A stretch of 64,000 nt of DNA from Chamaesiphon minutus PCC 6605 (GTDB lineage: Bacteria; Cyanobacteriota; Cyanobacteriia; Cyanobacteriales; Chamaesiphonaceae): NCBI RefSeq assembly GCF_000317145.1, contig NC_019697.1, positions 4,662,886 through 4,726,885 of the forward strand, given 5' to 3'. Below, one piece after another: positions 1 to 64,000 of the stretch; position 1 is the first letter of the stretch, and every line of letters starts with the position of its first letter. The position numbers and the translations under genes are program-made. The notes beneath the pieces were generated by a model, which was given only the letters and a program-made list of their open reading frames with translations, had not been told where the DNA came from and ran no database searches.

Positions 1-1004
1 AATTATTGCAACGCTTATTAAGAAGTAGCTCTGAAGTTGAAGTAGTCGGCACGGCTCGGAATGGTCGAGAAGCATTGGCACTCATTCCTCAAGTCAATCC
101 TAATGTAATTTGCACAGACCTTCACATGTCGCCGATCGATGGATTGGAACTTACTAAAGAAGTCATGGCCAAGTTTCCCCGACCGATTTTGGTCGTGAGT
201 AATTCCGTTCGAGAAGATGATACCAGAAATATTTTTGGGTTACTACAAGCAGGAGCTGTAGATATCTTCCCCAAACCTAATGGTGGAGAATATAGCGAAT
301 ACGAGCGCGTTAAAGATCGGCTCTTGGCCAAAATTCAGATGCTTTCGCAGGTAAAAGTCAAAGCCAAAACTGCTGCGACGACAGTACCATCATCTAATTC
401 GGTTGCCAATGGCAATGATGCTGGCACTTTACGCGCGATCGCCATCGGTGCCTCGACAGGTGGCCCTCAAGCCATTCACAAAATTCTGACCACACTGCCT
501 CAAGATCTCCCCATACCGATAATTTGCGCTCAACATATCGGCGATGGCTTTTTGACAGGGTTGATTAGTTGGCTCAAAGAAGACTCCAAACTAAATGTCA
601 AAGTTGCCCAAATTGGCGAAATTCCCGCTCCTAGAACAGTGTATTTTGCCCCAGAACGAGCGCATCTCGAATTTGATACTGAGGGGAAATTTATCTATAG
701 TAACTTTACTGCGACTACTGGCACTTGCCCGTCGATCGATGCTTTGTTCCGATCGGTTGCGCGTGTCTATGGCCGTTCTAGTGCTAGCATGATTCTCACG
801 GGTGCGGGTAACGATGGTGTTGCTGGCACTGAAGCGATTGCCGCTGCGGGGGGACTAACCATCGCCCAAGACCAATCGAGCTGCCTCGTCTTTGGCATGT
901 CCAAAGCAGCGATCGCGACTGGCTCTGTCGGACATATTCTCAACCTATCAGAGATCGCACCTTTTATTTTAAGTAAGATTAATACCAGTGTTCGATCTGC
1001 CTAA
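1..1004 (+). CDS. cheB: Chemotaxis response regulator protein-glutamate methylesterase CheB (5' end outside window)
   Basis: CheB removes methyl groups from (and deamidates) chemoreceptor glutamates in the cytoplasm. The window opens inside the receiver domain: the first beta strand and its acidic pair are missing, but the phospho-acceptor Asp (in CTDLHMSPIDG, about residue 38 of the visible part) and the KP turn (IFPKP) are present. A Q/A/T-rich linker (about 113-142) leads to the methylesterase domain. There GASTGG holds the catalytic Ser150, AQHIGDG His177 and TGAGNDG Asp270, with spacing close to that of E. coli CheB, so the enzyme looks intact. The TTG at 6 is an internal Leu codon, not a start. 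The stop overlaps the next gene by 17 bases. In cyanobacteria such CheB proteins often sit with CheR-type sensor genes; the partner genes are probably upstream of the window. Confidence 0.93.
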   Translation, partial: LLQRLLRSSSEVEVVGTARNGREALALIPQVNPNVICTDLHMSPIDGLELTKEVMAKFPRPILVVSNSVREDDTRNIFGLLQAGAVDIFPKPNGGEYSEYERVKDRLLAKIQMLSQVKVKAKTAATTVPSSNSVANGNDAGTLRAIAIGASTGGPQAIHKILTTLPQDLPIPIICAQHIGDGFLTGLISWLKEDSKLNVKVAQIGEIPAPRTVYFAPERAHLEFDTEGKFIYSNFTATTGTCPSIDALFRSVARVYGRSSASMILTGAGNDGVAGTEAIAAAGGLTIAQDQSSCLVFGMSKAAIATGSVGHILNLSEIAPFILSKINTSVRSA

Positions 1005-1779
1005 ATTAGCTCGCAAGTGGCAACAGTGTTGGCTCGATCGCGATCGCTCGATCGATGATTTCATGCGTTCGGACGCTCTACAAGAGCGCGATTCTCAACA
1101 GGATCGACTCGCTTCCGAGGTTGGGAGCGAGTCAACACAGCCGCCATGCGAACGAGTTTTTCAGTTACTTGTTGCTGCTTATACTCAACCCGATCGGCAC
1201 TACCACAATCTCTATCACATCGAGCATTTGCTGAGTATTCTCGATCGGTTTACAGCCACCGATGGCGATCGATCTTTACATACACTCCAAGACCCGATTT
1301 CTGTCTCATTAGCCGCTTGGTTTCACGATTATATTTATAATTCTCAAGCTTCAGATAACGAACTCCAAAGTGCTAATGCAGCTAGAGAGTTATTAACAAA
1401 TATCGGGACGATCGATGCGTACCAATCGCGGCAGATTTTATCAAGAATCGATCGCATCCAACAGCTTATTTTAGCCACAAGCGGCCATCAAACCGACCCT
1501 AACGATTCAGACTTGTGTATCTTTTTGGATGCCGATCTGGCGATTTTAGGTGTAGATCCAGCAAGATATCAAGCCTACGCGCGAGCCATTCGTCTCGAAT
1601 ATAGTTGGGTATCCGACCTCGATTATCGAGCCGGACGCGTCAGCGTGTTAGAAAGCTTTTTAAAACGCGACAAACTTTATTATACAGATGTTTTATTTGA
1701 TGAACTAGAATCGATCGCTCGTCTCAATCTGGAAAGCGAAATAGTGTCACTTCAAGCTGTAAAAAGTCCCATTTTTTGA
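988..1779 (+). CDS. HD-domain metal-dependent phosphohydrolase (COG4339-like)
   Basis: Predicted metal-dependent HD-superfamily phosphohydrolase of unknown substrate. The GTG at 988 lies inside the end of cheB (17-base overlap), which suggests translational coupling. His-rich metal motifs are visible: HYHNLYHIEH (residues 71-80) and WFHDYIYN (HD pair at 113-114), then a DADLAILG segment, all in the order typical of this family. Residues 27-54 look foreign: they are encoded by a stretch (about 1066-1146) that holds two short hairpins and reads like a dispersed repeat inserted in frame, between the N-terminal helix and the region that normally joins directly to the His motif. The 263-aa length is larger than the roughly 200-220 aa usual for the family, which fits an insertion. 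Family call is firm, substrate unknown. Confidence 0.8.
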   Translation: MFDLPKLARKWQQCWLDRDRSIDDFMRSDALQERDSQQDRLASEVGSESTQPPCERVFQLLVAAYTQPDRHYHNLYHIEHLLSILDRFTATDGDRSLHTLQDPISVSLAAWFHDYIYNSQASDNELQSANAARELLTNIGTIDAYQSRQILSRIDRIQQLILATSGHQTDPNDSDLCIFLDADLAILGVDPARYQAYARAIRLEYSWVSDLDYRAGRVSVLESFLKRDKLYYTDVLFDELESIARLNLESEIVSLQAVKSPIF

Positions 1780-1902
1780 CAAATCTCTCCCAATTGTCGT
1801 CCTCATATCAGAGTTCAGCAACCAAATTATCTCGATCGGTAATAATAGCAATTTCAAGGCAAGGGGGATCGGACAGTGCCTACCCTATTTTAAAGCATTT
1901 CT

Positions 1903-2493
1903 TTAGAGCTTTTCAAATAAGTCTAATCGATACTTATCGGTAGTCAAACTGTGGAGGTGTGCGAGTCGATTGGGGACGAGTTCGAGAAAAGAATCGTGGA
2001 CTAGATCGCCAGTTAGGGGTAATACTCTGGCATCGACAATCCAATGCACGATCTCCAGGTGTCCTTGCGGTTTCAATCGATCGAGCATTAGGTTTTGAGC
2101 TTTGTAAAAGTCGTCCCAACACCAATAATAGCCAACTTCTGAGAGCACAATCAGATCGAAGGAAGTATCTGGGAATTCGTCAGGCACGGACATGATTTGA
2201 AAATCGACATGACTCAAATGCTGACACCTATGTTTAGCTTGCTCTTGAGCGATAGTAGATACATCTACAGATAATAATGATTCGCATTTGCTTGCTAATT
2301 GTTCGGTAAAAATACCGATCGAACCACCAATTTCAAAGGCTGACTGATATCGATCGCGTGGCAGTGAATTAAGAGTAGTTGCATATTTTTTAGCTTCGTA
2401 CTCGCTGGTAGCAAATTGCCAGGGGTCGGGATTTTCACGATACAAAGCTTCAAAAAAATCTGTGGTCAGCGATTGCAAATTAGTCGATTTCAT
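1903..2493 (-). CDS. NodS-like class I SAM-dependent methyltransferase
   Basis: Small-molecule methyltransferase of the NodS type. The N-terminal signature ENPDPW...TSEYEAKKY followed by LNSLP is typical of this group, and the SAM-binding glycine loop (FEIGGSIGIFTEQL) is near residues 53-66 with an acidic strand-2 end (LSVDVS) and a motif IV region (FDLIVLSEVGYYW). Length of 196 aa is normal. The start overlaps the stop of the upstream PIG-L gene (ATGA-type overlap at 2490-2493), so the two are probably cotranslated. NodS itself N-methylates chitooligosaccharide amines exposed by deacetylation; a sugar-amine substrate produced by the neighbouring deacetylase is a reasonable inference, but nothing in the sequence names the substrate. 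Confidence 0.85.
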   Translation of the reverse strand: MKSTNLQSLTTDFFEALYRENPDPWQFATSEYEAKKYATTLNSLPRDRYQSAFEIGGSIGIFTEQLASKCESLLSVDVSTIAQEQAKHRCQHLSHVDFQIMSVPDEFPDTSFDLIVLSEVGYYWCWDDFYKAQNLMLDRLKPQGHLEIVHWIVDARVLPLTGDLVHDSFLELVPNRLAHLHSLTTDKYRLDLFEKL

Positions 2494-3404
2494 AATATTT
2501 CCTCAAAATAGACTTCCCAAGATCGGGTAAAATTAGTCAGCATTTCTGGGGTCAAGCAGAAGCCATCGGGGTCGTCTTCGATTGCTTGACCGAGTTGCGA
2601 TTTATATGCCGCGATCGCTCGTCGTTTTTGAGCTAATACCGTGCCGATATCTATTCGCCAGCCTGAGATCCGATCGAGATCTGGGAGTTTTTTTTGCTGC
2701 TGAAGATCCCAATCCCAAATTGGATATTCAATGATTTGTGGAAAGATGCTCAAACTCAAGATAGCGGCTTGAATCAGTTGCCAAGTCGCGCGATGATCTG
2801 AATGTGGATCGGCACGCCATGGTAAAAAAATCGTATCTGGTAAAGTTTGTTGTAAATATTCTTGACAAAGTACTTTAGCTGATTGAAAAGTCGGTGAAGT
2901 TACAGTTGGCACCGCGCCATCTTTAAGACCTAAAAAAGTAACTAACGATCGATCTTCGATGCCTAAAATTGCTAAAGCGGCGAGCGTTTCGCTCTCTCTG
3001 AGCGATCGCAGTCTGGGGGCGGGATGCGATCGCGAGTTGGGGTGGGACATCGTACCATCGCTGACAATTGCAACTTTGACATCGTAGCCTTTGGCGCACA
3101 GTAAGGCGATGGCACCACCACAGCCGAGTGTTTCATCGTCGGGATGGGGGGCAACTACGACTACCCGCTGGCGAGCGATGTAGGTCAGATCTCGCAGCGG
3201 TAGTGTTTCGGGGCTGGATAATAATACTCGACGGCGAGCTGCGCCGCTCTGATGCTGACGAAGATCCAAGTTTGGCAGCATCAGCAATGTTTTAATGCGT
3301 CGGCTTTGTAATTGGCCATTGCGGACGATCGGGTCAGAGCCTTCAACATTCTCGATCTCACCCTCATTGGTATGACGATTGCTAAATTTTGGGGGCTGGT
3401 TCAT
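2490..3404 (-). CDS. PIG-L (LmbE) family N-acetyl-sugar deacetylase
   Basis: Zinc-dependent deacetylase of the PIG-L/LmbE fold, which removes the acetyl group from N-acetylglucosamine-type sugars. The zinc motif APHPDDETLGCGG lies early in the domain, followed by a conserved segment with LRESETLAALAILG and, near the C-terminal third, the PHSDH motif that supplies the third zinc ligand. The reading frame is open from 3470, but that would overlap the upstream gene by 89 bases; the ATG at 3404 (MNQPPKF) cuts this to 23 and is my choice, though no strong ribosome site decides it. About 75 residues before the domain are unlike the core and may be poorly conserved. Middle gene of a three-gene overlapping set with an acyl-CoA dehydrogenase-like gene and a NodS-like methyltransferase. 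Confidence 0.85.
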   Translation of the reverse strand: MNQPPKFSNRHTNEGEIENVEGSDPIVRNGQLQSRRIKTLLMLPNLDLRQHQSGAARRRVLLSSPETLPLRDLTYIARQRVVVVAPHPDDETLGCGGAIALLCAKGYDVKVAIVSDGTMSHPNSRSHPAPRLRSLRESETLAALAILGIEDRSLVTFLGLKDGAVPTVTSPTFQSAKVLCQEYLQQTLPDTIFLPWRADPHSDHRATWQLIQAAILSLSIFPQIIEYPIWDWDLQQQKKLPDLDRISGWRIDIGTVLAQKRRAIAAYKSQLGQAIEDDPDGFCLTPEMLTNFTRSWEVYFEEIL

Positions 3405-4617
3405 ATGTCCAAAGTGAATCTGGATCGGCATTTTGGAGCGCATAGCGTCCGACATTGGCGATCGAGGCATCGAATGCAGGTTGGCGCAGATACAGCGTCA
3501 GATCGCGAATGATGCGCTCGATGGGTTCGGGGGGCAACAATCCGCGCGTACCCACCGAGCGTTCGACCAGTTGGATCGTTTCCATACAGATGTGTTCGAT
3601 CGCAGTACGCACCATATTGGCGTATGCGACTAGAGCCTGGGCGTTAGGGCTAATTGTGGCCGAATCGCCTGCAAAGGTGGCATGATATTGTTGGAGTTGA
3701 GCGGCGGCACCGTGGAGCCAGAGCTGGCCGCTTTCAATCCCGATCGCCATTTTGCCAAAGCGTTCTTCTTGATAGGGATCTTTGGTCCGATCGATCGACT
3801 GTAAAAATTTGCGAGCCGCGTTAAATAAGGCTTCGGCACCGCCGAGCTGAACGGCGGCAAATCTAATTACACCTGCGGTCAACCAAGGTTGTCGGTAGTA
3901 GTCCCCAGGTTGGCCGATTAATTCGCTTTGGTCTAAGATTACGCCTGTAAAATCGACTTTGTAGCTAGCAGTCGCTTTCATTCCCGCAGGCTGCCACCAC
4001 TCTGAATCGATCGTGGTTTCGACTTCATCCATCGAGACGATACATAGCTGCCAGTCCCCATTTGGCAGCGTACCGCCGACGAAAGGTCGATCGACACAGC
4101 CGCACCCAGTAGCAAATGTTTTGGCACCTTCTAGTCGGTATTTGCCCTTACCCAGGGGGACGATCTTCACGCCATCGCGATCTTCGGCATTCCAGACGCC
4201 GAACATTTTGTGCCGATCGCGTACTTCGCGGGCATAGGTATCGATTTGATCTGGGGTGCCAAAGGTCTGAAGCAGTTGCAGTCCATTGACGTGACCTTCA
4301 TATATGCGCCCGACAGCTAGGTTGGCGCGACCGATTTGTTTTAAGATTTGGAGTAACTCAGCGATCGAACTAGTTGCGATGCCTATTCCTAAGCCGCCAA
4401 GTTGGGGTGCCAGCGGTGCCGTCAATAGTCCCGCAGCAGCGATCGATTCAAATTCTCGCTCTGGGTAAACACCATGGCGATCGATCGCTGCTGCATTTTG
4501 GCAGCAAATTTCGGCAATTTCAACTGTTTGTTGAAGCAGGTCTTGGAGATCTATTTTCGGTGGTTCTAGTTGAGATTGGAGAGATACTAGTTGTGCTGGT
4601 AAACGTATAGCGGTCAA
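3382..4617 (-). CDS. Acyl-CoA dehydrogenase family flavoprotein
   Basis: FAD-dependent oxidoreductase of the acyl-CoA dehydrogenase fold. The helical N-terminal domain (about 20-130, with FESIAAAGLLTAPLAPQLGG), the beta middle domain (about 135-225, with FATGCGCVDRPFVGG) and the C-terminal helical bundle (about 235-400) are all recognisable, at the usual length. The C-terminal RDLTLYLRQPAFD segment resembles the group that is encoded beside PIG-L deacetylases and NodS-type methyltransferases rather than beta-oxidation enzymes; there is no fatty-acid catabolism gene nearby. It is the first gene of the minus-strand trio and overlaps the deacetylase. Oxidation of a small CoA- or ACP-bound or amino-sugar substrate is possible; the true reaction is unknown. 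Confidence 0.82.
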   Translation of the reverse strand: MTAIRLPAQLVSLQSQLEPPKIDLQDLLQQTVEIAEICCQNAAAIDRHGVYPEREFESIAAAGLLTAPLAPQLGGLGIGIATSSIAELLQILKQIGRANLAVGRIYEGHVNGLQLLQTFGTPDQIDTYAREVRDRHKMFGVWNAEDRDGVKIVPLGKGKYRLEGAKTFATGCGCVDRPFVGGTLPNGDWQLCIVSMDEVETTIDSEWWQPAGMKATASYKVDFTGVILDQSELIGQPGDYYRQPWLTAGVIRFAAVQLGGAEALFNAARKFLQSIDRTKDPYQEERFGKMAIGIESGQLWLHGAAAQLQQYHATFAGDSATISPNAQALVAYANMVRTAIEHICMETIQLVERSVGTRGLLPPEPIERIIRDLTLYLRQPAFDASIANVGRYALQNADPDSLWTYEPAPKI

Positions 4618-5264
4618 AGTATCCTCCTCTGCTTGCGTCCTTACTAGGTGTATGGTTTACAAGTTAATTTCTTTTAAATTATCTGAGAAATTTGGCTGTT
4701 TTTCCTCTACCAAATGAGAGAGGTTTGTAGTGATTGGAGCTAATTATTTAGCAGACGGAAACGATGAGATCGACTACACGTTTGACGCTGCCTGACTGCT
4801 GGACGATCGCTTGCATTCTTTTGGTTTGGGTCAGATAGACGATCGGGGCGTTGCTGGAGCGAAGTATGAAAAGCTAGAGAGGATGGCGGGGAGCGGCTCG
4901 CGGCGGCTCGCGCACGCCTTTGTTTCCCGACGGTTTGCGACTGAAATCACGCGGAGGTTTGTCTTGTCTCGCTTCCATGGTCGGGAGACAAAGGCGGGGG
5001 CGAGCCGCTCCTCCGCATGTGTTTCAGTCAAGACAGCGAGACAGCGACGCAGCTCCCTTCGGGAAGGCTCCGCCAACGAACGGGAGGTTGTCTTGATGCG
5101 CTATCCCGGCGGGAAACCCGCCGAGCGCGCATCGCTCCCTCCCGTTTGTGTGCGTCAAGACAAGACAGGGAGCGGGGAGCGGTGGTTTAGCGAGACAAGA
5201 CAGGGAGCGGGGAGGAGAGAGTCCAAAGATAGGAAATCATCTTTTAATCCAGGAGCGCATTGCC
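4618..5264. repeat. Non-coding region rich in mixed dispersed repeats
   Basis: No convincing gene. From about 4850 to 5215 the DNA is a mosaic of short GC-rich modules: GGGAGCGGGGAGCG tracts, CGTTTGTGTGCGTCAAGACA, CAAGACAGGGAGCGG, and Tcccgac/gtcggga pairs. Versions of the same modules recur near 31670-31700, 59930 and 63075-63180. Long open frames on both strands here are composition artefacts. The acyl-CoA dehydrogenase promoter should lie close to 4640-4700; I see no clear boxes. Confidence 0.6.
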
Positions 5265-6764
5265 CTAATACTTTGGCCAAGTAAAATAAAAGGTCGTCCC
5301 CCTGCCTAGTTGAGATTCGAGGCGAATCGTGCCACCTTCGGCTGCGACGATTTTTTTGACGATCGCCAGTCCGATCCCGGTACTATTGGCTTGTTTTTGC
5401 GGGTTGACCGTTTGGAAGAGTTCAAAAATGCGGTCTTGATGCTCTAGTGCGATGCCGGGGCCATCATCGGCGATCGCAAATTCATAGAAATCGCCGCGTT
5501 CTTGGCAGGAAATGTGCATCGAACCATCAGACCTGTCGTGATGATCGATCGCATTCCGGATCGTATTATCAAACACTTGAAACAATAGCAACCGATTGGT
5601 AGCGATCGTGGGTAGCCCTGAATCGATCGAGATCGTAAATGTTGGCGCAGGAGCCAGCCGCGCGATGACATCAGCCAGCAGTAGATCGATTCCGACTAGT
5701 TCGCTCTGGGCATCCGTTTGTCCGGTACGGGCATATTCGAGCAGTCCATCGATCGTGGCTTCCATGTTATACACGCGATCGCGTAGTATGGTCATTTGCT
5801 GTTGGTTATGTGGGGAAAGCGTGCCTTGGAAATCTTCTGCAATCCATTGCGAGAGATTGGCAATGGCGCGCAGGGGTGCTTTGAGATCGTGGGAGACAAC
5901 ATATACAAAGCTGTCTAGTTCTTGATTGCGCTGTTCTAGTGCAGCTTGAGTCTGGTTGCGATCTGTAATATCGATCGCGGCGAGAATGGCATGACTCGGA
6001 CGCGCCACGGCACCAGCATAGTCGAAAAAGACTTGTTTGCGCACGCTCAAGCACCGAACTTCGCCATTTGGCCAAACCACCCGATGGTCGAGGGCAAACC
6101 AGCCTTGACCCTGCGGATCGAGTACTAGATCGATGATTTTCTCCAGTTCGGCGCGTTCGTCTGGATGGAAAGTATCGTGGATCTGCTGCCGCGTTACGAC
6201 TGCTTCTTCGGTGCCAAATCCATATAAAGCGGCAGCTTTGGGCGATAGCGTGACTAGATTCGAGACATAATCAAATTTAGCCAGTCCGACAGCGGCCACT
6301 TCAATCCCGATTCGCAACTGCGCCTCAGATGCTTGCAGCCGCTCTTCACTCTGGCGCAGTTGCAGCCGCAAGCGGGCATTCTCGATCGCATTGCGCATCG
6401 TCAACTGCAATAGCTGTGGCGTAAAGTCTCTTTTGACTAAATAATCTTCGACACCTGATTTCATGGCGCGAACGGCAATGTTTTCGTCACCGCGCCCTGT
6501 CATCATTACCACGGGTGGAATGCTGCCGTTGCCTTGAAGGGATAACGCCTCTAGAAACTCCAGCCCATCCCCATCGGGCAGTGCATAGTCGAGTAAGATC
6601 GCATCGATCGGCTGCAATCGACACAAGTTCAGTCCCTGCGCCACCGATTCCGCTTCTAAGAGTTTATAATCACAGCTTCGATCTGTCATCAAGCATTGTG
6701 CATATAGCTCTCGATTGTCCGGGAAATCTTCAACAATCAGCAGTGTGAAGGTAGGGAGATTCAT
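5265..6764 (-). CDS. Hybrid sensor histidine kinase, REC-PAS-HisKA-HATPase
   Basis: Cytoplasmic two-component kinase with an N-terminal receiver. REC spans about residues 5-125 (LLIVEDFPDNRE; phospho-acceptor Asp in LLDYALPDGDG; Lys in YLVKRD). A PAS domain follows a short coiled linker (about 155-275, ending AAIDITDRNQ). HisKA has the phospho-His in VVSHDLKAPLRAI and HATPase_c has N, G1 (DDGPGI) and G2 (STGIGLAIVKKI) boxes. No membrane segment. I start at the internal ATG 6764 (MNLPTFTLLIVED) rather than 6779, because the five extra residues are not part of the receiver strand; both are possible. A close paralogue with the same first and last domains lies at 12028-14886. This class resembles the Cph1/RR-linked kinases whose output partners are encoded elsewhere. 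Confidence 0.88.
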   Translation of the reverse strand: MNLPTFTLLIVEDFPDNRELYAQCLMTDRSCDYKLLEAESVAQGLNLCRLQPIDAILLDYALPDGDGLEFLEALSLQGNGSIPPVVMMTGRGDENIAVRAMKSGVEDYLVKRDFTPQLLQLTMRNAIENARLRLQLRQSEERLQASEAQLRIGIEVAAVGLAKFDYVSNLVTLSPKAAALYGFGTEEAVVTRQQIHDTFHPDERAELEKIIDLVLDPQGQGWFALDHRVVWPNGEVRCLSVRKQVFFDYAGAVARPSHAILAAIDITDRNQTQAALEQRNQELDSFVYVVSHDLKAPLRAIANLSQWIAEDFQGTLSPHNQQQMTILRDRVYNMEATIDGLLEYARTGQTDAQSELVGIDLLLADVIARLAPAPTFTISIDSGLPTIATNRLLLFQVFDNTIRNAIDHHDRSDGSMHISCQERGDFYEFAIADDGPGIALEHQDRIFELFQTVNPQKQANSTGIGLAIVKKIVAAEGGTIRLESQLGRGTTFYFTWPKY

Positions 6765-6779
6765 ATTTAGTCGCAACAA

Positions 6780-7226
<447 letters not shown>

Positions 7227-7484
7227 TTGATGATGAAGAATTCAATTGAAAGTCACAAATTCGATCGTCATCAACATGTGAGTTTTCTTGGTGGAGAAGG
7301 AATTATCCAAGGCTTTAAGTTAGAGAATGGAAATTGGAGATATGCGATCGAAATGCCCCAAGGTGGGGAGGGCGGGTTTGGGGGGGGTAAAACAACCTCA
7401 AACGTAGCAATTAGAGTTTTCAGACATCCTCTTAGTTCAGATCGACATTCGATCGCCCAGTTAGATTCGCCACCATCTGGATGA
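7227..7484 (+). CDS. Small conserved cyanobacterial-type hypothetical protein
   Basis: 85-aa soluble protein of unknown function. The centre (VSFLGGEGIIQGFKLENGNWRY then AIEM, residues about 18-43) has the look of a small beta-barrel domain found in short cyanobacterial proteins, with alternating strands and a Gly-rich turn. After residue 44 the sequence becomes Gly-rich (GGEGGFGGG) and then arbitrary, and its last 53 bases run into the convergent CheB/CheR gene. The C-terminus may therefore be a decayed or shifted tail. Real gene is likely, its exact end less so. Confidence 0.5.
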   Translation: MMMKNSIESHKFDRHQHVSFLGGEGIIQGFKLENGNWRYAIEMPQGGEGGFGGGKTTSNVAIRVFRHPLSSDRHSIAQLDSPPSG

Positions 7485-10400
7485 GTTGTGCCGGATCGAT
7501 CGGTTTGGCTAAATGGACTTGAAACCCAGCGTCGAGAGCCAGTTGGCGGTCTCTGTTGCTGACATACGCCGTAATTGCTGCTGCTGGAATCTGACCCCCA
7601 GATCTGGCAGCCAAGGCTCTCACCTGCCGGATTAAGGCATATCCATCTTCTTCGGGCATCCCGATATCGGACAAGAGCGCGTCATATTTGCCTGGAGATG
7701 CTAGCAGCATTGCGATCGCTGCCTGGGCAGAGGTAACAATCGTCACCTCTGCGCCGACATTTTCCAAGATGAATTTCATCAGATCGAGGATATCCACCTC
7801 ATCATCAACTGCGAGAATGTTTAATCCAGTCAACGAATAAACCGCTGGCGTGAGGATTGGTTCTGTCATGAGTGCTAGATCGCTCGGTGCGTCGGCTAGC
7901 GGCAACTGGATGACGAGTGTCGTCCCTTGTCCTTCGCCCGCACTCTCTGCTCTGACGGTGCCGCTGTGGAGTTCGACGATCTGTTGGACGATCGACAGCC
8001 CCAAACCCAATCCCTGAGTGGATTTACTCCTACTAGAATCACCTTGATGGAACCTGTCAAAGACATGGAGCAATAAATCTGTGCCCATTCCTTGCCCGGT
8101 ATCGCTGACTCGAATCTGGGCCTGGTTTTGGAAGGTTGCCAGGGCGATTTCCACTCGTCCGCCATTAGGCGTGAATTTAATGGCGTTGGTGAGGAGATTC
8201 CACAACACTTGTCCCAACCTGTCAACATCACCGCTAATCGCGATCGGGGTAAGGTTGGCGACAAGTTGAATCGATTTGGCATCGGCAGCAAGTTGGACGG
8301 ATTCGATCGCGCCATTGATGAGGGCAACTAGATCGAGCCGCCGCAGATTTAGGTGCAATTTACCATTGGCAATCCGGGACAGATCGAGCATATCTTCAAT
8401 CAGTTGAGATTGTACCTTGGCACTGCGATAGATCGTAGCTAAACCGCGTGTGACGGTGGCCTCGGCTAGCTCGTTAGTTTGGAGCAATTGCGCCCAGCCG
8501 ATAATCGCCGTGAGCGGGTTGCGCAGTTCGTGGGAGAGGTTGGATAAGAAATCATCTTTGGCGCGATTGGCTGTCTCTGCCTCTTGACGAGCCGTTTGCT
8601 CCTGGGCGAGTAGCTGCGACCGTTCGGATTCGAGTTGCTTGCGCGCGGTAATATCTTCGATCGATAGCAAGATCCGGGGCGTATCCCCAGCGGCAATAAT
8701 CTTGAGAGCGTTCAGCAGCATGATTTTCCGCCCGATATGCTCGAATAGATGTTCGACTTCCAGATTTTCGAGCACCGTATTATGGGTAATAATCTCCTCC
8801 AGGATCGATCGCAATCCAGGGATATTCCACTGGCCATTTCCCAGCTCAAAAATGGTCACCTGGGCGGTTTCGGTTTGGGAAACCGCAAATGTTTCGCAGA
8901 ACGATCGATTGGCGGTATTTACCCGCAAATCTGCTTCTAGTACCAGGAGTGGTACTCGCACGGTTTCGACGATCGCTTCGGCATAGTTTCGCGCTACTTC
9001 GACAGTGGTGGCACTACGCTTGAGAGCATCGATATCGAGCAACACCATTACGACCCCATCAATTTTATTTTCGGTGGTACGGTAGGGACGGATGCGCAGC
9101 AGATACCAATATCCGCTGTGAGTTTGCACCTCTAGTTCTTTGACACTTAGAGTTGCTAATACCTCCAAAATTAATGGTTCTAAATCGTCAAGGTGCAAAT
9201 TGGTGCGAATATTGCTCAGGGGTCGTCCGGTATCGGTCGGAATAAAATTAAATAACTGCTGCGCCATCGGTGTAAACCGTCGAATTAGCAAGTCATTGGT
9301 TAACATCAAAATGGGAATATTAATACTTGCTAATAAATTGGTCAGATCGTTGTTGACCAGATCCAATTCTAAATTGCGGCGGCGAAGTTCGTCGTTGGTA
9401 GTATTAAGTTCTTCATTAGTTGCCTGAATCTCTTCTTTGGCGGTTTCTAGTTCTTCGTTGGTACTTTGCAACTCCTCATTACTCGACAGGATTTCTTCAT
9501 TAGCAACTTTGAGATCTTGATTGCTATATTCCTGCTCTTGAATGACCGCACGTAAATACTCCTGAGTCGCATTACGTTCTTGAATTGTGGCAGCGAGTTC
9601 TTGTCGCAACCGGAGATTTTCTCGTTCTAAATCTCCCTGGGAAATTGGTAGATCGTTCGATTGCAAATTGTTGACTTCGGTAATTAATACATCTTCAAAC
9701 AAAATTAAAAAACGACGATCGTCAGTCGAAATTTTGAAAGGGATTACTTGCAGATTGAAGCTGCTAGAATTGTCATTCTTTTTGAGACGCAATCCAGTTT
9801 TAGTGACGGGTAAATTACTCCGCTGCGATCGATCGATCGCCGCTCGCAGTTCGACTAATAAACTCGATCGTACCAGATTGAATAAATTGAGATTAGCAGC
9901 TCCAGCTCCGAGTTTGAGATAGCGATCGATCTCGCCACGTAATTGTAAAACCTGCATCTCATCATCAATTACCACGCCGATTGGCGTGTATCGCTCGGCA
10001 ATTAAGCGATCGACTTTTTCTTGTAAATCGAATCTTAGGGCAGCCGCTGGCAGCGACGGAAGATTGCCGATTTGCTCGTTGACCTTTGGTCTGCCTGCGG
10101 CAATCGCTTTGACGGTGGGATAAGTGCTAGGCGTAAACGAAAATGTGGCCTGAGTTGCAGTAGGATTCTTGGCATAAATCCGGTACTTTTTATCGATCGT
10201 GGCAAACAAGTCTGGATGTTTGCCAGTACTTTCGGACGTGCCGAGTAATAAAAAGCCAGTCGAGTTAAGACTGTAATGAAAAATCGGCATAATCCGCTTT
10301 TGGAGCGAGTCACCCAAGTAAATCAGCACATTGCGACAGCTAATCAGATCGACATTAGAAAACGGCGGATCGCTACTCAAATCTTGACGGGCAAATACAC

Positions 10401-11691
10401 ATAATTCGCGGACTGCCTTACTAATGTGGTAGCCACCCTCAACCGGATAAAAGAAGCGACGGCGACGCTCTGGCGACACATCCACCATCTGAGCTTCGGT
10501 ATAAGTACCCGCTCTAGCTTTATCGATCGACAACTCGCTAATATCGGTCGCAAAAATCTGGATCGGCGGCTGGATCGCCCGCTCTGCCAAGAATTCTAGC
10601 AGACAAATCGCGATCGAATAAACTTCCTCGCCTGTAGAACAACCCGCTACCCAAATCCGAATCGGTAACTCCGCCGACTTCTGCTGGGCAATTGTGGGAA
10701 AAACTTGCGTTTTCAACAATTCAAAGGCTTCCGGATCGCGGAAAAAGCTGGTGACATGAATCAGGATTTCTTCATACAGTGCTTTGACTTCTGCTGGATG
10801 TATTTGTAGGTAAGCAGCATAGTCTTCCAACTGGACTAGTTTACACAACAACATCCGTCGCTGAATGCGGCGATCGAGTGTCTTGGATTTATAATGACTA
10901 AAATCAACGCCAGTAGTCGATCTCAATAGTCCAAATATCGTCGCGAGTGCATAGCTTGGCGCGATGGCTGTGCTAGCGATTAGCGGCGGCGAACTCGTCC
11001 ACACAGAATTTCGACTCAGAGTTACTAGTTCTTGGGCAATACGCGTCGGTGGGAAGATGAAATCGACATTGCCAGTCGCTACCGCCGTATTGGGCATACT
11101 ATCAAATTTGGCGGTGCCTTCACACTGCGCAAAAGTCACACCACCTGCCGCTTTAATTGCCGTCAGTCCGAGCGAACCATCGCCATCGCCGCCGGATAAT
11201 ACTACCGCGATCGCTTTGTGTCCGCGTGCGGCTGCCAGGGAGGTAAAGAAGGCATCTCCAGGCATGTATTTACCAAAGATCTTCTCGCGGGGCGATAGTT
11301 GCAGTTTGCCCTCCCACAGGATCATCTTGGTGTTCGGTGGGATGATATACACCTGGTTTGGCTGCACTACCATCCCGTGCTGCGCCTCGCACACTGGCAT
11401 GGGGGTAACTCTGGCGAGAATCTCGCTCAACAAACTATGATGGTCGGGTGCTAAATGTTGGATCAGCACGAATGCCATACCTGTATCGTCGGGCAGATGG
11501 CTCAGTAGTTCGGTAAAGGCTTCTAAGCCGCCAGCAGAAGCGGCCATCCCGACGATCGGAAAATCACTCACACCGTCTCGATCCACAATAGCTCTCACCA
11601 ATGGCAATCCGTCCGCATTTAGCGGCACTGTATCGATCTCGCGGCCATCAGATTCAGATGTCGGCGATGCCGACGCAGGCTCAGAAGTCAT
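7432..11691 (-). CDS. CheB-CheR-PAS hybrid sensor histidine kinase with C-terminal receiver
   Basis: 1419-aa fusion. Order: CheB methylesterase (about 42-235; VGMAASAGG nucleophile Ser52, LIQHLAPDHH, SGGDGDG), CheR methyltransferase (about 250-500; IRPSHYK-like DFSHYKSKTLDRRIQRRM, SAM loop VAGCSTGEEVYS), a long coiled coil (about 675-790, heptad-rich SNEELQSTNEEL), PAS-like domains (about 795-1030), HisKA (phospho-His in NLSHELRNPLTAI), HATPase_c (DTGQGMG, GLGLGLSIV) and REC (LAVDDEVDI; Asp in LLSDIGMPEEDG). No membrane helix. Such fusions are thought to use the CheB and CheR parts as sensory or stress modules (as in related regulator proteins) and not for flagellar taxis. Flanked by two REC-PAS kinases on the same strand, it probably belongs to one signalling group, but spacers of 300 bases or more argue for separate promoters. 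Confidence 0.92.
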   Translation of the reverse strand: MTSEPASASPTSESDGREIDTVPLNADGLPLVRAIVDRDGVSDFPIVGMAASAGGLEAFTELLSHLPDDTGMAFVLIQHLAPDHHSLLSEILARVTPMPVCEAQHGMVVQPNQVYIIPPNTKMILWEGKLQLSPREKIFGKYMPGDAFFTSLAAARGHKAIAVVLSGGDGDGSLGLTAIKAAGGVTFAQCEGTAKFDSMPNTAVATGNVDFIFPPTRIAQELVTLSRNSVWTSSPPLIASTAIAPSYALATIFGLLRSTTGVDFSHYKSKTLDRRIQRRMLLCKLVQLEDYAAYLQIHPAEVKALYEEILIHVTSFFRDPEAFELLKTQVFPTIAQQKSAELPIRIWVAGCSTGEEVYSIAICLLEFLAERAIQPPIQIFATDISELSIDKARAGTYTEAQMVDVSPERRRRFFYPVEGGYHISKAVRELCVFARQDLSSDPPFSNVDLISCRNVLIYLGDSLQKRIMPIFHYSLNSTGFLLLGTSESTGKHPDLFATIDKKYRIYAKNPTATQATFSFTPSTYPTVKAIAAGRPKVNEQIGNLPSLPAAALRFDLQEKVDRLIAERYTPIGVVIDDEMQVLQLRGEIDRYLKLGAGAANLNLFNLVRSSLLVELRAAIDRSQRSNLPVTKTGLRLKKNDNSSSFNLQVIPFKISTDDRRFLILFEDVLITEVNNLQSNDLPISQGDLERENLRLRQELAATIQERNATQEYLRAVIQEQEYSNQDLKVANEEILSSNEELQSTNEELETAKEEIQATNEELNTTNDELRRRNLELDLVNNDLTNLLASINIPILMLTNDLLIRRFTPMAQQLFNFIPTDTGRPLSNIRTNLHLDDLEPLILEVLATLSVKELEVQTHSGYWYLLRIRPYRTTENKIDGVVMVLLDIDALKRSATTVEVARNYAEAIVETVRVPLLVLEADLRVNTANRSFCETFAVSQTETAQVTIFELGNGQWNIPGLRSILEEIITHNTVLENLEVEHLFEHIGRKIMLLNALKIIAAGDTPRILLSIEDITARKQLESERSQLLAQEQTARQEAETANRAKDDFLSNLSHELRNPLTAIIGWAQLLQTNELAEATVTRGLATIYRSAKVQSQLIEDMLDLSRIANGKLHLNLRRLDLVALINGAIESVQLAADAKSIQLVANLTPIAISGDVDRLGQVLWNLLTNAIKFTPNGGRVEIALATFQNQAQIRVSDTGQGMGTDLLLHVFDRFHQGDSSRSKSTQGLGLGLSIVQQIVELHSGTVRAESAGEGQGTTLVIQLPLADAPSDLALMTEPILTPAVYSLTGLNILAVDDEVDILDLMKFILENVGAEVTIVTSAQAAIAMLLASPGKYDALLSDIGMPEEDGYALIRQVRALAARSGGQIPAAAITAYVSNRDRQLALDAGFQVHLAKPIDPAQLIQMVANLTGRSNVDLN

Positions 11692-12027
11692 TGGATCGAG
11701 CTACGGTAACGTAGTGATTTGGGGGATCGATATTTACTGAATTGATATTTTTTGCTATTTAACGTCAGTTGCGCCTGACGATCGCTCGATCTTTCGGCGA
11801 TCTCGACTTTCTGGTATTGCTGAATCGAGGTATGATTCCTGTGTAGGGGTGCCCCTTGTGGGTACCCTTAATCGATGCGGGGTAAGCACAAGGCATTACC
11901 CCTACAAAATTATTTGTGCGTTTCATACCTTAATTCAGCAACGCCGACTTTCCTTAGTCTATCTATCTACCCTAACATCGATCGGCAAAGAGGGGCGCAA
12001 GCCATTACCACAGATTCTCGCTTCAAC
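11692..12027. repeat. Intergenic region with a GTAGGGGT foldback repeat
   Basis: Between the two kinase genes. At about 11842-11912, GTAGGGGTGCCCC and GGGTACCC-like words are followed by ATTACCCCTAC, an imperfect inverted repeat with terminal GTAGGGGT/ACCCCTAC. Related words (GTGGGTACC, GGGGCACCCCTAC, GTAGGGGTGC) recur at 44209-44255, where they form a terminator. No gene seen. Confidence 0.5.
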
Positions 12028-14886
12028 TTAAGATCGCTTTGGCCACGTAAAATAGAACGTCGTTCCGCGACCTAGTTGAGATTCGAGGCGAATCGTACCG
12101 CCTTCTGCTTCGACGATTTTTTTGACGATCGCCAAACCGACGCCCGTACTGTCAGTACGTTGTTGGGGATTGACGGCTTGAAAAATCTGAAATATCCGAT
12201 CGTGTTGCTCTGGTGCGATGCCTGGGCCATCATCGGCGATCGCAAATTCGTAGAATTCTTGACGTTCGGCGATGCCCAAATGGAGCGATCCATCCACGCG
12301 ATCGTGATGTTTGACAGCATTACCGATCAGATTGGTAAATACTTGAGATAACAGCATTCGCTTGGCGTGAAGAGTCGGGAGATTTTGGGCGATCGCGATA
12401 TTAAATGTCGGCGGTGGTGCGAGGGTTTCGATCGTTTCTGCCAGTAGTTCTGACACTGAGACTGGTTCGAGGCAGTCTTCGGTGCGACCGATGCGGGCGT
12501 AGTCTAGCAAGCCATCGATCGTGGCTTCCATGCGCTGGATGCGACCGCGCAATAGTTCCATTTGCCGTTGATTGGTGGGTGAGAGCGATCCGTCGAAGTC
12601 TTCTTCGATCCACTTGGAGAGATTGGCAACAGCACGCAGGGGTGCTTTGAGATCGTGAGAGACGATATGCACGAAGCTATCTAGCTCTCGATTGCGTGCT
12701 TCGAGTGTAGCTTGAGCTTGTTTGCGATCGGTAATGTCACGAGCTTCGGCGACCAGCATGACGACTCGATCGGTCTCATCGAGTACGGGTTTGATTGAAA
12801 AGTCGGTTGTCAAGATCGTGCCATTGGGAGCGGGAAATTGCACTTCGTAGCGGCTAAATTTGCCCTTAATAGCTCGATCGATCGCTTCTTTGAGTTGCTG
12901 CTGGAGCTGTTCGGTATGCCACCAGGGCGTATCCCAAAAATACTGTCCGGCGATGTCTTCTTTGCGAGCGGAAATTGAGTCTAGGGCGGTTTGATTGACT
13001 TCTAGCAATACCCCATCCAGACTGACAATCCCCATCAGCTCGAAACTCTGCTCGAAAATCGCACTAAACTTGCGCTCGCTCGCCTGCAATGCCGCTTCCA
13101 TCTGTTTGCGCTCGGTAATATCATGCCCGATCGTGTACCAGACTTGGCTGGGTACGTGTGGGATCGCATTCCACGACACCCAGCGATAGGTGCCATCTTT
13201 ACAGCGATAACGATTCTCAAAATTCACCACCGACTTACCATCTGCCAAACTTTGAGCACCTGCAATTGTCTGCTCTCGATCGTCAGGATGCAAGAAGTTA
13301 ATAAAGGGTTCGGCCATTAATTCGGCATTAGTGAAACCCAAGATTTGCTCGAAGGCTGGATTGAGGCGGACGAAATACCCATCAAAACTGACAACTGCCA
13401 GCAGATCGACCGATAGATTGAAAAAGCGATCGCGTTCTTGCTCTGCTGCTAGCCGCTCTGCCTCCATTTGCTTGCGATCGGTAATATCGCGCGCGATCCC
13501 ATACATTAAGTTTTGCTCTGGATAAGGCATCGTACTCCACGATAGCCAGCGATACGAACCATCTTTGCACCGATAGCGATTTTCAAAATCCGTACTTACC
13601 CAACTTTCACTCAAGCCTAGGCGGATTGCCTCTTCCGTGCTCGATCGATCGTCAGGATGAACCAATTCCACAAACGGACGCGCCATTAATTCGGCGTGAG
13701 TGTAACCCAATGTCTTCTCCCAAGCTGGATTGAGCCGCGTGAAATACCCCTGAAAATTGCCGATCGCCAATAGGTCGATCGACAGATTGAAAAAGCGATC
13801 GCGCTCTTGCTGTGCTTCTAGCCGCTCTGCCTCCATTTGTTTGCGATCGGTAATATCCCGAAAGTAAATTCCCAAGCCTTCGGCGGCGGGATAAAGATGC
13901 GCTTCAAACCAACTCGCATTCGGCTCGAACCATACTTCCATCTGTACGACAACTCGATCTGTGAGTGCGCGTCGATACTCCCGCTCGACATCACCACCGA
14001 CTAATGAGGGAAACAAATCCCAATGGGATTTGCCTATAAATTCTGCGGGTGCCAACCTGGTGAGGTGGACAATGGATTGCGTGGCGGCTTGGTTGGCATA
14101 AATAATCCGCCAATCTCGATCGACTGTGACATACGCATCGGTCATGCTTTCCCAGATATCGATAATCTGCTCGTTCGCTGCTTGGAGATCTTGTTCTGCT
14201 TGTCTTTTGGCGGTTTCATCCCGACAGCAAGACACAAACCCATCATCTAATTTGGTCGCATAGATAGAATAAACCCGAGTGAGTGTTTCGCCTCCAAACA
14301 CATCCTCATAGACGAGATTTTCTCTAATTAGCGGCTCGCCAGTCGCTATTAGTTGGCAATATTCTTCAAATAAGCCGGAAGTGCGAAAGGCGGGAAACAG
14401 CTTACACAGAGATTTACCGATATCTTTGGCAGTCATCCGATTGTTTTCTAATGCTGCCTGATTGAGATAATCAAATCGGAAGTCGATAATCTGCCCAGCA
14501 TCATCGCGGATGGCCGAAAAAATGCTCACGCACTCGCGCATGTTGTCGATCGACGTCTTAAACCGCTCTTGACACTGCTGCAACTGCCGCCGCAGGCGGG
14601 CATTTTCAACTGCTTTACGCATCGTCAACTGCAACAATTCTGGCGTCAGATCGCGCTTGACTAAATAATCTTGGGCACCTGCTTTAATAGCGCGCACGGC
14701 AACACTTTCGCTACCTTGCCCCGTCATCATCACTACGGGCGGAAGAGAGCTGTTAGTTCGAGCGGACAATTCTGCTAAAAACTCCAACCCATCGGCATCT
14801 GGCAGTGCGTAATCGAGCAAAACTCCATCGATCTGTTGCCTTTGACAGATTTCTAGTCCCTCAGCTACCGATTCTGCCTCCAGCAT
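12028..14886 (-). CDS. Multi-PAS hybrid histidine kinase, N-terminally interrupted
   Basis: 952 aa from the first ATG after an in-frame stop. Domains: C-terminal three quarters of a REC domain (LLDYALPDADG keeps the phospho-acceptor Asp, YLVKRD the Lys), four PAS domains (about 110-235, 240-365, 375-500, 505-625 plus a further one to about 750, most ending DITDRKQ), HisKA (VSHDLKAPLRAV) and HATPase_c (DDGPGIAP, STGVGLAIVKK). Kinase part looks intact and is a paralogue of the protein at 5265-6764. The missing first 34 codons, including the ED acidic pair of the receiver, are present upstream in the same frame but are split off by TAA at 14902-14904. As it stands the product cannot form a normal receiver. 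Confidence 0.85.
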   Translation of the reverse strand: MLEAESVAEGLEICQRQQIDGVLLDYALPDADGLEFLAELSARTNSSLPPVVMMTGQGSESVAVRAIKAGAQDYLVKRDLTPELLQLTMRKAVENARLRRQLQQCQERFKTSIDNMRECVSIFSAIRDDAGQIIDFRFDYLNQAALENNRMTAKDIGKSLCKLFPAFRTSGLFEEYCQLIATGEPLIRENLVYEDVFGGETLTRVYSIYATKLDDGFVSCCRDETAKRQAEQDLQAANEQIIDIWESMTDAYVTVDRDWRIIYANQAATQSIVHLTRLAPAEFIGKSHWDLFPSLVGGDVEREYRRALTDRVVVQMEVWFEPNASWFEAHLYPAAEGLGIYFRDITDRKQMEAERLEAQQERDRFFNLSIDLLAIGNFQGYFTRLNPAWEKTLGYTHAELMARPFVELVHPDDRSSTEEAIRLGLSESWVSTDFENRYRCKDGSYRWLSWSTMPYPEQNLMYGIARDITDRKQMEAERLAAEQERDRFFNLSVDLLAVVSFDGYFVRLNPAFEQILGFTNAELMAEPFINFLHPDDREQTIAGAQSLADGKSVVNFENRYRCKDGTYRWVSWNAIPHVPSQVWYTIGHDITERKQMEAALQASERKFSAIFEQSFELMGIVSLDGVLLEVNQTALDSISARKEDIAGQYFWDTPWWHTEQLQQQLKEAIDRAIKGKFSRYEVQFPAPNGTILTTDFSIKPVLDETDRVVMLVAEARDITDRKQAQATLEARNRELDSFVHIVSHDLKAPLRAVANLSKWIEEDFDGSLSPTNQRQMELLRGRIQRMEATIDGLLDYARIGRTEDCLEPVSVSELLAETIETLAPPPTFNIAIAQNLPTLHAKRMLLSQVFTNLIGNAVKHHDRVDGSLHLGIAERQEFYEFAIADDGPGIAPEQHDRIFQIFQAVNPQQRTDSTGVGLAIVKKIVEAEGGTIRLESQLGRGTTFYFTWPKRS

Positions 14887-14988
14887 ATGGTAGCTAGTCT
14901 TTTAGTCTGCCAGCAGTGCGCGTCGATATAGCTCGCGATCTGCTAAAAAATCCTCGACGATGAGCAGTGTATAAGTTAAAGTACTCAT
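14887..14988 (-). pseudogene. Severed N-terminus of the multi-PAS kinase receiver domain
   Basis: Reading from ATG 14988 in the frame of the downstream gene gives MSTLTYTLLIVEDFLADREL and on to codon 28, then TAA at 14902-14904, then five codons to the ATG used at 14886. The residues match the paralogue (LLIVEDFPDNREL...) position by position with no gap, so one base change (for example CAA to TAA) explains the break. Spacing from this ATG backwards is typical for a real start. Either a true nonsense mutation or a sequencing error. Confidence 0.8.
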
Positions 14989-15605
14989 AATTTGGACATA
15001 TAGAGTCGCATCTTTATATATCGGTCTCAAATAAGTCAATCGCTAAATTTTTGCTACTCTATGTTTAGAGCGTACCACACTCAAACCATTCCCCCAGACG
15101 ATCGCAGCTTTCCAAAAGCTACCCAAAATTTGTAAATTTAGATGCTGGACATAACCCAGCCTTTAGATTAAAGTCGATCGCGAACGGAGATTTATCGAGT
15201 CATTGGTTAACTAATTTGCACAAATATTTATAAGTCTTCACCTGTCAATAATAATAACATCTGCCGGATTAGCGTGCCAGCAAGACAAGATAACCAAGTG
15301 CATCCGCGAAACTCTGTTCATTTGTTACCAATACTCGATCGTCAATCTACTGACAATCTTCGTTTTGAGATCGACTCGGATGTGGATATGGGCGAGCAAA
15401 GTTTCTTAAGTTGACGGCTCTAAATATGTCGATCGCCAGTAATTTCCGTTTGGGCTTGAGTCTGTCAGAGTGGGATCTAAACCAAATTTTCATACCATCA
15501 TCTAGAGATCCCCCTTTGCCCTCTAATTCGATCGCTTGAGACCAAGTGAGATGAGTGCCGTGAGTATTTGTTAAACTCACTCTATCTGCCATTTGTTAAC
15601 ACTGC
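14989..15605. other. Long intergenic region, no confident gene
   Basis: Spacer between divergent genes. A minus-strand frame at 15347-15592 (81 codons) and an opposing plus-strand open frame from about 15270 to 15411 exist, but neither has a ribosome site or any motif I recognise, and they overlap each other. Promoters for the kinase (near 15000-15060) and the phosphatase (near 15540-15600) presumably lie here. Confidence 0.4.
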
Positions 15606-16412
15606 ATGGAATTTTGGAATCAAGTATTAGAAGTAGCTAGTAGTACCGCCCAACGTGTTGGAGCACAATTGTTGCTGGACTTTGGACGCGTGCAGGGATT
15701 AGAAAAAGCGGATGGAAGTCTAGTTACTCAGTCTGATGAATGGGCGGATCGAGAAATTCGATCGAGTATTGCCAAAGCTTTTCCGGAACATGCCATTTTG
15801 AGTGAGGAAGCCGAACACGGGTTTACAGATGCCCAATGGACGTGGATTATCGATCCACTCGATGGGACGACCAATTTTACGCGCGGGATTCCGTTGTGGG
15901 GCATCTCGATCGGGTTACTTTATTACGGCGAGCCTGTATTCGGTTATGTTTATTTTCCGCCTGTCAACCAAACTTTTTACGGCTATTGGGCGGGGAATAG
16001 TGGATTAGATCTACCCGTGGGGGCATATCTAAACGATAAACCGATTCATGTCAGTCAGGATTCACCTAGTGGCAATCATTTTTTTAGTTTGTGTGCCCGC
16101 TCTCTTCAGGTCTGGCAGCCAGGATTTCCTTGTAAAATTCGGATGCTTGGGGTCGCTACTTACAATTTTTTGGCAGTTGCTGCTGGTGCGAGTCTGGGCG
16201 GGGTAGAAGCAACACCCAAAATCTGGGATTTGGCAGCGGTGTGGGCCATCGTACACGCCGCTGGAGGAACGTGGGTATCTCTCAGCGATGAACCAACTTT
16301 TCCAGCCGTTGTCGGTCGAAATTATGGCAGTTATGCCATGCCGAGTCTGATTGTCAATCAACCAGCTTTGGCAGATCGGCTTTTACCGCTGATGGAATCG
16401 ATTCGGAAGTGA
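15606..16412 (+). CDS. Inositol monophosphatase family protein
   Basis: Mg2+-dependent sugar/inositol phosphatase of the IMPase fold. All metal motifs are present: SEE (E67-E68), DPLDGTTNF with D83 and D86, and the C-terminal WDLAAVW with D208 followed by the HAAGG turn. Length (268 aa) is normal. Cyanobacteria have several paralogues acting on inositol-phosphate, fructose-1,6-bisphosphate, PAP or histidinol-phosphate; the sequence alone does not choose between them. Single gene, followed directly by a tandem repeat tract. Confidence 0.9.
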   Translation: MEFWNQVLEVASSTAQRVGAQLLLDFGRVQGLEKADGSLVTQSDEWADREIRSSIAKAFPEHAILSEEAEHGFTDAQWTWIIDPLDGTTNFTRGIPLWGISIGLLYYGEPVFGYVYFPPVNQTFYGYWAGNSGLDLPVGAYLNDKPIHVSQDSPSGNHFFSLCARSLQVWQPGFPCKIRMLGVATYNFLAVAAGASLGGVEATPKIWDLAAVWAIVHAAGGTWVSLSDEPTFPAVVGRNYGSYAMPSLIVNQPALADRLLPLMESIRK

Positions 16413-16414
16413 AT

Positions 16415-16560
16415 AGGTTTTAGGCTTTAGGTTTTAGGATCTAGGCTTTAGGCTTTAGGCTTTAGGCTTTAGGATCTAGGCTTTAGGCTTTAGGCTTTAG
16501 GCTTTAGGCTTTAGGATCTAGGCTTTAGGCTTTAGGCTTTAGGCTTTAGGGGATAGGGGA
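16415..16560. repeat. Telomere-like TTTAGGC heptamer array
   Basis: Just after the phosphatase stop there is a tandem array of the 7-base unit TTTAGGC (about 18 copies) interrupted by regular TTTAGGATCTAGGC variants, so a higher-order period is also visible. This is the class of short tandem repeats with 7-base units seen widely in cyanobacteria. The tract ends in GGGGATAGGGGATGG. Confidence 0.9.
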
Positions 16561-16609
16561 TGGTGGATAGCCAGCGGTAGTAAATATTCAACTTTCAACT
16601 TTCTAACCA

Positions 16610-16655
16610 TTACTCATCCACCCATCCACCCATTCACCCATTCACCCATCCACCC
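16610..16655. repeat. CACCCATC-type short tandem repeat
   Basis: About six copies of an 8-base unit alternating CACCCATC and CACCCATT lie directly before the 3' end of thf1. Independent in sequence from the heptamer array 60 bases upstream. Confidence 0.8.
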
Positions 16656-16657
16656 CT

Positions 16658-17389
16658 CTACTCCGCCTCAGCCGCTACACTAGCTTCCACCTTAGCCTGG
16701 GCGCGTTTTTCACGTTTTTTGCGTTCGGCTTCGGCTAAGTCGGCCATGACTGCTTCCATTTGAACTAGTTTATCTAGATTGCTGCGATAGGTATCTAGAT
16801 CTTTTTGGGCTTTATCTTTAGGTAGGTGCAGTGCTTCAGCGATTTGGAGGACTGCTGCTTCACGTTTTTTCTCGTCTTTGAGCAAGTCTGGTGCTGCTTG
16901 TTCGAGAATGGTAAATAGACCGATGCCAAATAAGCGACTGTACTTAAATTTGGGGTTGCTGGCGATCGATTGGAGGGTAGTAGCTAGTTGCGCTCCCATG
17001 CCGTCGGCAGTAGGGTGAGCGATCCAATCGATGATATCGCTCCCTTGCATACTGCGGGCAAATTCTTCGACTGCGGTGGCATCGGTGCGATATTGTTGGG
17101 CATTACCACCCATCGACTCACATAAAGCGACAAAAATCGATTGCTTATCTGCTTCGGGACGATAACTGGTCATGAACCGATCGAAGCTGCTGACTACACC
17201 CAGCGCATAAATCGGATCGTAGGCAAAATCAACATTGGTAGAAAGTAAATGCATTTCTACCATTAATTCTTCTACCACCCGCCGATAAATCGAATTAATC
17301 GGGCGTGTATGTTGGGAGTAGAAATTACGCTTAGTATCGGAGACAGTACTCTGGTTATTCACCGGGCTATAAGAAGATTTAGTTAACAA
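16658..17389 (-). CDS. thf1: Thylakoid formation protein Thf1 / Psb29
   Basis: Psb29/Thf1 associates with photosystem II repair and FtsH protease in thylakoids; plants carry the homologue THF1. The hallmark N-terminal block TKRNFYSQHTRPINSIYRRV is visible at about residues 19-38, then VEELMVEMHLLS, the YDPIYALGVVSSFDRFM segment and the central helical region with FKYSRLFGIGLFTILE. The last 40 residues are a charged, Ala/Lys/Glu-rich coiled coil. Length 243 aa is typical of cyanobacterial members. The N-terminal 18 residues are variable, so an internal start is possible. Single gene, transcribed away from the TPR gene at 17631. Confidence 0.95.
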   Translation of the reverse strand: MLTKSSYSPVNNQSTVSDTKRNFYSQHTRPINSIYRRVVEELMVEMHLLSTNVDFAYDPIYALGVVSSFDRFMTSYRPEADKQSIFVALCESMGGNAQQYRTDATAVEEFARSMQGSDIIDWIAHPTADGMGAQLATTLQSIASNPKFKYSRLFGIGLFTILEQAAPDLLKDEKKREAAVLQIAEALHLPKDKAQKDLDTYRSNLDKLVQMEAVMADLAEAERKKREKRAQAKVEASVAAEAE

Positions 17390-17630
17390 TCCTTAATTAT
17401 CGTCGATCGTCTACACAATACGCAAAGGTTGCGATCCCCAGATCGATTCTTTTATGGTAACTTTGCTCGTCCAAATTGGCTACAAGGTTTACCCATCGCG
17501 AGTAGTCGGCAATTAATAGCAGATGAAAAATCGATTTTAGCCAAATCTTTGTGCGTTTGTGCCGATATCATGGCGATATCTACAGGGCATTCTGGTAATA
17601 AGAGGATTATTTGTAGAGATAGGAAATAAG

Positions 17631-18353
17631 ATGAAGATGGCTGGAAATCATAATGTGGCCGCATGGTTATTATTCGGGACGATCGCGATCTCCACTATAT
17701 TTCCGCCACAAGCTAGTTTGGCATTTACACTCGATCCCACCACAAGTCATGCGAGGGTAAATGTCCAGCCTGATGAGGCGATCGATCGTTACCAGCAAGG
17801 CTTAACGGCTGCGGCTGCGGGCAATTTCAATCTGGCAATAACTAATTTCGATCGGGCCATCCAGCTTGATGCTCGTTATCTCCAAGCTTATATCGAACGA
17901 GGCAATGTCAAGGATGCCGTGGGCGATTTGTCTGGGGCAATTGCCGACTATACTAAGGCAATCTCGATCGACCCTAAATTTGCTACGGCTTACTACAATC
18001 GCGGGACGGTATCGGCAAAAAGCGGTCGTCATTCTGACGCGATTCGGGACTTTAAAAAAGCGATCGCCCTCGACCCTCGCTATGCTCCAGCTTACATGAA
18101 TTTGGGTAACGAGCTAGACGATCTGGGCGATTCGGCTGGCGCACTCCAAAATTACGATCGGGCACTTAAAATCGATCCCAATTACGCTCTAGCTTATCTC
18201 AATCGAGGCATCGCTCACGAACGTGCTGGCAATCGGACTCAAGCTATTGCCGATCTTCAGTTGGCTGCTAATTTATTTAAAGCAGCAGGTAATCTCGATC
18301 GATACAATCGCGCTCTAAAAATGATTAGCAATCTTCGTACTCCAGCTTATTAA
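17631..18353 (+). CDS. Exported tetratricopeptide-repeat protein
   Basis: 240-aa protein with a signal peptide (hydrophobic WLLFGTIAISTIFPP then an ALA-type cleavage region near residue 35) and about five TPR units after residue 50, each with the pattern YNRG...A...DFKKAIALDP. TPRs make a protein-binding superhelix; here it would work in the periplasm or thylakoid lumen. The frame is open from 17559, but the ATG at 17631 follows AGGA at a good distance and gives a clean signal peptide, so I use it. Partner unknown. Confidence 0.85.
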   Translation: MKMAGNHNVAAWLLFGTIAISTIFPPQASLAFTLDPTTSHARVNVQPDEAIDRYQQGLTAAAAGNFNLAITNFDRAIQLDARYLQAYIERGNVKDAVGDLSGAIADYTKAISIDPKFATAYYNRGTVSAKSGRHSDAIRDFKKAIALDPRYAPAYMNLGNELDDLGDSAGALQNYDRALKIDPNYALAYLNRGIAHERAGNRTQAIADLQLAANLFKAAGNLDRYNRALKMISNLRTPAY

Positions 18354-18375
18354 TGACCGGAAATCTTAACCGGAT

Positions 18376-18417
18376 GGAAGTTCGGTAAAGTGAACTTCGA
18401 TCGGGATGAGAACCGAA
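18376..18417. terminator. Inverted repeat after the TPR gene
   Basis: AAGTTCGGT and ACCGAACTT, 9 bases each, flank a 23-base centre just after the TPR stop. No strong T run follows, so it may be a weak terminator or just a repeat. The remaining sequence to 18612 shows nothing clear. Confidence 0.35.
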
Positions 18418-18612
18418 CTTGGATCGCTCGCGGCTTTTGTTAGATTATAAACAAGTTGAAATCGGCGATTGACCGACTGGTGAATCGATTATTCCCAATT
18501 TACTTAGATCGCTTATTCAGCTATAGCAGTAAAATTTACGATTTGGCATTGTTTAAAATGTCGATCGAATCTATTTCCATCCATTACTATACTTGAATTT
18601 GAGGTTCATATC

Positions 18613-19053
18613 ATGACATTAGTTCGTTGGCAACCTTTCCGCAATGTGACTACCTTACAACGCGAAATGGATCGATTATTCGATAGTCTAACCGAGCATG
18701 AAGATAGCTTGTACCGGACTGCTTTTGCTCCCGCAGCCGAGCTACAAGTCGATCGAGATAATGTCTATCTGCAACTAGAAGTTCCTGGTTTAACACCCGA
18801 AGAAATCGAAGTCCAAGTTACTGCCGATTCAGTAATTATCGATGGGGAACGTAAAGAAGAAAAACAAGTTGAAGAACAAGGCATGAAGCGATCGGAATTC
18901 CGTTATGGTAAGTTTCATCGCACGATCGGTCTTCCTGAAAAAGTTCAGCGCGATCGCGTTCAGGCAAAATACGAACATGGGATCTTAAAACTGACGCTAC
19001 CTAAAGCCGAAGACGAGAAAAACAAAACCGTCAAAGTTTTAGTAGAAGCTTAA
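18613..19053 (+). CDS. hspA: Small heat shock protein, Hsp20 family
   Basis: ATP-independent holdase that keeps unfolding proteins soluble and in cyanobacteria also protects thylakoid membranes. The alpha-crystallin domain covers about residues 38-146: AELQVDRDNVYLQLEVPGL, the EIEVQVTADSVIIDGER strand pair, and the C-terminal YEHGILKLTLPK. The N-terminal arm with RWQPFRNVTTLQREMDRLFD is typical of cyanobacterial HspA. 146 aa is the normal length; the C-terminal I-x-I anchor is weak (the tail ends KVLVEA). No CIRCE element is seen upstream. Confidence 0.95.
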   Translation: MTLVRWQPFRNVTTLQREMDRLFDSLTEHEDSLYRTAFAPAAELQVDRDNVYLQLEVPGLTPEEIEVQVTADSVIIDGERKEEKQVEEQGMKRSEFRYGKFHRTIGLPEKVQRDRVQAKYEHGILKLTLPKAEDEKNKTVKVLVEA

Positions 19054-19082
19054 TCGTTCGCTCCTGTCTGGCTCTAAAGTTT

Positions 19083-19117
19083 TATCGCCCTGACTTTTAC
19101 CGGAAGTCAGGGCGATA
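19083..19117 (+). terminator. Hairpin terminator after hspA
   Basis: Perfect 14-base inverted repeat TATCGCCCTGACTT / AAGTCAGGGCGATA with a 7-base loop, 30 bases after the hspA stop. The trailing T run is weak (TTCTATG). It sits just before the long-frame start of tatC, which supports using the later ATG for tatC. Confidence 0.7.
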
Positions 19118-19199
19118 TTCTATGAAATATTTCGACTCAAAGCACCTCACGACTCTATCCTCTATAATTGAAAAGAATGTTCTCAAGATAAGCTCTGCG

Positions 19200-20009
19200 A
19201 TGACTCCAGAAGTAGACACCGATCTTCAGTCCACTGGCGAACTGAGTACTGCAATATGGTCGCCAGATCCCGATCTGAATGAAGAATTAGACGAATTAGA
19301 CGAACTCTCCGCCGAGCTGGAGATGTCTTTTTTCGACCATTTGGAAGAATTACGCCTGCGGATATTTTATTCGATCCTGGCGGTGGCGATCGGTGCAATG
19401 GGCTGTTTTGTCTATGCCAAACAAATCGTCCAAGTTTTAGAAATACCTGCGGTTGGCATCAAATTTCTGCAACTGGCTCCAGGTGAATACTTTTTTGTTT
19501 CGGTGAAGGTAGCGGGATATTGTGGCTTATTAGTCGCTAGTCCGGTAATTCTTTATCAAATCATCCGATTCGTTCTTCCTGGATTGACACGGCGCGAGCG
19601 TCAGTTGGTTTTACCCGTGGTAATTGGTTCGTCGGTGCTATTTGTAGGTGGGATTGCGTTTGCTTATTACGCGCTCATTCCGGCTGCACTCAATTTCTTA
19701 ATCGGTTATGGCGAAAATGTCGTCGAGCAGGCTTGGTCGATCGATCGATACTTTGAGTTTGTATTAGTCTTATTATTTGCGACGGGGTTACTGTTTGAAC
19801 TACCAGTGGTACAAATTTTATTATCCCTATTGGGCATTCTTTCTTCCGCCGTGATGTTATCTGGCTGGAAGAGTGTGGTGGTAGGATCGATGGTAGTCGG
19901 TGCGATCGTCACTCCCTCTACAGATCCGCTGACTCAGAGTTTACTTGCAGGTGCGGTGTTAGCTTTATATTTTGGCGGGATTGGCGTTGTGAAGTTATTG
20001 GGTAAATAA
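19200..20009 (+). CDS. tatC: Sec-independent protein translocase TatC
   Basis: Core membrane subunit of the Tat translocase, which exports folded proteins with twin-arginine signals. The conserved SFFDHLEELRLRIFYS motif (binding site of the twin-arginine signal) precedes TM1; six hydrophobic helices follow, with the periplasmic Pro-rich loop before TM2 and GVVKLLGK at the end. The frame is open from 19122, but the ATG at 19200 (MTPEVDTDLQS) gives the usual length and avoids running through the terminator hairpin. A client with an RR motif, NrtA, is encoded in this window. Confidence 0.95.
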   Translation: MTPEVDTDLQSTGELSTAIWSPDPDLNEELDELDELSAELEMSFFDHLEELRLRIFYSILAVAIGAMGCFVYAKQIVQVLEIPAVGIKFLQLAPGEYFFVSVKVAGYCGLLVASPVILYQIIRFVLPGLTRRERQLVLPVVIGSSVLFVGGIAFAYYALIPAALNFLIGYGENVVEQAWSIDRYFEFVLVLLFATGLLFELPVVQILLSLLGILSSAVMLSGWKSVVVGSMVVGAIVTPSTDPLTQSLLAGAVLALYFGGIGVVKLLGK

Positions 20010-20031
20010 GTTCCAAATTTAGGCTATAAGC

Positions 20032-20070
20032 AGATCCCCGATTTCTGGTAAGAAGTCGGGGATCTTGTCT
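20032..20070 (+). terminator. Terminator after tatC
   Basis: AGATCCCCGATTTCT and AGAAGTCGGGGATCT pair over 15 bases with one wobble and a GGTA loop; TTGTCTTTATT follows. Located 23 bases after the tatC stop. Confidence 0.7.
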
Positions 20071-20121
20071 TTATTCCGGCTATTGGCAAGTCTTGTATCG
20101 ACGATCGACGATCGATTAATC

Positions 20122-20278
20122 TAACCCAAGTTGCTACCTATAACCTCAGCGGTTAAAAACCGCTGCTCGTAGTGCAAAGTCCACCTTCGCGGACTAGTGT
20201 ATTAGTCCGCGAAGGCGGACTTTGCAGCATTAGCCGCGACTTTAGTCGCAGGCATTCTATAGGTAGTAACTTGGGTTA
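20122..20278. mobile_element. 157-base foldback (MITE-like) element
   Basis: Ends are a 21-base terminal inverted repeat with one mismatch: TAACCCAAGTTGCTACCTATA (20122-20142) and its complement at 20258-20278. Inside lie three hairpins: CAGCGGTTAAAAACCGCTG, a 23-base arm pair around 20174-20225 with the GTCCGC/GCGGAC motif, and GCGACTTTAGTCGC. It ends two bases before the stop codon of the minus-strand gene at 20281. No coding capacity, so any mobility would depend on a transposase elsewhere. Confidence 0.75.
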
Positions 20279-20280
20279 AT

Positions 20281-21102
20281 CTAATTATCCCGCACTACCC
20301 GCACGCGTTGAGTGAGCGTAGACATTCCCGATGGACGGATAAAGATCGTGGAGAGCCAATAATCGCCCGATTTGCCAGGAGCGCGAGCTACTTTAAATAA
20401 GCCGCCAGCCGAGAGTAACTCTAGCTTATAAGGTGGTGTCTTGCCAAAGCTGGTAGCCGAGACTGGTTGTTCGATAGTCGTACCCATGAGCACATCTTCG
20501 CCCAGGGGTTCGAGGACGATCGCATCGAGGTTATATTCAGCGTTAGTTTGGAGTTTTTCTGGTAAATTGAGTTCGATCGTCGGTGGTTTGCTACCGCTCG
20601 TGACGAGGGTGCGCTCTTGGAGGACTTGTTGTTGGACGATTTGTCCACCGACGATCTTTTGACGGGATTGAATTGTCGATTGCAGATTGAAGACTCTACC
20701 ATCAATTTTTTGGAGGCCAGCAATTTTGGTAGTAGTATTCGCAGTGTAACCATTGCCCGCAGCCTGCCAACCTTGGAGAGTAGTGGTATAAGTAGTGTTT
20801 GTATAGTTTTGCCAAAATTGGCCCAAGGATTGTTCCCAGTTAGCTTTATTTAAACCATCACTGGTACTAAAATTCGGGCTGTAGTAACGCGATACTTCTG
20901 GCAATTTTCGGGCGTTGGCAGCAGCATCGATGTTGGTGAGTAGTGTCTTAAGTGCCGCAGGTGCATTCATTGCTGGGGCATCGGCGCGCGCGGGTATCGC
21001 GATTGCCTGCTGAGTGCCGATTGCTAGTGTCAAAATTGCCAATCGATACCAAGATCTTGCTAAGAAAGTAGCTGGTAACAGACGGTAGATGCGTTGCAAC
21101 AT
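20281..21102 (-). CDS. Exported protein with NTF2/SnoaL-like domain
   Basis: Signal peptide (FLARSWYRLAILTLAIGTQ, cleavage near ARA-DAP) followed by a domain at about residues 45-150 that reads as an NTF2-like fold: LLTNIDAAANARKLPEVSRYYSP then WEQSLGQFW...YTTTLQGW. The C-terminal half (about 165-270) is beta-rich and unassigned (YNLDAIVLEPLGEDVLMG). The frame opens at 21186; the ATG at 21102 (MLQRIYRLLP) starts a normal signal peptide and is preferred. Function unknown; other cyanobacterial proteins of this design are periplasmic. Confidence 0.7.
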   Translation of the reverse strand: MLQRIYRLLPATFLARSWYRLAILTLAIGTQQAIAIPARADAPAMNAPAALKTLLTNIDAAANARKLPEVSRYYSPNFSTSDGLNKANWEQSLGQFWQNYTNTTYTTTLQGWQAAGNGYTANTTTKIAGLQKIDGRVFNLQSTIQSRQKIVGGQIVQQQVLQERTLVTSGSKPPTIELNLPEKLQTNAEYNLDAIVLEPLGEDVLMGTTIEQPVSATSFGKTPPYKLELLSAGGLFKVARAPGKSGDYWLSTIFIRPSGMSTLTQRVRVVRDN

Positions 21103-21291
21103 ATAGAGAATATCGGGTAGCGGGTAGAAAGTGGCAAGGATAAAACAATTCTCACCTCTTTTGGAGCGAATGCGGCCGATCGACAACTCGATCGAGATTA
21201 CATCTAGAATAACAGAACAGTGATTCTGCTAGCGGAGAGGCTACGCCAACGGCTAAAATAACTGTGTCGCAGGTGAGGAATAAAAATAATA

Positions 21292-22404
21292 GTGTCTAAT
21301 GCTGCTATTAAGCTACTGATTGCCGCAAGTGGGACTGGGGGACATGTATTTCCCGCGATTGCCGTTGCCCAAAAGTTATCTGGGTATCAGATTGAATGGT
21401 TGGGCGTACCCGATCGTCTAGAATCTAAGCTAGTTCCCAAAGAGTATCCTCTACATATTATTCGAGTTGGTGGCTTTCAGGGGAAATTTGGACTAGGTAC
21501 TCTCAAAACTCTAGGTGGATTGTTTGCCAGCGTCTTTCAAGTCCGCAAACTGCTCAAACAGGGCAAATTTGATGCAGTATTTAGTACTGGTGGTTATATC
21601 TCTGCACCAGCGATCTTAGCTGGCTATTCGCTGGGTTTACCAGTGTTTCTGCACGAATCTAATGCGATTCCTGGCAAAGTTACGCGGTGGCTGAGTCCGT
21701 TTTGTACTAAGGTAGCTGTCGGGTTTGTCGCCACTAGCAAATATCTCACCCGCGCCAAAACAATATATCTGGGTACTCCCTGTCGTCAAGAGTTTTTGAC
21801 CTCACAACCGCTCGATTTACCGATTCCCGATCGCAGCCCGCTAATTGTCGTTGTCGGCGGCTCTCAAGGCGCGGTAGCCCTCAATCAGATGATAGTTGAA
21901 TGCGTGCAATCTTGGCTGGATACAGGTGCGACGATCGTGCATATCGTTGGTGGCGCGAATATGCCTGCGAACAAAATCGAGCATCCTCGATATATCGTCC
22001 TTCCTTTTTACGATAATATGGCCGGACTATTACAACGTGCAAATTTGGCAATCTGTCGCGCTGGTGCTGCGACACTCAACGAGTTAATGATTACTCGTAC
22101 TCCGTCAATTTTGATTCCCTATCCCTTTGCTGCTGAAGATCATCAATATTACAATGCTAATGTCTTAGCATCTGCCCATGGCGCGCTCTTGTTTCGGCAA
22201 GAAAATCTGACCGCTCAGTTTCTCACGCTAGAAGTTCTCAATCTTCTCCAAAATCCGCAAAGATTGGAGACAATGGCATCCAATACTAGTTCGCTAGGTG
22301 TGATCAATAGTGCAGATTTGCTAGCAGATGCGATCGGAGAATCAGTTAAAGCAAGAATAGCGGCACGACAACCCGCGCAGTCAGTAAATGGTAACCAGAG
22401 TTGA
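21292..22404 (+). CDS. murG: UDP-GlcNAc:lipid I N-acetylglucosaminyltransferase MurG
   Basis: Adds GlcNAc to lipid I to make lipid II, the last cytoplasmic step of peptidoglycan precursor synthesis, at the inner face of the membrane. GT28/GT-B motifs: SGTGGHVFPAIAVA near residue 13, FSTGGYISAPAILAGY, HESNAIPGKVTRW, then the C-terminal VVVGGSQGAVALN and CRAGAATLNELM donor-binding loops with PFAAEDHQYYNA. The GTG at 21292 is preceded by AGGTGAGGA at good spacing. Length normal. Not in a division gene cluster here, which is usual in cyanobacteria. Confidence 0.96.
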   Translation: MSNAAIKLLIAASGTGGHVFPAIAVAQKLSGYQIEWLGVPDRLESKLVPKEYPLHIIRVGGFQGKFGLGTLKTLGGLFASVFQVRKLLKQGKFDAVFSTGGYISAPAILAGYSLGLPVFLHESNAIPGKVTRWLSPFCTKVAVGFVATSKYLTRAKTIYLGTPCRQEFLTSQPLDLPIPDRSPLIVVVGGSQGAVALNQMIVECVQSWLDTGATIVHIVGGANMPANKIEHPRYIVLPFYDNMAGLLQRANLAICRAGAATLNELMITRTPSILIPYPFAAEDHQYYNANVLASAHGALLFRQENLTAQFLTLEVLNLLQNPQRLETMASNTSSLGVINSADLLADAIGESVKARIAARQPAQSVNGNQS

Positions 22405-22458
22405 ATGTTATAGTGATAAGAGTTTGGACAATCTCAATAGCTAGTAACCGATCGATTT

Positions 22459-22740
22459 ATGAAAAAAGCAACTTGGAATGGCGCGACCTTAGCTGAAAGC
22501 GATGCTACGGTCGTTGTCGAAAATAATCAGTACTTTCCACCAGAAAGCATCAACAAACAATATTTTGTCGATAGCAATACTCACTCTACCTGTCCTTGGA
22601 AAGGTGTCGCTAGCTACTACAGTATCGAAGTTGATGGTAAAGTTAATCCAGATGCGGCTTGGTATTATCCCGAAACTAAAGATGCTGCTAAAAATATCAC
22701 TGGTTACATTGCCTTTTGGAAGGGTGTAAAAGTTGAATAG
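22459..22740 (+). CDS. DUF427 family protein
   Basis: 93-aa single-domain protein of the DUF427 family: NGATLAESDATVVVENNQYFPPE, the STCPWKGVASYYSIE core and AAWYYPE. Known structures of the family are small beta barrels; the function is not established. Starts 54 bases after murG, so it could be cotranscribed. Complete. Confidence 0.88.
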   Translation: MKKATWNGATLAESDATVVVENNQYFPPESINKQYFVDSNTHSTCPWKGVASYYSIEVDGKVNPDAAWYYPETKDAAKNITGYIAFWKGVKVE

Positions 22741-22742
22741 TT

Positions 22743-22875
22743 CGAGCTTAGATGCTATTTCGGTAATTGATAATTATCTGTCGTCGAAGGGCAAAAAATT
22801 ATCGAGGTTAATGTCTTTTTTTTTTAAGAGAAGGCTTTACACCTAATTTTTATGAGTGAGTAGCATCTAAGCTCG
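22743..22875. repeat. 133-base foldback with 15-base terminal inverted repeats
   Basis: CGAGCTTAGATGCTA at 22743-22757 and its exact complement at 22861-22875. The left arm begins two bases after the DUF427 stop. The interior is AT-rich with a T run at about 22817-22826 and no other symmetry. It could be a miniature element or, since it follows a gene, a long-loop terminator structure. Confidence 0.65.
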
Positions 22876-22972
22876 GATATGAGAGATCGCGACTTTTACA
22901 AGTTAGCGATCGGCGATTGAATTAAGTTATGTTCGAGTAATAAAATAGTATATAGTTGCAAATTCAATCGCA

Positions 22973-23353
22973 GTGGAAATTAATCAGATCGATCTCCAAA
23001 TTATCGAAGAATTGCAAGTTAAATTTGCAGACATTCCCGAAGCAATCGTTAGCTTAGAAACAATTGCTGATTGCGAAGGCGATCTAGAAGATGCCGCAAT
23101 GACTTTAGCAATTCGTACCGGACAACAACCCGATATTACTAATAGTGAATGGCTGGAAGGATTGGCTAAAAAATGCCGCGTAGCTGTCTGCCAATCGGAA
23201 TTTCGGAATGATATGGTAGATGGTAATTTCCTGCCGCTATATCAACATTTTGAACGCGTGAAAGTCTGCCCAAAATTATTAATTTTACCAGTGCTCCTAT
23301 ACGTTCACGAACATGGAGTCAACCGCTTTTGTCAGCCGCTCGATCCGATGTAA
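22973..23353 (+). CDS. Conserved cyanobacterial hypothetical protein
   Basis: 126-aa soluble protein of a type I recognise as widespread in cyanobacteria but uncharacterised: QIIEELQVKFADIPEAIVSL, then IADCEGDLEDAAMTLAIR and EWLEGLAKKCRVAVCQSEFR. The CEGDLEDAA segment suggests a helical, UBA-like bundle. Starts with GTG at 22973; no better start is in frame. Function unknown. Confidence 0.75.
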   Translation: MEINQIDLQIIEELQVKFADIPEAIVSLETIADCEGDLEDAAMTLAIRTGQQPDITNSEWLEGLAKKCRVAVCQSEFRNDMVDGNFLPLYQHFERVKVCPKLLILPVLLYVHEHGVNRFCQPLDPM

Positions 23354-23791
23354 AGTCAACGAACAGCCTAAAATAGTTCGATCGATTTTGGCGCGCACAT
23401 ATCTCCAGAACTCAATTGGAGAATCAGTTTTGGCACTGACGATGTGTAAACTCCCTCGATTCAAACTTACTGGAATTCGATATAAATCGCAAAAGTTAAG
23501 AACTTAGAAAGATCGGATCGCATCGGCAAATCTATCTCAAAATTCAACGATGGTGAGCCAACTTACCTGTTGTCTCCGAACGATGATATAGCTCAAGAGT
23601 AACAGCCATGGGTGTTGACGATGCTTTGGGAGCGAGCATTCAGATCGTTTTTCTACAATTGCAACTCAGAAAACTTAGCTACTGCCTATTCCAGGCTCTG
23701 GTACAAAGAGTGGAGGGCGAGTATTTTTAGCGATCGCCGATGCAAATATTGCATCAAATTAATCCGTTTAATTCATATTTACACGGTTTTT
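23354..23791. other. Intergenic region upstream of nirA
   Basis: No gene with support. Short frames (23313-23507, 23612-23830) have arbitrary composition and no ribosome site. The only functional signal I see is the NtcA-type promoter at its right edge. Confidence 0.5.
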
Positions 23792-23833
23792 GTAACGGAG
23801 AATACCAATCGTTGGAGTCGTTACAGTTAAGTT
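23792..23833 (+). promoter_or_regulatory. NtcA-type promoter of nirA
   Basis: GTA-ACGGAGAA-TAC (23792-23805) followed, after exactly 22 bases, by TAAGTT (23828-23833). This fits the class II NtcA promoter GTAN8TAC-N22-TAN3T at every defined position. NtcA activates nitrogen-assimilation genes when 2-oxoglutarate is high. The box is 97 bases before the nirA start. Confidence 0.85.
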
Positions 23834-23901
23834 ATGATACACGAGATTAAATTTTACTAAACCCAATTCTGTGTAGCCTCAAGCTAGCGGGGATTTCAGC
23901 C

Positions 23902-25431
23902 ATGACAACAGCCACACCAGCCACTCAGAACAAATTTGAGAAACTCAAATCAGAAAAAGACGGCCTCGCGCTCAAAGCCGAGCTAGAAGACTTTGCCCGG
24001 ATTGGTTGGGAAGCAATGGATGAAACCGACCGCGAGCATCGGTTGAAGTGGTTAGGGGTATTCTTCCGTCCCGTGACGCCTGGGAAGTTTATGATGCGGT
24101 TGCGCGCGCCGAGTGGGATTACTACTAGCGACCAACTACGCGTACTAGGCGATATCATCCAACGGTATGGAGATGATGGGAGTGCCGATATTACCACCCG
24201 TCAGAGCATTCAGCTCCGGGGGATTCGGATTGAAGATCTGCCAGAAATCTTCCGCAAGATGGCAGCAGTCGGACTGACGAGTATGCAGTCGGCGATGGAT
24301 AATGTTCGTAATATTACGGGTTCGCCTGTAGCAGGACTAGAAGCGGGGGAATTGTACGATACCCGCGAGCTAATTCAGGAGTTACAGGATCGGATTATTA
24401 ATAAGGGTGATGGCAATCCTGAATTTAGTAATTTACCACGCAAATTTAATATCGCGATCGCGGGTTGTCGCGATAACTCGGTTCACGCCGAAATTAACGA
24501 TTTGGCCTTCGTCCCAGCATTCAAGGATGATGTATTTGGATTTAACGTGCTCGTCGGTGGCTTCTTCTCCGGTAAGCGGTGCGATGCGGCGATTCCGATG
24601 AATGTCTGGGTGGCACCTGAAGAGGTGGTCGAGTTTAGTCTGAGCATCTTGCGCTTGTTCCGCGACAATGGTTTGCGCGCCAATCGGATGAAAGCGCGAT
24701 TGATGTTCCTCATCGATGAATGGGGCATCGAAAAATTCCGCGCCGAAACCGAACGCGTCTACGGCAAAACCTTAGTAGCTGCGGCACCTAAAGACGAAAT
24801 CGAATGGGAAAAACGCGACCATATCGGTGTATATCCCCAAAAACAAACAGGCTTAAATTATGTCGGTTTGCACATTCCCGTCGGACATCTCAAAGCGGCT
24901 GATTTCTTTGAATTAGCCAGACTGGCAGAAGTTTATGGCAGTGGCGAAGTCCGGTTTACAGTCGAGCAAAATGCCATTATTCCCAATGTTGCCGATGCTA
25001 AATTACCAATTTTATTAAGCGAACCAACCTTGCAAAAATTCCAGGTCGATCCTGGCAACCTAACGCGCACGGTAGTCTCTTGCACGGGTGCTCGGTTTTG
25101 CAACTTTGCGCTGATTGAAACCAAGCAACATGCAGTATCGGTCATCGGTGCCGTCGAAGCCAAAGTTAACGTTCCTCAGCCAGTACGGATTCATTGGACT
25201 GGTTGTCCCAATTCTTGCGGTCAACCTCAAGTCGCCGATATCGGCTTGATGGGTGCCAAAATTCGCAAAGACGGTCAAACCGTCGAGGCTGTGGATATCT
25301 TTATGGGTGGTACCGTTGGTAAAGATGCCAAGCTCGGTGAAAAGGTAATGAAAGGAGTACCACTGTCTGAGTTGGATGGCGTACTGGTTGACTTATTGGT
25401 TGAAAAATTCGGTGCGACAGCAACAACTTAA
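23902..25431 (+). CDS. nirA: Ferredoxin-nitrite reductase NirA
   Basis: Reduces nitrite to ammonium with six electrons from ferredoxin, using sirohaem coupled to a 4Fe-4S cluster. The four cluster/sirohaem cysteines are C394 and C400 (SCTGARFC) and C435 and C439 (GCPNSC). The two-fold ferredoxin-like repeats (GKFMMRLRAPSGI near residue 60; HIPVGHLKAADFF near 325) and GSPVAGLEAGELYD are as expected. 509 aa is the usual size, without the C-terminal ferredoxin domain seen in some strains. In many cyanobacteria nirA heads the operon nirA-nrtABCD-narB; here 1.6 kb of non-coding DNA separates it from nrtA, and each part has its own NtcA box. Confidence 0.97.
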   Translation: MTTATPATQNKFEKLKSEKDGLALKAELEDFARIGWEAMDETDREHRLKWLGVFFRPVTPGKFMMRLRAPSGITTSDQLRVLGDIIQRYGDDGSADITTRQSIQLRGIRIEDLPEIFRKMAAVGLTSMQSAMDNVRNITGSPVAGLEAGELYDTRELIQELQDRIINKGDGNPEFSNLPRKFNIAIAGCRDNSVHAEINDLAFVPAFKDDVFGFNVLVGGFFSGKRCDAAIPMNVWVAPEEVVEFSLSILRLFRDNGLRANRMKARLMFLIDEWGIEKFRAETERVYGKTLVAAAPKDEIEWEKRDHIGVYPQKQTGLNYVGLHIPVGHLKAADFFELARLAEVYGSGEVRFTVEQNAIIPNVADAKLPILLSEPTLQKFQVDPGNLTRTVVSCTGARFCNFALIETKQHAVSVIGAVEAKVNVPQPVRIHWTGCPNSCGQPQVADIGLMGAKIRKDGQTVEAVDIFMGGTVGKDAKLGEKVMKGVPLSELDGVLVDLLVEKFGATATT

Positions 25432-25540
25432 ATTGGTGTTGCAGATTCTGTAGGGGCGGGTTTATGCTAACCAATCTCGATTTTACATTCAATCTCAAAC
25501 AAACCCGCCCTCCCCACCAGAAGATATCAAACAGAATATA

Positions 25541-25648
25541 GTAGGGTGGGCCGTAACCACCATATAGGTTTCAGGCATTATCTATTTAATAAATATTTGC
25601 ACCTATTTAGTGTCGCGGCTTATAGATGGTGGGCAGTGCCCACCCTAC
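25541..25648. mobile_element. 108-base foldback element with GTAGGGTGGGC ends
   Basis: GTAGGGTGGGC (25541-25551) and GCCCACCCTAC (25638-25648) are exact terminal inverted repeats; the right end also contains the palindrome GTGGGCAGTGCCCAC. The same right-end text occurs alone at 54271-54290. Non-coding. It lies at the visible 5' edge of the decayed frame that follows and may have disrupted it. Confidence 0.65.
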
Positions 25649-25649
25649 T

Positions 25650-26151
25650 GGGACAACCTGCCACCCAAGATTATGCTAACACCGAAGCCAAAGCTTCGAT
25701 CGAGATCGACTGTCAGACGATTATTTCCCATGCTCCAGGATCGTACTTATTATTTCTCGAAAACTAACTCCAGGATACTAAAACATTTATCGGTTCCCTC
25801 CCAGTATTATCGATCGAGAAAGACTGGCAACACGCTCCCAATCGTGGTTGTTATGTAATTTTACTCAAAGAAGCAGTAAAAACTAAAAAGGTCGTTGATT
25901 TCGCGATCGCTTACGAAGTAACCGAACATCATCCCGCGCAAATCAAAGAAGTTTCTAAAGATGTCATTAAGGAAATTTGGAGTTTAGTAGAATTTTCTGG
26001 TACGTCACCGCAAGATCGCATAAATTCTTGATTACGTCGCGTCGATGAACTTCAAACAGCGACTATTCAAGCTAGAGAAGAAGCCAATAATCAGCAAGTT
26101 CGACAACGCCAAGTTGCTATGGCAATTTTTGGTTATTTACTTGCAGATTGA
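25650..26151 (+). pseudogene. Decayed gene of unknown family, two internal stops in one frame
   Basis: One frame reads through about 165 codons with protein-like text: IISHAPGSYLLFLEN, TAA (25765-25767), then IGSLPVLSIEKDWQHAPNRG and VILLKEAVKTKKVVDFAIAY, a segment EVTEHHPAQIKEVSKDVIKE, TGA (26029-26031), then an acidic/Gln-rich helical end to a last TGA at 26149-26151. No frameshift is needed, only two stop changes. I do not recognise the family. The 5' end is missing and abuts the foldback element. Short ATG frames seen inside it are out of frame and not genes. Confidence 0.6.
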
Positions 26152-26200
26152 GCTATACTGGCGATCGAGTACAAGTTTAAGTTCAGTGCCGAGAGTATTT

Positions 26201-26225
26201 GCAGGTTCGATCCCTGCCCTAGAAT
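26201..26225 (+). other. Isolated tRNA T-arm and acceptor 3' strand
   Basis: GCAGG-TTCGATC-CCTGC is a perfect T stem-loop (5 bp, loop TTCGATC), followed by CCTAGAAT in the place of the acceptor 3' strand and discriminator. No partner TTCTAGG occurs about 65 bases upstream or nearby downstream, so this is a remnant of a tRNA, not a gene. Confidence 0.5.
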
Positions 26226-26420
26226 ATAACTAGACTATTTAAATTTCGATCGAGCGTTGGTTTAAGGTCGGATTTAGCACATCTGGGGGTAGGCAAATAA
26301 GTTGTTAGGTAGCAACTATTTACCAGCGAGATAAAGCCATCTCTTCGTCATCAAAATTAAAGGTTAAATTTAAGTTATTACTCTAGCTTCATTGTCAAAC
26401 CTCGCTCCCTGTATCGATCT

Positions 26421-26567
26421 TCGCCAACCAACGCTTGCGATACGCGAGTTCAAATCTCGTCCTCTGCTTATTTACTTGCAGAGGTAGTTTAGCGGTCAAA
26501 CATCGCGGCATCAGATTAAGTTGGCGATAACTGGAAATCATCAGACAGGAATAGCGTTATAACTTTG
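26421..26567 (+). ncRNA. Circularly permuted tRNA-like RNA (3' half before 5' half)
   Basis: Reading along: TGCGA (26436-26440, like the 3' anticodon strand), TAC, T arm GCGAG-TTCAAAT-CTCGT (26444-26460), acceptor 3' strand CCTCTGC (26461-26467), a 10-base spacer TTATTTACTT, acceptor 5' strand GCAGAGG (26478-26484), TA, D arm GTTT-AGCGGTC-AAAC (26487-26501), A, and TCGCG (26503-26507), which pairs with TGCGA. All four tRNA stems form, the acceptor over a perfect 7 bp. A further 8-bp helix TCGCCAAC/GTTGGCGA (26421-26428 with 26520-26527) closes the structure outside the anticodon stem. The residues that would join do not give a normal anticodon loop with U33, so a role in translation is unproven. 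A pair of collapsed tandem tRNA pseudogenes is the main alternative. Confidence 0.5.
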
Positions 26568-26602
26568 AACCCGGTCACCAGGATAGCGTTGCCGGGTTTT
26601 TC
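26568..26602 (+). terminator. Rho-independent-type terminator after the tRNA-like locus
   Basis: AACCCGG (26568-26574) pairs with CCGGGTT (26592-26598) and is followed by a T run to 26601. The loop is 17 bases. No protein gene precedes it within reach on this strand, which suggests that the tRNA-like locus is transcribed as an RNA ending here. Confidence 0.6.
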
Positions 26603-26970
26603 AATAGATGTTTAGCTACGATCTCATCTCCTCAAATTAAGGGGTAATCTATTTACTATTTTGGCAATATTGATAGCTTTGACGGTTGCAACAATTGACA
26701 ATACATGTATTTAAAACTTTGGTATTTTATACAGCCAAATGGTGATGCTTTGTCAAGTAAATATTTTCACCGATCGATATTCCAAAGCTAAGATTCTCTC
26801 TATACATGTTTGTAGCTATTTTGGTGAAAAAGCACATTAGAATTAGCTATCAATCTCGCAGATTTTGATAATTAATATTAGTTAAGCAAATGTATCGATC
26901 GACACTGTTGGCAATTTCGGTATTTTAAGAGTCAAAAAACCAGAAATAATTGAATATTCATCAATAATTG
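26603..26970. other. AT-rich spacer upstream of nrtA
   Basis: No gene or repeat recognised. A near-box GTA-N7-TAC at about 26646-26658 has the wrong spacing for NtcA. Confidence 0.5.
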
Positions 26971-27012
26971 GTAACAAAAATTACAGTTTTATAAGCAGTC
27001 TAAAACGACAAT
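26971..27012 (+). promoter_or_regulatory. NtcA-type promoter of nrtABCD
   Basis: GTA-ACAAAAAT-TAC (26971-26984), then 22 bases, then GACAAT (27007-27012), which matches TATAAT at four of six positions including the invariant A2 and T6. Box 93 bases before the nrtA start. Same geometry as the nirA promoter. Confidence 0.75.
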
Positions 27013-27076
27013 AGATAAGAGCAAATGGCAGTAATCAATATTAGTGCCCTAAATACGAGGAGCGATCGGTAAATAT

Positions 27077-28405
27077 ATGAGTCAATTTTCACGTAGAAAG
27101 TTTATTCTGACTACTGGAGTAGCAGCAGCAAGCAGCATATTAATTAATGCTTGTGGCCAGAGTGGGACTAGCGAGCCTCAGTCCAGCCCCAGTGTTAGTC
27201 CAGCGGCAAGTCTGGCTCCCGGAGACGCACCAGAATTGACCAAAGCAAAATTGGGCTATATTGCGCTCACAGATGCCGCACCCCTAATTATTGCCAAAGA
27301 GAAAGGACTCTTTGCTAAATATGGGATGACCGATGTCGAAGTTCTCAAACAAGCTTCTTGGCCAGTAACTCGCGATAATATCGAAACTGGTTCGGCTGGT
27401 GGGGGGATTGATGGAGCGCATATTCTGTCTCCCATGCCCTATTTCATGACGATGGGGATGACCAAAACCAAACAGCCCGTGCCGATGTATATTTTGGCAC
27501 GATTGAACACTAATGGTCAGGCAATTTCGATCGCAAACGCATATAAAGAAGCCAAAGTCGGACTCAAAGGAGATGGACTCAAAACTGCGATCGATAAAGC
27601 AAAAGCTGGTGGTAAAAAAGATGTGAAAGTAGCAATGACTTTCCCTGGTGGCACGCACGATTTATGGATGCGCTATTGGTTGTCGGCTAATGGTGTCGAT
27701 CCGAATAAAGATGTCTCCGTCGTTCCCATTCCGCCGCCACAAATGGTTGCCAATATGAAAACTGGCTCGATGGAAGCCTTCTGTGTGGGCGAACCTTGGA
27801 ATGGTCGATTGGTGAATCAAAACTTAGGTTATAGTGCATTAGTAACTGGTGAATTGTGGAAAGATCACCCTGAAAAAGCTTTTGCCATGCGCTCTGATTG
27901 GGTGGACAAAAATCCCAAAGCAGCTAAAGCATTATTGATGGCAGTACTAGAAGCACAACAATGGTGTGATAAACCCGAAAATCACGAAGAAATGTGTAAA
28001 ATTATCGCAGGGCCGAAGTGGTTTGATGTGAAGGTAGAAGATATTTTACCCAGAACTAGTGGCACGATCGATTATGGTGATGGTAGGAAAGTAGATAAAT
28101 TCCCTCAAGCCATGAAATTCTGGGCGGACAATGCTTCCTATCCTTATCAAAGTCACGACATGTGGTTCCTGACAGAAAACATGCGCTGGGGCTATATCCC
28201 AACTGACTTTGTGAAAGCGAAGGAAATGCTCAAAAAAGTCAATCGGGAAGATTTATGGAAGGCAGCAGCTACAGCATTAAAAGTTGATGCCGCTCAGATT
28301 CCAGCTAGTACATCTAGAGGGATAGAAACATTCTTTGACGGCGTGAAATTCGACCCTGAGAAACCCGAAGATTACCTCAAATCTCTCAAAATCAAAAAAG
28401 CATAA
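27077..28405 (+). CDS. nrtA: Nitrate/nitrite ABC transporter solute-binding lipoprotein NrtA
   Basis: Binds nitrate or nitrite in the periplasm and delivers it to NrtB. N-terminus has the twin-arginine SRRKFIL, a hydrophobic stretch and a lipobox ending LINAC (Cys26), so it is probably a Tat-exported lipoprotein. A Ser/Pro linker (about 30-50) leads to the NrtA fold: LGYIALTDAAPLIIAKEKGLF, FPGGTHDLWMRYWLSANGVDP, FCVGEPWNGRLV. Length 442 aa fits. The homologous CmpA (bicarbonate) is very similar; the NtcA box and nearby nirA favour nitrate/nitrite. A hairpin separates it from nrtB. Confidence 0.93.
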   Translation: MSQFSRRKFILTTGVAAASSILINACGQSGTSEPQSSPSVSPAASLAPGDAPELTKAKLGYIALTDAAPLIIAKEKGLFAKYGMTDVEVLKQASWPVTRDNIETGSAGGGIDGAHILSPMPYFMTMGMTKTKQPVPMYILARLNTNGQAISIANAYKEAKVGLKGDGLKTAIDKAKAGGKKDVKVAMTFPGGTHDLWMRYWLSANGVDPNKDVSVVPIPPPQMVANMKTGSMEAFCVGEPWNGRLVNQNLGYSALVTGELWKDHPEKAFAMRSDWVDKNPKAAKALLMAVLEAQQWCDKPENHEEMCKIIAGPKWFDVKVEDILPRTSGTIDYGDGRKVDKFPQAMKFWADNASYPYQSHDMWFLTENMRWGYIPTDFVKAKEMLKKVNREDLWKAAATALKVDAAQIPASTSRGIETFFDGVKFDPEKPEDYLKSLKIKKA

Positions 28406-28426
28406 TCACAAGTAAAATTATGACAT

Positions 28427-28449
28427 CAGAGTGAGCAATGCTCACTCTG
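28427..28449 (+). promoter_or_regulatory. Intercistronic hairpin between nrtA and nrtB
   Basis: CAGAGTGAGCA and TGCTCACTCTG, a perfect 11-bp stem with a one-base centre, 22 bases after the nrtA stop and without a T run. Such structures often protect the upstream message from 3' decay, giving more binding protein than permease. Confidence 0.6.
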
Positions 28450-28507
28450 AAATTCGCCTCTATACTTAAAATATTAACCATTAAATCTTCGTCAGGTATA
28501 AAATATT

Positions 28508-29350
28508 ATGGCAGCTAGTACCAGTAAACCGCTCGGTAAACAACGTCGTCCAACTAATACGAATCCTTGGCTGAAACAACAGCTTAAAAAGATCGTTCCG
28601 CCGTTGGCAGCACTAAGTATACTGTTGATTATTTGGCAAATTTTGTGTCGGCCAGGATCTGACGGATTACCAGGGCCAATTCAGATTATTCAAGGAGCTT
28701 GGGATCCATTTATTATTAATCCTTTCTTTGACAATGGTGGTAACTCTAAAGGTTTAGCGATTCAAATTTGGGCGAGTTTACAACGGGTATTTGTTGGCTT
28801 TTTCTTCTCGATCGTAGTTGGAGTTGGGTTGGGAATTTTAATCGGTTCCAATAAAGCTGTCTATCGGGCACTAGACCCAATATTTCAGGTTTTAAGAACG
28901 ATTCCGCCGTTGGCTTGGCTGCCTCTTTCTTTAGCAGCTTTAAAAGATAATGGAGCAGCAGCATACTTTGTAATTTTCATTACAGCAGTTTGGCCGATTT
29001 TAATCAATACAACTGTCGGCGTTCAGCAAATCCCCCAAGACTATATCAACGTCAAACGTGTCTTAAAACTCTCGAAAACCACCTATTTCTTTAAAATTCT
29101 CTTGCCTGCGGCTTTACCATACATCTTCACGGGCTTGCGGATCGGTATCGGTTTGTCTTGGCTGGCAATTATCGCTGCCGAAATGTTAATTGGAGGGGTA
29201 GGGATTGGGTTCTTTATCTGGGATTCCTACAATAACGCTTTTCTAGATCGCATTATTGTCGCGCTAGTTTATGTTGGTGTAGTTGGTTATTTACTAGATT
29301 TACTAGTCATATTTGTTGGTTCTAAGATTGTTGCAGAAGATCGAAAGTAA
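28508..29350 (+). CDS. nrtB: Nitrate ABC transporter permease NrtB
   Basis: Inner-membrane permease of the NrtB/SsuC/TauC group. About six hydrophobic helices after a basic N-terminus (KQQLKKIVPPLAALSILLIIW). The ATPase-contacting loop QQIPQDYINVKRVLKLSKTTYFFKILL-type segment lies near residue 175-200 and the typical WLAIIAAEMLIGG helix follows. 280 aa is normal. Lies between nrtA and nrtC. Confidence 0.93.
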   Translation: MAASTSKPLGKQRRPTNTNPWLKQQLKKIVPPLAALSILLIIWQILCRPGSDGLPGPIQIIQGAWDPFIINPFFDNGGNSKGLAIQIWASLQRVFVGFFFSIVVGVGLGILIGSNKAVYRALDPIFQVLRTIPPLAWLPLSLAALKDNGAAAYFVIFITAVWPILINTTVGVQQIPQDYINVKRVLKLSKTTYFFKILLPAALPYIFTGLRIGIGLSWLAIIAAEMLIGGVGIGFFIWDSYNNAFLDRIIVALVYVGVVGYLLDLLVIFVGSKIVAEDRK

Positions 29351-29460
29351 TTTCCCATCGCTATTAATTTAAATGAACTTGTCGATCGAACAGACGATCT
29401 CACTTTTCGAGTAAACATCGACTATTCCCATCGCCCAGGCTCCTTATCCTCTAAACTAAA

Positions 29461-31446
29461 ATGTTCGTTCAAATCGATCACGTAGATAAAGTATTTCCGC
29501 TAGCGAATGGCGGGAGATATGTTGCGCTCAAGAATATCGAATTAGAGATTCATGAAGGCGAATTTATATCCTTAATCGGTCACTCGGGTTGTGGTAAATC
29601 AACCTTATTAAACATGATAGCGGGACTCGATCGAGCTACTGCTGGCGGGGTGATTTTAGAAGGACGCGAAATTACCGAACCCGGCCCCGATCGGATGGTA
29701 GTATTTCAGAATTACTCGCTTCTCCCTTGGTTATCGGTTCGCGAAAATATTGCCCTTGCCGTCGATGAAGTCTACAGCAAGCAACCCGTCGGCGAACGCC
29801 GTAGTATCATCGAACATCATATTGAATTAGTCGGCTTGCAACACGCCGCTAAAAAGCGTCCCAGCCAACTCTCCGGCGGGATGAAACAACGCGTCGCCAT
29901 CGCCCGCGCCCTCGCCATTCGTCCCAAACTCTTACTATTAGACGAACCCTTCGGTGCCCTCGACGCCCTCACCCGTGGCGGCTTGCAAGAACAATTGATG
30001 CACATCTGTGAAGAAAGCCGCGTTACCACCGTCATGGTCACCCACGACGTCGATGAAGCTCTCTTATTATCCGATCGAGTGGTCATGCTCACCAACGGCC
30101 CCGAATCGCACATTGGGCGCATTCTCACCGTCGATTTACCCCGTCCCCGACAGCGGATGGAAGTAGTCAAACACCCCGACTACTACCAGATGCGCGCCGA
30201 ACTGATCGACTTCCTCAACCAACAAAAACGCGTCAAAAAAGCGCAAGCCACCAAATCCACCACAGTTCTCGTCCCCCAAACCAAAAAACTCGAACAAACC
30301 ACCGTTAATATCGGCTACATTCCCCTCTCCGATGCCGCCCCGCTGATTATTGCCAAAGAAAAAGGCTTCTTCGCCAAATATGGCATCGATCGAGTCAACC
30401 TCTTTCAGGAGCCAAGCTGGGACGCGATCGCCGACCATATTGTCAGCGGAGAACTCCACACCGCCCAAATGGTCGCAGGGATGCCCCTAGCCCTTACTTT
30501 GGGCATGAATGGACGACCCTCTATCCCTATCTCCGTCCCCCTCGTCCTCTCCCGCAACGGCAACGCCATTACCCTCAGCACCAAGCTCTATAGTAAAGGC
30601 ATCCGCACCCTCCAAAACCTCAAAGTCTCAATTAGCACCAACATCATCGAGCACAAACTCACCCTTGGAGTCGTCCATGATTGCTCCATGCACAACCTGA
30701 TGTTGCGGTACTGGCTCGCTTCCGCTGGCATCGATCCCGACACCGACATCAACCTCCTCGTCATCCCCCCTGCGGAAATGGTCGAGCGATTGAGAGCTGG
30801 CGAAATCGATGGCTTCTGCGTTGGCGAACCTTGGAACACTCAAGCCATCCAAGAAGGCATCGGCTTCGTCATCGCTACCGACCTCGATATTTGGGCTGGC
30901 AACCCCGAAAAAATCCTGGGCTTCACCGAAACCTGGGTAGAACAGCACCCCAATACCCACAACGCGATCGTTCGTGCTGTCCTCGAAGCATGTGAATACT
31001 GCGACGAACCCCGCCATCGGCCAGAAATCGTCGCCCTCCTCGCCAAACACCTGAACATCGCCCCTCAAACCCTGCGTCCAGGCTTAATCGGGCCATTCGA
31101 TCGCGGTGACAACGGCACCCCCGAAAACCTCCCCCGCTACCACCAATTTCACATCGAAAACGCCAACTGTCCCCGCCGCGTCGAAGGACTGTGGATTCTT
31201 ACCCAACTCGCCCGCTGGAACATCACTCCCTTTCCCAAAAACTACATCGAAATCCTGGATCGAGTCCGCCGCGTAGACCATTTCCTCACCGCCTGCCAAG
31301 AACTAGGCTACATCGGCATCGAACCCGATCGCGACCCCTTCCAACTCTTCGACGGCCAAGTCTTCAACCCTGACAATCCGCTCGAATACCTCAAAAATCA
31401 ACCCATTCATCGGAATGTGGATATCAGAAACGTCGAGCTAGCGTGA
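29461..31446 (+). CDS. nrtC: Nitrate ABC transporter ATPase with solute-binding domain NrtC
   Basis: Fusion unique to Nrt/Cmp transporters. ATPase domain (about 1-250): Walker A GHSGCGKST (40-48), signature LSGGMKQR, Walker B LLLLDEP, switch His in VMVTHDVDE. After a linker (about 255-280) an NrtA-like domain (about 283-650: IGYIPLSDAAPLIIAKEKGFF, MRYW-like MLRYWLASAGIDP, FCVGEPWN). In Synechococcus this C-terminal domain mediates ammonium-promoted inhibition of transport. The 3' two thirds use C-ending codons much more than nrtA and nrtB do. Confidence 0.95.
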   Translation: MFVQIDHVDKVFPLANGGRYVALKNIELEIHEGEFISLIGHSGCGKSTLLNMIAGLDRATAGGVILEGREITEPGPDRMVVFQNYSLLPWLSVRENIALAVDEVYSKQPVGERRSIIEHHIELVGLQHAAKKRPSQLSGGMKQRVAIARALAIRPKLLLLDEPFGALDALTRGGLQEQLMHICEESRVTTVMVTHDVDEALLLSDRVVMLTNGPESHIGRILTVDLPRPRQRMEVVKHPDYYQMRAELIDFLNQQKRVKKAQATKSTTVLVPQTKKLEQTTVNIGYIPLSDAAPLIIAKEKGFFAKYGIDRVNLFQEPSWDAIADHIVSGELHTAQMVAGMPLALTLGMNGRPSIPISVPLVLSRNGNAITLSTKLYSKGIRTLQNLKVSISTNIIEHKLTLGVVHDCSMHNLMLRYWLASAGIDPDTDINLLVIPPAEMVERLRAGEIDGFCVGEPWNTQAIQEGIGFVIATDLDIWAGNPEKILGFTETWVEQHPNTHNAIVRAVLEACEYCDEPRHRPEIVALLAKHLNIAPQTLRPGLIGPFDRGDNGTPENLPRYHQFHIENANCPRRVEGLWILTQLARWNITPFPKNYIEILDRVRRVDHFLTACQELGYIGIEPDRDPFQLFDGQVFNPDNPLEYLKNQPIHRNVDIRNVELA

Positions 31447-31984
31447 GTTGGGAGTTGGGAGTTGGGAGTTCGGAGTTCGGAGTCATGCCAATCATCTCTT
31501 AAATTCCAGTACAGATCTTAACCCCACCCCAGCCCTCCCCTTATCAAGGGGAGGGAGCAAGAAAGCCCCCTTTACAGAATCGATGACTTAAAAGCACTAA
31601 TGCGAAGCGCGCCACGCTTCTCACCAATCGACCCTTCGGAGGGGGTTTGGGGGAAGCGGCTCGCTCCGGTCGGGTTCCCCGACCATGGAAGCGAGACAAG
31701 ACAGCGGGCGTCCCCCAACGGGGGGGTCTGGGGGGAAGCCTCCCCCCAGATCCGGGTTCCACCACACCAGTAACTAAACACCAAGCACCAGTCCAGATTC
31801 CACCACACCAGAGATCGAACACTAATACCAAATCCGAGTTACAAGTATGGGTTATTTGCCCTCACCCCCAACCCCTCTCCCAATCTTGGGAGAGGGGAGT
31901 TGGAGAGAGATTGTATTTACTGCTTTTAACGACCGGATTTAGTATTAAGAACAACACCAACCATCTCAACCAAGCACCAAAATC
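31447..31984. repeat. Intergenic repeat region between nrtC and nrtD
   Basis: Contains tandem GTTGGGA heptamers with GTTCGGA variants (31446-31483), CCCCACCCCAGCCCTCCCC-type text, a GC-rich mosaic with GGGTTCCCCGACCATGGAAGCGAGACAAGACAG (about 31669-31700, shared in part with 4970-5000) and CACCCCCAACCCCTCTCC facing GGAGAGGGGAGTTGG (about 31863-31904), an inverted repeat that may fold. Overlapping open frames are repeat artefacts. nrtC and nrtD are usually adjacent; this tract is an insertion into the operon. Confidence 0.65.
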
Positions 31985-32770
31985 ATGCCATTCCTAGCGA
32001 TCGATCGAGTCACCAAAGTCTACCCCACCGCCAACGGCCCCGCCACCATCCTCGACGGCATCGACCTCGAAGTCAACGAAGGCGAATTCATCTGCCTCAT
32101 CGGCCACTCCGGCTGCGGCAAATCCACACTCCTCAACATGGTCTCCGGCTTCAACACCCCCACCAGCGGCACCGTCACCCTCCAAGACCGCATCATCTCC
32201 GAACCCGGACCCGATCGGATGATGGTCTTCCAAAACTACTGCCTCCTCCCCTGGCTCACCGCCTACGACAACATCTACCTCGCCGTCGATTCCGTCTATC
32301 CCAACCACACCGCAGCCCAGAAAAAAGAAATCGTCCGCGAACACCTTAACATGGTCGGACTCACCGAATCCGCCAGCAAAAAACCCGGACAACTCTCCGG
32401 CGGGATGAAACAACGCGTCGCCATCGCCCGCGCCCTCGCCATCAAACCCCAAGTCCTGATCCTCGACGAACCCTTCGGCGCACTCGACGCCATTACCAAA
32501 GAAGAACTGCAAGACGAACTCCTCACGATTTGGAGCGAACATCAAGTCACCGTCTTAATGATTACCCACGATATCGACGAAGCCTTATATCTAGCCGATC
32601 GACTAGTCATGATGACCAACGGCCCCGCTGCTAAAATTGGCGAAGTATTAGATATCCCCTTCGAGCGGCCTCGCAATCGCGAGAAAATCATGGCCAGCAA
32701 TACCTACATCGATCTCCGCAACTATGCCCTCGACTTCCTCTTCAATCGCTACGCTCATTTAGATGATTAA
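31985..32770 (+). CDS. nrtD: Nitrate ABC transporter ATPase NrtD
   Basis: Second ATPase subunit, without the extra domain of NrtC. Walker A GHSGCGKST (40-48), Q-loop VFQNYCLLPW, signature LSGGMKQR, Walker B LILDEPFGALD, switch His MITHDIDE. 261 aa, normal. Very C-rich wobble positions in the first 500 bases. Separated from nrtC by a 538-base repeat region, so its cotranscription with nrtABC is not certain. No narB follows. Confidence 0.94.
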   Translation: MPFLAIDRVTKVYPTANGPATILDGIDLEVNEGEFICLIGHSGCGKSTLLNMVSGFNTPTSGTVTLQDRIISEPGPDRMMVFQNYCLLPWLTAYDNIYLAVDSVYPNHTAAQKKEIVREHLNMVGLTESASKKPGQLSGGMKQRVAIARALAIKPQVLILDEPFGALDAITKEELQDELLTIWSEHQVTVLMITHDIDEALYLADRLVMMTNGPAAKIGEVLDIPFERPRNREKIMASNTYIDLRNYALDFLFNRYAHLDD

Positions 32771-32922
32771 TTCAGATCTAAAGAGTTAGGAAAATCCTTT
32801 AATAATGCTTTAAGGCTATACTTCATGCCTACTTTTGATGAACAGTGGTCTATCGATCGGGAACAGAATTTAGTGTTACATATTCTCGATCGATAGATAA
32901 TCAATTTAGCCAAAGATCGATA

Positions 32923-33294
32923 ATGAAGTACCTCTTCTCCAGCGCGATTTCCCTAACTTGCCTCGTCATCACAACTACCGCAAATATCGCCCTCAGTCAA
33001 ACCCAAAACTTCACCATCGGCGGCAACGAACCCTTCTGGTCGATAGCAGTCAGCCCGCGTGGAATCGTGTATTCCAGTCCAGAGAGCAAAAAAGTCTCCT
33101 TTAGGTATACCCAACCTCTCAAAGCCAGAGGACAGACTGCCGATAGTTTGAGAGTATATATCTTGCCAGGTGGAAATACACTGACGATTAAAAAAGGTGA
33201 CTGTAGCGATGGCATGTCTGATATCGTCCATCCCTACTCTGCTGTTTTTCTCTACAATCGGCAAGTTCTGGCTGGCTGCGCTCGGACTAATTAG
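32923..33294 (+). CDS. Exported COG3650-like protein
   Basis: 123-aa protein with a signal peptide (MKYLFSSAISLTCLVITTTA, cleavage near ALS) and the motifs GGNEPFWSIAV, IVYSSPE and DGMSDIVHPYSAV of an uncharacterised periplasmic family. The C-terminal VLAGCART carries the conserved Cys. The ATG at 32923 is preferred to 32845, which would put 26 unrelated residues ahead of the signal peptide. Convergent with the beta-helix gene, 8 bases apart. Confidence 0.78.
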   Translation: MKYLFSSAISLTCLVITTTANIALSQTQNFTIGGNEPFWSIAVSPRGIVYSSPESKKVSFRYTQPLKARGQTADSLRVYILPGGNTLTIKKGDCSDGMSDIVHPYSAVFLYNRQVLAGCARTN

Positions 33295-33302
33295 CCTCCC
33301 AT

Positions 33303-35126
33303 TCAGCTTCGCCAAGAAGGCTTCAAAACTAGCACGATCGGAAAGAGCAGACACAGCACCAATACTTTGCCCAAATTGGTAAATATTACCGACGACTGAT
33401 TAGACACAGGCGCGCGCCCCCCCCAACTCACATTCGCCTGCACAGGCGTCGAAGCCGGAGCCTTAACAGTATTTTGCTTAATACTGCAACTGCCAGCACA
33501 TGCCGAATTAGCCACAATCCCATACTTCAATCGCGTGGGCTGAAGCGTATCCGAGATCGTATTACCCTGAATCCGCAGATTTTTATTATTGCTATTAGAC
33601 TGAAGATAGATCCCCGCCCGCGCTTGTCCAGACTTATCCCCAGCTAAATGAATGCTCCGCGCCGGATTGACGATCGTATTATTTTCGATCTTAGAACTGC
33701 CAGCACCGCCCAAAGCCGCATTCGACCAAATCCCTGCACCTGGTGCATTCGTAATCCGATTGCCCGAAATCGTCAGTCGCTCGATCGGCGTATTCTGATT
33801 CGTATATTTCCATAACGTAATCCCACTAGAGAAGCGATCGTGTGCAAAATGCACGGGTTTGGCATTAACAAAATTGATGCGATTATCTGCGATCGTCACA
33901 TCTTGAAGCGGTGCATTACTATTCGGATCTAGCATAATCCCCGCCGAAGGGCCACTATCGCTAACGATTCCCGGCTCCACCCACTTATCAGAACTGATAT
34001 TCACCGTATTGCGCCGGATAACGATCTGTTGCATGGCTGGCTGGCTGGCACTATTCCCTTTGTGGATGTTAAACCACAGCGTAAATCCCGTATTCGCCCC
34101 ATCGATGAGATTGTTTTCATACAGTTGACGTTGCGAGACTGGCGTGCCTGCACCCGTGACATTAATGCCATTGGTAAAACCTTTAATCGTGTTACCACGC
34201 ACGATTTGATCGTTACCATGAATTTCGATCGCCGTGCGCGCACCTTTAGTACCGGGGCCAAACCGCGAGATAAAAGTGTTGTTCTCAACCAGCATCCGCG
34301 ACCCTTGAGTATAAATCGACGAATGATCGAAATCGACCGCATTGCCACCCACATTGTCAAATCGAGAATTGGTAATTGCCGCATCGGTCATGCCATCGAG
34401 CTTGCCATTGATAACCACCGACCACACCGCATTTTGATTGGTAAACCGAGTCCGATCGATCGAAATGCGCTTGCCTACGTATACCCTAACTGCCGTGCGC
34501 GGTAACAAGTTGTTTTCAGTGCCAAAATCGGCACTAACCTTCCCACCGGGGCCTTCAGGAGACAAAACAGGATTGTTTTGACCGTTGGAATCGATCGTCA
34601 ACCCTTGGATCGCAAAATCGGTTAACGGGGTACCATATTCCTCCGTACCCATAATCGACTCATAATTCCCCTGGCGATCGGCTAGCTTGAGAGTAGCCCC
34701 TTTGGTGGTACTGGCGGCCAATTTAATGCCAGAACGTAGCTTTAGAGCTTGCGGCTGTTTTAACTGCCGTTGGATTGAAATATTGTAAACACCAGGTGGA
34801 AACAGCACACTGCCGCCTTTTTTGGCAACAGCATCGATCGCATTTTGGATCGCTACCGTGTCATCCTTGCCATCGTTAGGGACTGCACCAAACTTAGTAA
34901 CTAACTCCGACAACCTCCCAATTTTGGGCAGTGCTGGCAATCTGGGTTGAGTGGTATTCGCCGCTGCTGGTGCAGCTTTGCTCGGACTCTTGCGCGCTTG
35001 CATGGAGTCAGCCGGAAGTTGGCTCACCTGTTTAATCTGCCCTGGTGTTGTTTGCGCTCCCGTCTCCTGCGCCAACAGCAAATTCAATCCGATGTTGAGT
35101 ATTAACAATTTTCGCAGCGTTTTCAT
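33303..35126 (-). CDS. Exported parallel beta-helix protein (pectate-lyase-3-like)
   Basis: 607 aa. Signal peptide (LLILNIGLNLLLAQETGAQ), then after a low-complexity linker the opening of a Pectate_lyase_3/GH28-type helix (LVTKFGAVPNDGKDDTVAIQ, ALFPPG-like SVLFPPGVYNI at about 75-125) and many short beta-helix turns (for example VIRRNTVNISS, DVTIADNRINFV, RLTISGNRITNA) to about 575. The last 25 residues are hydrophobic (KVLVLCLLFPIVLVL then KPSWRS), like a membrane anchor. Proteins of this kind degrade or modify acidic or extracellular polysaccharide. It lies next to the polysaccharide genes at 35.7-41.6 kb, transcribed away from them. Confidence 0.8.
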   Translation of the reverse strand: MKTLRKLLILNIGLNLLLAQETGAQTTPGQIKQVSQLPADSMQARKSPSKAAPAAANTTQPRLPALPKIGRLSELVTKFGAVPNDGKDDTVAIQNAIDAVAKKGGSVLFPPGVYNISIQRQLKQPQALKLRSGIKLAASTTKGATLKLADRQGNYESIMGTEEYGTPLTDFAIQGLTIDSNGQNNPVLSPEGPGGKVSADFGTENNLLPRTAVRVYVGKRISIDRTRFTNQNAVWSVVINGKLDGMTDAAITNSRFDNVGGNAVDFDHSSIYTQGSRMLVENNTFISRFGPGTKGARTAIEIHGNDQIVRGNTIKGFTNGINVTGAGTPVSQRQLYENNLIDGANTGFTLWFNIHKGNSASQPAMQQIVIRRNTVNISSDKWVEPGIVSDSGPSAGIMLDPNSNAPLQDVTIADNRINFVNAKPVHFAHDRFSSGITLWKYTNQNTPIERLTISGNRITNAPGAGIWSNAALGGAGSSKIENNTIVNPARSIHLAGDKSGQARAGIYLQSNSNNKNLRIQGNTISDTLQPTRLKYGIVANSACAGSCSIKQNTVKAPASTPVQANVSWGGRAPVSNQSSVIFTNLGKVLVLCLLFPIVLVLKPSWRS

Positions 35127-35762
35127 ATATTTGAATGCGTTTTTTGTATTTAAAGTTGATGATAAAAACGATTATCTTTCTAGTTAGATTAGTCGCTAGT
35201 TTGTATTTTTACTAATAAAATTTAAGCTGATTATTGCCGACTAGTAATAACTAATTACAATCGCCTCGATCTTAACATACCAATCTGAATTTGTGCGTCA
35301 CAGCCGATCGAGACCGCAGATTTAGCCTAGTGCAATGGGCGATGACAGGCACATTATGACGATATCGCTCTCGATGCATTTAAATTTTAGCTCTTTTTTT
35401 CAGACGACGACCGAGATTGAAAAGCAAACTTTTATCATACTTCTCAAAATTAAGTCATGAGCTAAATCTACTAAGATGTAACTGCTCTAACAGCCAAAAG
35501 ACGTAAATAGATAATTAGATTGCATCAGTTATCACTGCAATGGGTAAAACTTGCCGATAAAATTAGACTATTGACGATCGATCCAACTCGCTACTGCTCG
35601 ATTTATTTGTCACAAGATAATTACCATCCCAGCCAGATCGCTAAGGTATTGAGTATTACTGCTGATGACGCTGGGGATCTTAGTTAAATAAACTTGAGGC
35701 ACAACTCGATCGCCAAATCGGTCAGTTTATTTAATTTGTTATTCTTAAAAGCCCCTAAAATT
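35127..35762. other. Long spacer before the glycosyltransferase genes
   Basis: Divergent promoter region. One possible small frame (35520-35687) is listed separately. No repeat or hairpin of note; a poly-T/AT-rich stretch lies at about 35384-35402. Confidence 0.45.
35520..35687 (+). CDS. Possible 55-aa protein or gene fragment, TTG start
   Basis: The frame reads like protein: LQWVKLADKIRLLTIDP then TRYCSIYLSQDNYHPSQIA and KVLSITADDAGDLS, stop at 35685. The start would be TTG at 35520, with no clear ribosome site. Composition is coding-like, but I do not recognise the family; it may be the tail of a degraded gene. Confidence 0.25.
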   Translation: MHQLSLQWVKLADKIRLLTIDPTRYCSIYLSQDNYHPSQIAKVLSITADDAGDLS

Positions 35763-36959
35763 ATGAATCTCGCTCCCGATCGTCCGCCAATCAAAATCCT
35801 TCAAGTCGTAGGGATGATGAATCGTGGGGGTGCGGAAACTTGGCTGATGCATGTCTTGCGGAATATCGATCGCAACATCTTCCAAATCGATTTTTTGGTC
35901 AGCACGACCGATGCCTGCGCTTATGATGACGAAATTCGCGCGCTCGGCGGTCGGGTTATCCCCTGCACGGGGCCATCGAATCCGCTGACATACGCCCGTA
36001 AATTCCAGCAGGTACTCCAAGAGTATGGCCCTTATGACGTCGTTCACAGCCATATTCATCACTATAACGGTTATATTCTGCGGTTGGCCGATCGGGCAGG
36101 CGTGCCGATTCGAGTTTGTCACAGCCATATCGACTCCACTGCTTTAGAAGCAAAATCTAGCTGGCTGCGGCGATTGTATTTTAAGTTGATGACGCGATGG
36201 ATCGATCGTCATGCGACCATCGGCTTGGGTTGTAGCGATGTGGCTAGTGCCAACTTATTCGGCAAAGACTGGCAGAAAGACTCGCGATGGCAAAAGTACT
36301 ACTGTAGTATCGACTTGACGCCGTTTGAAACAAAAGTCGATCCTCGGCAAGTGCGCGCCGAACTAGGCATACCCGCAGCAGCATTTGCGATCGGTCATGT
36401 CGGTCGCTTTCAAGAGCAAAAGAATCATACTTTTTTAGTCGATATTTTTGCCCAAGTACTCAAACGCGAACCGCAAGCTTATTTATTATTAATTGGTGAT
36501 GGGCCGCTGCGCGCTGAGATCGAGCGGCAAGTCGAACGTGCTGGGCTGGCCGAGCGGACGTTATTTACAGGCAGTCGCCCAGACGTACCAAACTTGATGA
36601 TGGGAGCAATGGATGCGTTTGTCATGCCTTCTTTGTGCGAGGGACTCCCGCTAGTGGGGATCGAGGTGCAAGCAGCCGGATTGCAAACCTTTTTGTCGGA
36701 GGCAATTACACCAGAAGTCTGTCTGGTCGAGCCACTAGTTCGGCAACTGAGTTTGTCCCAACCAGCCGCAATCTGGGCAGATGAAATCGTCCGCGCGCAC
36801 CGAGAGCGCGCAATCGATCGGCACAGTGCCTTAAAGACCATCCAACAGAGTACGTTTAATATTCAAGTTGGGATCGACCAATTAATGAAAGTTTATCGTG
36901 GCGATCGCCCAGACCAAGCGATGCAGAAAATAACCAATCGAGATAAAGCCATAATTTAA
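35763..36959 (+). CDS. GT4 family glycosyltransferase
   Basis: Retaining GT-B glycosyltransferase. N-terminal acceptor domain opens with ILQVVGMMNRGGAETWLMHVL, typical of capsule/exopolysaccharide GT4 enzymes. C-terminal donor domain: GHVGRFQEQKNH, LLIGDGPL, PDVPNLMMGAMDAFVMPS and EGLPLVGIE, the E-x7-E motif. ATG 35763 (MNLAPDRPP) is used; the frame is open from 35694 but the added residues are not domain-like. First of a plus-strand run GT4, Wzy-like, GT4. Sugar and acceptor unknown. Confidence 0.88.
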   Translation: MNLAPDRPPIKILQVVGMMNRGGAETWLMHVLRNIDRNIFQIDFLVSTTDACAYDDEIRALGGRVIPCTGPSNPLTYARKFQQVLQEYGPYDVVHSHIHHYNGYILRLADRAGVPIRVCHSHIDSTALEAKSSWLRRLYFKLMTRWIDRHATIGLGCSDVASANLFGKDWQKDSRWQKYYCSIDLTPFETKVDPRQVRAELGIPAAAFAIGHVGRFQEQKNHTFLVDIFAQVLKREPQAYLLLIGDGPLRAEIERQVERAGLAERTLFTGSRPDVPNLMMGAMDAFVMPSLCEGLPLVGIEVQAAGLQTFLSEAITPEVCLVEPLVRQLSLSQPAAIWADEIVRAHRERAIDRHSALKTIQQSTFNIQVGIDQLMKVYRGDRPDQAMQKITNRDKAII

Positions 36960-37022
36960 GTCGATCGGATTACGAAATAGCACGGGCATATTTTAGATCT
37001 GCGATTCTGCGCGGCAGACGCT

Positions 37023-38711
37023 ATGCGAACGGATGCGAACAAACACATACTGGTGGGGCAATGCGAGGTAATGGTACAAAAAGATAATAAAAGTTGGCTG
37101 GTAATGTTAACTCAATCATATATTTTGATTGGGCTGTTGATATTTGGACTGATTTATGCCGCCAGTCCATCAGGATTTATGCTGTCGGTAGATACATCAT
37201 TCCAGTTGATGTGTCAGCTATTTTTAGGGTTGGTAATTTGGTCTTTTGTATCTTGGTACCTGACGACCAAACGCCTATTCGATCCTTATGTATTGTTTTT
37301 GCTCTCGTCAATTATTTTTAATGGCGGCCAAATTATCCTCGAAGTTTTTCATCTCAACGAACTAGGATTTTTAGGCAACACATTTTCGGTAGCTGATGCT
37401 TTACAAATAGTTTATATCGTCACCCTATCGATCGCAACGATGCACTTTGGCGCGCTACTGTGCGTGGTACTCGATCGTCAAAAAAGTCAGTCTAGCAAAT
37501 TCTTAGAATTTCTCAATCGTGGTGCGGCAACCGATCCTTATACGCGACTGGGATTAGATCCATCTAACCAGCCTTCGGGTTTGCTCTCTTCTTCCCTGAC
37601 CGGAATTAGATCGTCGTCTTTACCCCCCAAAATTGCTGCTCCCTTTAGGTCATCCATCGTCCCCGCCAGAACCGCACTGATGGTCGGACAAATCTTGCTC
37701 TATCTTTCGATTATTCCCGTTATGGTAGTTGCCATTGGCGCAATTCAGGTGGCTAGATCTGGTGGTTATGCTTCGCTCTACGAACAACAAGCCGTAACTG
37801 GTGCAGCCGCATCCGTGCAGATTATTGCTGATTTTATGTTTCCAGGGGTATTTTTGACAATCGCAGCAGCACAACGCAAACCCCATTTACGCGTATTTGC
37901 CGTCCTCTGTATCTTGTTGTATACCTGCGCCAAACTGACGATCGGGACGCGGGGTGCGGCGGTGATGCCACTATTGGCAATGTTATGGCTATGGGATGGT
38001 GTCGTGCGCCCGATCCCCAGAGCTTTGTTAGCGGGGGTATCTGCACTAATGCTATTAGTCGTATTTCCACTAGTAGGCGCGACTCGAAATGAAGTGGCTG
38101 GGGTAGATGTCTTTTCAATTGACTTTATCACCAAAACCCTTACAGGTGTAGACAATCCCCTGGTTGCCTCGATTTCGGAGATGGGATTTAGTGCGACGAC
38201 GATCGGGTGGACGATCGACTTAGTGCCCAAAGTTAGACCATTTGCAGCAGGAATGACCTACCTGGTAGGGATGTTGGTACTGATTCCCAACGTCTTTTCA
38301 GCGGGGCGGCATCCAGCATTAACGATGTCTGGTTATGATATCCCAGACTTTTGGTTGGTTGGAGAACTCGACAGAGAATTTGCCCAAAGAGGTGGCAGTT
38401 TTGGGTTTTCCTTTATTTCGGAAGCCTATCTTAACTTCGGTTGGTTTGGCATCATTGTTTTGGGTTTACTTGGCTTTGGATTTGCCAAACTCGTCCAGTG
38501 GGCACTGCGAGAACGAGATCCGATCAAAATGGCAATTATCGCCATCTTTGTATCATTCTTTCTATTCTATCCACGCGGTTCTTCGGAGATGGTATTCCGA
38601 CCATTTGTTTGGTATTCTCTTTTTCCTTACTTGTGGATGAGATGGCTGAGTAAATTAAATGCCATCCGTATCAAAGGTCTTTTAAATGCACTGCGCAAGG
38701 GAGACAAATAA
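37023..38711 (+). CDS. Wzy-like polysaccharide polymerase
   Basis: 562-aa membrane protein with about twelve hydrophobic segments (first at about 28-48, LTQSYILIGLLIFGLIYAA) and a long soluble loop at about 150-215. The GTRGAAVMPLLAML motif and the large extracytoplasmic loop with PNVFSAGRHPA... and SFGFSFISEAYLNFGWFG match O-antigen polymerases, which join repeat units at the outer face of the inner membrane. Position between two glycosyltransferases and near a flippase supports this. ATG at 37023 may be 16 codons too early (alternative at 37071). Confidence 0.8.
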   Translation: MRTDANKHILVGQCEVMVQKDNKSWLVMLTQSYILIGLLIFGLIYAASPSGFMLSVDTSFQLMCQLFLGLVIWSFVSWYLTTKRLFDPYVLFLLSSIIFNGGQIILEVFHLNELGFLGNTFSVADALQIVYIVTLSIATMHFGALLCVVLDRQKSQSSKFLEFLNRGAATDPYTRLGLDPSNQPSGLLSSSLTGIRSSSLPPKIAAPFRSSIVPARTALMVGQILLYLSIIPVMVVAIGAIQVARSGGYASLYEQQAVTGAAASVQIIADFMFPGVFLTIAAAQRKPHLRVFAVLCILLYTCAKLTIGTRGAAVMPLLAMLWLWDGVVRPIPRALLAGVSALMLLVVFPLVGATRNEVAGVDVFSIDFITKTLTGVDNPLVASISEMGFSATTIGWTIDLVPKVRPFAAGMTYLVGMLVLIPNVFSAGRHPALTMSGYDIPDFWLVGELDREFAQRGGSFGFSFISEAYLNFGWFGIIVLGLLGFGFAKLVQWALRERDPIKMAIIAIFVSFFLFYPRGSSEMVFRPFVWYSLFPYLWMRWLSKLNAIRIKGLLNALRKGDK

Positions 38712-38885
38712 GTTCGCGCCCTCCACGATCTCGTACTGAATTTAACCAGCACTCAACCTCAAAGGTATACTCATTGTCTGTTATTATCGACTTAAACATA
38801 CAATGTCGAGTGCAGTTTCATCAAAAAGGATCGTTAGAGTTGGTATAAAATTTGTTAGAGTTTTAGATCGTAGCCAAATTTACAT

Positions 38886-40073
38886 ATGAAAGTAATTATC
38901 ACCCTCGAACATCGCTTCGACCGCACACCTGATGGCCGAGTGTGGACGCAAACAACTTTTCCTTATTCCTTCTGGCAACGATATCTCAAAGTATTCGATC
39001 GCGTGTGTGTAGTCGCGCGAATTCGCGATGTCCTCAGCGTAGATTCGGATTGGCAATTAGCTAGTGGCGACATGGTTTCATTTGCCGCCATCCCCAACTA
39101 TCTGGGACCAGTACAATATCTCAGGAAGATCGCCTCAGTCAAACAAGTTGTGCGCGCAACCGTCGGCCCCAATGATGCAATTATTATGCGCGTTCCTTCA
39201 CAAATATCTAACGATCTCCAACCATACTTGAAGCGCAACAATCACCCGTATGCGGTCGAAGTTGTGGCCGATCCTTACGATGTATTCGCACCCGGATCGA
39301 TCGATCATCCGCTGCGGCCATTGTTTCAGTGGTTATTTCCCCGTACTTTAAGGCGTATTTGTGCCAATGCAGCGGCAGCAGTATATGTGACCAAATTGGC
39401 TCTCCAACAACGCTACCCTTGCACGAATTTCTCGGTGGGAGTCTCGGATGTCGTTCTGCCCAAAGATCGGCTCGTTACGGAGCCGCGTCCAGTGCGGCAG
39501 GATTTAGATGTGGTGACATTGGTGTATGTCGGTACGATGTCGCAGATGTACAAAGCTCCCGATGTCTTAATTAAAGCCGTCGCTGCCTGCATCAAACAAG
39601 GACTTAATCTCCAACTCTACATGCTCGGAGACGGACAGTATCGATCGCAATTAGAAGCATTAGCTGCCGCCCAAGATGTTGGAGATCGCATTCAGCTCCT
39701 CGGACAGTTAGCTTCAGGCGATGCCGTCCAAACGCAACTAGATCGATCCGACTTATTCGTACTGGCATCTTATCAAGAAGGCTTACCCAGAGCCATGGTC
39801 GAAGCCATGGCCAGGGGACTGCCGTGTATTGGTTCGACGGTGGGGGGTATCCCAGAACTATTACCACCCGAAGATATGGTCGTACCGGGCGATATCGATG
39901 CACTCGCACGTAAAATTCGCGAAGTTGTTACCGATCCCAAACGGATGGCACGCATGTCGGCTCGGAATCTTGAAAAAGCCAGAGAGTATCGAGATGACGT
40001 ATTGCAACAGCAACGCACCGACTTTTATCAGCACGTCCGCGATTGCACCGAAGCCTGGGTCGCGAGTAAGTAA
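38886..40073 (+). CDS. GT4 family glycosyltransferase
   Basis: 395-aa GT-B enzyme. N-terminal domain begins KVIITLEHRFDRTPDGRVWT, close to a group of exopolysaccharide GT4 proteins. Donor domain: VYVGTMSQMYKAPDVLIKA, LYMLGDGQYRSQLEALA, DLFVLASYQ and EGLPRAMVE, the E-x7-E motif, followed by GIPELLPPEDMV. Start ATG 38886 has a plausible spacing. Follows the Wzy-like gene by 174 bases; convergent with the flippase. Confidence 0.88.
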   Translation: MKVIITLEHRFDRTPDGRVWTQTTFPYSFWQRYLKVFDRVCVVARIRDVLSVDSDWQLASGDMVSFAAIPNYLGPVQYLRKIASVKQVVRATVGPNDAIIMRVPSQISNDLQPYLKRNNHPYAVEVVADPYDVFAPGSIDHPLRPLFQWLFPRTLRRICANAAAAVYVTKLALQQRYPCTNFSVGVSDVVLPKDRLVTEPRPVRQDLDVVTLVYVGTMSQMYKAPDVLIKAVAACIKQGLNLQLYMLGDGQYRSQLEALAAAQDVGDRIQLLGQLASGDAVQTQLDRSDLFVLASYQEGLPRAMVEAMARGLPCIGSTVGGIPELLPPEDMVVPGDIDALARKIREVVTDPKRMARMSARNLEKAREYRDDVLQQQRTDFYQHVRDCTEAWVASK

Positions 40074-40309
40074 TCCCCACCGCACGCACATACTACCAAC
40101 TGCGGCGTTGCTGGATTGGAGTTTCAAACAGCTATTGATGGGGTTGGGTAGTTCGGCTCAGCTCGCTAACCGTTGAGACGATCGATTGGTCGGTCGTCTA
40201 AAACATTTATGACATACTAAATTGGGACATTAATTCTCAGTAAAACTGGCGGAATAGGCCATTCATTAATTACCCATACCTCATATTTGATGAGCGCGGT
40301 GGCTGAAGT

Positions 40310-41647
40310 TTAGTCGAGAGTTGATTCTGTCGCTTGGGAAGATTTAGCAATCTTATTTAAGGCATGAAAGATGACTCCCAAGCTCAACAGAGCCTGAGCG
40401 ATCGAACCGACAATCAATGCAATCGCCGCACCGATCGATCCTTGAGTGGGTACCAACCAAAAACAGATCGCCGCAGAGATGCCCGTTGTAATGGTAAACA
40501 ACGGCATTTGCACTCGAAAATACTGGGCGGCGGTCATGCCATAACCCATGAATGAAGCGACATAACCAATCCCTGCCGCTACCATCAGTAGTACGAATAA
40601 ATAAACCTGTTGCGCGTATTCGGGACGATATAAAATAGTCAAAATTTGTTTGCCTGCGATCGCGGCTACTAAGCTCGATACCCCACCCAACAACACGCCA
40701 ATTAATAAGGTTTTGAATAACAGACTTTTATACTCTTTACTATTGCCTGCGGCGTAGTATTTAGCCAATCGCGGACTGGCTGACTGTCCTAAGGCACTAA
40801 CTACAATCCCGCCAGCAATCATCAGATACGATAAGGCCGAAAAGATCCCTAGCTCGCGCTCGCCGAGATAACGCTCGATGAAATAGCGCGGGACGTTGGC
40901 ATTGAGCGAAATCAGCATCATCACTAGTCCCAAGGGTAAGGACAGCGTGACTAAGCTGCGAAGAGTATTAAGATCGAATCTTGGTTGCAACCAGTAGGCG
41001 AGGTTCTGTCTTCGTGGGTTTGATGTTTGGGCGGCTTCTAGGCTGTGCGCTGATGGTGCCGCTTTTAAAATCGCCAGACCGCGTGGAAGATCGTAACAGA
41101 GCAAAACTACTGCCCAAGTTGCTGTCAGTCCGATCGCCCCGCCTAACACCGTGTGAGTGGTGTAAACTCCGATCGCTAGCATCAGCAACGACAGTGGGCC
41201 TTTAATCGATAGCGAAATCGCAATCCGATCCATCCGTTCGTTAAACTGAAATAGACCGTGAAACACATCCGAAATTGATTCGATCGCTTTGGATAATCCG
41301 ATCGTGAAAATCACCAAACAGACTTCCCACCGATAGCCAGCCACGAGCGTAATTATCGCGATCGTTAGTAGTGACAAACCCAGACAAATTAATCTCAGCC
41401 CCAAATAGTCACCAAATACATACTGCTGTTTGACATCTGTAATTTGGATCTGCCGTAATTGGAGGTTGCCAAACATGATAACTGGTGCCGTCACCGCCAA
41501 TCCCAAAGTAAATTGCCCGACCATTTCGGGGCTGCCGAGTTTTGCCAGCACGACCAACATGCCCCACTGAGATGCTGCATAAATGATATTGCCAGCAAAA
41601 GTCCATGAAAAGTTTTGGCGGAGGCTCAGCGATTTTAGTGGTGGCAT
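40310..41647 (-). CDS. Wzx-like oligosaccharide flippase
   Basis: 445 aa with about twelve hydrophobic helices spaced evenly and short polar loops; the opening FSWTFAGNIIYAASQWGMLVVLAKLGSPE with VGQFTLGLAV is typical of the polysaccharide transport family. It flips lipid-linked repeat units to the outer face for Wzy. Read convergently with the glycosyltransferase at 38886. The N-terminal KSLSLRQNF looks like a true start. Confidence 0.88.
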   Translation of the reverse strand: MPPLKSLSLRQNFSWTFAGNIIYAASQWGMLVVLAKLGSPEMVGQFTLGLAVTAPVIMFGNLQLRQIQITDVKQQYVFGDYLGLRLICLGLSLLTIAIITLVAGYRWEVCLVIFTIGLSKAIESISDVFHGLFQFNERMDRIAISLSIKGPLSLLMLAIGVYTTHTVLGGAIGLTATWAVVLLCYDLPRGLAILKAAPSAHSLEAAQTSNPRRQNLAYWLQPRFDLNTLRSLVTLSLPLGLVMMLISLNANVPRYFIERYLGERELGIFSALSYLMIAGGIVVSALGQSASPRLAKYYAAGNSKEYKSLLFKTLLIGVLLGGVSSLVAAIAGKQILTILYRPEYAQQVYLFVLLMVAAGIGYVASFMGYGMTAAQYFRVQMPLFTITTGISAAICFWLVPTQGSIGAAIALIVGSIAQALLSLGVIFHALNKIAKSSQATESTLD

Positions 41648-42013
41648 TACTGCGATTTACGATTCGGTTTACCTTCACTTTAATCCATAAACGATCGCAT
41701 CATCCACGGTACTATTACTTATAAATTTATCACCAACTTCCCAGTCGATCGAAAGCAGTCTTCGCTCGACACTCGCACAGATACAGATTGTCATACTCAG
41801 CTCGATAAGTTGGTAGCAATCGCCGAATGGAAGTCGCTACAGATGTCTGAGCAGCTTGCCGATCGCTTTTAAGCTGTTCCTCATTTAATTTAATGTGCAT
41901 ATTGCCGCCTAACTGTCTCAAGGGTCAAAGCTGGCGTGTCGTCTGATGACGATCGCTCGTTAACCATTAGGAAAAAAACGATCTCTTCCCGCTCTCAACC
42001 AATCTCATCTAAT
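41648..42013. other. Spacer with a doubtful 63-codon frame
   Basis: A minus-strand frame at 41730-41921 (HIKLNEEQLKSDRQAAQ..., YNLYLCECRAK-like end) has mixed polar composition but no recognised family and no clear ribosome site; I do not call it a gene. Nothing else seen. Confidence 0.35.
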
Positions 42014-42043
42014 AAAAAACCCAAATTATAGTTAGAATTTGGG
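42014..42043 (-). terminator. Terminator of the KGK gene
   Basis: On the minus strand, GCCCAAATT-N8-AATTTGGG followed by TTTTTT (A run at 42014-42019). Clean stem of 8 bp with a full T tract, 77 bases after the gene's stop. Confidence 0.85.
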
Positions 42044-42119
42044 CTGTTATCTAATCGATCGATTTTCAATTGGTTCTGCCGGATCTCAAAACAATAGTTG
42101 TAATCGATTGCCAATATTT

Positions 42120-42572
42120 TTATTGACCATTATGATGAATACCCGTAAACACGTATTCGCTATTAACATATTCATCACTAGCTGAATCTTCTCGATCGCG
42201 AAGTGCGGCATCTGGCGAGTCCCGATCTCCAGGTAATAACATTTTTTCACCCGTATCTTCTACCATAAATTCAACTGAAACTTGGACCCGAACTTTACCT
42301 TTACACCATTGTCGGGTAGCCAGATCGAGAATCTCACAATTAATACCGTCATCGAACCATTGACAATGTTCGTTAGCCAATCGGGTCGAACCGATCATCC
42401 GAATGGGAATCTCTAAACCATGTTGACGTAGTTTCTGATCGATCGCCCTACCGACCGAGCCATCAAAAGATTGCCCGATCGCCCGCTTTAGCTTGCCAGC
42501 GCGAAACATTGCCTCGCCAAAGGCAATCACATCGTCGTCACCACAATCATAAGGAATAAGATTATTTGTCAT
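42120..42572 (-). CDS. KGK family protein
   Basis: 150-aa protein of a family restricted mostly to cyanobacteria and named for its W-x-KGK motif, here WCKGKVRVQVSVEF near residues 88-101. The N-terminal part (IPYDCGDDDVIAFGEAMFRAGKL) also fits. Function unknown. The C-terminal 35 residues are acidic and variable. Monocistronic with its own terminator. Confidence 0.82.
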   Translation of the reverse strand: MTNNLIPYDCGDDDVIAFGEAMFRAGKLKRAIGQSFDGSVGRAIDQKLRQHGLEIPIRMIGSTRLANEHCQWFDDGINCEILDLATRQWCKGKVRVQVSVEFMVEDTGEKMLLPGDRDSPDAALRDREDSASDEYVNSEYVFTGIHHNGQ

Positions 42573-43025
42573 AACATTTTTTTGTTATCAAAGGTTACTA
42601 CTATATACCATTAACATGATGCCATAATATACTCAAAACACACGTTATGGATGCCAGCATTTCGATCGAATCTAATTTTCGCAATTTATAACGTAAGTTC
42701 GAGGATTGCTACTCATGCTGGTGGCTAGATCTGTGAAAATTAGGTAGCTCGTTTACTCCCCAGTTAGAGAGCGATCGATGCGCCTCTGTCTCGATTATGA
42801 TGCCCACCCCCATCGTCGATCGAGCAGACCGTGGTAAATCCATCCAAGTTAGCCTCATGATGTTCCCGTTCGGTACCATAAACCAGCCCAGAGATTCCCT
42901 CTTCCCTCTGGGTGCGGTCTTGAGCTAAAATTGACATTCTGCAAATCGACTTCGGCAATGCGGCTATCAATACGTACCTGCCTCTAGATCGTAAGTATAA
43001 CTATTATTTAAATGGGATAAAGATC
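42573..43025. other. Divergent spacer, no gene seen
   Basis: Promoter region between the KGK gene and the aminotransferase. An open minus-strand frame at 42764-42970 lacks any protein character. GGGATAAAG just before 43026 may act as the aminotransferase ribosome site. Confidence 0.45.
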
Positions 43026-44174
43026 GTGGAAAATAAATTGATGTTGATGATTCCTGGCCCTACTCCAGTACCAGAAAACGTCTTGTTGGCTCTAGCCAAG
43101 CACCCGATCGGACATCGGAGTGGGGAATTTAGCCAAATTATGGCAGATGTTACGGCTAATCTCAAATGGTTGCACCAAACTCAAAATGATGTCTTGATGC
43201 TAACAGTTTCCGGTACCGGAGCCATGGAAGCAGGCATGATTAACTTCTTTAGCCCTGGAGATCGGGTATTAGTCGTTCATAATGGTAAGTTTGGCGAACG
43301 CTGGGCGGAAGTAGCCCAAGCATTTGCCCTCGATGTGGTAGAAGTTACCGCACCTTGGGGACAACCGATCGATCCTACTACCGTCCAAGCAGCATTAGAC
43401 GCCGATCCAGACAAAGCAATTAAAGGTGTCATTGTCACTCATAGCGAGACTTCCACTGGTGTGATCAACGACTTAGAAACCATTAGCAAACATGTCAAAG
43501 CTCATGGCGCGTTGATTATTGTCGATGCCGTCACTAGCTTGGGTGCTGTCAATGTGCCGATCGATGAATGGGGTCTAGATGTCGTCTGTTCTGGCTCACA
43601 AAAAGGATTTATGATTCCCCCCGGATTGGGTTTTGTCACCGTTAGCCCCAAAGCCTGGGAAGCTTATAAAGTAGCCAAACTACCCCGCTTCTATATGGAC
43701 TTGGGGCCATATAGTAAAGGTGCCGCCAAAAATACTACCCCCTTTACACCGCCAGTCAACTTGATTTTCGCGCTCCAAGCCGCACTCAAGATGATGAAAG
43801 CAGAAGGACTCGAACAGATTTTTGCCCGTCACCACCGCCACATGCTTGCCACCCGTGCCGCCGTTACCGCCATGGGCTTGCCCCTGTACGCACCAGAAGG
43901 GCACGGTAGTCCTGCCATTACCGCAGTGGCACCCACCACTGTCGATGCCGAGCAAGTCCGCAGTGTGATGAAGAAGAAATTCGATATCGTCCTCGCTGGC
44001 GGCCAGGATAGCCTCAAAGGTAAAATCTTCAGAATCGGTCATCTCGGCTTTGTCTGCGATCGGGATATCCTCACGGCGATAGCGGCTTTAGAAGCCACCC
44101 TCAGCGAACTCGGTCATACTGGCGGCACCCCTGGTGCTGGCGTCGCCGCCGCCGCCAAAATTTTGACTGCCTAA
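43026..44174 (+). CDS. Class V aminotransferase (serine-pyruvate / alanine-glyoxylate type)
   Basis: PLP-dependent enzyme. IPGPTPVPENVL at the start, GTGAMEAG (cofactor phosphate loop), D167 in IVDAVTSLG and the Schiff-base Lys193 in CSGSQKGFMIPPG. In cyanobacteria this protein is often annotated as soluble hydrogenase 42-kDa subunit, but the family is alanine/serine-glyoxylate aminotransferase acting in photorespiratory glycine-serine metabolism. Starts at GTG 43026; ATG 43038 is an alternative. 382 aa is normal; the last 20 residues are Gly/Ala-rich. Confidence 0.93.
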   Translation: MENKLMLMIPGPTPVPENVLLALAKHPIGHRSGEFSQIMADVTANLKWLHQTQNDVLMLTVSGTGAMEAGMINFFSPGDRVLVVHNGKFGERWAEVAQAFALDVVEVTAPWGQPIDPTTVQAALDADPDKAIKGVIVTHSETSTGVINDLETISKHVKAHGALIIVDAVTSLGAVNVPIDEWGLDVVCSGSQKGFMIPPGLGFVTVSPKAWEAYKVAKLPRFYMDLGPYSKGAAKNTTPFTPPVNLIFALQAALKMMKAEGLEQIFARHHRHMLATRAAVTAMGLPLYAPEGHGSPAITAVAPTTVDAEQVRSVMKKKFDIVLAGGQDSLKGKIFRIGHLGFVCDRDILTAIAALEATLSELGHTGGTPGAGVAAAAKILTA

Positions 44175-44225
44175 TCTCATTTATCCCAACGTAATTACTC
44201 ACAAGCCCGTGGGTACCAACAAGGG

Positions 44226-44260
44226 GCACCCCTACACAATTATCTGTAGGGGTGCTTTTT
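44226..44260 (+). terminator. Terminator after the aminotransferase
   Basis: GCACCCCTACA and TGTAGGGGTGC, a perfect 11-bp stem with an 8-base loop, followed by TTTTT at 44256-44260. Made of the same GTAGGGGT words as the repeat at 11842. Confidence 0.85.
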
Positions 44261-44750
44261 AGTTATATTGTCTCGATGCACTTAACCGTTGGTGGCGCAG
44301 CCTCGCCGAGCGGAGAGACGCGCATCGCTTCCAACTCTCATTATTAACAAATTTTAAGCTCGCAATTTTAGCTCGATTGTCTAAAATTGTGATAAATTAC
44401 TATGTCCGTGTAATCTAACATACACTAATCATATCTAGTTAAGGTTATGACTATGGTACCAAATTCTTTAATTAGGTATATCTTTTTGATAGCTTAAACC
44501 GAGTTTGTGATTCGATAAATCATCAATTGTGCATTCACTTTTTACTCGGCACATCTATGCTCGATTTTCATGTGTTTAATGATACTTTCTAGAGCGAATT
44601 ATACTGATTGCAATGGATGACTTTTCTCTAGGCTGGGGCAATTTAAATCGTGTAAGATCGTAATTCAATTGCTCTACCAGATCGGCTTCAGAAATCGAGA
44701 CTCACTACCTACTGTCTGTCGCAGCCTTTTGAATATCTTGGAAATTAACT
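44261..44750. other. AT-rich spacer upstream of the giant TPR gene
   Basis: A GC-rich dispersed repeat module (GCCTCGCCGAGCGGAGAGACGCG, about 44300-44322) then AT-rich DNA with no gene. Promoter not identified. Confidence 0.45.
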
Positions 44751-47700
44751 ATGCTAAGTAGATTTTGGATTGGTAGTAATCAACGCAAAAACTTAACTCA
44801 GATCGCGGCTCCAGCCCCCTTAGAAAAAGGAGGAGCCAACGAACGCGATTCTTTGAGAAGAGAAGTTGTTACTCCCTCTCAAAATTTAGCTAATTTTCTA
44901 ACTATTAATCTATCCAATCCAAATAGATCTTCGACAGACCTCGCCGAACATGAGACAATGAAACAAGATTTGCAATCTGAATCCGAACCCCCAAACTATC
45001 CTGTGGCAACAGACGACCCCGAAGCTTGGTACCGTCAAGGCAACTTGTACCGCGATGCAAGGAAGCTGGATGTAGCTTTAGCTTGCTACAATAAGACAAT
45101 TGAGTTACAACCCCACAAGCAAGAAGCTTGGGCAAATCTGGGGTGGGTTTTAGTCGGGCTGGGCAGATGGGAGGAAGCATTGGCATCTTACGATCGCGCG
45201 CTCGAACTCAGACCTGAAGATGGCGAGGCGTGGGCCAATCGCGGTTGGGTCTTATTTCAATTAGGTTATTACCAACAAGCGATCGAAAATTGCGAGTGCT
45301 CGATCGAACTCAATCCTGAAGATCGGTTTGCTTGGTATCAAAAAGGACGCGCTCTGTTTGAATTAGGCAGTTACGATCGGGCACTAGCAGCATACGATCG
45401 CGCCTTGGAGATTTCGCCAGATGATAGTTTGACACTATCCAATAAAGGCTGGTTACTATTTCACATCGGACAGGTGCAAGCAGCCTGTGGTTGTTACGAA
45501 CAAAGTTTGCACATCGATCCGAGCGATCGGTTTGCCTGGAATAATCACGGCCAAGTATTATTTCAATTGGGACAAATTAGAGCCGCCATTGACGCTTATC
45601 AAAAAGCACTCGAACTCGACTCGCAATTTTATCAAGCTTGGAATAATCTGGGCGTGGCGCACTTCGAGCAAAAAAGTTTTCAGGATGCTTTAAGATGTTA
45701 CCGCGCAGCGATCGAATTGGCACCAGAATTTCAGGCCGCTTGGTGCAATCAGGGTAAAGTCTTATTTTTTCTGGGGGATTTTGAGGCAGCTTTAGCAGCT
45801 TATACCAAAGTCACGCAACTGCAACCGGATTTCGATCGCGCCTGGAATTACTGCGGTAATATTCTCTTCCATTTAGGCGAATTGGAACCCGCACTGCGCA
45901 GATATGAGATGGTGACCAAATTGCAACCCCAACTCGCCGAAGGCTGGAGCAATCGCGGCAACGTGCTGTTGCTGCTAGATCGGCCTCAAGAAGCCCTCAC
46001 CTGTTATACGCAAGCCACTACGCTCGCGCCCAAAGATGCCAGTGCCTGGAACGATCGCGGCAAAGCAATGTTTCATTTGGGGCGGTACGAACACGCCCTC
46101 GACTGCTATCGCAAAGCCACTCAACTCGAGCCGAGCCTCAGCGATGCCTGGAATAATCTGGGCAAAACCCAGTTCAAACTGGGTAAATTTGAGACGGCTA
46201 TTTCTTCATACGAGCAAGCGACGCGGCTGTATCCAGAGTTTTATACCGCTTGGAATAACTTAGGCGTCGCCCAATTTCATCTCCAACGCTACGAAGCCGC
46301 GATCGCCAGTTACGAGCGGACATTACAAATCCAGCCTCAATTCCATCAGGCTTGGTACAACAAGGGGATGGCACAGTTTCATTTGAGTCAATACGATCGA
46401 GCATTAGCTAGTTACGATCGCACCCTCAAGCTCAAACCTGACTACTATCAAGCCTGGAATAACTTAGGATTCGTGCTGTTTCATTTGGGTAGGTACGAAG
46501 AGGCGATTAGCAGCTACAATCATACCCTCAAGCTCAATCCCGAATTTTATCCCGCTTGGTACAATCACGGGATGACTTTGGCGCACCAAGGCAGAGATGC
46601 TGAAGCAATCGAGAGCTACGATAAAGCTCTGGGATTTCAGCCGAACGACCCCTATCTTTGGCACAGTCGCGGGCGCGCTCTGGCTAAATTAGAGCGACAT
46701 GCCGAAGCTCTGACTTGTTTCGATCGATCGATCGACATCCTTCCCGAAAACTACGAACCTTGGTACGATCGCGGCCAATCTCTAGCCGCCTTGGGGCGGT
46801 ATACCACCGCCTTAGAAAGCTACGATCGCACCTTGCAACTGCGACCTAAAGATCCGGAAATTTGGCATAGCTATGGCATCGTTCAAGGATTGCGTCAAGA
46901 ATACACCGCTGCCTTAGAAAGCTACGATCGCGCGCTGGCCATCAATCCGAATTTTTACCAATCGTGGTACGAGCGCGGTAATGCCCTAGCAGAACTAGGA
47001 CGACATGAATACGCAATTACCAACTACGATCGGGCGATCGCGATCTTGCCTAGCTTTGCCCCTGCCAGCCAAGGTAAAGGACAATCACTCTTTAAACTCC
47101 AACGTTATGCTGAAGCGATCGCCAGCTACGATCTGGCTTTAACAACCGCCCCAGATAGCTTTGATTGTTGGTGTCAGCGCGGTTATGCCTTCTGGCATCT
47201 CGAAAGCTGGGACGAAGCTCTATATAGCTACCAGCAAGCCCTCAAGCTCAATGCGAGTGCGGCGATCGTTTGGCACTTTCAAGGTAAAACCTTACTCAAG
47301 CTCCAACGTTATGCCGAAGCTCTGACTGTCTACGAGCGCGCGATCGAACTCAACAGCGAAGATTACCACAGTTGGAACGACCTCGGTTTGACATTCGCAC
47401 ATCTCGGACGCTCAGAAGACGCGATCGACAGCTATCGTCAAGCGATCGAACTCCAGCCCGACTATCACCCCGCTTGGCATAATTTAGGCAAAGAACTCAC
47501 CCAGCTTGGCGACACCGACGGCGCGTCAGCCGCTTACGAGCGGGCGATTGCTTACCACCCTCAAGATGCCGATACCTGGTATGGTATGGGCAATCTGCTC
47601 TGGCAATTGGGCGAATTGTCAGAGGCGATGTTTGCCTACGAGCAGGTCACCAATCTGAAACCCGATCGCGCCGAAGCCTGGTATCGCCAAGGTAAAGCCT

Positions 47701-49778
47701 TGCAAGCGTTACAGCAGTGGGAACGCGCCGTTACGTGTTACGAACGCGTCACCACCCTGACTAATCCTAGCTACGATCTCTGCTACAGTCACGGCCAAGT
47801 ACTCACCAAATTAAACCGCCATCAAGAAGCCCTAGCTTGCTATGAGCTGGCTCTGACCCTCAATAAAAATGCTGCCGATGCGTGGTATGCCAAGGGTCAG
47901 ACTCTAGCCGCACTCAACCGTTGGGAAGATGCCAATAGCTGCTACGAGCGCGCCCTGAGTCTCGATCCGCAAAATCAGTCGATCCTCTATAACCAAAGCC
48001 GAGTCCAGGCAGCTCAAGGCGACTGGGAAACCGCCTTAGTCGCCTGTTGTCAAGCGATCGAACTCGACCCAGATAATCCAGAAATCTGGACGCAGCACGG
48101 GCAAATCTCGATCGAATTAGGTAATTACAACACCGCTGTTGCGAGCTTGCAAACAGCTACAGGAATTGCGCCAGAATCGGCGAGAAGCTGGGCACTGTTA
48201 GGCAAAGCTGAATACCATCGCGGCGAATTTGTCGCGGCTTTAGCGGCTTATCGGCAGGCTCTAGAACTCGAACCACATCGTGCCGAAACTTGGTACGATC
48301 GCGGTTATTTACTAGGGCAACTAGAGCGGTGGGAAGATGCCTTGATTAGTTACGATCGGGCGACCGAGTCCGACCCTAATTATGCCCTAGCATGGTACCA
48401 GCGCGGGCAGGCACAGTTTCAACTCCACGAAGATCCTGCTGAAAATCTCCAGAGTTACCAGCGCGCTCTAACACTCGATCCTAACCACCCCGCCGCTTGG
48501 TATCAACAAGGCAATCTCCTATTTCAATTGGGACGGTTGGAAGCCGCAGTCGAAAGCTACGAACGCGCCCTCCAACTCAAACCTGAAGATTATTATATTT
48601 GGAACAATCACGGTAACGTGCTCGGCTCGCTCAAACGCTACGATTGCGCGATCGAAAGTTATGACAAAGCCTTGGCACTCAAACCAGAGTTTTATCAAAG
48701 CTGGCACAATCGCGGCAAAGCACTATTTCACCTCAAACGCTATGAAGAAGCGGCAGCAGCTCACGAACGCAGCCTCGAAATTCATCCTCACAATGCCCAG
48801 ATCTGGAATGGACGGGGAATGGCATTGCAACACATCGGTTGCTGGCAAGAAGCACTAGCTTGTTACGAACGCAGTATCGAAATCGATAAACTCGATCCGC
48901 AAGTCTGGCTCAATCGGGGCACGGCTTTATTCCATCTCCACAAATACGAAGATGCGATCGCCTGTTACGACAACTGCGCCATTCTCAATCCCGACGAGCT
49001 GCAAGCCTATCACTATCGCGGCATCGCCTCCCTCGAACTCGGTCGCTGGGATGCAGCAGTAGCGAGCTTCGATCGCGCCTTGACATTATCTCCGGCTTTA
49101 GACGAACCAGAAGATCGAGTGCGATCGCAGAGCGTTCCTGTAGGGAAATCGCCACTGACAGCCAGTACTTGGAATAGCCGTGGGACTGCCCTATTTCAAC
49201 TCGGAAATCTCGAAGGTGCGCTGCATAGTTATCGCCAAGCCACCAAGGTTGCCCCTGAAGACCCCTTGGGCTGGACTAATCAGGGCGCAACGCATCTCAA
49301 CCTTCAGCAGTACGCTGAGGCTCTCCAGTGCTATCAAACCAGCCTTAAAATAGACGCTAATGATGCCGCAACTTGGTACAAACAAGCGATCTCCCAACAA
49401 GCATTGGGAAGACTCGATGCCGCTATTATTAGCCTCACCAAAGCTGTAGAGATAGACCCCCAATTCATCCTCGCCCGGTATCGACGGGGCAATATCTACT
49501 TGTTGCAGCGCGAATTTGAAGCTGCGCTAACCGACTATGAAGTAACTCTCAATCTCGATCCCGATCGTGCAGCCGCTTGGAATAGTCGCGGTAATTGTTT
49601 GCTCGAACTCAAGATTCTCGATAACGCTCTATTTAGCTTTCAACAAGCTACCGGGCTAGAGCCAGAAAATTCTGAGTACTGGTTCAATCAAGGTCGCGCT
49701 CATAGCAGTCTCCAGCAGTGGGAAGAAGCCGAAAACTGCTATCAGCAAGCTCGAAGTTTGACTCAGCGGGATTGGTAG
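44751..49778 (+). CDS. Giant tetratricopeptide-repeat protein
   Basis: 1675 aa, of which about residues 90-1670 are some 46 consecutive TPR units of 34 aa, each close to AWxNxGxxLxxLGRYEEALxSYDRALELxP. No signal peptide, membrane helix, kinase or glycosyltransferase domain is seen, so it is nearly pure solenoid, long enough for several superhelical turns. One unit near residue 1450 is spaced by an insertion (EDRVRSQSVPVGKSPLTAST) encoded by a dispersed repeat starting GCGATCGCAGAGCG at about 49120. The first 69 residues are unlike TPR and partly repeat-derived; ATG 44958 is an alternative start. Likely a scaffold; partners unknown. Confidence 0.88.
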   Translation: MLSRFWIGSNQRKNLTQIAAPAPLEKGGANERDSLRREVVTPSQNLANFLTINLSNPNRSSTDLAEHETMKQDLQSESEPPNYPVATDDPEAWYRQGNLYRDARKLDVALACYNKTIELQPHKQEAWANLGWVLVGLGRWEEALASYDRALELRPEDGEAWANRGWVLFQLGYYQQAIENCECSIELNPEDRFAWYQKGRALFELGSYDRALAAYDRALEISPDDSLTLSNKGWLLFHIGQVQAACGCYEQSLHIDPSDRFAWNNHGQVLFQLGQIRAAIDAYQKALELDSQFYQAWNNLGVAHFEQKSFQDALRCYRAAIELAPEFQAAWCNQGKVLFFLGDFEAALAAYTKVTQLQPDFDRAWNYCGNILFHLGELEPALRRYEMVTKLQPQLAEGWSNRGNVLLLLDRPQEALTCYTQATTLAPKDASAWNDRGKAMFHLGRYEHALDCYRKATQLEPSLSDAWNNLGKTQFKLGKFETAISSYEQATRLYPEFYTAWNNLGVAQFHLQRYEAAIASYERTLQIQPQFHQAWYNKGMAQFHLSQYDRALASYDRTLKLKPDYYQAWNNLGFVLFHLGRYEEAISSYNHTLKLNPEFYPAWYNHGMTLAHQGRDAEAIESYDKALGFQPNDPYLWHSRGRALAKLERHAEALTCFDRSIDILPENYEPWYDRGQSLAALGRYTTALESYDRTLQLRPKDPEIWHSYGIVQGLRQEYTAALESYDRALAINPNFYQSWYERGNALAELGRHEYAITNYDRAIAILPSFAPASQGKGQSLFKLQRYAEAIASYDLALTTAPDSFDCWCQRGYAFWHLESWDEALYSYQQALKLNASAAIVWHFQGKTLLKLQRYAEALTVYERAIELNSEDYHSWNDLGLTFAHLGRSEDAIDSYRQAIELQPDYHPAWHNLGKELTQLGDTDGASAAYERAIAYHPQDADTWYGMGNLLWQLGELSEAMFAYEQVTNLKPDRAEAWYRQGKALQALQQWERAVTCYERVTTLTNPSYDLCYSHGQVLTKLNRHQEALACYELALTLNKNAADAWYAKGQTLAALNRWEDANSCYERALSLDPQNQSILYNQSRVQAAQGDWETALVACCQAIELDPDNPEIWTQHGQISIELGNYNTAVASLQTATGIAPESARSWALLGKAEYHRGEFVAALAAYRQALELEPHRAETWYDRGYLLGQLERWEDALISYDRATESDPNYALAWYQRGQAQFQLHEDPAENLQSYQRALTLDPNHPAAWYQQGNLLFQLGRLEAAVESYERALQLKPEDYYIWNNHGNVLGSLKRYDCAIESYDKALALKPEFYQSWHNRGKALFHLKRYEEAAAAHERSLEIHPHNAQIWNGRGMALQHIGCWQEALACYERSIEIDKLDPQVWLNRGTALFHLHKYEDAIACYDNCAILNPDELQAYHYRGIASLELGRWDAAVASFDRALTLSPALDEPEDRVRSQSVPVGKSPLTASTWNSRGTALFQLGNLEGALHSYRQATKVAPEDPLGWTNQGATHLNLQQYAEALQCYQTSLKIDANDAATWYKQAISQQALGRLDAAIISLTKAVEIDPQFILARYRRGNIYLLQREFEAALTDYEVTLNLDPDRAAAWNSRGNCLLELKILDNALFSFQQATGLEPENSEYWFNQGRAHSSLQQWEEAENCYQQARSLTQRDW

Positions 49779-49870
49779 CAGCAAACAGTCTAATTTTTTG
49801 CGGGGAGCAGCGAGCGGCGGCTCGCGATCCAAACTGGCGTACCGATAATACTAGAAAGTGCTGTTTTTCT
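49779..49870. other. Spacer after the TPR gene
   Basis: Short GC-rich repeat text (GCGGGGAGCAGCGAGCGGCGG) between two convergent genes. No clean terminator. Confidence 0.4.
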
Positions 49871-49966
49871 CTAACCACCCGCAGCGAAGGTGAGCATAAT
49901 CGTTACAGATAGGAGTAATCCCGGACAGAGTAACAAGACCAGTAAGAGCAAATCTTGAGTAGTCAT
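49871..49966 (-). CDS. 31-aa single-span membrane peptide
   Basis: Tiny frame ATG 49966 to TAG 49871. The product starts MTTQDLLLLVLLLCPGLLLS and continues VTIMLTFAAGG: a polar N-terminus, one hydrophobic span of about 22 residues and a Gly-Gly end, the form of the short subunits of photosynthetic and NDH complexes. It looks strongly conserved in type, and I believe near-identical peptides occur in other cyanobacteria, though I cannot name it with certainty. It falls below usual gene-calling length. Ribosome site weak. Thylakoid membrane location is an inference. Confidence 0.7.
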   Translation of the reverse strand: MTTQDLLLLVLLLCPGLLLSVTIMLTFAAGG

Positions 49967-50518
49967 AGTAGTTTTCGGAATTTTTTAGGTGGGGGGTAAA
50001 AGTTCGCAAAGATCGATCGCGTTCGATTTCTACTGTAAGCGCGATCGCCATTGGCAAGCCGCAAATTATACGATTTCTTAATTTAGGCCCGATCTCGGTC
50101 GCCAGGATGGTGGAATTACCAACAAGTGAGGGATTAGCTTAGATTATCGATCGCCTGGAGTTGCAATGCCTAAATCATTCATTAATTGCAACCATTTAGC
50201 GGGCGTGGGAAATGTTTGCCGGATAAATTCGGCGATCTATGTTCGCGTGGGAGAGTGTTAGGATCGCACCAGCTTAGATTTAGCGGCAGATGAGCCGACA
50301 GATCGAAAGCCTCAGATAATTATCGCGATCGATCTGGATCTTAAATTGGGAAGTATATATCTATATCAATAATTTTATAGTAAATCGATCTCTTCGAGAC
50401 GCTACGCGAACGACTCGCTTGGCTGTGTGCGGCCTCGATCGTGAGATCCATCAAGGAAATCGCCATCTGCTCGCCGCTCAACAGGAGAGACTACATCAAC
50501 CAGTGTTAATCCACCAAT
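49967..50518. other. Intergenic region, no gene seen
   Basis: Holds the likely promoter of the 31-aa peptide and a dispersed repeat module (TTCGAGACGCTACGCGAACGACTCGCTT, about 50393-50420). A plus-strand frame at 50419-50670 overlaps the next gene and is not credible. Confidence 0.5.
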
Positions 50519-51649
50519 ATGTCCCAGCTAACAATCCTGCGGATTTTGCCGCTAATCGTTCTCATGACACCACTGACGGCAATTGCCGTCACAACTGCTG
50601 CCCCGATTGTGCCGATGACCTTGGGCAAAGAATATACAGGCTCGCTCATACCGTCATCGCGCAATCCTAATGGCGAAGTCTGTTATGGATTGTCCGTGGA
50701 GCCAGAGACGCGCATCACGCTCAAAGTTAAAACCAGTGGTAAGGGGATTGTCAAATTTGCACTTTACGACAAAGCTAAAGGATTGCGATTTTTTCATAAC
50801 GATGTTAGCAATAAATTAGCCGATAACGATTCCCGGTTTAGCTTTCCGACGATCGGCGACGTATCGCAATTGTGCCTGACTACTAGCAATCTCGCTCGCG
50901 GTCAGCAATACAATTTTATCGCGACTGCCAAATCCAGGCGAAAAACAAAATCGCGGCTGGCACTGCGGTTGGTAGCTCCCAATCTGCCGAAGACTGCGGC
51001 GAGTAAATCCCAGTCATCAGGATCTGCGTCTTCACTAGTCCAAAACCCGACCCCTCCCCCAGTCAAAACCCCGTCACTAGCTCAAAATCCGCCCCCTCCC
51101 CCAGTCAAAACTCCGGCTACTCCAGCTCCACCTCCAGCACCAGTGGGAGAGCCTTATTGTTATGTCGGAACGTGGCAAGTTGCCGATCTGAGTCCTTACT
51201 GGTTGCCATTGGTACAAACCTTTACCCAAGCCAAAGTTACCGATCCACAGATGCTGGGTTATGGCAAACTTACAATTCATCGAGACGGTTATATCTCATT
51301 TGAAGCGTTCGATTTGGAGCAAAGATACACTCTCCAATCAAAAGACACTGGAGCCAAAATCGATCGAGTCGGCTTAGGATTAGCAGGCAATGCTGATGCG
51401 AGATTTCAGGTAAACCCAGACAGTACATTGACATTTAACAACCAAAATTATCGACGACTGACGACCAAGGTTAACTTGGGTAGTAATGTAAAACTCTCTG
51501 GCGATCGATTATTTACCATCTTCGGCGATCGCGATCTGCCCCCAACCAAATCCCAGTATAAGTGTCTCGATCGCGATAACATCACACTCAGGATCTTCCT
51601 CCCCTCAAGCCAAAAATCGATCTCGATTTCGCTCAAACGGATTAATTAG
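50519..51649 (+). CDS. Exported hypothetical protein with proline-rich linker
   Basis: 376 aa. Signal peptide (ILRILPLIVLMTPLTAIAVTTA), an N-terminal beta domain (about 35-150, resembling prepeptidase C-terminal-type folds: KEYTGSLIPSS, VCYGLSVEPETRITLKV), then a Pro-rich linker with two near-identical 14-residue repeats (SLVQNPTPPPVKTP and SLAQNPPPPPVKTP) and a C-terminal domain (about 205-376, YCYVGTWQVADLSPYW) that I do not recognise. Likely periplasmic or surface protein; function unknown. Linker repeats are recent duplications by sequence. Confidence 0.75.
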   Translation: MSQLTILRILPLIVLMTPLTAIAVTTAAPIVPMTLGKEYTGSLIPSSRNPNGEVCYGLSVEPETRITLKVKTSGKGIVKFALYDKAKGLRFFHNDVSNKLADNDSRFSFPTIGDVSQLCLTTSNLARGQQYNFIATAKSRRKTKSRLALRLVAPNLPKTAASKSQSSGSASSLVQNPTPPPVKTPSLAQNPPPPPVKTPATPAPPPAPVGEPYCYVGTWQVADLSPYWLPLVQTFTQAKVTDPQMLGYGKLTIHRDGYISFEAFDLEQRYTLQSKDTGAKIDRVGLGLAGNADARFQVNPDSTLTFNNQNYRRLTTKVNLGSNVKLSGDRLFTIFGDRDLPPTKSQYKCLDRDNITLRIFLPSSQKSISISLKRIN

Positions 51650-51957
51650 GGGAGTTGGGAGCGGGGAGCGCAGAGACAGAAACACAGTTCAAATCCAAAA
51701 TCCAAAATACTCTTGCCCCTATTCTCTACCTTCTAGATTAAGTGTTGTAAACCAACGGCGCGATCCCCAGTCTAATCTGGGTCGTGGGGTGTTTTAGCGA
51801 AAAGAAGTGAGTTAAGATCGCAAACGATCGGTCAAAATTTAACAACCTGCTCCAATAGCTTACCGTTATAGACCTCGTTCTCCATCGTGGCAATTGCTAC
51901 GAGCGGAGTATCGATTAGTATCCGCGTAAAAATCGATCGTGAATTTATAACTCATCT
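51650..51957. other. Spacer with short AATCCAA repeats
   Basis: Contains GGGAGTTGGGAGCGGGGAGCG and ATCCAAAATCCAAAATAC, both common short repeat words in this window. No gene. Confidence 0.45.
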
Positions 51958-54186
51958 ATGCCGCATCCCCTCCACGTCGCCTTTATCTGGCACCAGCACC
52001 AACCTCTGTACAAGTACCGCGATGGTAAGTACCGATTGCCGTGGGTGCGTTTGCATGGGACTAAAGATTACCTAGATCTGATCTTGCTGTTAGAAAAGTA
52101 TCCCAAACTGCATCAAACTGTAAACTTAGTTCCATCGCTAATTTTACAGTTAGAGGATTACATTGCTGGAACAGCCTTCGATCCTTACTTAGAACTAGCT
52201 TTGATGCCGATCGAGCAACTTCAGGATGCTCAAAAGCAGTTTATCATTCGGCACTTTTTTGACGCCAACCATCACACGCTCATCGATCCGCACCCGCGCT
52301 ACAGCGAGCTGTATCACCAACGCCAAGAGCATGGCGAGCCTTGGTGTTTCGACAATTGGATCGATCGCGATTACAGCGACTTATTGGCATGGCACAATCT
52401 CGCTTGGTTCGATCCCTTATTCTGGGAAGATCCAGAGATCGCGCACTGGCTGGCACAAGATCGGGATTTTAGCTTGAGCGATCGTCAACGCATTTATTCC
52501 AAGCAGCGGGAGATCTTACGACGGATCGTGCCTCAACATCGCAAGATGCAGGAATCGGGACAGCTAGAGGTAACGACGACGCCCTACACCCACCCGATTT
52601 TGCCACTGTTAGCCGATACCAATGTCGGACGGGTAGCCATCCCCAATATGGATCTACCACAGCAACGATTTCAGTGGGCTGAAGACATTCCCCGCCATCT
52701 GAATAAGGCTTGGGATATGTACAAAGATCGCTTTGGCTGCGCGCCACGGGGCTTATGGCCGTCAGAACAGGCGGTAAGTCCAGAAATGTTGCCTTATGTC
52801 GCCCAGCAGGGTTTTAAATGGCTGTGTACGGATGAGTCGGTGCTGGGTAATACCCTCAAGCAATATTTCCATCGCGATGGTGCGGGAAATGTGCTGGAGC
52901 CAGAGTTACTATATCGCCCCTATCAGGTGAGTACGCCCGATGGCGACTTGTCGATGGTATTCCGCGATCACCGTTTATCGGACTTAATTGGATTTACTTA
53001 TAGTGGGATGCCCGCAGAAACAGCGGCAGCGGATTTAGTCGGACATTTGCATGAGATCTCCCGCTCTCTGGCTGCCAAAGAAGGGCACGGCGGTAACAGC
53101 CTAGAGAAACCATGGCTAGTCACGATCGCCCTCGACGGCGAAAACTGTTGGGAACACTACCATCTCGATGGCAAACCCTTCCTCGAACACCTCTACGGCA
53201 CCCTTAGCGACGACGAGACAATCAAGCTCGTCACCGTCTCGGAATTCCTCGACGAATTCCCCCCAACAGCTAGTTTTCCACCCGCAGACATGCACACGGG
53301 TTCGTGGGTAGATGGTAGCCTCACCACCTGGATTGGCGATCCTGCCAAAAATCGCGCGTGGGACCTGCTCACCGCCGCCCGACAAGTACTGGCAAATCAT
53401 CCCGAAGCTACCGAACAAACCAATCCCGCTGCGTGGGAAGCTCTATATGCCGCAGAAGGTTCGGATTGGTTCTGGTGGTTTGGCTACGGGCATTCTTCCA
53501 ACCAAGATGCCATGTTCGACCAACTATTCCGCGAACATCTCATCGCCCTGTATCAAGCTTTAAATGAGCCTGTACCGCCCGAATTGCGCCAACCAGTCGA
53601 ATCTCACGAGCGGCGGACTACCTACCGGCCAGAGGGCTTTATCAATCCAGTCATCGATGGTAGCGGCGACGAGCAGGATTGGAATTTTGCCGGACGCTTA
53701 GAAATTGGCGGTGCTAGTGGCACGATGCATCAGGCGAGTCTGATTCAGCGGGTGTTTTATGGTGCAGATCACCTGAATTTTTATCTGCGGATGGACTTTA
53801 AAGCTGGCGTCAAACCAGGCTTAGAGATTCCCAACGAGTTGAATTTGGTGTGGTTTTATCCCAAGGAAATCATGCACAATAGCCCGATTCCGTTGGCAGA
53901 ATTACCGCGTCAAGCACCGACTAATTATCGGTTCCACCATCGACTCCTGATCGATCTAACCACCAAGAACACTTGGTTGCAAGAAGCAATGGATTACGAT
54001 CGGTGGGAGGCTCGATCGAGTAATGCTCAAGTAGCCTGGGATAAGTGTCTAGAAATTGCCGTACCGTGGGCAGATCTCCATCTCGAACCAGATTACGGGT
54101 TGCAAATGGCGTTGATGTTCTCCGATTGCGGTCGTTATCGCCAGCACATTCCAGAACAGGGATGGATTAGTTTGCAAGTTCCGTAA
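51958..54186 (+). CDS. Glycoside hydrolase family 57 protein
   Basis: 742-aa alpha-glucan-acting enzyme (alpha-amylase/alpha-mannosidase COG1449). Motifs: HVAFIWHQHQPLY at the start, GLWPSEQAVSPEML at about 262 (nucleophile region), ALDGENCWEHYH at about 390 (acid/base region). The barrel ends near 560. A C-terminal domain (about 565-742; FINPVIDGSGDEQDWNFAGR, RVFYGADHLNFYLRMDF) looks like a beta-sandwich carbohydrate-binding module. No signal peptide, so it is cytoplasmic, likely in glycogen metabolism. Exact specificity unknown. Confidence 0.9.
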   Translation: MPHPLHVAFIWHQHQPLYKYRDGKYRLPWVRLHGTKDYLDLILLLEKYPKLHQTVNLVPSLILQLEDYIAGTAFDPYLELALMPIEQLQDAQKQFIIRHFFDANHHTLIDPHPRYSELYHQRQEHGEPWCFDNWIDRDYSDLLAWHNLAWFDPLFWEDPEIAHWLAQDRDFSLSDRQRIYSKQREILRRIVPQHRKMQESGQLEVTTTPYTHPILPLLADTNVGRVAIPNMDLPQQRFQWAEDIPRHLNKAWDMYKDRFGCAPRGLWPSEQAVSPEMLPYVAQQGFKWLCTDESVLGNTLKQYFHRDGAGNVLEPELLYRPYQVSTPDGDLSMVFRDHRLSDLIGFTYSGMPAETAAADLVGHLHEISRSLAAKEGHGGNSLEKPWLVTIALDGENCWEHYHLDGKPFLEHLYGTLSDDETIKLVTVSEFLDEFPPTASFPPADMHTGSWVDGSLTTWIGDPAKNRAWDLLTAARQVLANHPEATEQTNPAAWEALYAAEGSDWFWWFGYGHSSNQDAMFDQLFREHLIALYQALNEPVPPELRQPVESHERRTTYRPEGFINPVIDGSGDEQDWNFAGRLEIGGASGTMHQASLIQRVFYGADHLNFYLRMDFKAGVKPGLEIPNELNLVWFYPKEIMHNSPIPLAELPRQAPTNYRFHHRLLIDLTTKNTWLQEAMDYDRWEARSSNAQVAWDKCLEIAVPWADLHLEPDYGLQMALMFSDCGRYRQHIPEQGWISLQVP

Positions 54187-54270
54187 GATTAGAGATTAGA
54201 GGGTAGAGGGTAGGAAGTAAGGGATCGATCGAGTAGTTTCGGCGATTCGATCTTGCCTGAAACCTGTGTG

Positions 54271-54320
54271 GTGGGCACTGCCCACCCTACATATATATCT
54301 TTTCTACATATATATCTTTT
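54271..54320. repeat. GTGGGCACTGCCCACCCTAC half-element and 17-base tandem repeat
   Basis: GTGGGCACTGCCCACCCTAC (54271-54290) equals the right end of the foldback at 25541-25648 with one change. It overlaps two exact copies of CTACATATATATCTTTT (54287-54303, 54304-54320). Confidence 0.7.
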
Positions 54321-54375
54321 CGATCGACATACAATGATAATTCCCCACCCTGTTCATGGCTAATCTTCGCTAGAA

Positions 54376-55062
54376 TTGGGTGGGAACTTTATAGTTATAG
54401 TTGTAGGTAGGAGACAGCAGCTCGAAAACCAATATTACAGTATACATATCTCGCCAAATACAAGTATGCTTATTTTTCCTGAAGGAGTTAGGTTAGCGAC
54501 TTCTACAGAGATACCTTTCGATCCAGATCTTCCAGAACTACTAGCGAAAATAAGTAATGCCCAAATTGAGCCAGGTTATATCGTTCATGAGATAAACGAT
54601 CGATTGTTTAAATATTATATCGAAGCAAATGTCAACGCTAAGCAAGTATGGCCATTGTTTTGTTCATTGTGCAAGATACTTTTTCCAGAAGAATCTCAGC
54701 CTGTTTTAGGAGATATCAGTGGGGAAACTTTACATGGAGAGTATGCAAATACAGCGAAAATGCTTGAACTATTTGACAGATTTCAATTCTATTTAGCTAA
54801 TGATTGCTCTCTCCAATTTGGCTTAGGAAATTCATCTCCAGAGGAAATATGCGAAGTTTTTGTGGCATCAACTAAGCACTTTCAAATATGGACAAACACA
54901 GTAGATAGTGTAGAAAAAATCATGGCAGACTATGATTTGCGACGAGTCGAGAATCTGCAATTCATAGATGAATTTCCCAGAGTTACCACATCATTAGAGT
55001 ATAAAGATGGTTTTGATGGATATCAAGATTTGCTTGAATACTTAACAAAATTGGTATCATAA
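54376..55062 (+). CDS. Hypothetical protein, unrecognised
   Basis: 228-aa soluble protein with no motif I recognise. Acidic, with alternating helices and strands (PFDPDLPELLAKISNAQIE, VWPLFCSLCKILFP, EICEVFVASTKHFQIW). The first 30 residues (to SPNTS) may be outside the gene; ATG 54466 (MLIFPEGVRL) is a likely start. AT-richer than its neighbours and with fewer HIP1-type words, which suggests acquisition by transfer. Length and composition recall immunity-type proteins, but this is only an impression. Confidence 0.55.
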   Translation: MGGNFIVIVVGRRQQLENQYYSIHISPNTSMLIFPEGVRLATSTEIPFDPDLPELLAKISNAQIEPGYIVHEINDRLFKYYIEANVNAKQVWPLFCSLCKILFPEESQPVLGDISGETLHGEYANTAKMLELFDRFQFYLANDCSLQFGLGNSSPEEICEVFVASTKHFQIWTNTVDSVEKIMADYDLRRVENLQFIDEFPRVTTSLEYKDGFDGYQDLLEYLTKLVS

Positions 55063-55171
55063 ATATCTGTAAATTCACCTGAGAATCCAAATGTTGTTCA
55101 CTACTAACTCTACTTCTCTCCATAACCAAAAGTAAAATTGGTTGCAAATCCCCAAATAAAGCTGTGGGGAC

Positions 55172-55205
55172 AATCCAAAATCCAAAATCCAAAATCCAAA
55201 ATCGA
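55172..55205. repeat. Tandem ATCCAAA repeat before the ABC-F start
   Basis: Four copies of AATCCAAA/ATCCAAA stand immediately before ATG 55207. Because the frame is open through them, upstream starts are repeat artefacts. Confidence 0.75.
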
Positions 55206-55206
55206 A

Positions 55207-57138
55207 ATGACTATTTTTACGCTACAATCTGTTAAAAAAGACTTTGGAATCAAAGAGATTCTCAAAGATGGATCGTTTAGCCTAGATGCGGCGGATAAAG
55301 TTGGTTTAATCGGGATGAATGGATCGGGAAAATCAACTTTACTCAAGATGATCGCGGGATTAGAACCGATCGATGGCGGACAGATTTTACTCAATCCTGG
55401 AGTGACGACAATTTATTTGCCACAGCAGCCAGAAATGGAGCCAGAGCGCACGGTATTAGAACAAGTATTTGCCGATAGTGGCGAGCAAATGCAACTAGTG
55501 CGCGACTATGAGGAAATATCCGAAAAACTCGCTCGTCCCGAAAATAATGACTCTGCCGAATTATTAAATAAATTATCCACCGTGATGCAGCGGATGGATG
55601 CAGTTAATGCTTGGGATCTAGAAACCAAATCCAAGATTATTTTGACTAAATTAGGCATCCATGATTTTGAAGCAAAAGTTGGCGATCTTTCGGGTGGATA
55701 TCGCAAGCGAATCGCACTAGCTGCGGCGTTATTATCCGAACCCGATGCGTTATTAATGGACGAACCGACGAACCATTTGGATGCTTTATCGGTGGAGTGG
55801 TTGCAAGATTATTTGAGTCGGTATCGCGGGGCAATTTTATTAATTACGCACGATCGCTACTTCTTGGATAAAGTTACCAATCGGATTATCGAGATCGATC
55901 GAGGCGATATTTTCACTTATAGTGGTAACTACTCTTATTACCTAGAGAAGAAAGCACTTGCAGAAGAATCAATGGTTGGCACCCAGCGCAAACATGCCGG
56001 ATTATTGAGACGAGAATTAGCTTGGTTGCAACGGGGAGCAAAGGCTCGTAGCACCAAACAAAAAGCGCGAATTGGACGTGCTGAAGATCTCAAAGAAAAA
56101 GAATTCAAACAAATCACTGGTAAAGTCGAAATATCGACACCCACGCGCCGAATTGGCAAGAAAGTAATCGAAGTCGTTGGCGTCTCTAAAAGTTATGGCG
56201 ATCGCCAGTTAATATCCGATTTTACCTATGAATTTTCACCTGACGATCGCATTGGTATTATCGGCGAAAATGGAGCGGGTAAATCGACACTAATGGACAT
56301 CTGTACGGGACGATTGGCACCCGACAAAGGTACAGTCGATATCGGTACCACAATTCATATCGGCTACTTCGATCAACATTCCGAAGATTTACAAGAAGCA
56401 GGTACCGAACAACTCCGCGCGATCGACTATATCAAAGAAGTCGGTGAGTATGTCAAAACCGCCGACGGAACACAGATTACGGCATCGCAAATGTTGGAAC
56501 GGTTTCTATTTACTCCCAACCAACAATATACGCCGATTAATAAACTCTCAGGCGGTGAAAAACGTCGCTTATTCTTATTGCGCGTCCTCATGAGTATGCC
56601 GAATGTCTTAATTCTCGACGAGCCGACAAACGATCTCGACGTGCAAACTTTAGGTGTATTAGAAGAATATCTCTTTGAATTCAACGGTTGTGTAATTGTA
56701 GTTTCACACGATCGCTACTTCCTCGATCGCACGGTTGAGAAAATATTTGCACTAGAAGACAAAGGCAAAGTCCGCGAATATCCTGGCAATTATTCTGTAT
56801 ATCTCGATTACAAACAAGCCGAAGCTACTGCCGACAAATTAGCTGCTAAAAACGATCGATCTAATGAAAAAGCAGCCCCTACAGCTATCCCTGTAGAATC
56901 ACCTAAAAATGAAGCTAAAAAACGTCGGTTATCCACTTGGGAGCAGCGAGAATTTGCCAAGCTCGAAGCCCAAATAGCCAAACTCGAAGCAGATAAAGCC
57001 AAACTAGAACGAGAATTAGCACACTCACCAAATGCTGGATACAGTCAGCTTCAGAAACTCGCCGCCGATTTAGAAGTAGTTAATAAAGCGATCGATACTA
57101 CAACAGAGCGGTGGTTGGAACTGGCGGAATTTGCATAG
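55207..57138 (+). CDS. ABC-F family ATPase (Uup/EttA type)
   Basis: Soluble protein of two ABC domains that acts on the ribosome and not in transport. Walker A motifs GMNGSGKST (N-domain) and GENGAGKST (C-domain), signatures LSGGYRKR and LSGGEKRR, Walker B LLMDEPTNHLDA and LILDEPTNDLDV, joined by the arm/linker (about 235-330, basic). A C-terminal coiled coil (KLEAQIAKLEADKAKLEREL) as in Uup. ATG 55207 (MTIFTLQSVKKDFG) is the natural start. About 643 aa, normal. Subfamily not certain. Confidence 0.92.
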   Translation: MTIFTLQSVKKDFGIKEILKDGSFSLDAADKVGLIGMNGSGKSTLLKMIAGLEPIDGGQILLNPGVTTIYLPQQPEMEPERTVLEQVFADSGEQMQLVRDYEEISEKLARPENNDSAELLNKLSTVMQRMDAVNAWDLETKSKIILTKLGIHDFEAKVGDLSGGYRKRIALAAALLSEPDALLMDEPTNHLDALSVEWLQDYLSRYRGAILLITHDRYFLDKVTNRIIEIDRGDIFTYSGNYSYYLEKKALAEESMVGTQRKHAGLLRRELAWLQRGAKARSTKQKARIGRAEDLKEKEFKQITGKVEISTPTRRIGKKVIEVVGVSKSYGDRQLISDFTYEFSPDDRIGIIGENGAGKSTLMDICTGRLAPDKGTVDIGTTIHIGYFDQHSEDLQEAGTEQLRAIDYIKEVGEYVKTADGTQITASQMLERFLFTPNQQYTPINKLSGGEKRRLFLLRVLMSMPNVLILDEPTNDLDVQTLGVLEEYLFEFNGCVIVVSHDRYFLDRTVEKIFALEDKGKVREYPGNYSVYLDYKQAEATADKLAAKNDRSNEKAAPTAIPVESPKNEAKKRRLSTWEQREFAKLEAQIAKLEADKAKLERELAHSPNAGYSQLQKLAADLEVVNKAIDTTTERWLELAEFA

Positions 57139-57418
57139 ATTTTAGTTAGAGCGAGCGCAATACCTCTCGGTGAAGATCTGTTGGCAATTGCAATCGCCGC
57201 TAGCGATCCAAAGTCCGCCTACGCGGACTAACTAATTTTTAGATTAACAAAAGAAGTATTGAGAGCGAGCGAACCCAAGAAACCAACGGAATAATAGTCG
57301 TCGTATTAATACCAATCTGTTGAGATTTTACGATGCTACAGGAGATCGAATTTTTATCTGGGCTGATTTTATAGCGGCGAAGAGCGGACGAGCGTGGATC
57401 GCTGCCTTCTGCCTTTTC
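57139..57418. repeat. Spacer with half of the GTCCGC/GCGGAC palindrome
   Basis: AAAGTCCGCCTACGCGGACTA (57210-57230) is the left arm of the palindrome family found complete at 20174 and 63291; the right arm is absent here. No gene. Confidence 0.65.
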
Positions 57419-58087
57419 TCAAAGTTTCTTCCGTGCGATCGTCAATCCGTCACCGATCGGAATTAAACTAATCTGGACGCGATCGTCATGGTAAATTTGC
57501 TGATTGATTTGCTTAATCGATCGAGTGCGTTTATCGTCATTCATAGCAGGATCGACGACTCTGCCATACCACAAGACATTATCGACTAAAATCAATCCGC
57601 CCTGACGCACGAGTTCAAAACAGCGATCGTAATAAGCTGAATAATTATTTTTGTCGGCATCGATAAAGGCAAAATCGAAAGTACCCGCTTCGCCATTAGC
57701 TAATAATCGATCGAGTGTGTCTAAAGCTGGTGCGATCTGGAGATCGATTTTATCGCTGACGCCTGCTGATTGCCAATATTTACGTGCGATCGAGGTAAAT
57801 TCATCGCTGACATCACAAGCAACAATTCGACCGTCATCTGGTAAATTCAGGGCTACAGAGAGCGAACTATAGCCTGTAAATACGCCAATTTCTAGGCATT
57901 TTTTAGCACCGATTAATTGTACTAATAATCCCATCAATTGCCCTTGTTCGGGCGAGATTTGCATATTTGCCAAGGGATGTCGCTCTGTTTCTGCGCGGAG
58001 CTGGGCTAATATTTCGGGTTCGCGGACGGAATTAGCCAGTAGATATTGATGCAGAGGCTCGCTTAAGCCAATAGATCGATCGGACAT
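57419..58087 (-). CDS. Class I SAM-dependent O-methyltransferase (family 3)
   Basis: 222 aa, like caffeoyl-CoA/catechol O-methyltransferases (COG4122). SAM loop CLEIGVFTGYSSLSVAL, acidic VACDVSDEF, and the metal-binding AFIDADKNNYSAYYD followed by GGLILVDNVLWYGRV. The divalent metal ligands D and N of the family are present. Substrate in cyanobacteria not established. Complete; single gene. Confidence 0.92.
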   Translation of the reverse strand: MSDRSIGLSEPLHQYLLANSVREPEILAQLRAETERHPLANMQISPEQGQLMGLLVQLIGAKKCLEIGVFTGYSSLSVALNLPDDGRIVACDVSDEFTSIARKYWQSAGVSDKIDLQIAPALDTLDRLLANGEAGTFDFAFIDADKNNYSAYYDRCFELVRQGGLILVDNVLWYGRVVDPAMNDDKRTRSIKQINQQIYHDDRVQISLIPIGDGLTIARKKL

Positions 58088-58107
58088 AGTTGATAGTTGA
58101 TAGTTGA

Positions 58108-58194
58108 TATAGCAATCCTCTTTGAGTTTCTCACAGTAAAGTCAACTTGTAGGGGCGGTGGATAATGGTGCCCTTCTCCTTTAGGATTGCTATA
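58108..58194. repeat. 87-base foldback with TATAGCAATCCT ends
   Basis: TATAGCAATCCT (58108-58119) and AGGATTGCTATA (58183-58194), exact 12-base inverted repeats, preceded by tandem TAGTTGA heptamers. Non-coding, just upstream of the O-methyltransferase start. A miniature-element form seen in cyanobacteria. Confidence 0.6.
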
Positions 58195-58279
58195 GTTGGG
58201 TTCTTAGGAGCTAATTTAAACTCATGTTATTTATTGAAAATATTGTAATTTTATCTGAGAACTAGAGCGGAGGGGCAAT

Positions 58280-59449
58280 TCATGAATTGCCCCTCCGCTC
58301 TGGTTCGCGCGGTGGTTCTGTTTTTAATAACATAGCGATTGCTGGATCGTAGATACCTAGCTCCCAATTGAGAGCTTGTTTGATTTGAACGATATTTATA
58401 TTTTTTGTCTTACGAAAATCGGCTTTATTGAGATTTGCCCCTTCGAGATTGACACCAGCCAAATCGGCTCCGCTGAGATCGGCTTTGGTGAGATTTGCTT
58501 TGCTTAAAGTTGCTCCGCGCAGATTGGCACCGATGAGAATCGCCCCACTGAGATTGGTATTACCCAAACTAGTGTTGGTGAGGATCGCACCATCGAGAAT
58601 TGCATCGCTAAGATCGGCTTTATTGAGATTGGCTTCATTTAAATTAGCCGCACTAAGATTGGTGTTACTTAAATTGGCTTGAATTAAATTCGATCGATCG
58701 AGTCGAGTTTGGGTGAGATTAGCATCGTGGAGATTGGCATGGCTGAGATTTACCAAATTGAGATTGGCTTGACGTAAATCTGCTTTAATTAAACTAGCAT
58801 TATTGAGTTTAACTCGATCGAGCTGTGCTTCCACAAGATTGGCTTCGCGGAGATTGGTGAAACTCAAATCCAGATACTGTCGATCGGTTTCTAGATCGAT
58901 TTTACGACGTGCGATCGCAGTTAGTGCCGCTTGTGAATCCGTCCGAATTGCGGATAATTGCGAGGGATCTTGTCCTTTGATATTTTGTTTGCCCCGCACG
59001 AATGAAGATAATACTTCCATAATCGTCCAGCCATCTCGCGGCGAATCGTTGGCAATTCTTTCTAAGGCATAAATTCCGCCAATTCTAATCGTTTCTTCTT
59101 TATTCCCTAATTGCTCGATCGAGCGGGTAAAGCGTTCGGTAATCAATCGATTTTCACCTTGAGAAAAGTTTAAGAATAAAATCGAGCCACCGAAGATAGT
59201 TGCCCCCGTACTCAAGCTCGCAATAATCAGCCGAATTAGTTCCAGAAAAAAGCTCCGACGACTGAGTTTTTCTGCCGATTGCAGTTGTTCGAGCGCGGCT
59301 TGCCAATTGGCGTCGGGATTAATATCACCCCCTCCCTGTGCTTTCCACATTTCGTAGGCTTTAGCACGAATGATTTCTGGAGCGATGGGAGCCGGACTAA
59401 TTAAAGATTGCAAGAATTTACCGATCGTGTTCATTAAACAAAGATTCAC
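58280..59449 (-). CDS. Membrane-associated pentapeptide-repeat protein
   Basis: 389 aa. A membrane segment at about 65-90 (LIRLIIASLSTGATIFGGSILFL) follows an N-terminal cytoplasmic region; a linker with GGIYALERIANDSPRDGW (about 120-140) precedes about 30 pentapeptide units A(N/D)Lxx (about 190-350), forming a right-handed quadrilateral beta helix. The GIYALERI...D segment is a recurrent companion of pentapeptide domains in cyanobacteria. Role unknown. The C-terminal 40 residues are polar. ATG at residue 6 is an alternative start. Confidence 0.88.
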   Translation of the reverse strand: MNLCLMNTIGKFLQSLISPAPIAPEIIRAKAYEMWKAQGGGDINPDANWQAALEQLQSAEKLSRRSFFLELIRLIIASLSTGATIFGGSILFLNFSQGENRLITERFTRSIEQLGNKEETIRIGGIYALERIANDSPRDGWTIMEVLSSFVRGKQNIKGQDPSQLSAIRTDSQAALTAIARRKIDLETDRQYLDLSFTNLREANLVEAQLDRVKLNNASLIKADLRQANLNLVNLSHANLHDANLTQTRLDRSNLIQANLSNTNLSAANLNEANLNKADLSDAILDGAILTNTSLGNTNLSGAILIGANLRGATLSKANLTKADLSGADLAGVNLEGANLNKADFRKTKNINIVQIKQALNWELGIYDPAIAMLLKTEPPREPERRGNS

Positions 59450-59547
59450 ACGCTACCGACATCAGTAAACTTTACTACAGTCGCGTTCGTAACTCCTATA
59501 AAAACATAATCGCTACCCTTATATTTAAGGGTAGCGATTAGTTAAGA

Positions 59548-59629
59548 TGCGGATAAAAGGAATCGAACCTTCACTTCTTGCGAAACCAGAACCTAAATCT
59601 GGCGCGTCTACCAATTCCGCCATATCCGC
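59548..59629 (-). tRNA. trnL-UAG: tRNA-Leu (anticodon UAG)
   Basis: 82 bases on the minus strand. Acceptor GCGGATA/TATCCGC, D arm with GGCGGAATTGGTAGACGC, anticodon stem CCAGA/TCTGG with loop TTTAGGT (anticodon TAG), long variable arm (TTCGCAAGAA) and T arm with GTTCGATTC. Class II form as expected for Leu. CCA not encoded. No intron. Confidence 0.97.
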
Positions 59630-59992
59630 AGGCAATGTTTCTTACTATAGCACAAATATCATCTCAAATCAAATAATTTCTTAAATCTCACCCACTTACA
59701 TTGGACAAGGATAGTCCTGCAAGGGATAATTTACTCTAGCGACAAGCCCTCAAAATTGAGGGTAAGAGCAATTCATGAAGCGGCTTGCGCAACTCCTTCT
59801 CTTCTCCTGTCGGAGACGCTTCGCTACGAGACGCGAAGCTTAACGGCGGGGCAAAGCCCTACGCGCTGAGGTTTCCGTCTAGCGACACGCCTAACTCCGC
59901 TCGTCTACAGCGTGCGTTGCACCAAGCAGCAAGACAAGACAGTATCTACCCTCAACTTCAAGAGCAATTTATTCCTAGATCGATCGCTGCTC

Positions 59993-61360
59993 TTAGGCTT
60001 TAACTTTCGCATCTAACTTGGATGCTACGAAAAAATCACCCCGCTCGTCAACGCCGATTTGCCCTAGCGATTCATCGCCAGTAATCAATCTGGCACCGCG
60101 TTTGCGCGTGAAATAGCTCCACGTCCACTGAATGAACACCACCAATTTACTATCGAATTCAATTAGATAATAAATATGGACGAAGACCCAAATCAACCAG
60201 GCCAAAAAGCCCGACATTTTAACTTTACCAAAATCAGCTACTGCCGAATGTCGGCCAATCACCGAGAGGCTACCAGCATCGTAATACTCAAACGGCGGCA
60301 AACTTTCATAGTTGAGACGCTTGATAATTAAATCTGCCACATATTTACCTTCTTGGGTGGCAACAGGAGCGACGCCAGCGAGCGGCTTGCCATCGGGTTT
60401 GGTAAAGTTGGCCAAATCGCCAATAACAAAAATCTGCGGATAGCCTTTGATGCTCAGATCCGATTCCACCATTACTCTACCGACTCGATCGAGTTCGACG
60501 CCAGTATGTTCGGCTAAAATCTTACCCATGGCTGAAGCTTTGACACCCGCAGCCCACAAGACGGTTCGAGCTTCTACGCGCTCGATATTCTCGCCCTGAC
60601 GGATGGTGACAACGTTGTCTTCTATATTTGTCACCAGTGCCTTTGTCTGCACCTTCACGCCCAATTCTACCAGGGATGCTTCCGCTTTGGCCGATAGTTC
60701 GGGTGGATAAGGGGGCAACACTCGATCGAGTCCTTCAACTAGCACGACCTTCGCTTCGGCGGTATCGATATTGCGGAAATCCTTTTTGAGGGTACTATAG
60801 GCCAATTCGGCGATCGCTCCAGCCAATTCTACGCCAGTGGGGCCGCCACCGACGACGACAAAGGTCAGCCAAGCGCGACGTTTTACCGGATCGCTCTCTT
60901 TTTCGGCGGCTTCAAATGCCATAAAGATCCGACGGCGCATTTCTAGCGCATCTTCGACTGTTTTCAAGCCGGGGGCTGTCGGTGCCCATTGGTCGTTGCC
61001 AAAGTAATGATGACTCACACCAGTGGCTAGGATCAGCGTGTCGTAAGTAATATCACCTTTATTTAAGAAAACTTTTTGTTGCTCTGGATCGATATTTTTG
61101 ACTTCCCCCATCAGCACCTTGGTGTTCTGCTGCTTATTGAGGATCGATCTCAATGGTGAGGAAATATCCGCAGGCGATAAGCCGCCTGTGGCAACTTGAT
61201 AGAGTAGGGGTTGAAAGAGGTGAAAATTACGTTTATCGATTAGCGTCACCCGCACGGGTGCTTTGCCTAATGATAGTGCCGCATGAAGTCCCCCAAAACC
61301 TCCACCAACGATGACGACATGGTGCAGTGACTGGTTCTTAACTTTATCGCTCGCGCTCAT
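59993..61360 (-). CDS. Type II NAD(P)H dehydrogenase (NDH-2)
   Basis: Single-subunit flavoenzyme that oxidises NAD(P)H and reduces quinone at the membrane without pumping protons. Two dinucleotide folds: VIVGGGFGGLHAALSLGK near residue 16 for FAD and VVVGGGPTGVELAGAIAELA near 170 for NAD(P)H. FVIGDLANF... and the C-terminal amphipathic region (about 380-420, FLAWLIWVFVHIYYLIEF) mark membrane attachment. 455 aa fits the cyanobacterial NdbA/B/C set; which one cannot be told. Redox-sensing roles have been shown for this group. A strong hairpin lies in its leader. Confidence 0.93.
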   Translation of the reverse strand: MSASDKVKNQSLHHVVIVGGGFGGLHAALSLGKAPVRVTLIDKRNFHLFQPLLYQVATGGLSPADISSPLRSILNKQQNTKVLMGEVKNIDPEQQKVFLNKGDITYDTLILATGVSHHYFGNDQWAPTAPGLKTVEDALEMRRRIFMAFEAAEKESDPVKRRAWLTFVVVGGGPTGVELAGAIAELAYSTLKKDFRNIDTAEAKVVLVEGLDRVLPPYPPELSAKAEASLVELGVKVQTKALVTNIEDNVVTIRQGENIERVEARTVLWAAGVKASAMGKILAEHTGVELDRVGRVMVESDLSIKGYPQIFVIGDLANFTKPDGKPLAGVAPVATQEGKYVADLIIKRLNYESLPPFEYYDAGSLSVIGRHSAVADFGKVKMSGFLAWLIWVFVHIYYLIEFDSKLVVFIQWTWSYFTRKRGARLITGDESLGQIGVDERGDFFVASKLDAKVKA

Positions 61361-61400
61361 CAGGTCTCCTCAATTCAATCTTTAGATGGTCATTATAGCT

Positions 61401-61439
61401 CCGAAATCACTCGATCGGTTGGGGATCGAGTGATTTCGG
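61401..61439. promoter_or_regulatory. Perfect 16-base inverted repeat upstream of NDH-2
   Basis: CCGAAATCACTCGATC (61401-61416) and its exact complement (61424-61439), loop 7. No T run on either strand. It lies 41 bases upstream of the NDH-2 start and 260 bases upstream of the GDT1-type gene, so it could be an operator or a leader structure for the former. Confidence 0.6.
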
Positions 61440-61701
61440 GGATGTTTATTGCTAGCCTCAGCTAGATCTCTGCAAAGAAAGGTAGTTATTCGATCGTATG
61501 TAGAGAGATTAACGCCAGGATATCGATCGATTTCACAATTCAAACAAGTAGAAAAATTGTGAAGAAAAAGTGATAACAAAGTGACAACAAAATGAGGTTA
61601 TATACCTATTTTAATCAAATCCTTGTAAGATGCAAATAGTGTTAAAAATTTAAGTTGCAATCTCGATCGAGTAACAGCCGATCGAATTAAGCCAATATTT
61701 T
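61440..61701. other. Divergent spacer
   Basis: AT-rich; no gene or repeat beyond the inverted repeat listed. GTGATAACAAAGTGACAAC (about 61570-61588) contains two copies of GTGA(T/C)AACAA, of unknown meaning. Confidence 0.35.
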
Positions 61702-62364
61702 ATGTTAGAAGCATTTACCGCTGCATTGTCACTAATTACTGCCTCGGAAATTGGCGATAAAACCTTCTTTATGGCAGTAATATTGGCCAGCCGCTATCCG
61801 CGCAAGCCAGTATTTCTGGGTGTAGTAGTGGCATTAGCCGCGATGACAGTTCTATCTGTGTGGATCGGTCAGCTTCTGATGTTATTGCCTAAGTTGGTCG
61901 GCCAGTATCTACCTCCTAGTTTGGGCTTTTTGACGCATATTTCGATCGAATATGTAGGAGCTGTCCTATTCTTCTTTTTTGGGATTAAGTTGCTCTATTC
62001 AGCCCGAAATATGTCTCGTAAAACCGATATAGAAGTAATGGCTGAAGCAGAAGAAGCCATTGAAGATGGCGAACGTAAATTCAAACAGCGAAATACTGCT
62101 TGGAAAATATTTATTGAAAGTGGCGTGCTAACATTTGTCGCCGAATGGGGCGATCGCACTCAGTTTGCGACAGTGACGTTGGCGGCGACTAAAGACTCGC
62201 TGGGAGTCATGGCTGGGGGCATTGTCGGACATGCAATCTGCGCGCTGATTGCGGTCATTGGCGGTCGCGCGATCGCCAGTCATATTTCTGAGCGGACGAT
62301 TACGATAATTGGCGGATTATTATTTATCTTGCTGGCGATCGTCACGATCTCTTTTGGTAGATAG
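61702..62364 (+). CDS. GDT1/UPF0016 family cation exporter (Mn2+ type)
   Basis: Six-to-seven TM protein with the two inverted family motifs E-x-G-D-K/R-T: ASEIGDKTFFMA near residue 16 and EWGDRTQFATV near 150, which line the cation path. In Synechocystis the homologue exports Mn2+ into the lumen or periplasm and supports manganese tolerance. 220 aa is typical. A charged loop (about 110-132) separates the two halves. Membrane location (thylakoid or plasma) cannot be told here. Confidence 0.92.
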   Translation: MLEAFTAALSLITASEIGDKTFFMAVILASRYPRKPVFLGVVVALAAMTVLSVWIGQLLMLLPKLVGQYLPPSLGFLTHISIEYVGAVLFFFFGIKLLYSARNMSRKTDIEVMAEAEEAIEDGERKFKQRNTAWKIFIESGVLTFVAEWGDRTQFATVTLAATKDSLGVMAGGIVGHAICALIAVIGGRAIASHISERTITIIGGLLFILLAIVTISFGR

Positions 62365-62399
62365 CGATCGTTTGGGATAATATTACTCACCCAAATTAA

Positions 62400-62999
62400 C
62401 TATAAAATTCTCGTTAAATCCAAATTAAATCCTGGCATTACATCCTGGCAATCAATTGCATCTGGAGCTTGCAGAACTTCAGCTTCTCTTTCTAATCGAT
62501 AAATTTCAACTTGACGATCTTGAGGGTTAATTAATAATCCCAACTTGACACCCAGCCGTTGATATTCCAGCATTTTAGCTTGTAAGTCGCTCAACCTGTC
62601 GGTTGTGGAGCGCAACTCAATCAGAAAATCGGGCACCACCGGAATAAATTGTCTGAGCGAAATACCTTCTAATCGAGAGTTTTCGATCCACGAGACATCA
62701 GGAGAAATTTTACCGCCACCGATTGCCGTAAAATCATAGCCAGTGGAAGAGTCAAATGCTTTCCCTAATTCGGCGCGTTCGTTCCAAGCCCAAACTCGAC
62801 CGAATAAATTACCATTTTTTTCGCCACTCTCCCCAAACGTTGGTGCCATGACGATTAATTTTCCTTCTTTGGTCAACTCCAATCGCAAATCTCGATTGTC
62901 TGCACACAACCTGTCGAATTGTGCTGGCGTAACATGGAGATCTGCACTGCGAATATTAATTAACAGCGGTTCGGTATCTACGGATTGGGTGACATTCAT
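62400..62999 (-). CDS. Uma2 family (DUF820) protein
   Basis: About 199 aa with a PD-(D/E)xK-type nuclease fold: GGKISPDVSWIE then VPDFLIELRS...DRLSDLQAKMLEYQRLG and VKLGLLINPQDRQVEIYR. These proteins are very numerous in cyanobacteria and of unknown role. ATG 62999 (MNVTQSVDTEPLL) is chosen; the frame stays open to 63191 through repeat DNA. A terminator-like hairpin lies upstream. The Asp and Glu-x-Lys-like catalytic positions appear present, with Gln in place of Glu not excluded. Confidence 0.85.
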   Translation of the reverse strand: MNVTQSVDTEPLLINIRSADLHVTPAQFDRLCADNRDLRLELTKEGKLIVMAPTFGESGEKNGNLFGRVWAWNERAELGKAFDSSTGYDFTAIGGGKISPDVSWIENSRLEGISLRQFIPVVPDFLIELRSTTDRLSDLQAKMLEYQRLGVKLGLLINPQDRQVEIYRLEREAEVLQAPDAIDCQDVMPGFNLDLTRIL

Positions 63000-63074
63000 A
63001 AAACATCCACTCGATCGATTAGCTTTCACTACATTTCTATTATGCCAGTCTGGGTTCATGGGTAAAGGCAATGT

Positions 63075-63190
63075 CTTGCCTTGACGCACACAAACGGGGG
63101 GGAACCTCTCGTTTGTGTGCGTCGCTGAGTGAAACACATGGGTCGGGAACCGCCGCGTGATTTCACTCGCTTCATGAATTGCTCCTACCA
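63075..63190. repeat. Dispersed repeat modules upstream of the Uma2 gene
   Basis: TTGACGCACACAAACG and CGTTTGTGTGCGTC form an inverted pair around 63079-63122, and GTGAAACACATGGGTCGGGAACCGCCGCGTGATTTCACTC follows. The same words occur at 4917-5165. Non-coding despite an open frame. Confidence 0.6.
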
Positions 63191-63202
63191 AGCAACTTAG
63201 AC

Positions 63203-63228
63203 AAAAAGCCCGCAGGTGCGGGCTTTTT
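63203..63228. terminator. Symmetric terminator
   Basis: AAAAAGCCCGCA-GG-TGCGGGCTTTTT, a perfect 12-bp stem with A and T runs on the two sides, so it can end transcription from either direction. It could serve typA (minus strand). Confidence 0.85.
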
Positions 63229-63290
63229 ATGAATTAGGGGGATAGATTTTCTCCGTTTCAACATCGCAGTGGGGTTGGAAACCTACGCTG

Positions 63291-63352
63291 GTGATGCGAA
63301 GTCCGCCTGCGCGGACTAATTGACTAGTCCGCGCAGGCGGACTTCGCATCAC
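63291..63352. repeat. Perfect 28-base palindrome (GTCCGC family)
   Basis: Arms 63291-63318 and 63325-63352 pair without mismatch: GTGATGCGAAGTCCGCCTGC continued by GCGGACTA, with a 6-base loop. Same core as 20174-20225 but with different, co-varying arm bases (CCTGCG here, CCTTCG there). It lies 56 bases past the typA stop. Confidence 0.8.
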
Positions 63353-63407
63353 TAGACCCGATTTTAATCGGAGGCGATCTTAGAACGGAGCTAACATCCT
63401 TCTCAAC

Positions 63408-64000
63408 CTAACGTCGAGCTAGTTTCTTAGTAATCTTCCGCAACCGAATTGATTGAGGAGTAACTTCAACTAGCTCATCGCCGCTGATATATTCTAGAGC
63501 GCGTTCGAGCGTCATATCGATCGGGGTTTTGAGCTGTACCAATTCTTCCCCGCCAGATGCGCGGTGGTTGGTCAATTGTTTGCTCTTACAGATATTCAGT
63601 TCGAGATCCTGCGGACGGTTGTTTTCGCCAACGATCATTCCTTTATATACCTTCGTACCAGGCTTGATAAAGAACGTGCCGCGATCTTCAGCACCCATCA
63701 GCGCGTAGTCGGTAGCAGTACCTTCTTCAAAAGAAATCAGTACACCATTCCGACGGGCAGAAATATCACCACAAGTCGGACGATATTCGAGGAAACTGTG
63801 ATTCATAATCCCCGCACCGCGAGTCATCCGCATGAATTCGCCCCGGAAGCCAATCAAACCCCGTGCAGGGACGACAAATTCTAGGTTAGAACGACCGTTT
63901 GCGCCGACGACCATATCTTGCATTTCTCCCTTACGCTGACCGAGACGTTCGATACAGCTACCGACGGCTTCTTCAGGTACATCTAAAGCCAACAATTCAA
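63408..64000 (-). CDS. typA: Ribosome-associated GTPase TypA/BipA, C-terminal part (5' end outside window)
   Basis: Translational GTPase involved in ribosome assembly and stress. The visible part is the C-terminal third: LDVPEEAVGSCIERLGQRKG (domain V start), RGLIGFRGEFMRMTRGAGIM, then the BipA-specific C-terminal domain with GTATDYALMGAEDRG, GMIVGENNR and the conserved KQLTNHRASG. All features are as in full-length TypA; the stop at 63408 ends in RKITKKLARR. GTP-binding domain lies beyond the window. The ATG at 63995 is internal. Confidence 0.96.
   Translation of the reverse strand, partial: ELLALDVPEEAVGSCIERLGQRKGEMQDMVVGANGRSNLEFVVPARGLIGFRGEFMRMTRGAGIMNHSFLEYRPTCGDISARRNGVLISFEEGTATDYALMGAEDRGTFFIKPGTKVYKGMIVGENNRPQDLELNICKSKQLTNHRASGGEELVQLKTPIDMTLERALEYISGDELVEVTPQSIRLRKITKKLARR

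What the first reader, a model, noticed from the sequence alone, without database searches (positions are those of the whole stretch)
26421..26602. Permuted tRNA-like RNA gene: 3' half encoded before 5' half
The T arm and acceptor 3' strand (CCTCTGC) come first, then a 10-base loop, then the acceptor 5' strand (GCAGAGG, perfect 7 bp), TA, and a D arm of tRNA form (AGCGGTC loop). TCGCG after the D arm pairs with TGCGA before the T arm, giving an anticodon stem; an 8-bp helix TCGCCAAC/GTTGGCGA lies just beyond it, and a terminator follows. All stems of a tRNA are formed in permuted order. Permuted tRNA genes are established in some algae and archaea; I know of no common bacterial case. The internal loop does not make a normal U33 anticodon loop, so it could be a tRNA mimic and not a working tRNA.
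Basis: partly seen in the sequence, partly recalled or inferred. Interest (0 to 1): 0.75.

Follow-up and report, generated by a model that had tools for sequence, protein, structure and literature searches.

The report
Tandem permuted tRNA-mimic RNA
The window holds a real RNA gene shaped like a transfer RNA with its two halves swapped; it is probably not a working tRNA but part of a tRNA mimic, related in shape to bacterial Y RNAs, whose relatives in bacteria and phages sit next to one uncharacterised protein gene.

Summary
The permuted tRNA-like element is real. A strict descriptor finds it once in the window and never in 20 shuffled windows. Sixteen cyanobacterial copies, the window's included, support it by covariation: 25 of 33 pairs change on both sides, 95.8% of cells paired. 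It is the second of two such domains in a gene of about 430 nt with its own -10 box and terminator; domain 1 is damaged here. It is no recognisable tRNA (no anticodon loop) or tmRNA. Its shape matches bacterial Y RNA (YrlA), a known circularly permuted tRNA mimic, but Rfam YrlA misses the window and scores relatives at most 37.6 bits (cut-off 69). The surprise: of 126 loci with the protein family DUF7873 (cyanobacteria, actinobacterial plasmid records, phages), 120 carry such a domain just downstream; 21 of 23 phage records tested show no Rsr (TROVE), the usual Y-RNA protein. Here DUF7873 is broken, yet domain 2 through the terminator differs from a sister species at 3 of 201 positions, against 108 of 690 in DUF7873 plus domain 1, so it looks still selected. 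Function is inferred, not shown.

The parts
25657..26151 (+). Remnant of a DUF7873 (PF25283) gene: profile positions 81-242 only, with an internal TGA and TAA
   Evidence: G000:C1:4688542-4689027, 172.2 bits, 1 TGA and 1 TAA inside; frames with stops shown; intact frames in relatives
26154..26159 (+). Probable -10 box TATACT of the RNA gene
   Evidence: TAnAnT ending 4-9 nt before the conserved start in 13 of 14 copies, L008 lacking it; no transcription start was measured
26167..26383 (+). Domain 1: permuted tRNA-like domain, damaged in this genome (insertions in the acceptor loop and D loop, acceptor 3' strand shortened); end helix 26167-26172 / 26378-26383, last pair not formed
   Evidence: covariation of 12 intact relatives
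26201..26217 (+). Domain 1 T arm
26283..26289 (+). Domain 1 acceptor 5' strand CTGGGGG
   Evidence: pairs with the acceptor 3' strand in relatives
26292..26338 (+). Domain 1 D arm with enlarged loop
26401..26558 (+). Domain 2: intact permuted tRNA-like domain (the finding); R1 model 170.7 bits, but the window is one of the 16 sequences R1 was built from
26421..26428 (+). Outer helix, 5' strand (pairs with 26520-26527)
26437..26441 (+). Anticodon-position stem, strand before the T arm (pairs with 26502-26506)
26444..26460 (+). T arm of domain 2
26461..26467 (+). Acceptor 3' strand CCTCTGC
26468..26477 (+). Loop closing the acceptor stem; about a third of related domains have one base + CCA here, this copy does not
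26478..26484 (+). Acceptor 5' strand GCAGAGG
26487..26501 (+). D arm of domain 2
26502..26506 (+). Anticodon-position stem, strand after the D arm
26520..26527 (+). Outer helix, 3' strand
26568..26601 (+). Intrinsic terminator (hairpin and T run)
   Evidence: a GC-rich hairpin at this place in the 14 copies (read by eye)

Best explanation
The locus is a small-RNA gene (about 26167-26601) built of two tandem, circularly permuted tRNA-like domains, each a neck helix where the anticodon arm would be, then T arm, acceptor stem closed by a loop, and D arm. It works like a bacterial Y RNA: a stable tRNA-shaped decoy or tether, not an adaptor in translation. In nearly all sampled DUF7873 loci such an RNA follows that gene, so the usual form is a two-gene cassette. 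Inferred mechanism: DUF7873 binds the neck of the RNA, in the place that Rsr/Ro60 takes for known Y RNAs, while the tRNA-shaped heads engage proteins that recognise tRNA elbows and acceptor stems (PNPase, or tRNA-processing, modifying or cleaving enzymes). Shown: structure, covariation, linkage, spread, and low divergence of domain 2. Inferred: transcription, DUF7873 binding and the target of the heads. In this genome DUF7873 and domain 1 have decayed and domain 2 persists, perhaps serving the Rsr-like protein encoded elsewhere in the genome.
For: Covariation of domain 2 and domain 1. Model R1, built from 16 cyanobacterial copies, matches all 18 phage and actinobacterial loci searched, 16 of them over its full length (Rhodococcus phage 76.5 bits, Pseudanabaena phage 71.4, Streptomyces plasmid 60, Nonomuraea 50.3), and 65 of 80 IMG/VR loci at E <= 0.01, best 80.1 bits; none of these trained it. 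By descriptor, at least one permuted domain lies within 900 nt downstream of DUF7873 in 112 of 126 loci; upstream 2 of 126; antisense 0 of 126; inside the gene 0 of 126. With R1 it is 120 of 126. Features not demanded by the descriptor: U8 in 143 of 146 distinct domains; CCA exactly one base after the acceptor in 49 of 146, against 0-4 at seven other offsets. YrlA is the family that Rfam reports most often at the RNA, in 18 of 30 sources scanned without the window, both domains in 4 of them. 21 of 23 phage records show no TROVE and 20 of 23 no RtcB. Domain 2 to terminator: 3 mismatches in 201 positions against the sister genome; domain 1 40 in 217; DUF7873 remnant 68 in 473.
Against: No expression or binding data. 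Rfam YrlA stays below its cut-off everywhere (best 37.6 of 69 bits) and does not match the window; short tmRNA-model matches to the T arm also occur. Two domains are met by the strict descriptor in only 51 of 126 loci. Six of 126 loci lack the RNA downstream: L102, L118, L119, L140, L048, L062; L140 has it upstream, L062 is a truncated gene, the genome of L048 has a match on another contig. In the other direction, of 17 relatives' genomes with a full-length R1 match 14 have DUF7873 and three do not: G120, whose match (157.5 bits) is at the end of a 3.3-kb contig, and G032 and G058, whose weaker matches (37.7, 42.4 bits) precede a Band_7 gene. 6 of 10 cyanobacterial TROVE loci also carry permuted domains. 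In this genome the protein is broken, so domain 2 cannot depend on an intact DUF7873 here. The selection argument rests on one species pair. DUF7873 has no confident structural relative. Of the 23 phage records 11 are IMG/VR contigs, perhaps fragments.
Confidence: 0.7

Rival explanations
1. A working permuted tRNA gene, matured through a circular intermediate as in some algae and archaea.
For: All tRNA stems, U8 and T/D-loop motifs; one base + CCA after the acceptor in 57 of 163 domains.
Against: No 7-nt anticodon loop; ARAGORN finds none in the gene or in two rejoined forms; the extended neck helix covaries; the base after the acceptor is A 58, T 67, G 29, C 9 of 163, so no constant identity. 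Bacteria lack the archaeal/eukaryal splicing endonuclease (recalled).
Confidence: 0.03
2. A permuted two-piece tmRNA.
For: Same order of acceptor halves (recalled for that class); short tmRNA-model matches to the T arm (model positions 346-363) in L004, L005, L006 and L034.
Against: The genome has a full-length tmRNA match of 120.3 bits elsewhere; no tmRNA family matches this locus; ARAGORN finds no tmRNA. A tag reading frame was not searched for separately.
Confidence: 0.02
3. An ordinary Rsr-bound Y RNA of the YrlA kind; its position beside DUF7873 only reflects travel together on mobile DNA.
For: YrlA-like architecture; the genome encodes a TROVE protein; 6 of 10 cyanobacterial TROVE loci carry permuted domains; domain 2 persists where DUF7873 is broken; three genomes hold the RNA without DUF7873.
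Against: DUF7873 and TROVE overlap in 7 of 148 genomes where about 5.4 would be expected by chance (my arithmetic); 21 of 23 phage records with the cassette show no TROVE; linkage in 120 of 126 loci across phages and phyla looks too tight for hitch-hiking.
Confidence: 0.2
4. A collapsed pair of tandem tRNA genes or an integration scar.
For: tRNA-like halves; several phage copies sit among tRNA genes.
Against: ARAGORN finds no tRNA gene in L001-L009 and those copies share the permuted order; stems covary; same order beside the same gene in unrelated phages and phyla.
Confidence: 0.01

Closest known systems
YrlA, bacterial Y RNA (Rfam RF02553; PDB 6CU1 as named in PMC11472068)
   Same: Circularly permuted tRNA mimic: T arm, acceptor stem closed by a loop, D arm, with a neck helix in place of the anticodon arm; same order in the Rfam model.
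   Different: Two such domains in one transcript in the best-kept copies; relatives score 24-38 bits against a cut-off of 69 and the window none; the neighbour gene is DUF7873 and not rsr; the acceptor end often carries one base + CCA.
Permuted tRNA genes of algae and archaea
   Same: 3' half encoded before 5' half.
   Different: No anticodon loop and no sign of an adaptor tRNA.
Permuted two-piece tmRNA (alpha- and betaproteobacteria, some cyanobacteria; recalled)
   Same: Acceptor halves in swapped order joined by an intervening loop.
   Different: A D stem is present, no tmRNA call by ARAGORN or Rfam here, and an ordinary tmRNA match elsewhere in the genome; a tag frame was not searched for separately.

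Membership tests
YrlA (RF02553) | Score at or above the curated cut-off of 69 bits | tested here: not met
   Best 37.6 bits in a phage relative; window unmatched even at E up to 10
YrlA (RF02553) | Order neck helix, T arm, closed acceptor stem, D arm, neck helix | tested here: met
Bacterial Y RNA | Gene next to rsr (Ro60 orthologue, TROVE), the usual place | tested here: not met
   Window neighbours are a DUF7873 remnant, a ferredoxin-nitrite reductase and an NMT1-like binding protein; the genome's TROVE match lies about 0.8 Mb away
Bacterial Y RNA | Binds Rsr and PNPase | not testable with these tools
   Needs RNA-protein experiments
Functional permuted tRNA | Anticodon stem-loop with 7-nt loop after rejoining | tested here: not met
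   no tRNA found in the gene or two rejoined forms
Functional permuted tRNA | Aminoacylation | not testable with these tools
   No data
tmRNA | Match to tmRNA models | tested here: not met
   tmRNA match elsewhere in the genome
tmRNA | Tag reading frame | not tested
   No separate search for a tag frame was made

The most novel reading that the evidence does not exclude
DUF7873 and its two-headed permuted tRNA mimic form a previously undescribed ribonucleoprotein system, independent of Ro60/Rsr, spread among cyanobacteria, actinobacteria and phages of many hosts; phages, some of which carry it among tRNA genes, use it to occupy or divert host enzymes that bind, process or cut tRNA.
Probability: 0.45. 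Interest if true: 0.87.

Novelty: new variant of a known kind. Interest (0 to 1): 0.72.

Why it matters
Bacterial Y RNAs are known as partners of Ro60/Rsr. A tRNA-mimic RNA, often double, that keeps company with a different protein family, largely in phage records without a detectable Rsr, suggests that tRNA mimicry by permuted RNAs is broader than the Ro60 world. It gives DUF7873, a name found in none of 5.39 million searched papers, a testable role, and offers a compact two-gene cassette for asking what tRNA mimics do in cells and in phage infection.

Tried and rejected
tmRNA and a standard tRNA were tested and dropped. My early note that the upstream gene is an Rpn-type nuclease was wrong: it is DUF7873. 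A pattern scan of viral contigs with the cyanobacterial motif gave 0; the protein route then found phage copies. PHROGs, NCBIfam and PADLOC gave no family for three DUF7873 proteins at E <= 0.01. Fold searches gave no match at E <= 0.001; the top PDB rows, Cascade subunits from E 0.017 (TM-scores 0.1-0.15), are not credible. A profile search of solved structures gave only weak rows, best E 0.085. In one search the loci were not yet oriented; replace it. The two weak Rfam rows in each look like chance. A first -10 count (11 of 14) used a poor pattern that also matched wrong places; one search replaces it (13 of 14). A guessed DOI gave an unrelated paper.

Rows dropped: of the 25 loci (L010-L025) were short matches, 15 of them with an ordinary tRNA gene at the match, and were left out. 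A4 holds 16 cyanobacterial copies; the other cyanobacterial, the phage and the actinobacterial copies were left out so as to serve as a test. A5 (12 rows) leaves out L001, L002 and L038 (insertions), L008 (T arm unclear) and 9 further copies extracted. In the structure-prediction alignment I used 63 of 80 IMG/VR proteins: 8 with stops or too short and 9 near-duplicates were left out. Of 72-73 phage records I fetched 14; of 93 IMG/VR relatives the tool kept 80; TROVE and RtcB were sought in 23 of those 94 phage-type records. The 126 loci hold near-duplicates; with identical downstream 250-mers merged it is 111 of 116. The eight loci added by R1 were entered by hand.

Full report
What is there. 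A descriptor that asks for a T arm followed at once by a 7-bp acceptor stem closed by a loop of 3-70 bases and then a D arm hits the 64-kb window once on both strands, at 26444, and hits none of 20 shuffled copies (mononucleotide shuffles, + strand). ARAGORN sees only a tRNA-Leu elsewhere in the window, and Rfam sees nothing credible at the locus.

Homologues and covariation. A nucleotide search of 148 related genomes matched 25; nine loci (L001-L009, the window's own included; seven near full length, two partial) are copies of this element, the rest short tRNA matches. A sample of 386 genomes of the phylum gave two, one being the own genome; that search missed G100, which does have a copy, so it is insensitive. 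A pattern scan of named genomes gave five contigs: two Synechococcales MAGs, Limnofasciculus baicalensis, an Aliterella MAG and Symplocastrum torsivum; one of them repeats L003. On 16 aligned copies (A4) the 33 proposed pairs are formed in 95.8% of cells, 25 pairs change on both sides (shuffles 14.0), and sliding the partners leaves 40-48%. The D stem hardly varies in that set.

The gene is larger than the finding. The alignment shows conserved sequence from a TAnAnT box (13 of 14 copies) to a GC-rich terminator hairpin. It holds an upstream permuted domain with its own T arm, acceptor stem, D arm and closing helix. On 12 copies its 25 pairs are 97.0% formed (shuffles 88.1%) and 14 change on both sides (shuffles 4.7). 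In the window this domain is damaged by insertions and a shortened acceptor strand.

The companion protein. Upstream of the RNA in most relatives is an intact frame of about 245 codons that is Pfam DUF7873 (317.7 and 333.1 bits for two of them). In the window only a broken remnant is left, between a ferredoxin-nitrite reductase gene and an NMT1-like binding-protein gene (I take it for nrtA, recalled). DUF7873 occurs in 23 of 148 relatives, 10 of 291 genomes of the class, 72 of 50,697 phage records, 4 of 72,556 plasmid records and 93 IMG/VR stretches; among 14 control genomes only Deinobacterium chartae has it. A permuted domain lies within 900 nt downstream in 75 of 80 IMG/VR loci, 14 of 14 phage loci, 4 of 4 actinobacterial loci and 19 of 28 cyanobacterial loci, together 112 of 126; upstream 2 of 126, antisense 0 of 126. 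Two domains pass the strict descriptor in 51 of 126, 100-159 nt apart in 49 of those 51. The covariance model R1, trained on cyanobacterial copies, adds eight loci, giving 120 of 126. R1 matches all 18 phage and actinobacterial loci, 16 over its full length; L083 and L085 match only in the tRNA-like part. E-values of R1 are rough.

Results against tight pairing. Six loci lack the RNA downstream (L102, L118, L119, L140, L048, L062). Of 17 relatives' genomes with a full-length R1 match, 14 have DUF7873 and G120, G032 and G058 do not. In G032 and G058 the match precedes a Band_7 gene. R1 matches at E <= 0.01 in 47 of 148 relatives in all, many only in the tRNA-like part. Six of ten cyanobacterial TROVE loci carry one to three such domains.

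Is it a tRNA? U8 is present in 143 of 146 distinct domains, and CCA stands one base after the acceptor in 49 of 146 and in 0-4 at seven other offsets, so these domains descend from or imitate tRNA ends. But no anticodon loop exists, acceptor sequences and the next base vary, and ARAGORN rejects the rejoined halves. The record of Klebsiella phage FBKp24 labels part of its copy as a suppressor tRNA, which I take for a software error.

What it resembles. Bacterial Y RNA superposes on tRNA with a circular permutation (PMC11472068, passages); YrlA is modified by tRNA enzymes and tethers Rsr to PNPase (PMC8394870, passages); Hughes et al. suggest YrlA may inhibit an anticodon nuclease (PMC7790460, passages). 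A paper on a Vibrio phage notes that several phages are reported to have YrlA (PMC7765460, passages). The primary papers on YrlA were not held. Rfam's YrlA model matches 18 of 30 sources at 24-38 bits, both domains in four of them (L036, L040, L044, L078), always under its cut-off of 69. So it works like a Y RNA in shape; formal membership of RF02553 fails. DUF7873 and TROVE occur together in 7 of 148 genomes, about 5.4 expected. 21 of 23 phage records show no TROVE and 20 no RtcB; 11 of the 23 are IMG/VR contigs that may be fragments, and among the 12 named phages one has TROVE (Rhizobium phage RHph_Y65). DUF7873 is predicted with confidence (mean pLDDT 91.2, pTM 0.75) as a mixed alpha/beta protein without a solved relative.

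State of the window copy. Against its sister genome G003, domain 2 through the terminator has 3 mismatches in 201 positions; domain 1 has 40 in 217 (and 3 gap columns), the DUF7873 remnant 68 in 473; sequence after the gene is 79.9% identical. G003's DUF7873 also carries a stop. Domain 2 is therefore probably still functional without its usual neighbour. Both genomes encode a TROVE protein, but R1 finds no permuted domain in a 4-kb stretch around it in this genome, so domain 2 might serve as its RNA; this is a guess.

Not in print, as far as searched: 'DUF7873' (0 papers); 'permuted tRNA' with cyanobacteria or with bacteriophage (listings; in PMC5733544 'permuted' occurs only in the references); 'bacterial Y RNA' with cyanobacteria (listing); 'YrlA' with phage (listing); Y RNA with Ro60, Rsr or RtcB (listings). 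Most subscription papers are not in that library, so earlier reports may exist.

Noticed in passing
L063, L065, L068, L069, L071, L072: Six of ten cyanobacterial TROVE (Rsr-like) loci carry one to three permuted tRNA-like domains near the gene, so tandem Y-like RNAs may also exist beside Rsr.
   Followed up: partly
L195:2778-2921, L196:2762-2904: In two genomes without DUF7873 a full-length R1 match (42.4 and 37.7 bits) precedes a Band_7 gene, perhaps another partner. Rhodococcus phage NiceHouse (L087) also has a gene annotated band-7-like after its copy.
   Followed up: partly
L045, L050: Domain 1 seems to have lost the tRNA-like arms, while domain 2 remains, the same direction of loss as in the window.
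   Followed up: no
L086:2518-2597: The record of Klebsiella phage FBKp24 annotates part of the permuted RNA as tRNA-Sup-TTA, with a promoter annotated before it.
   Followed up: no
L074:3072-3600: Gordonia phage Phendrix has a tmRNA match of 89 bits within its tRNA cluster.
   Followed up: no
L083: Rhizobium phage RHph_Y65 holds DUF7873 with its RNA, a TROVE match and an RtcB match in one genome.
   Followed up: no
L048 / G052:C6:49167-49320: A genome with DUF7873 but no RNA found just downstream has an R1 match on another contig, suggesting the pair can separate.
   Followed up: no
L140:2275-2422: The RNA lies upstream of DUF7873 instead of downstream.
   Followed up: no
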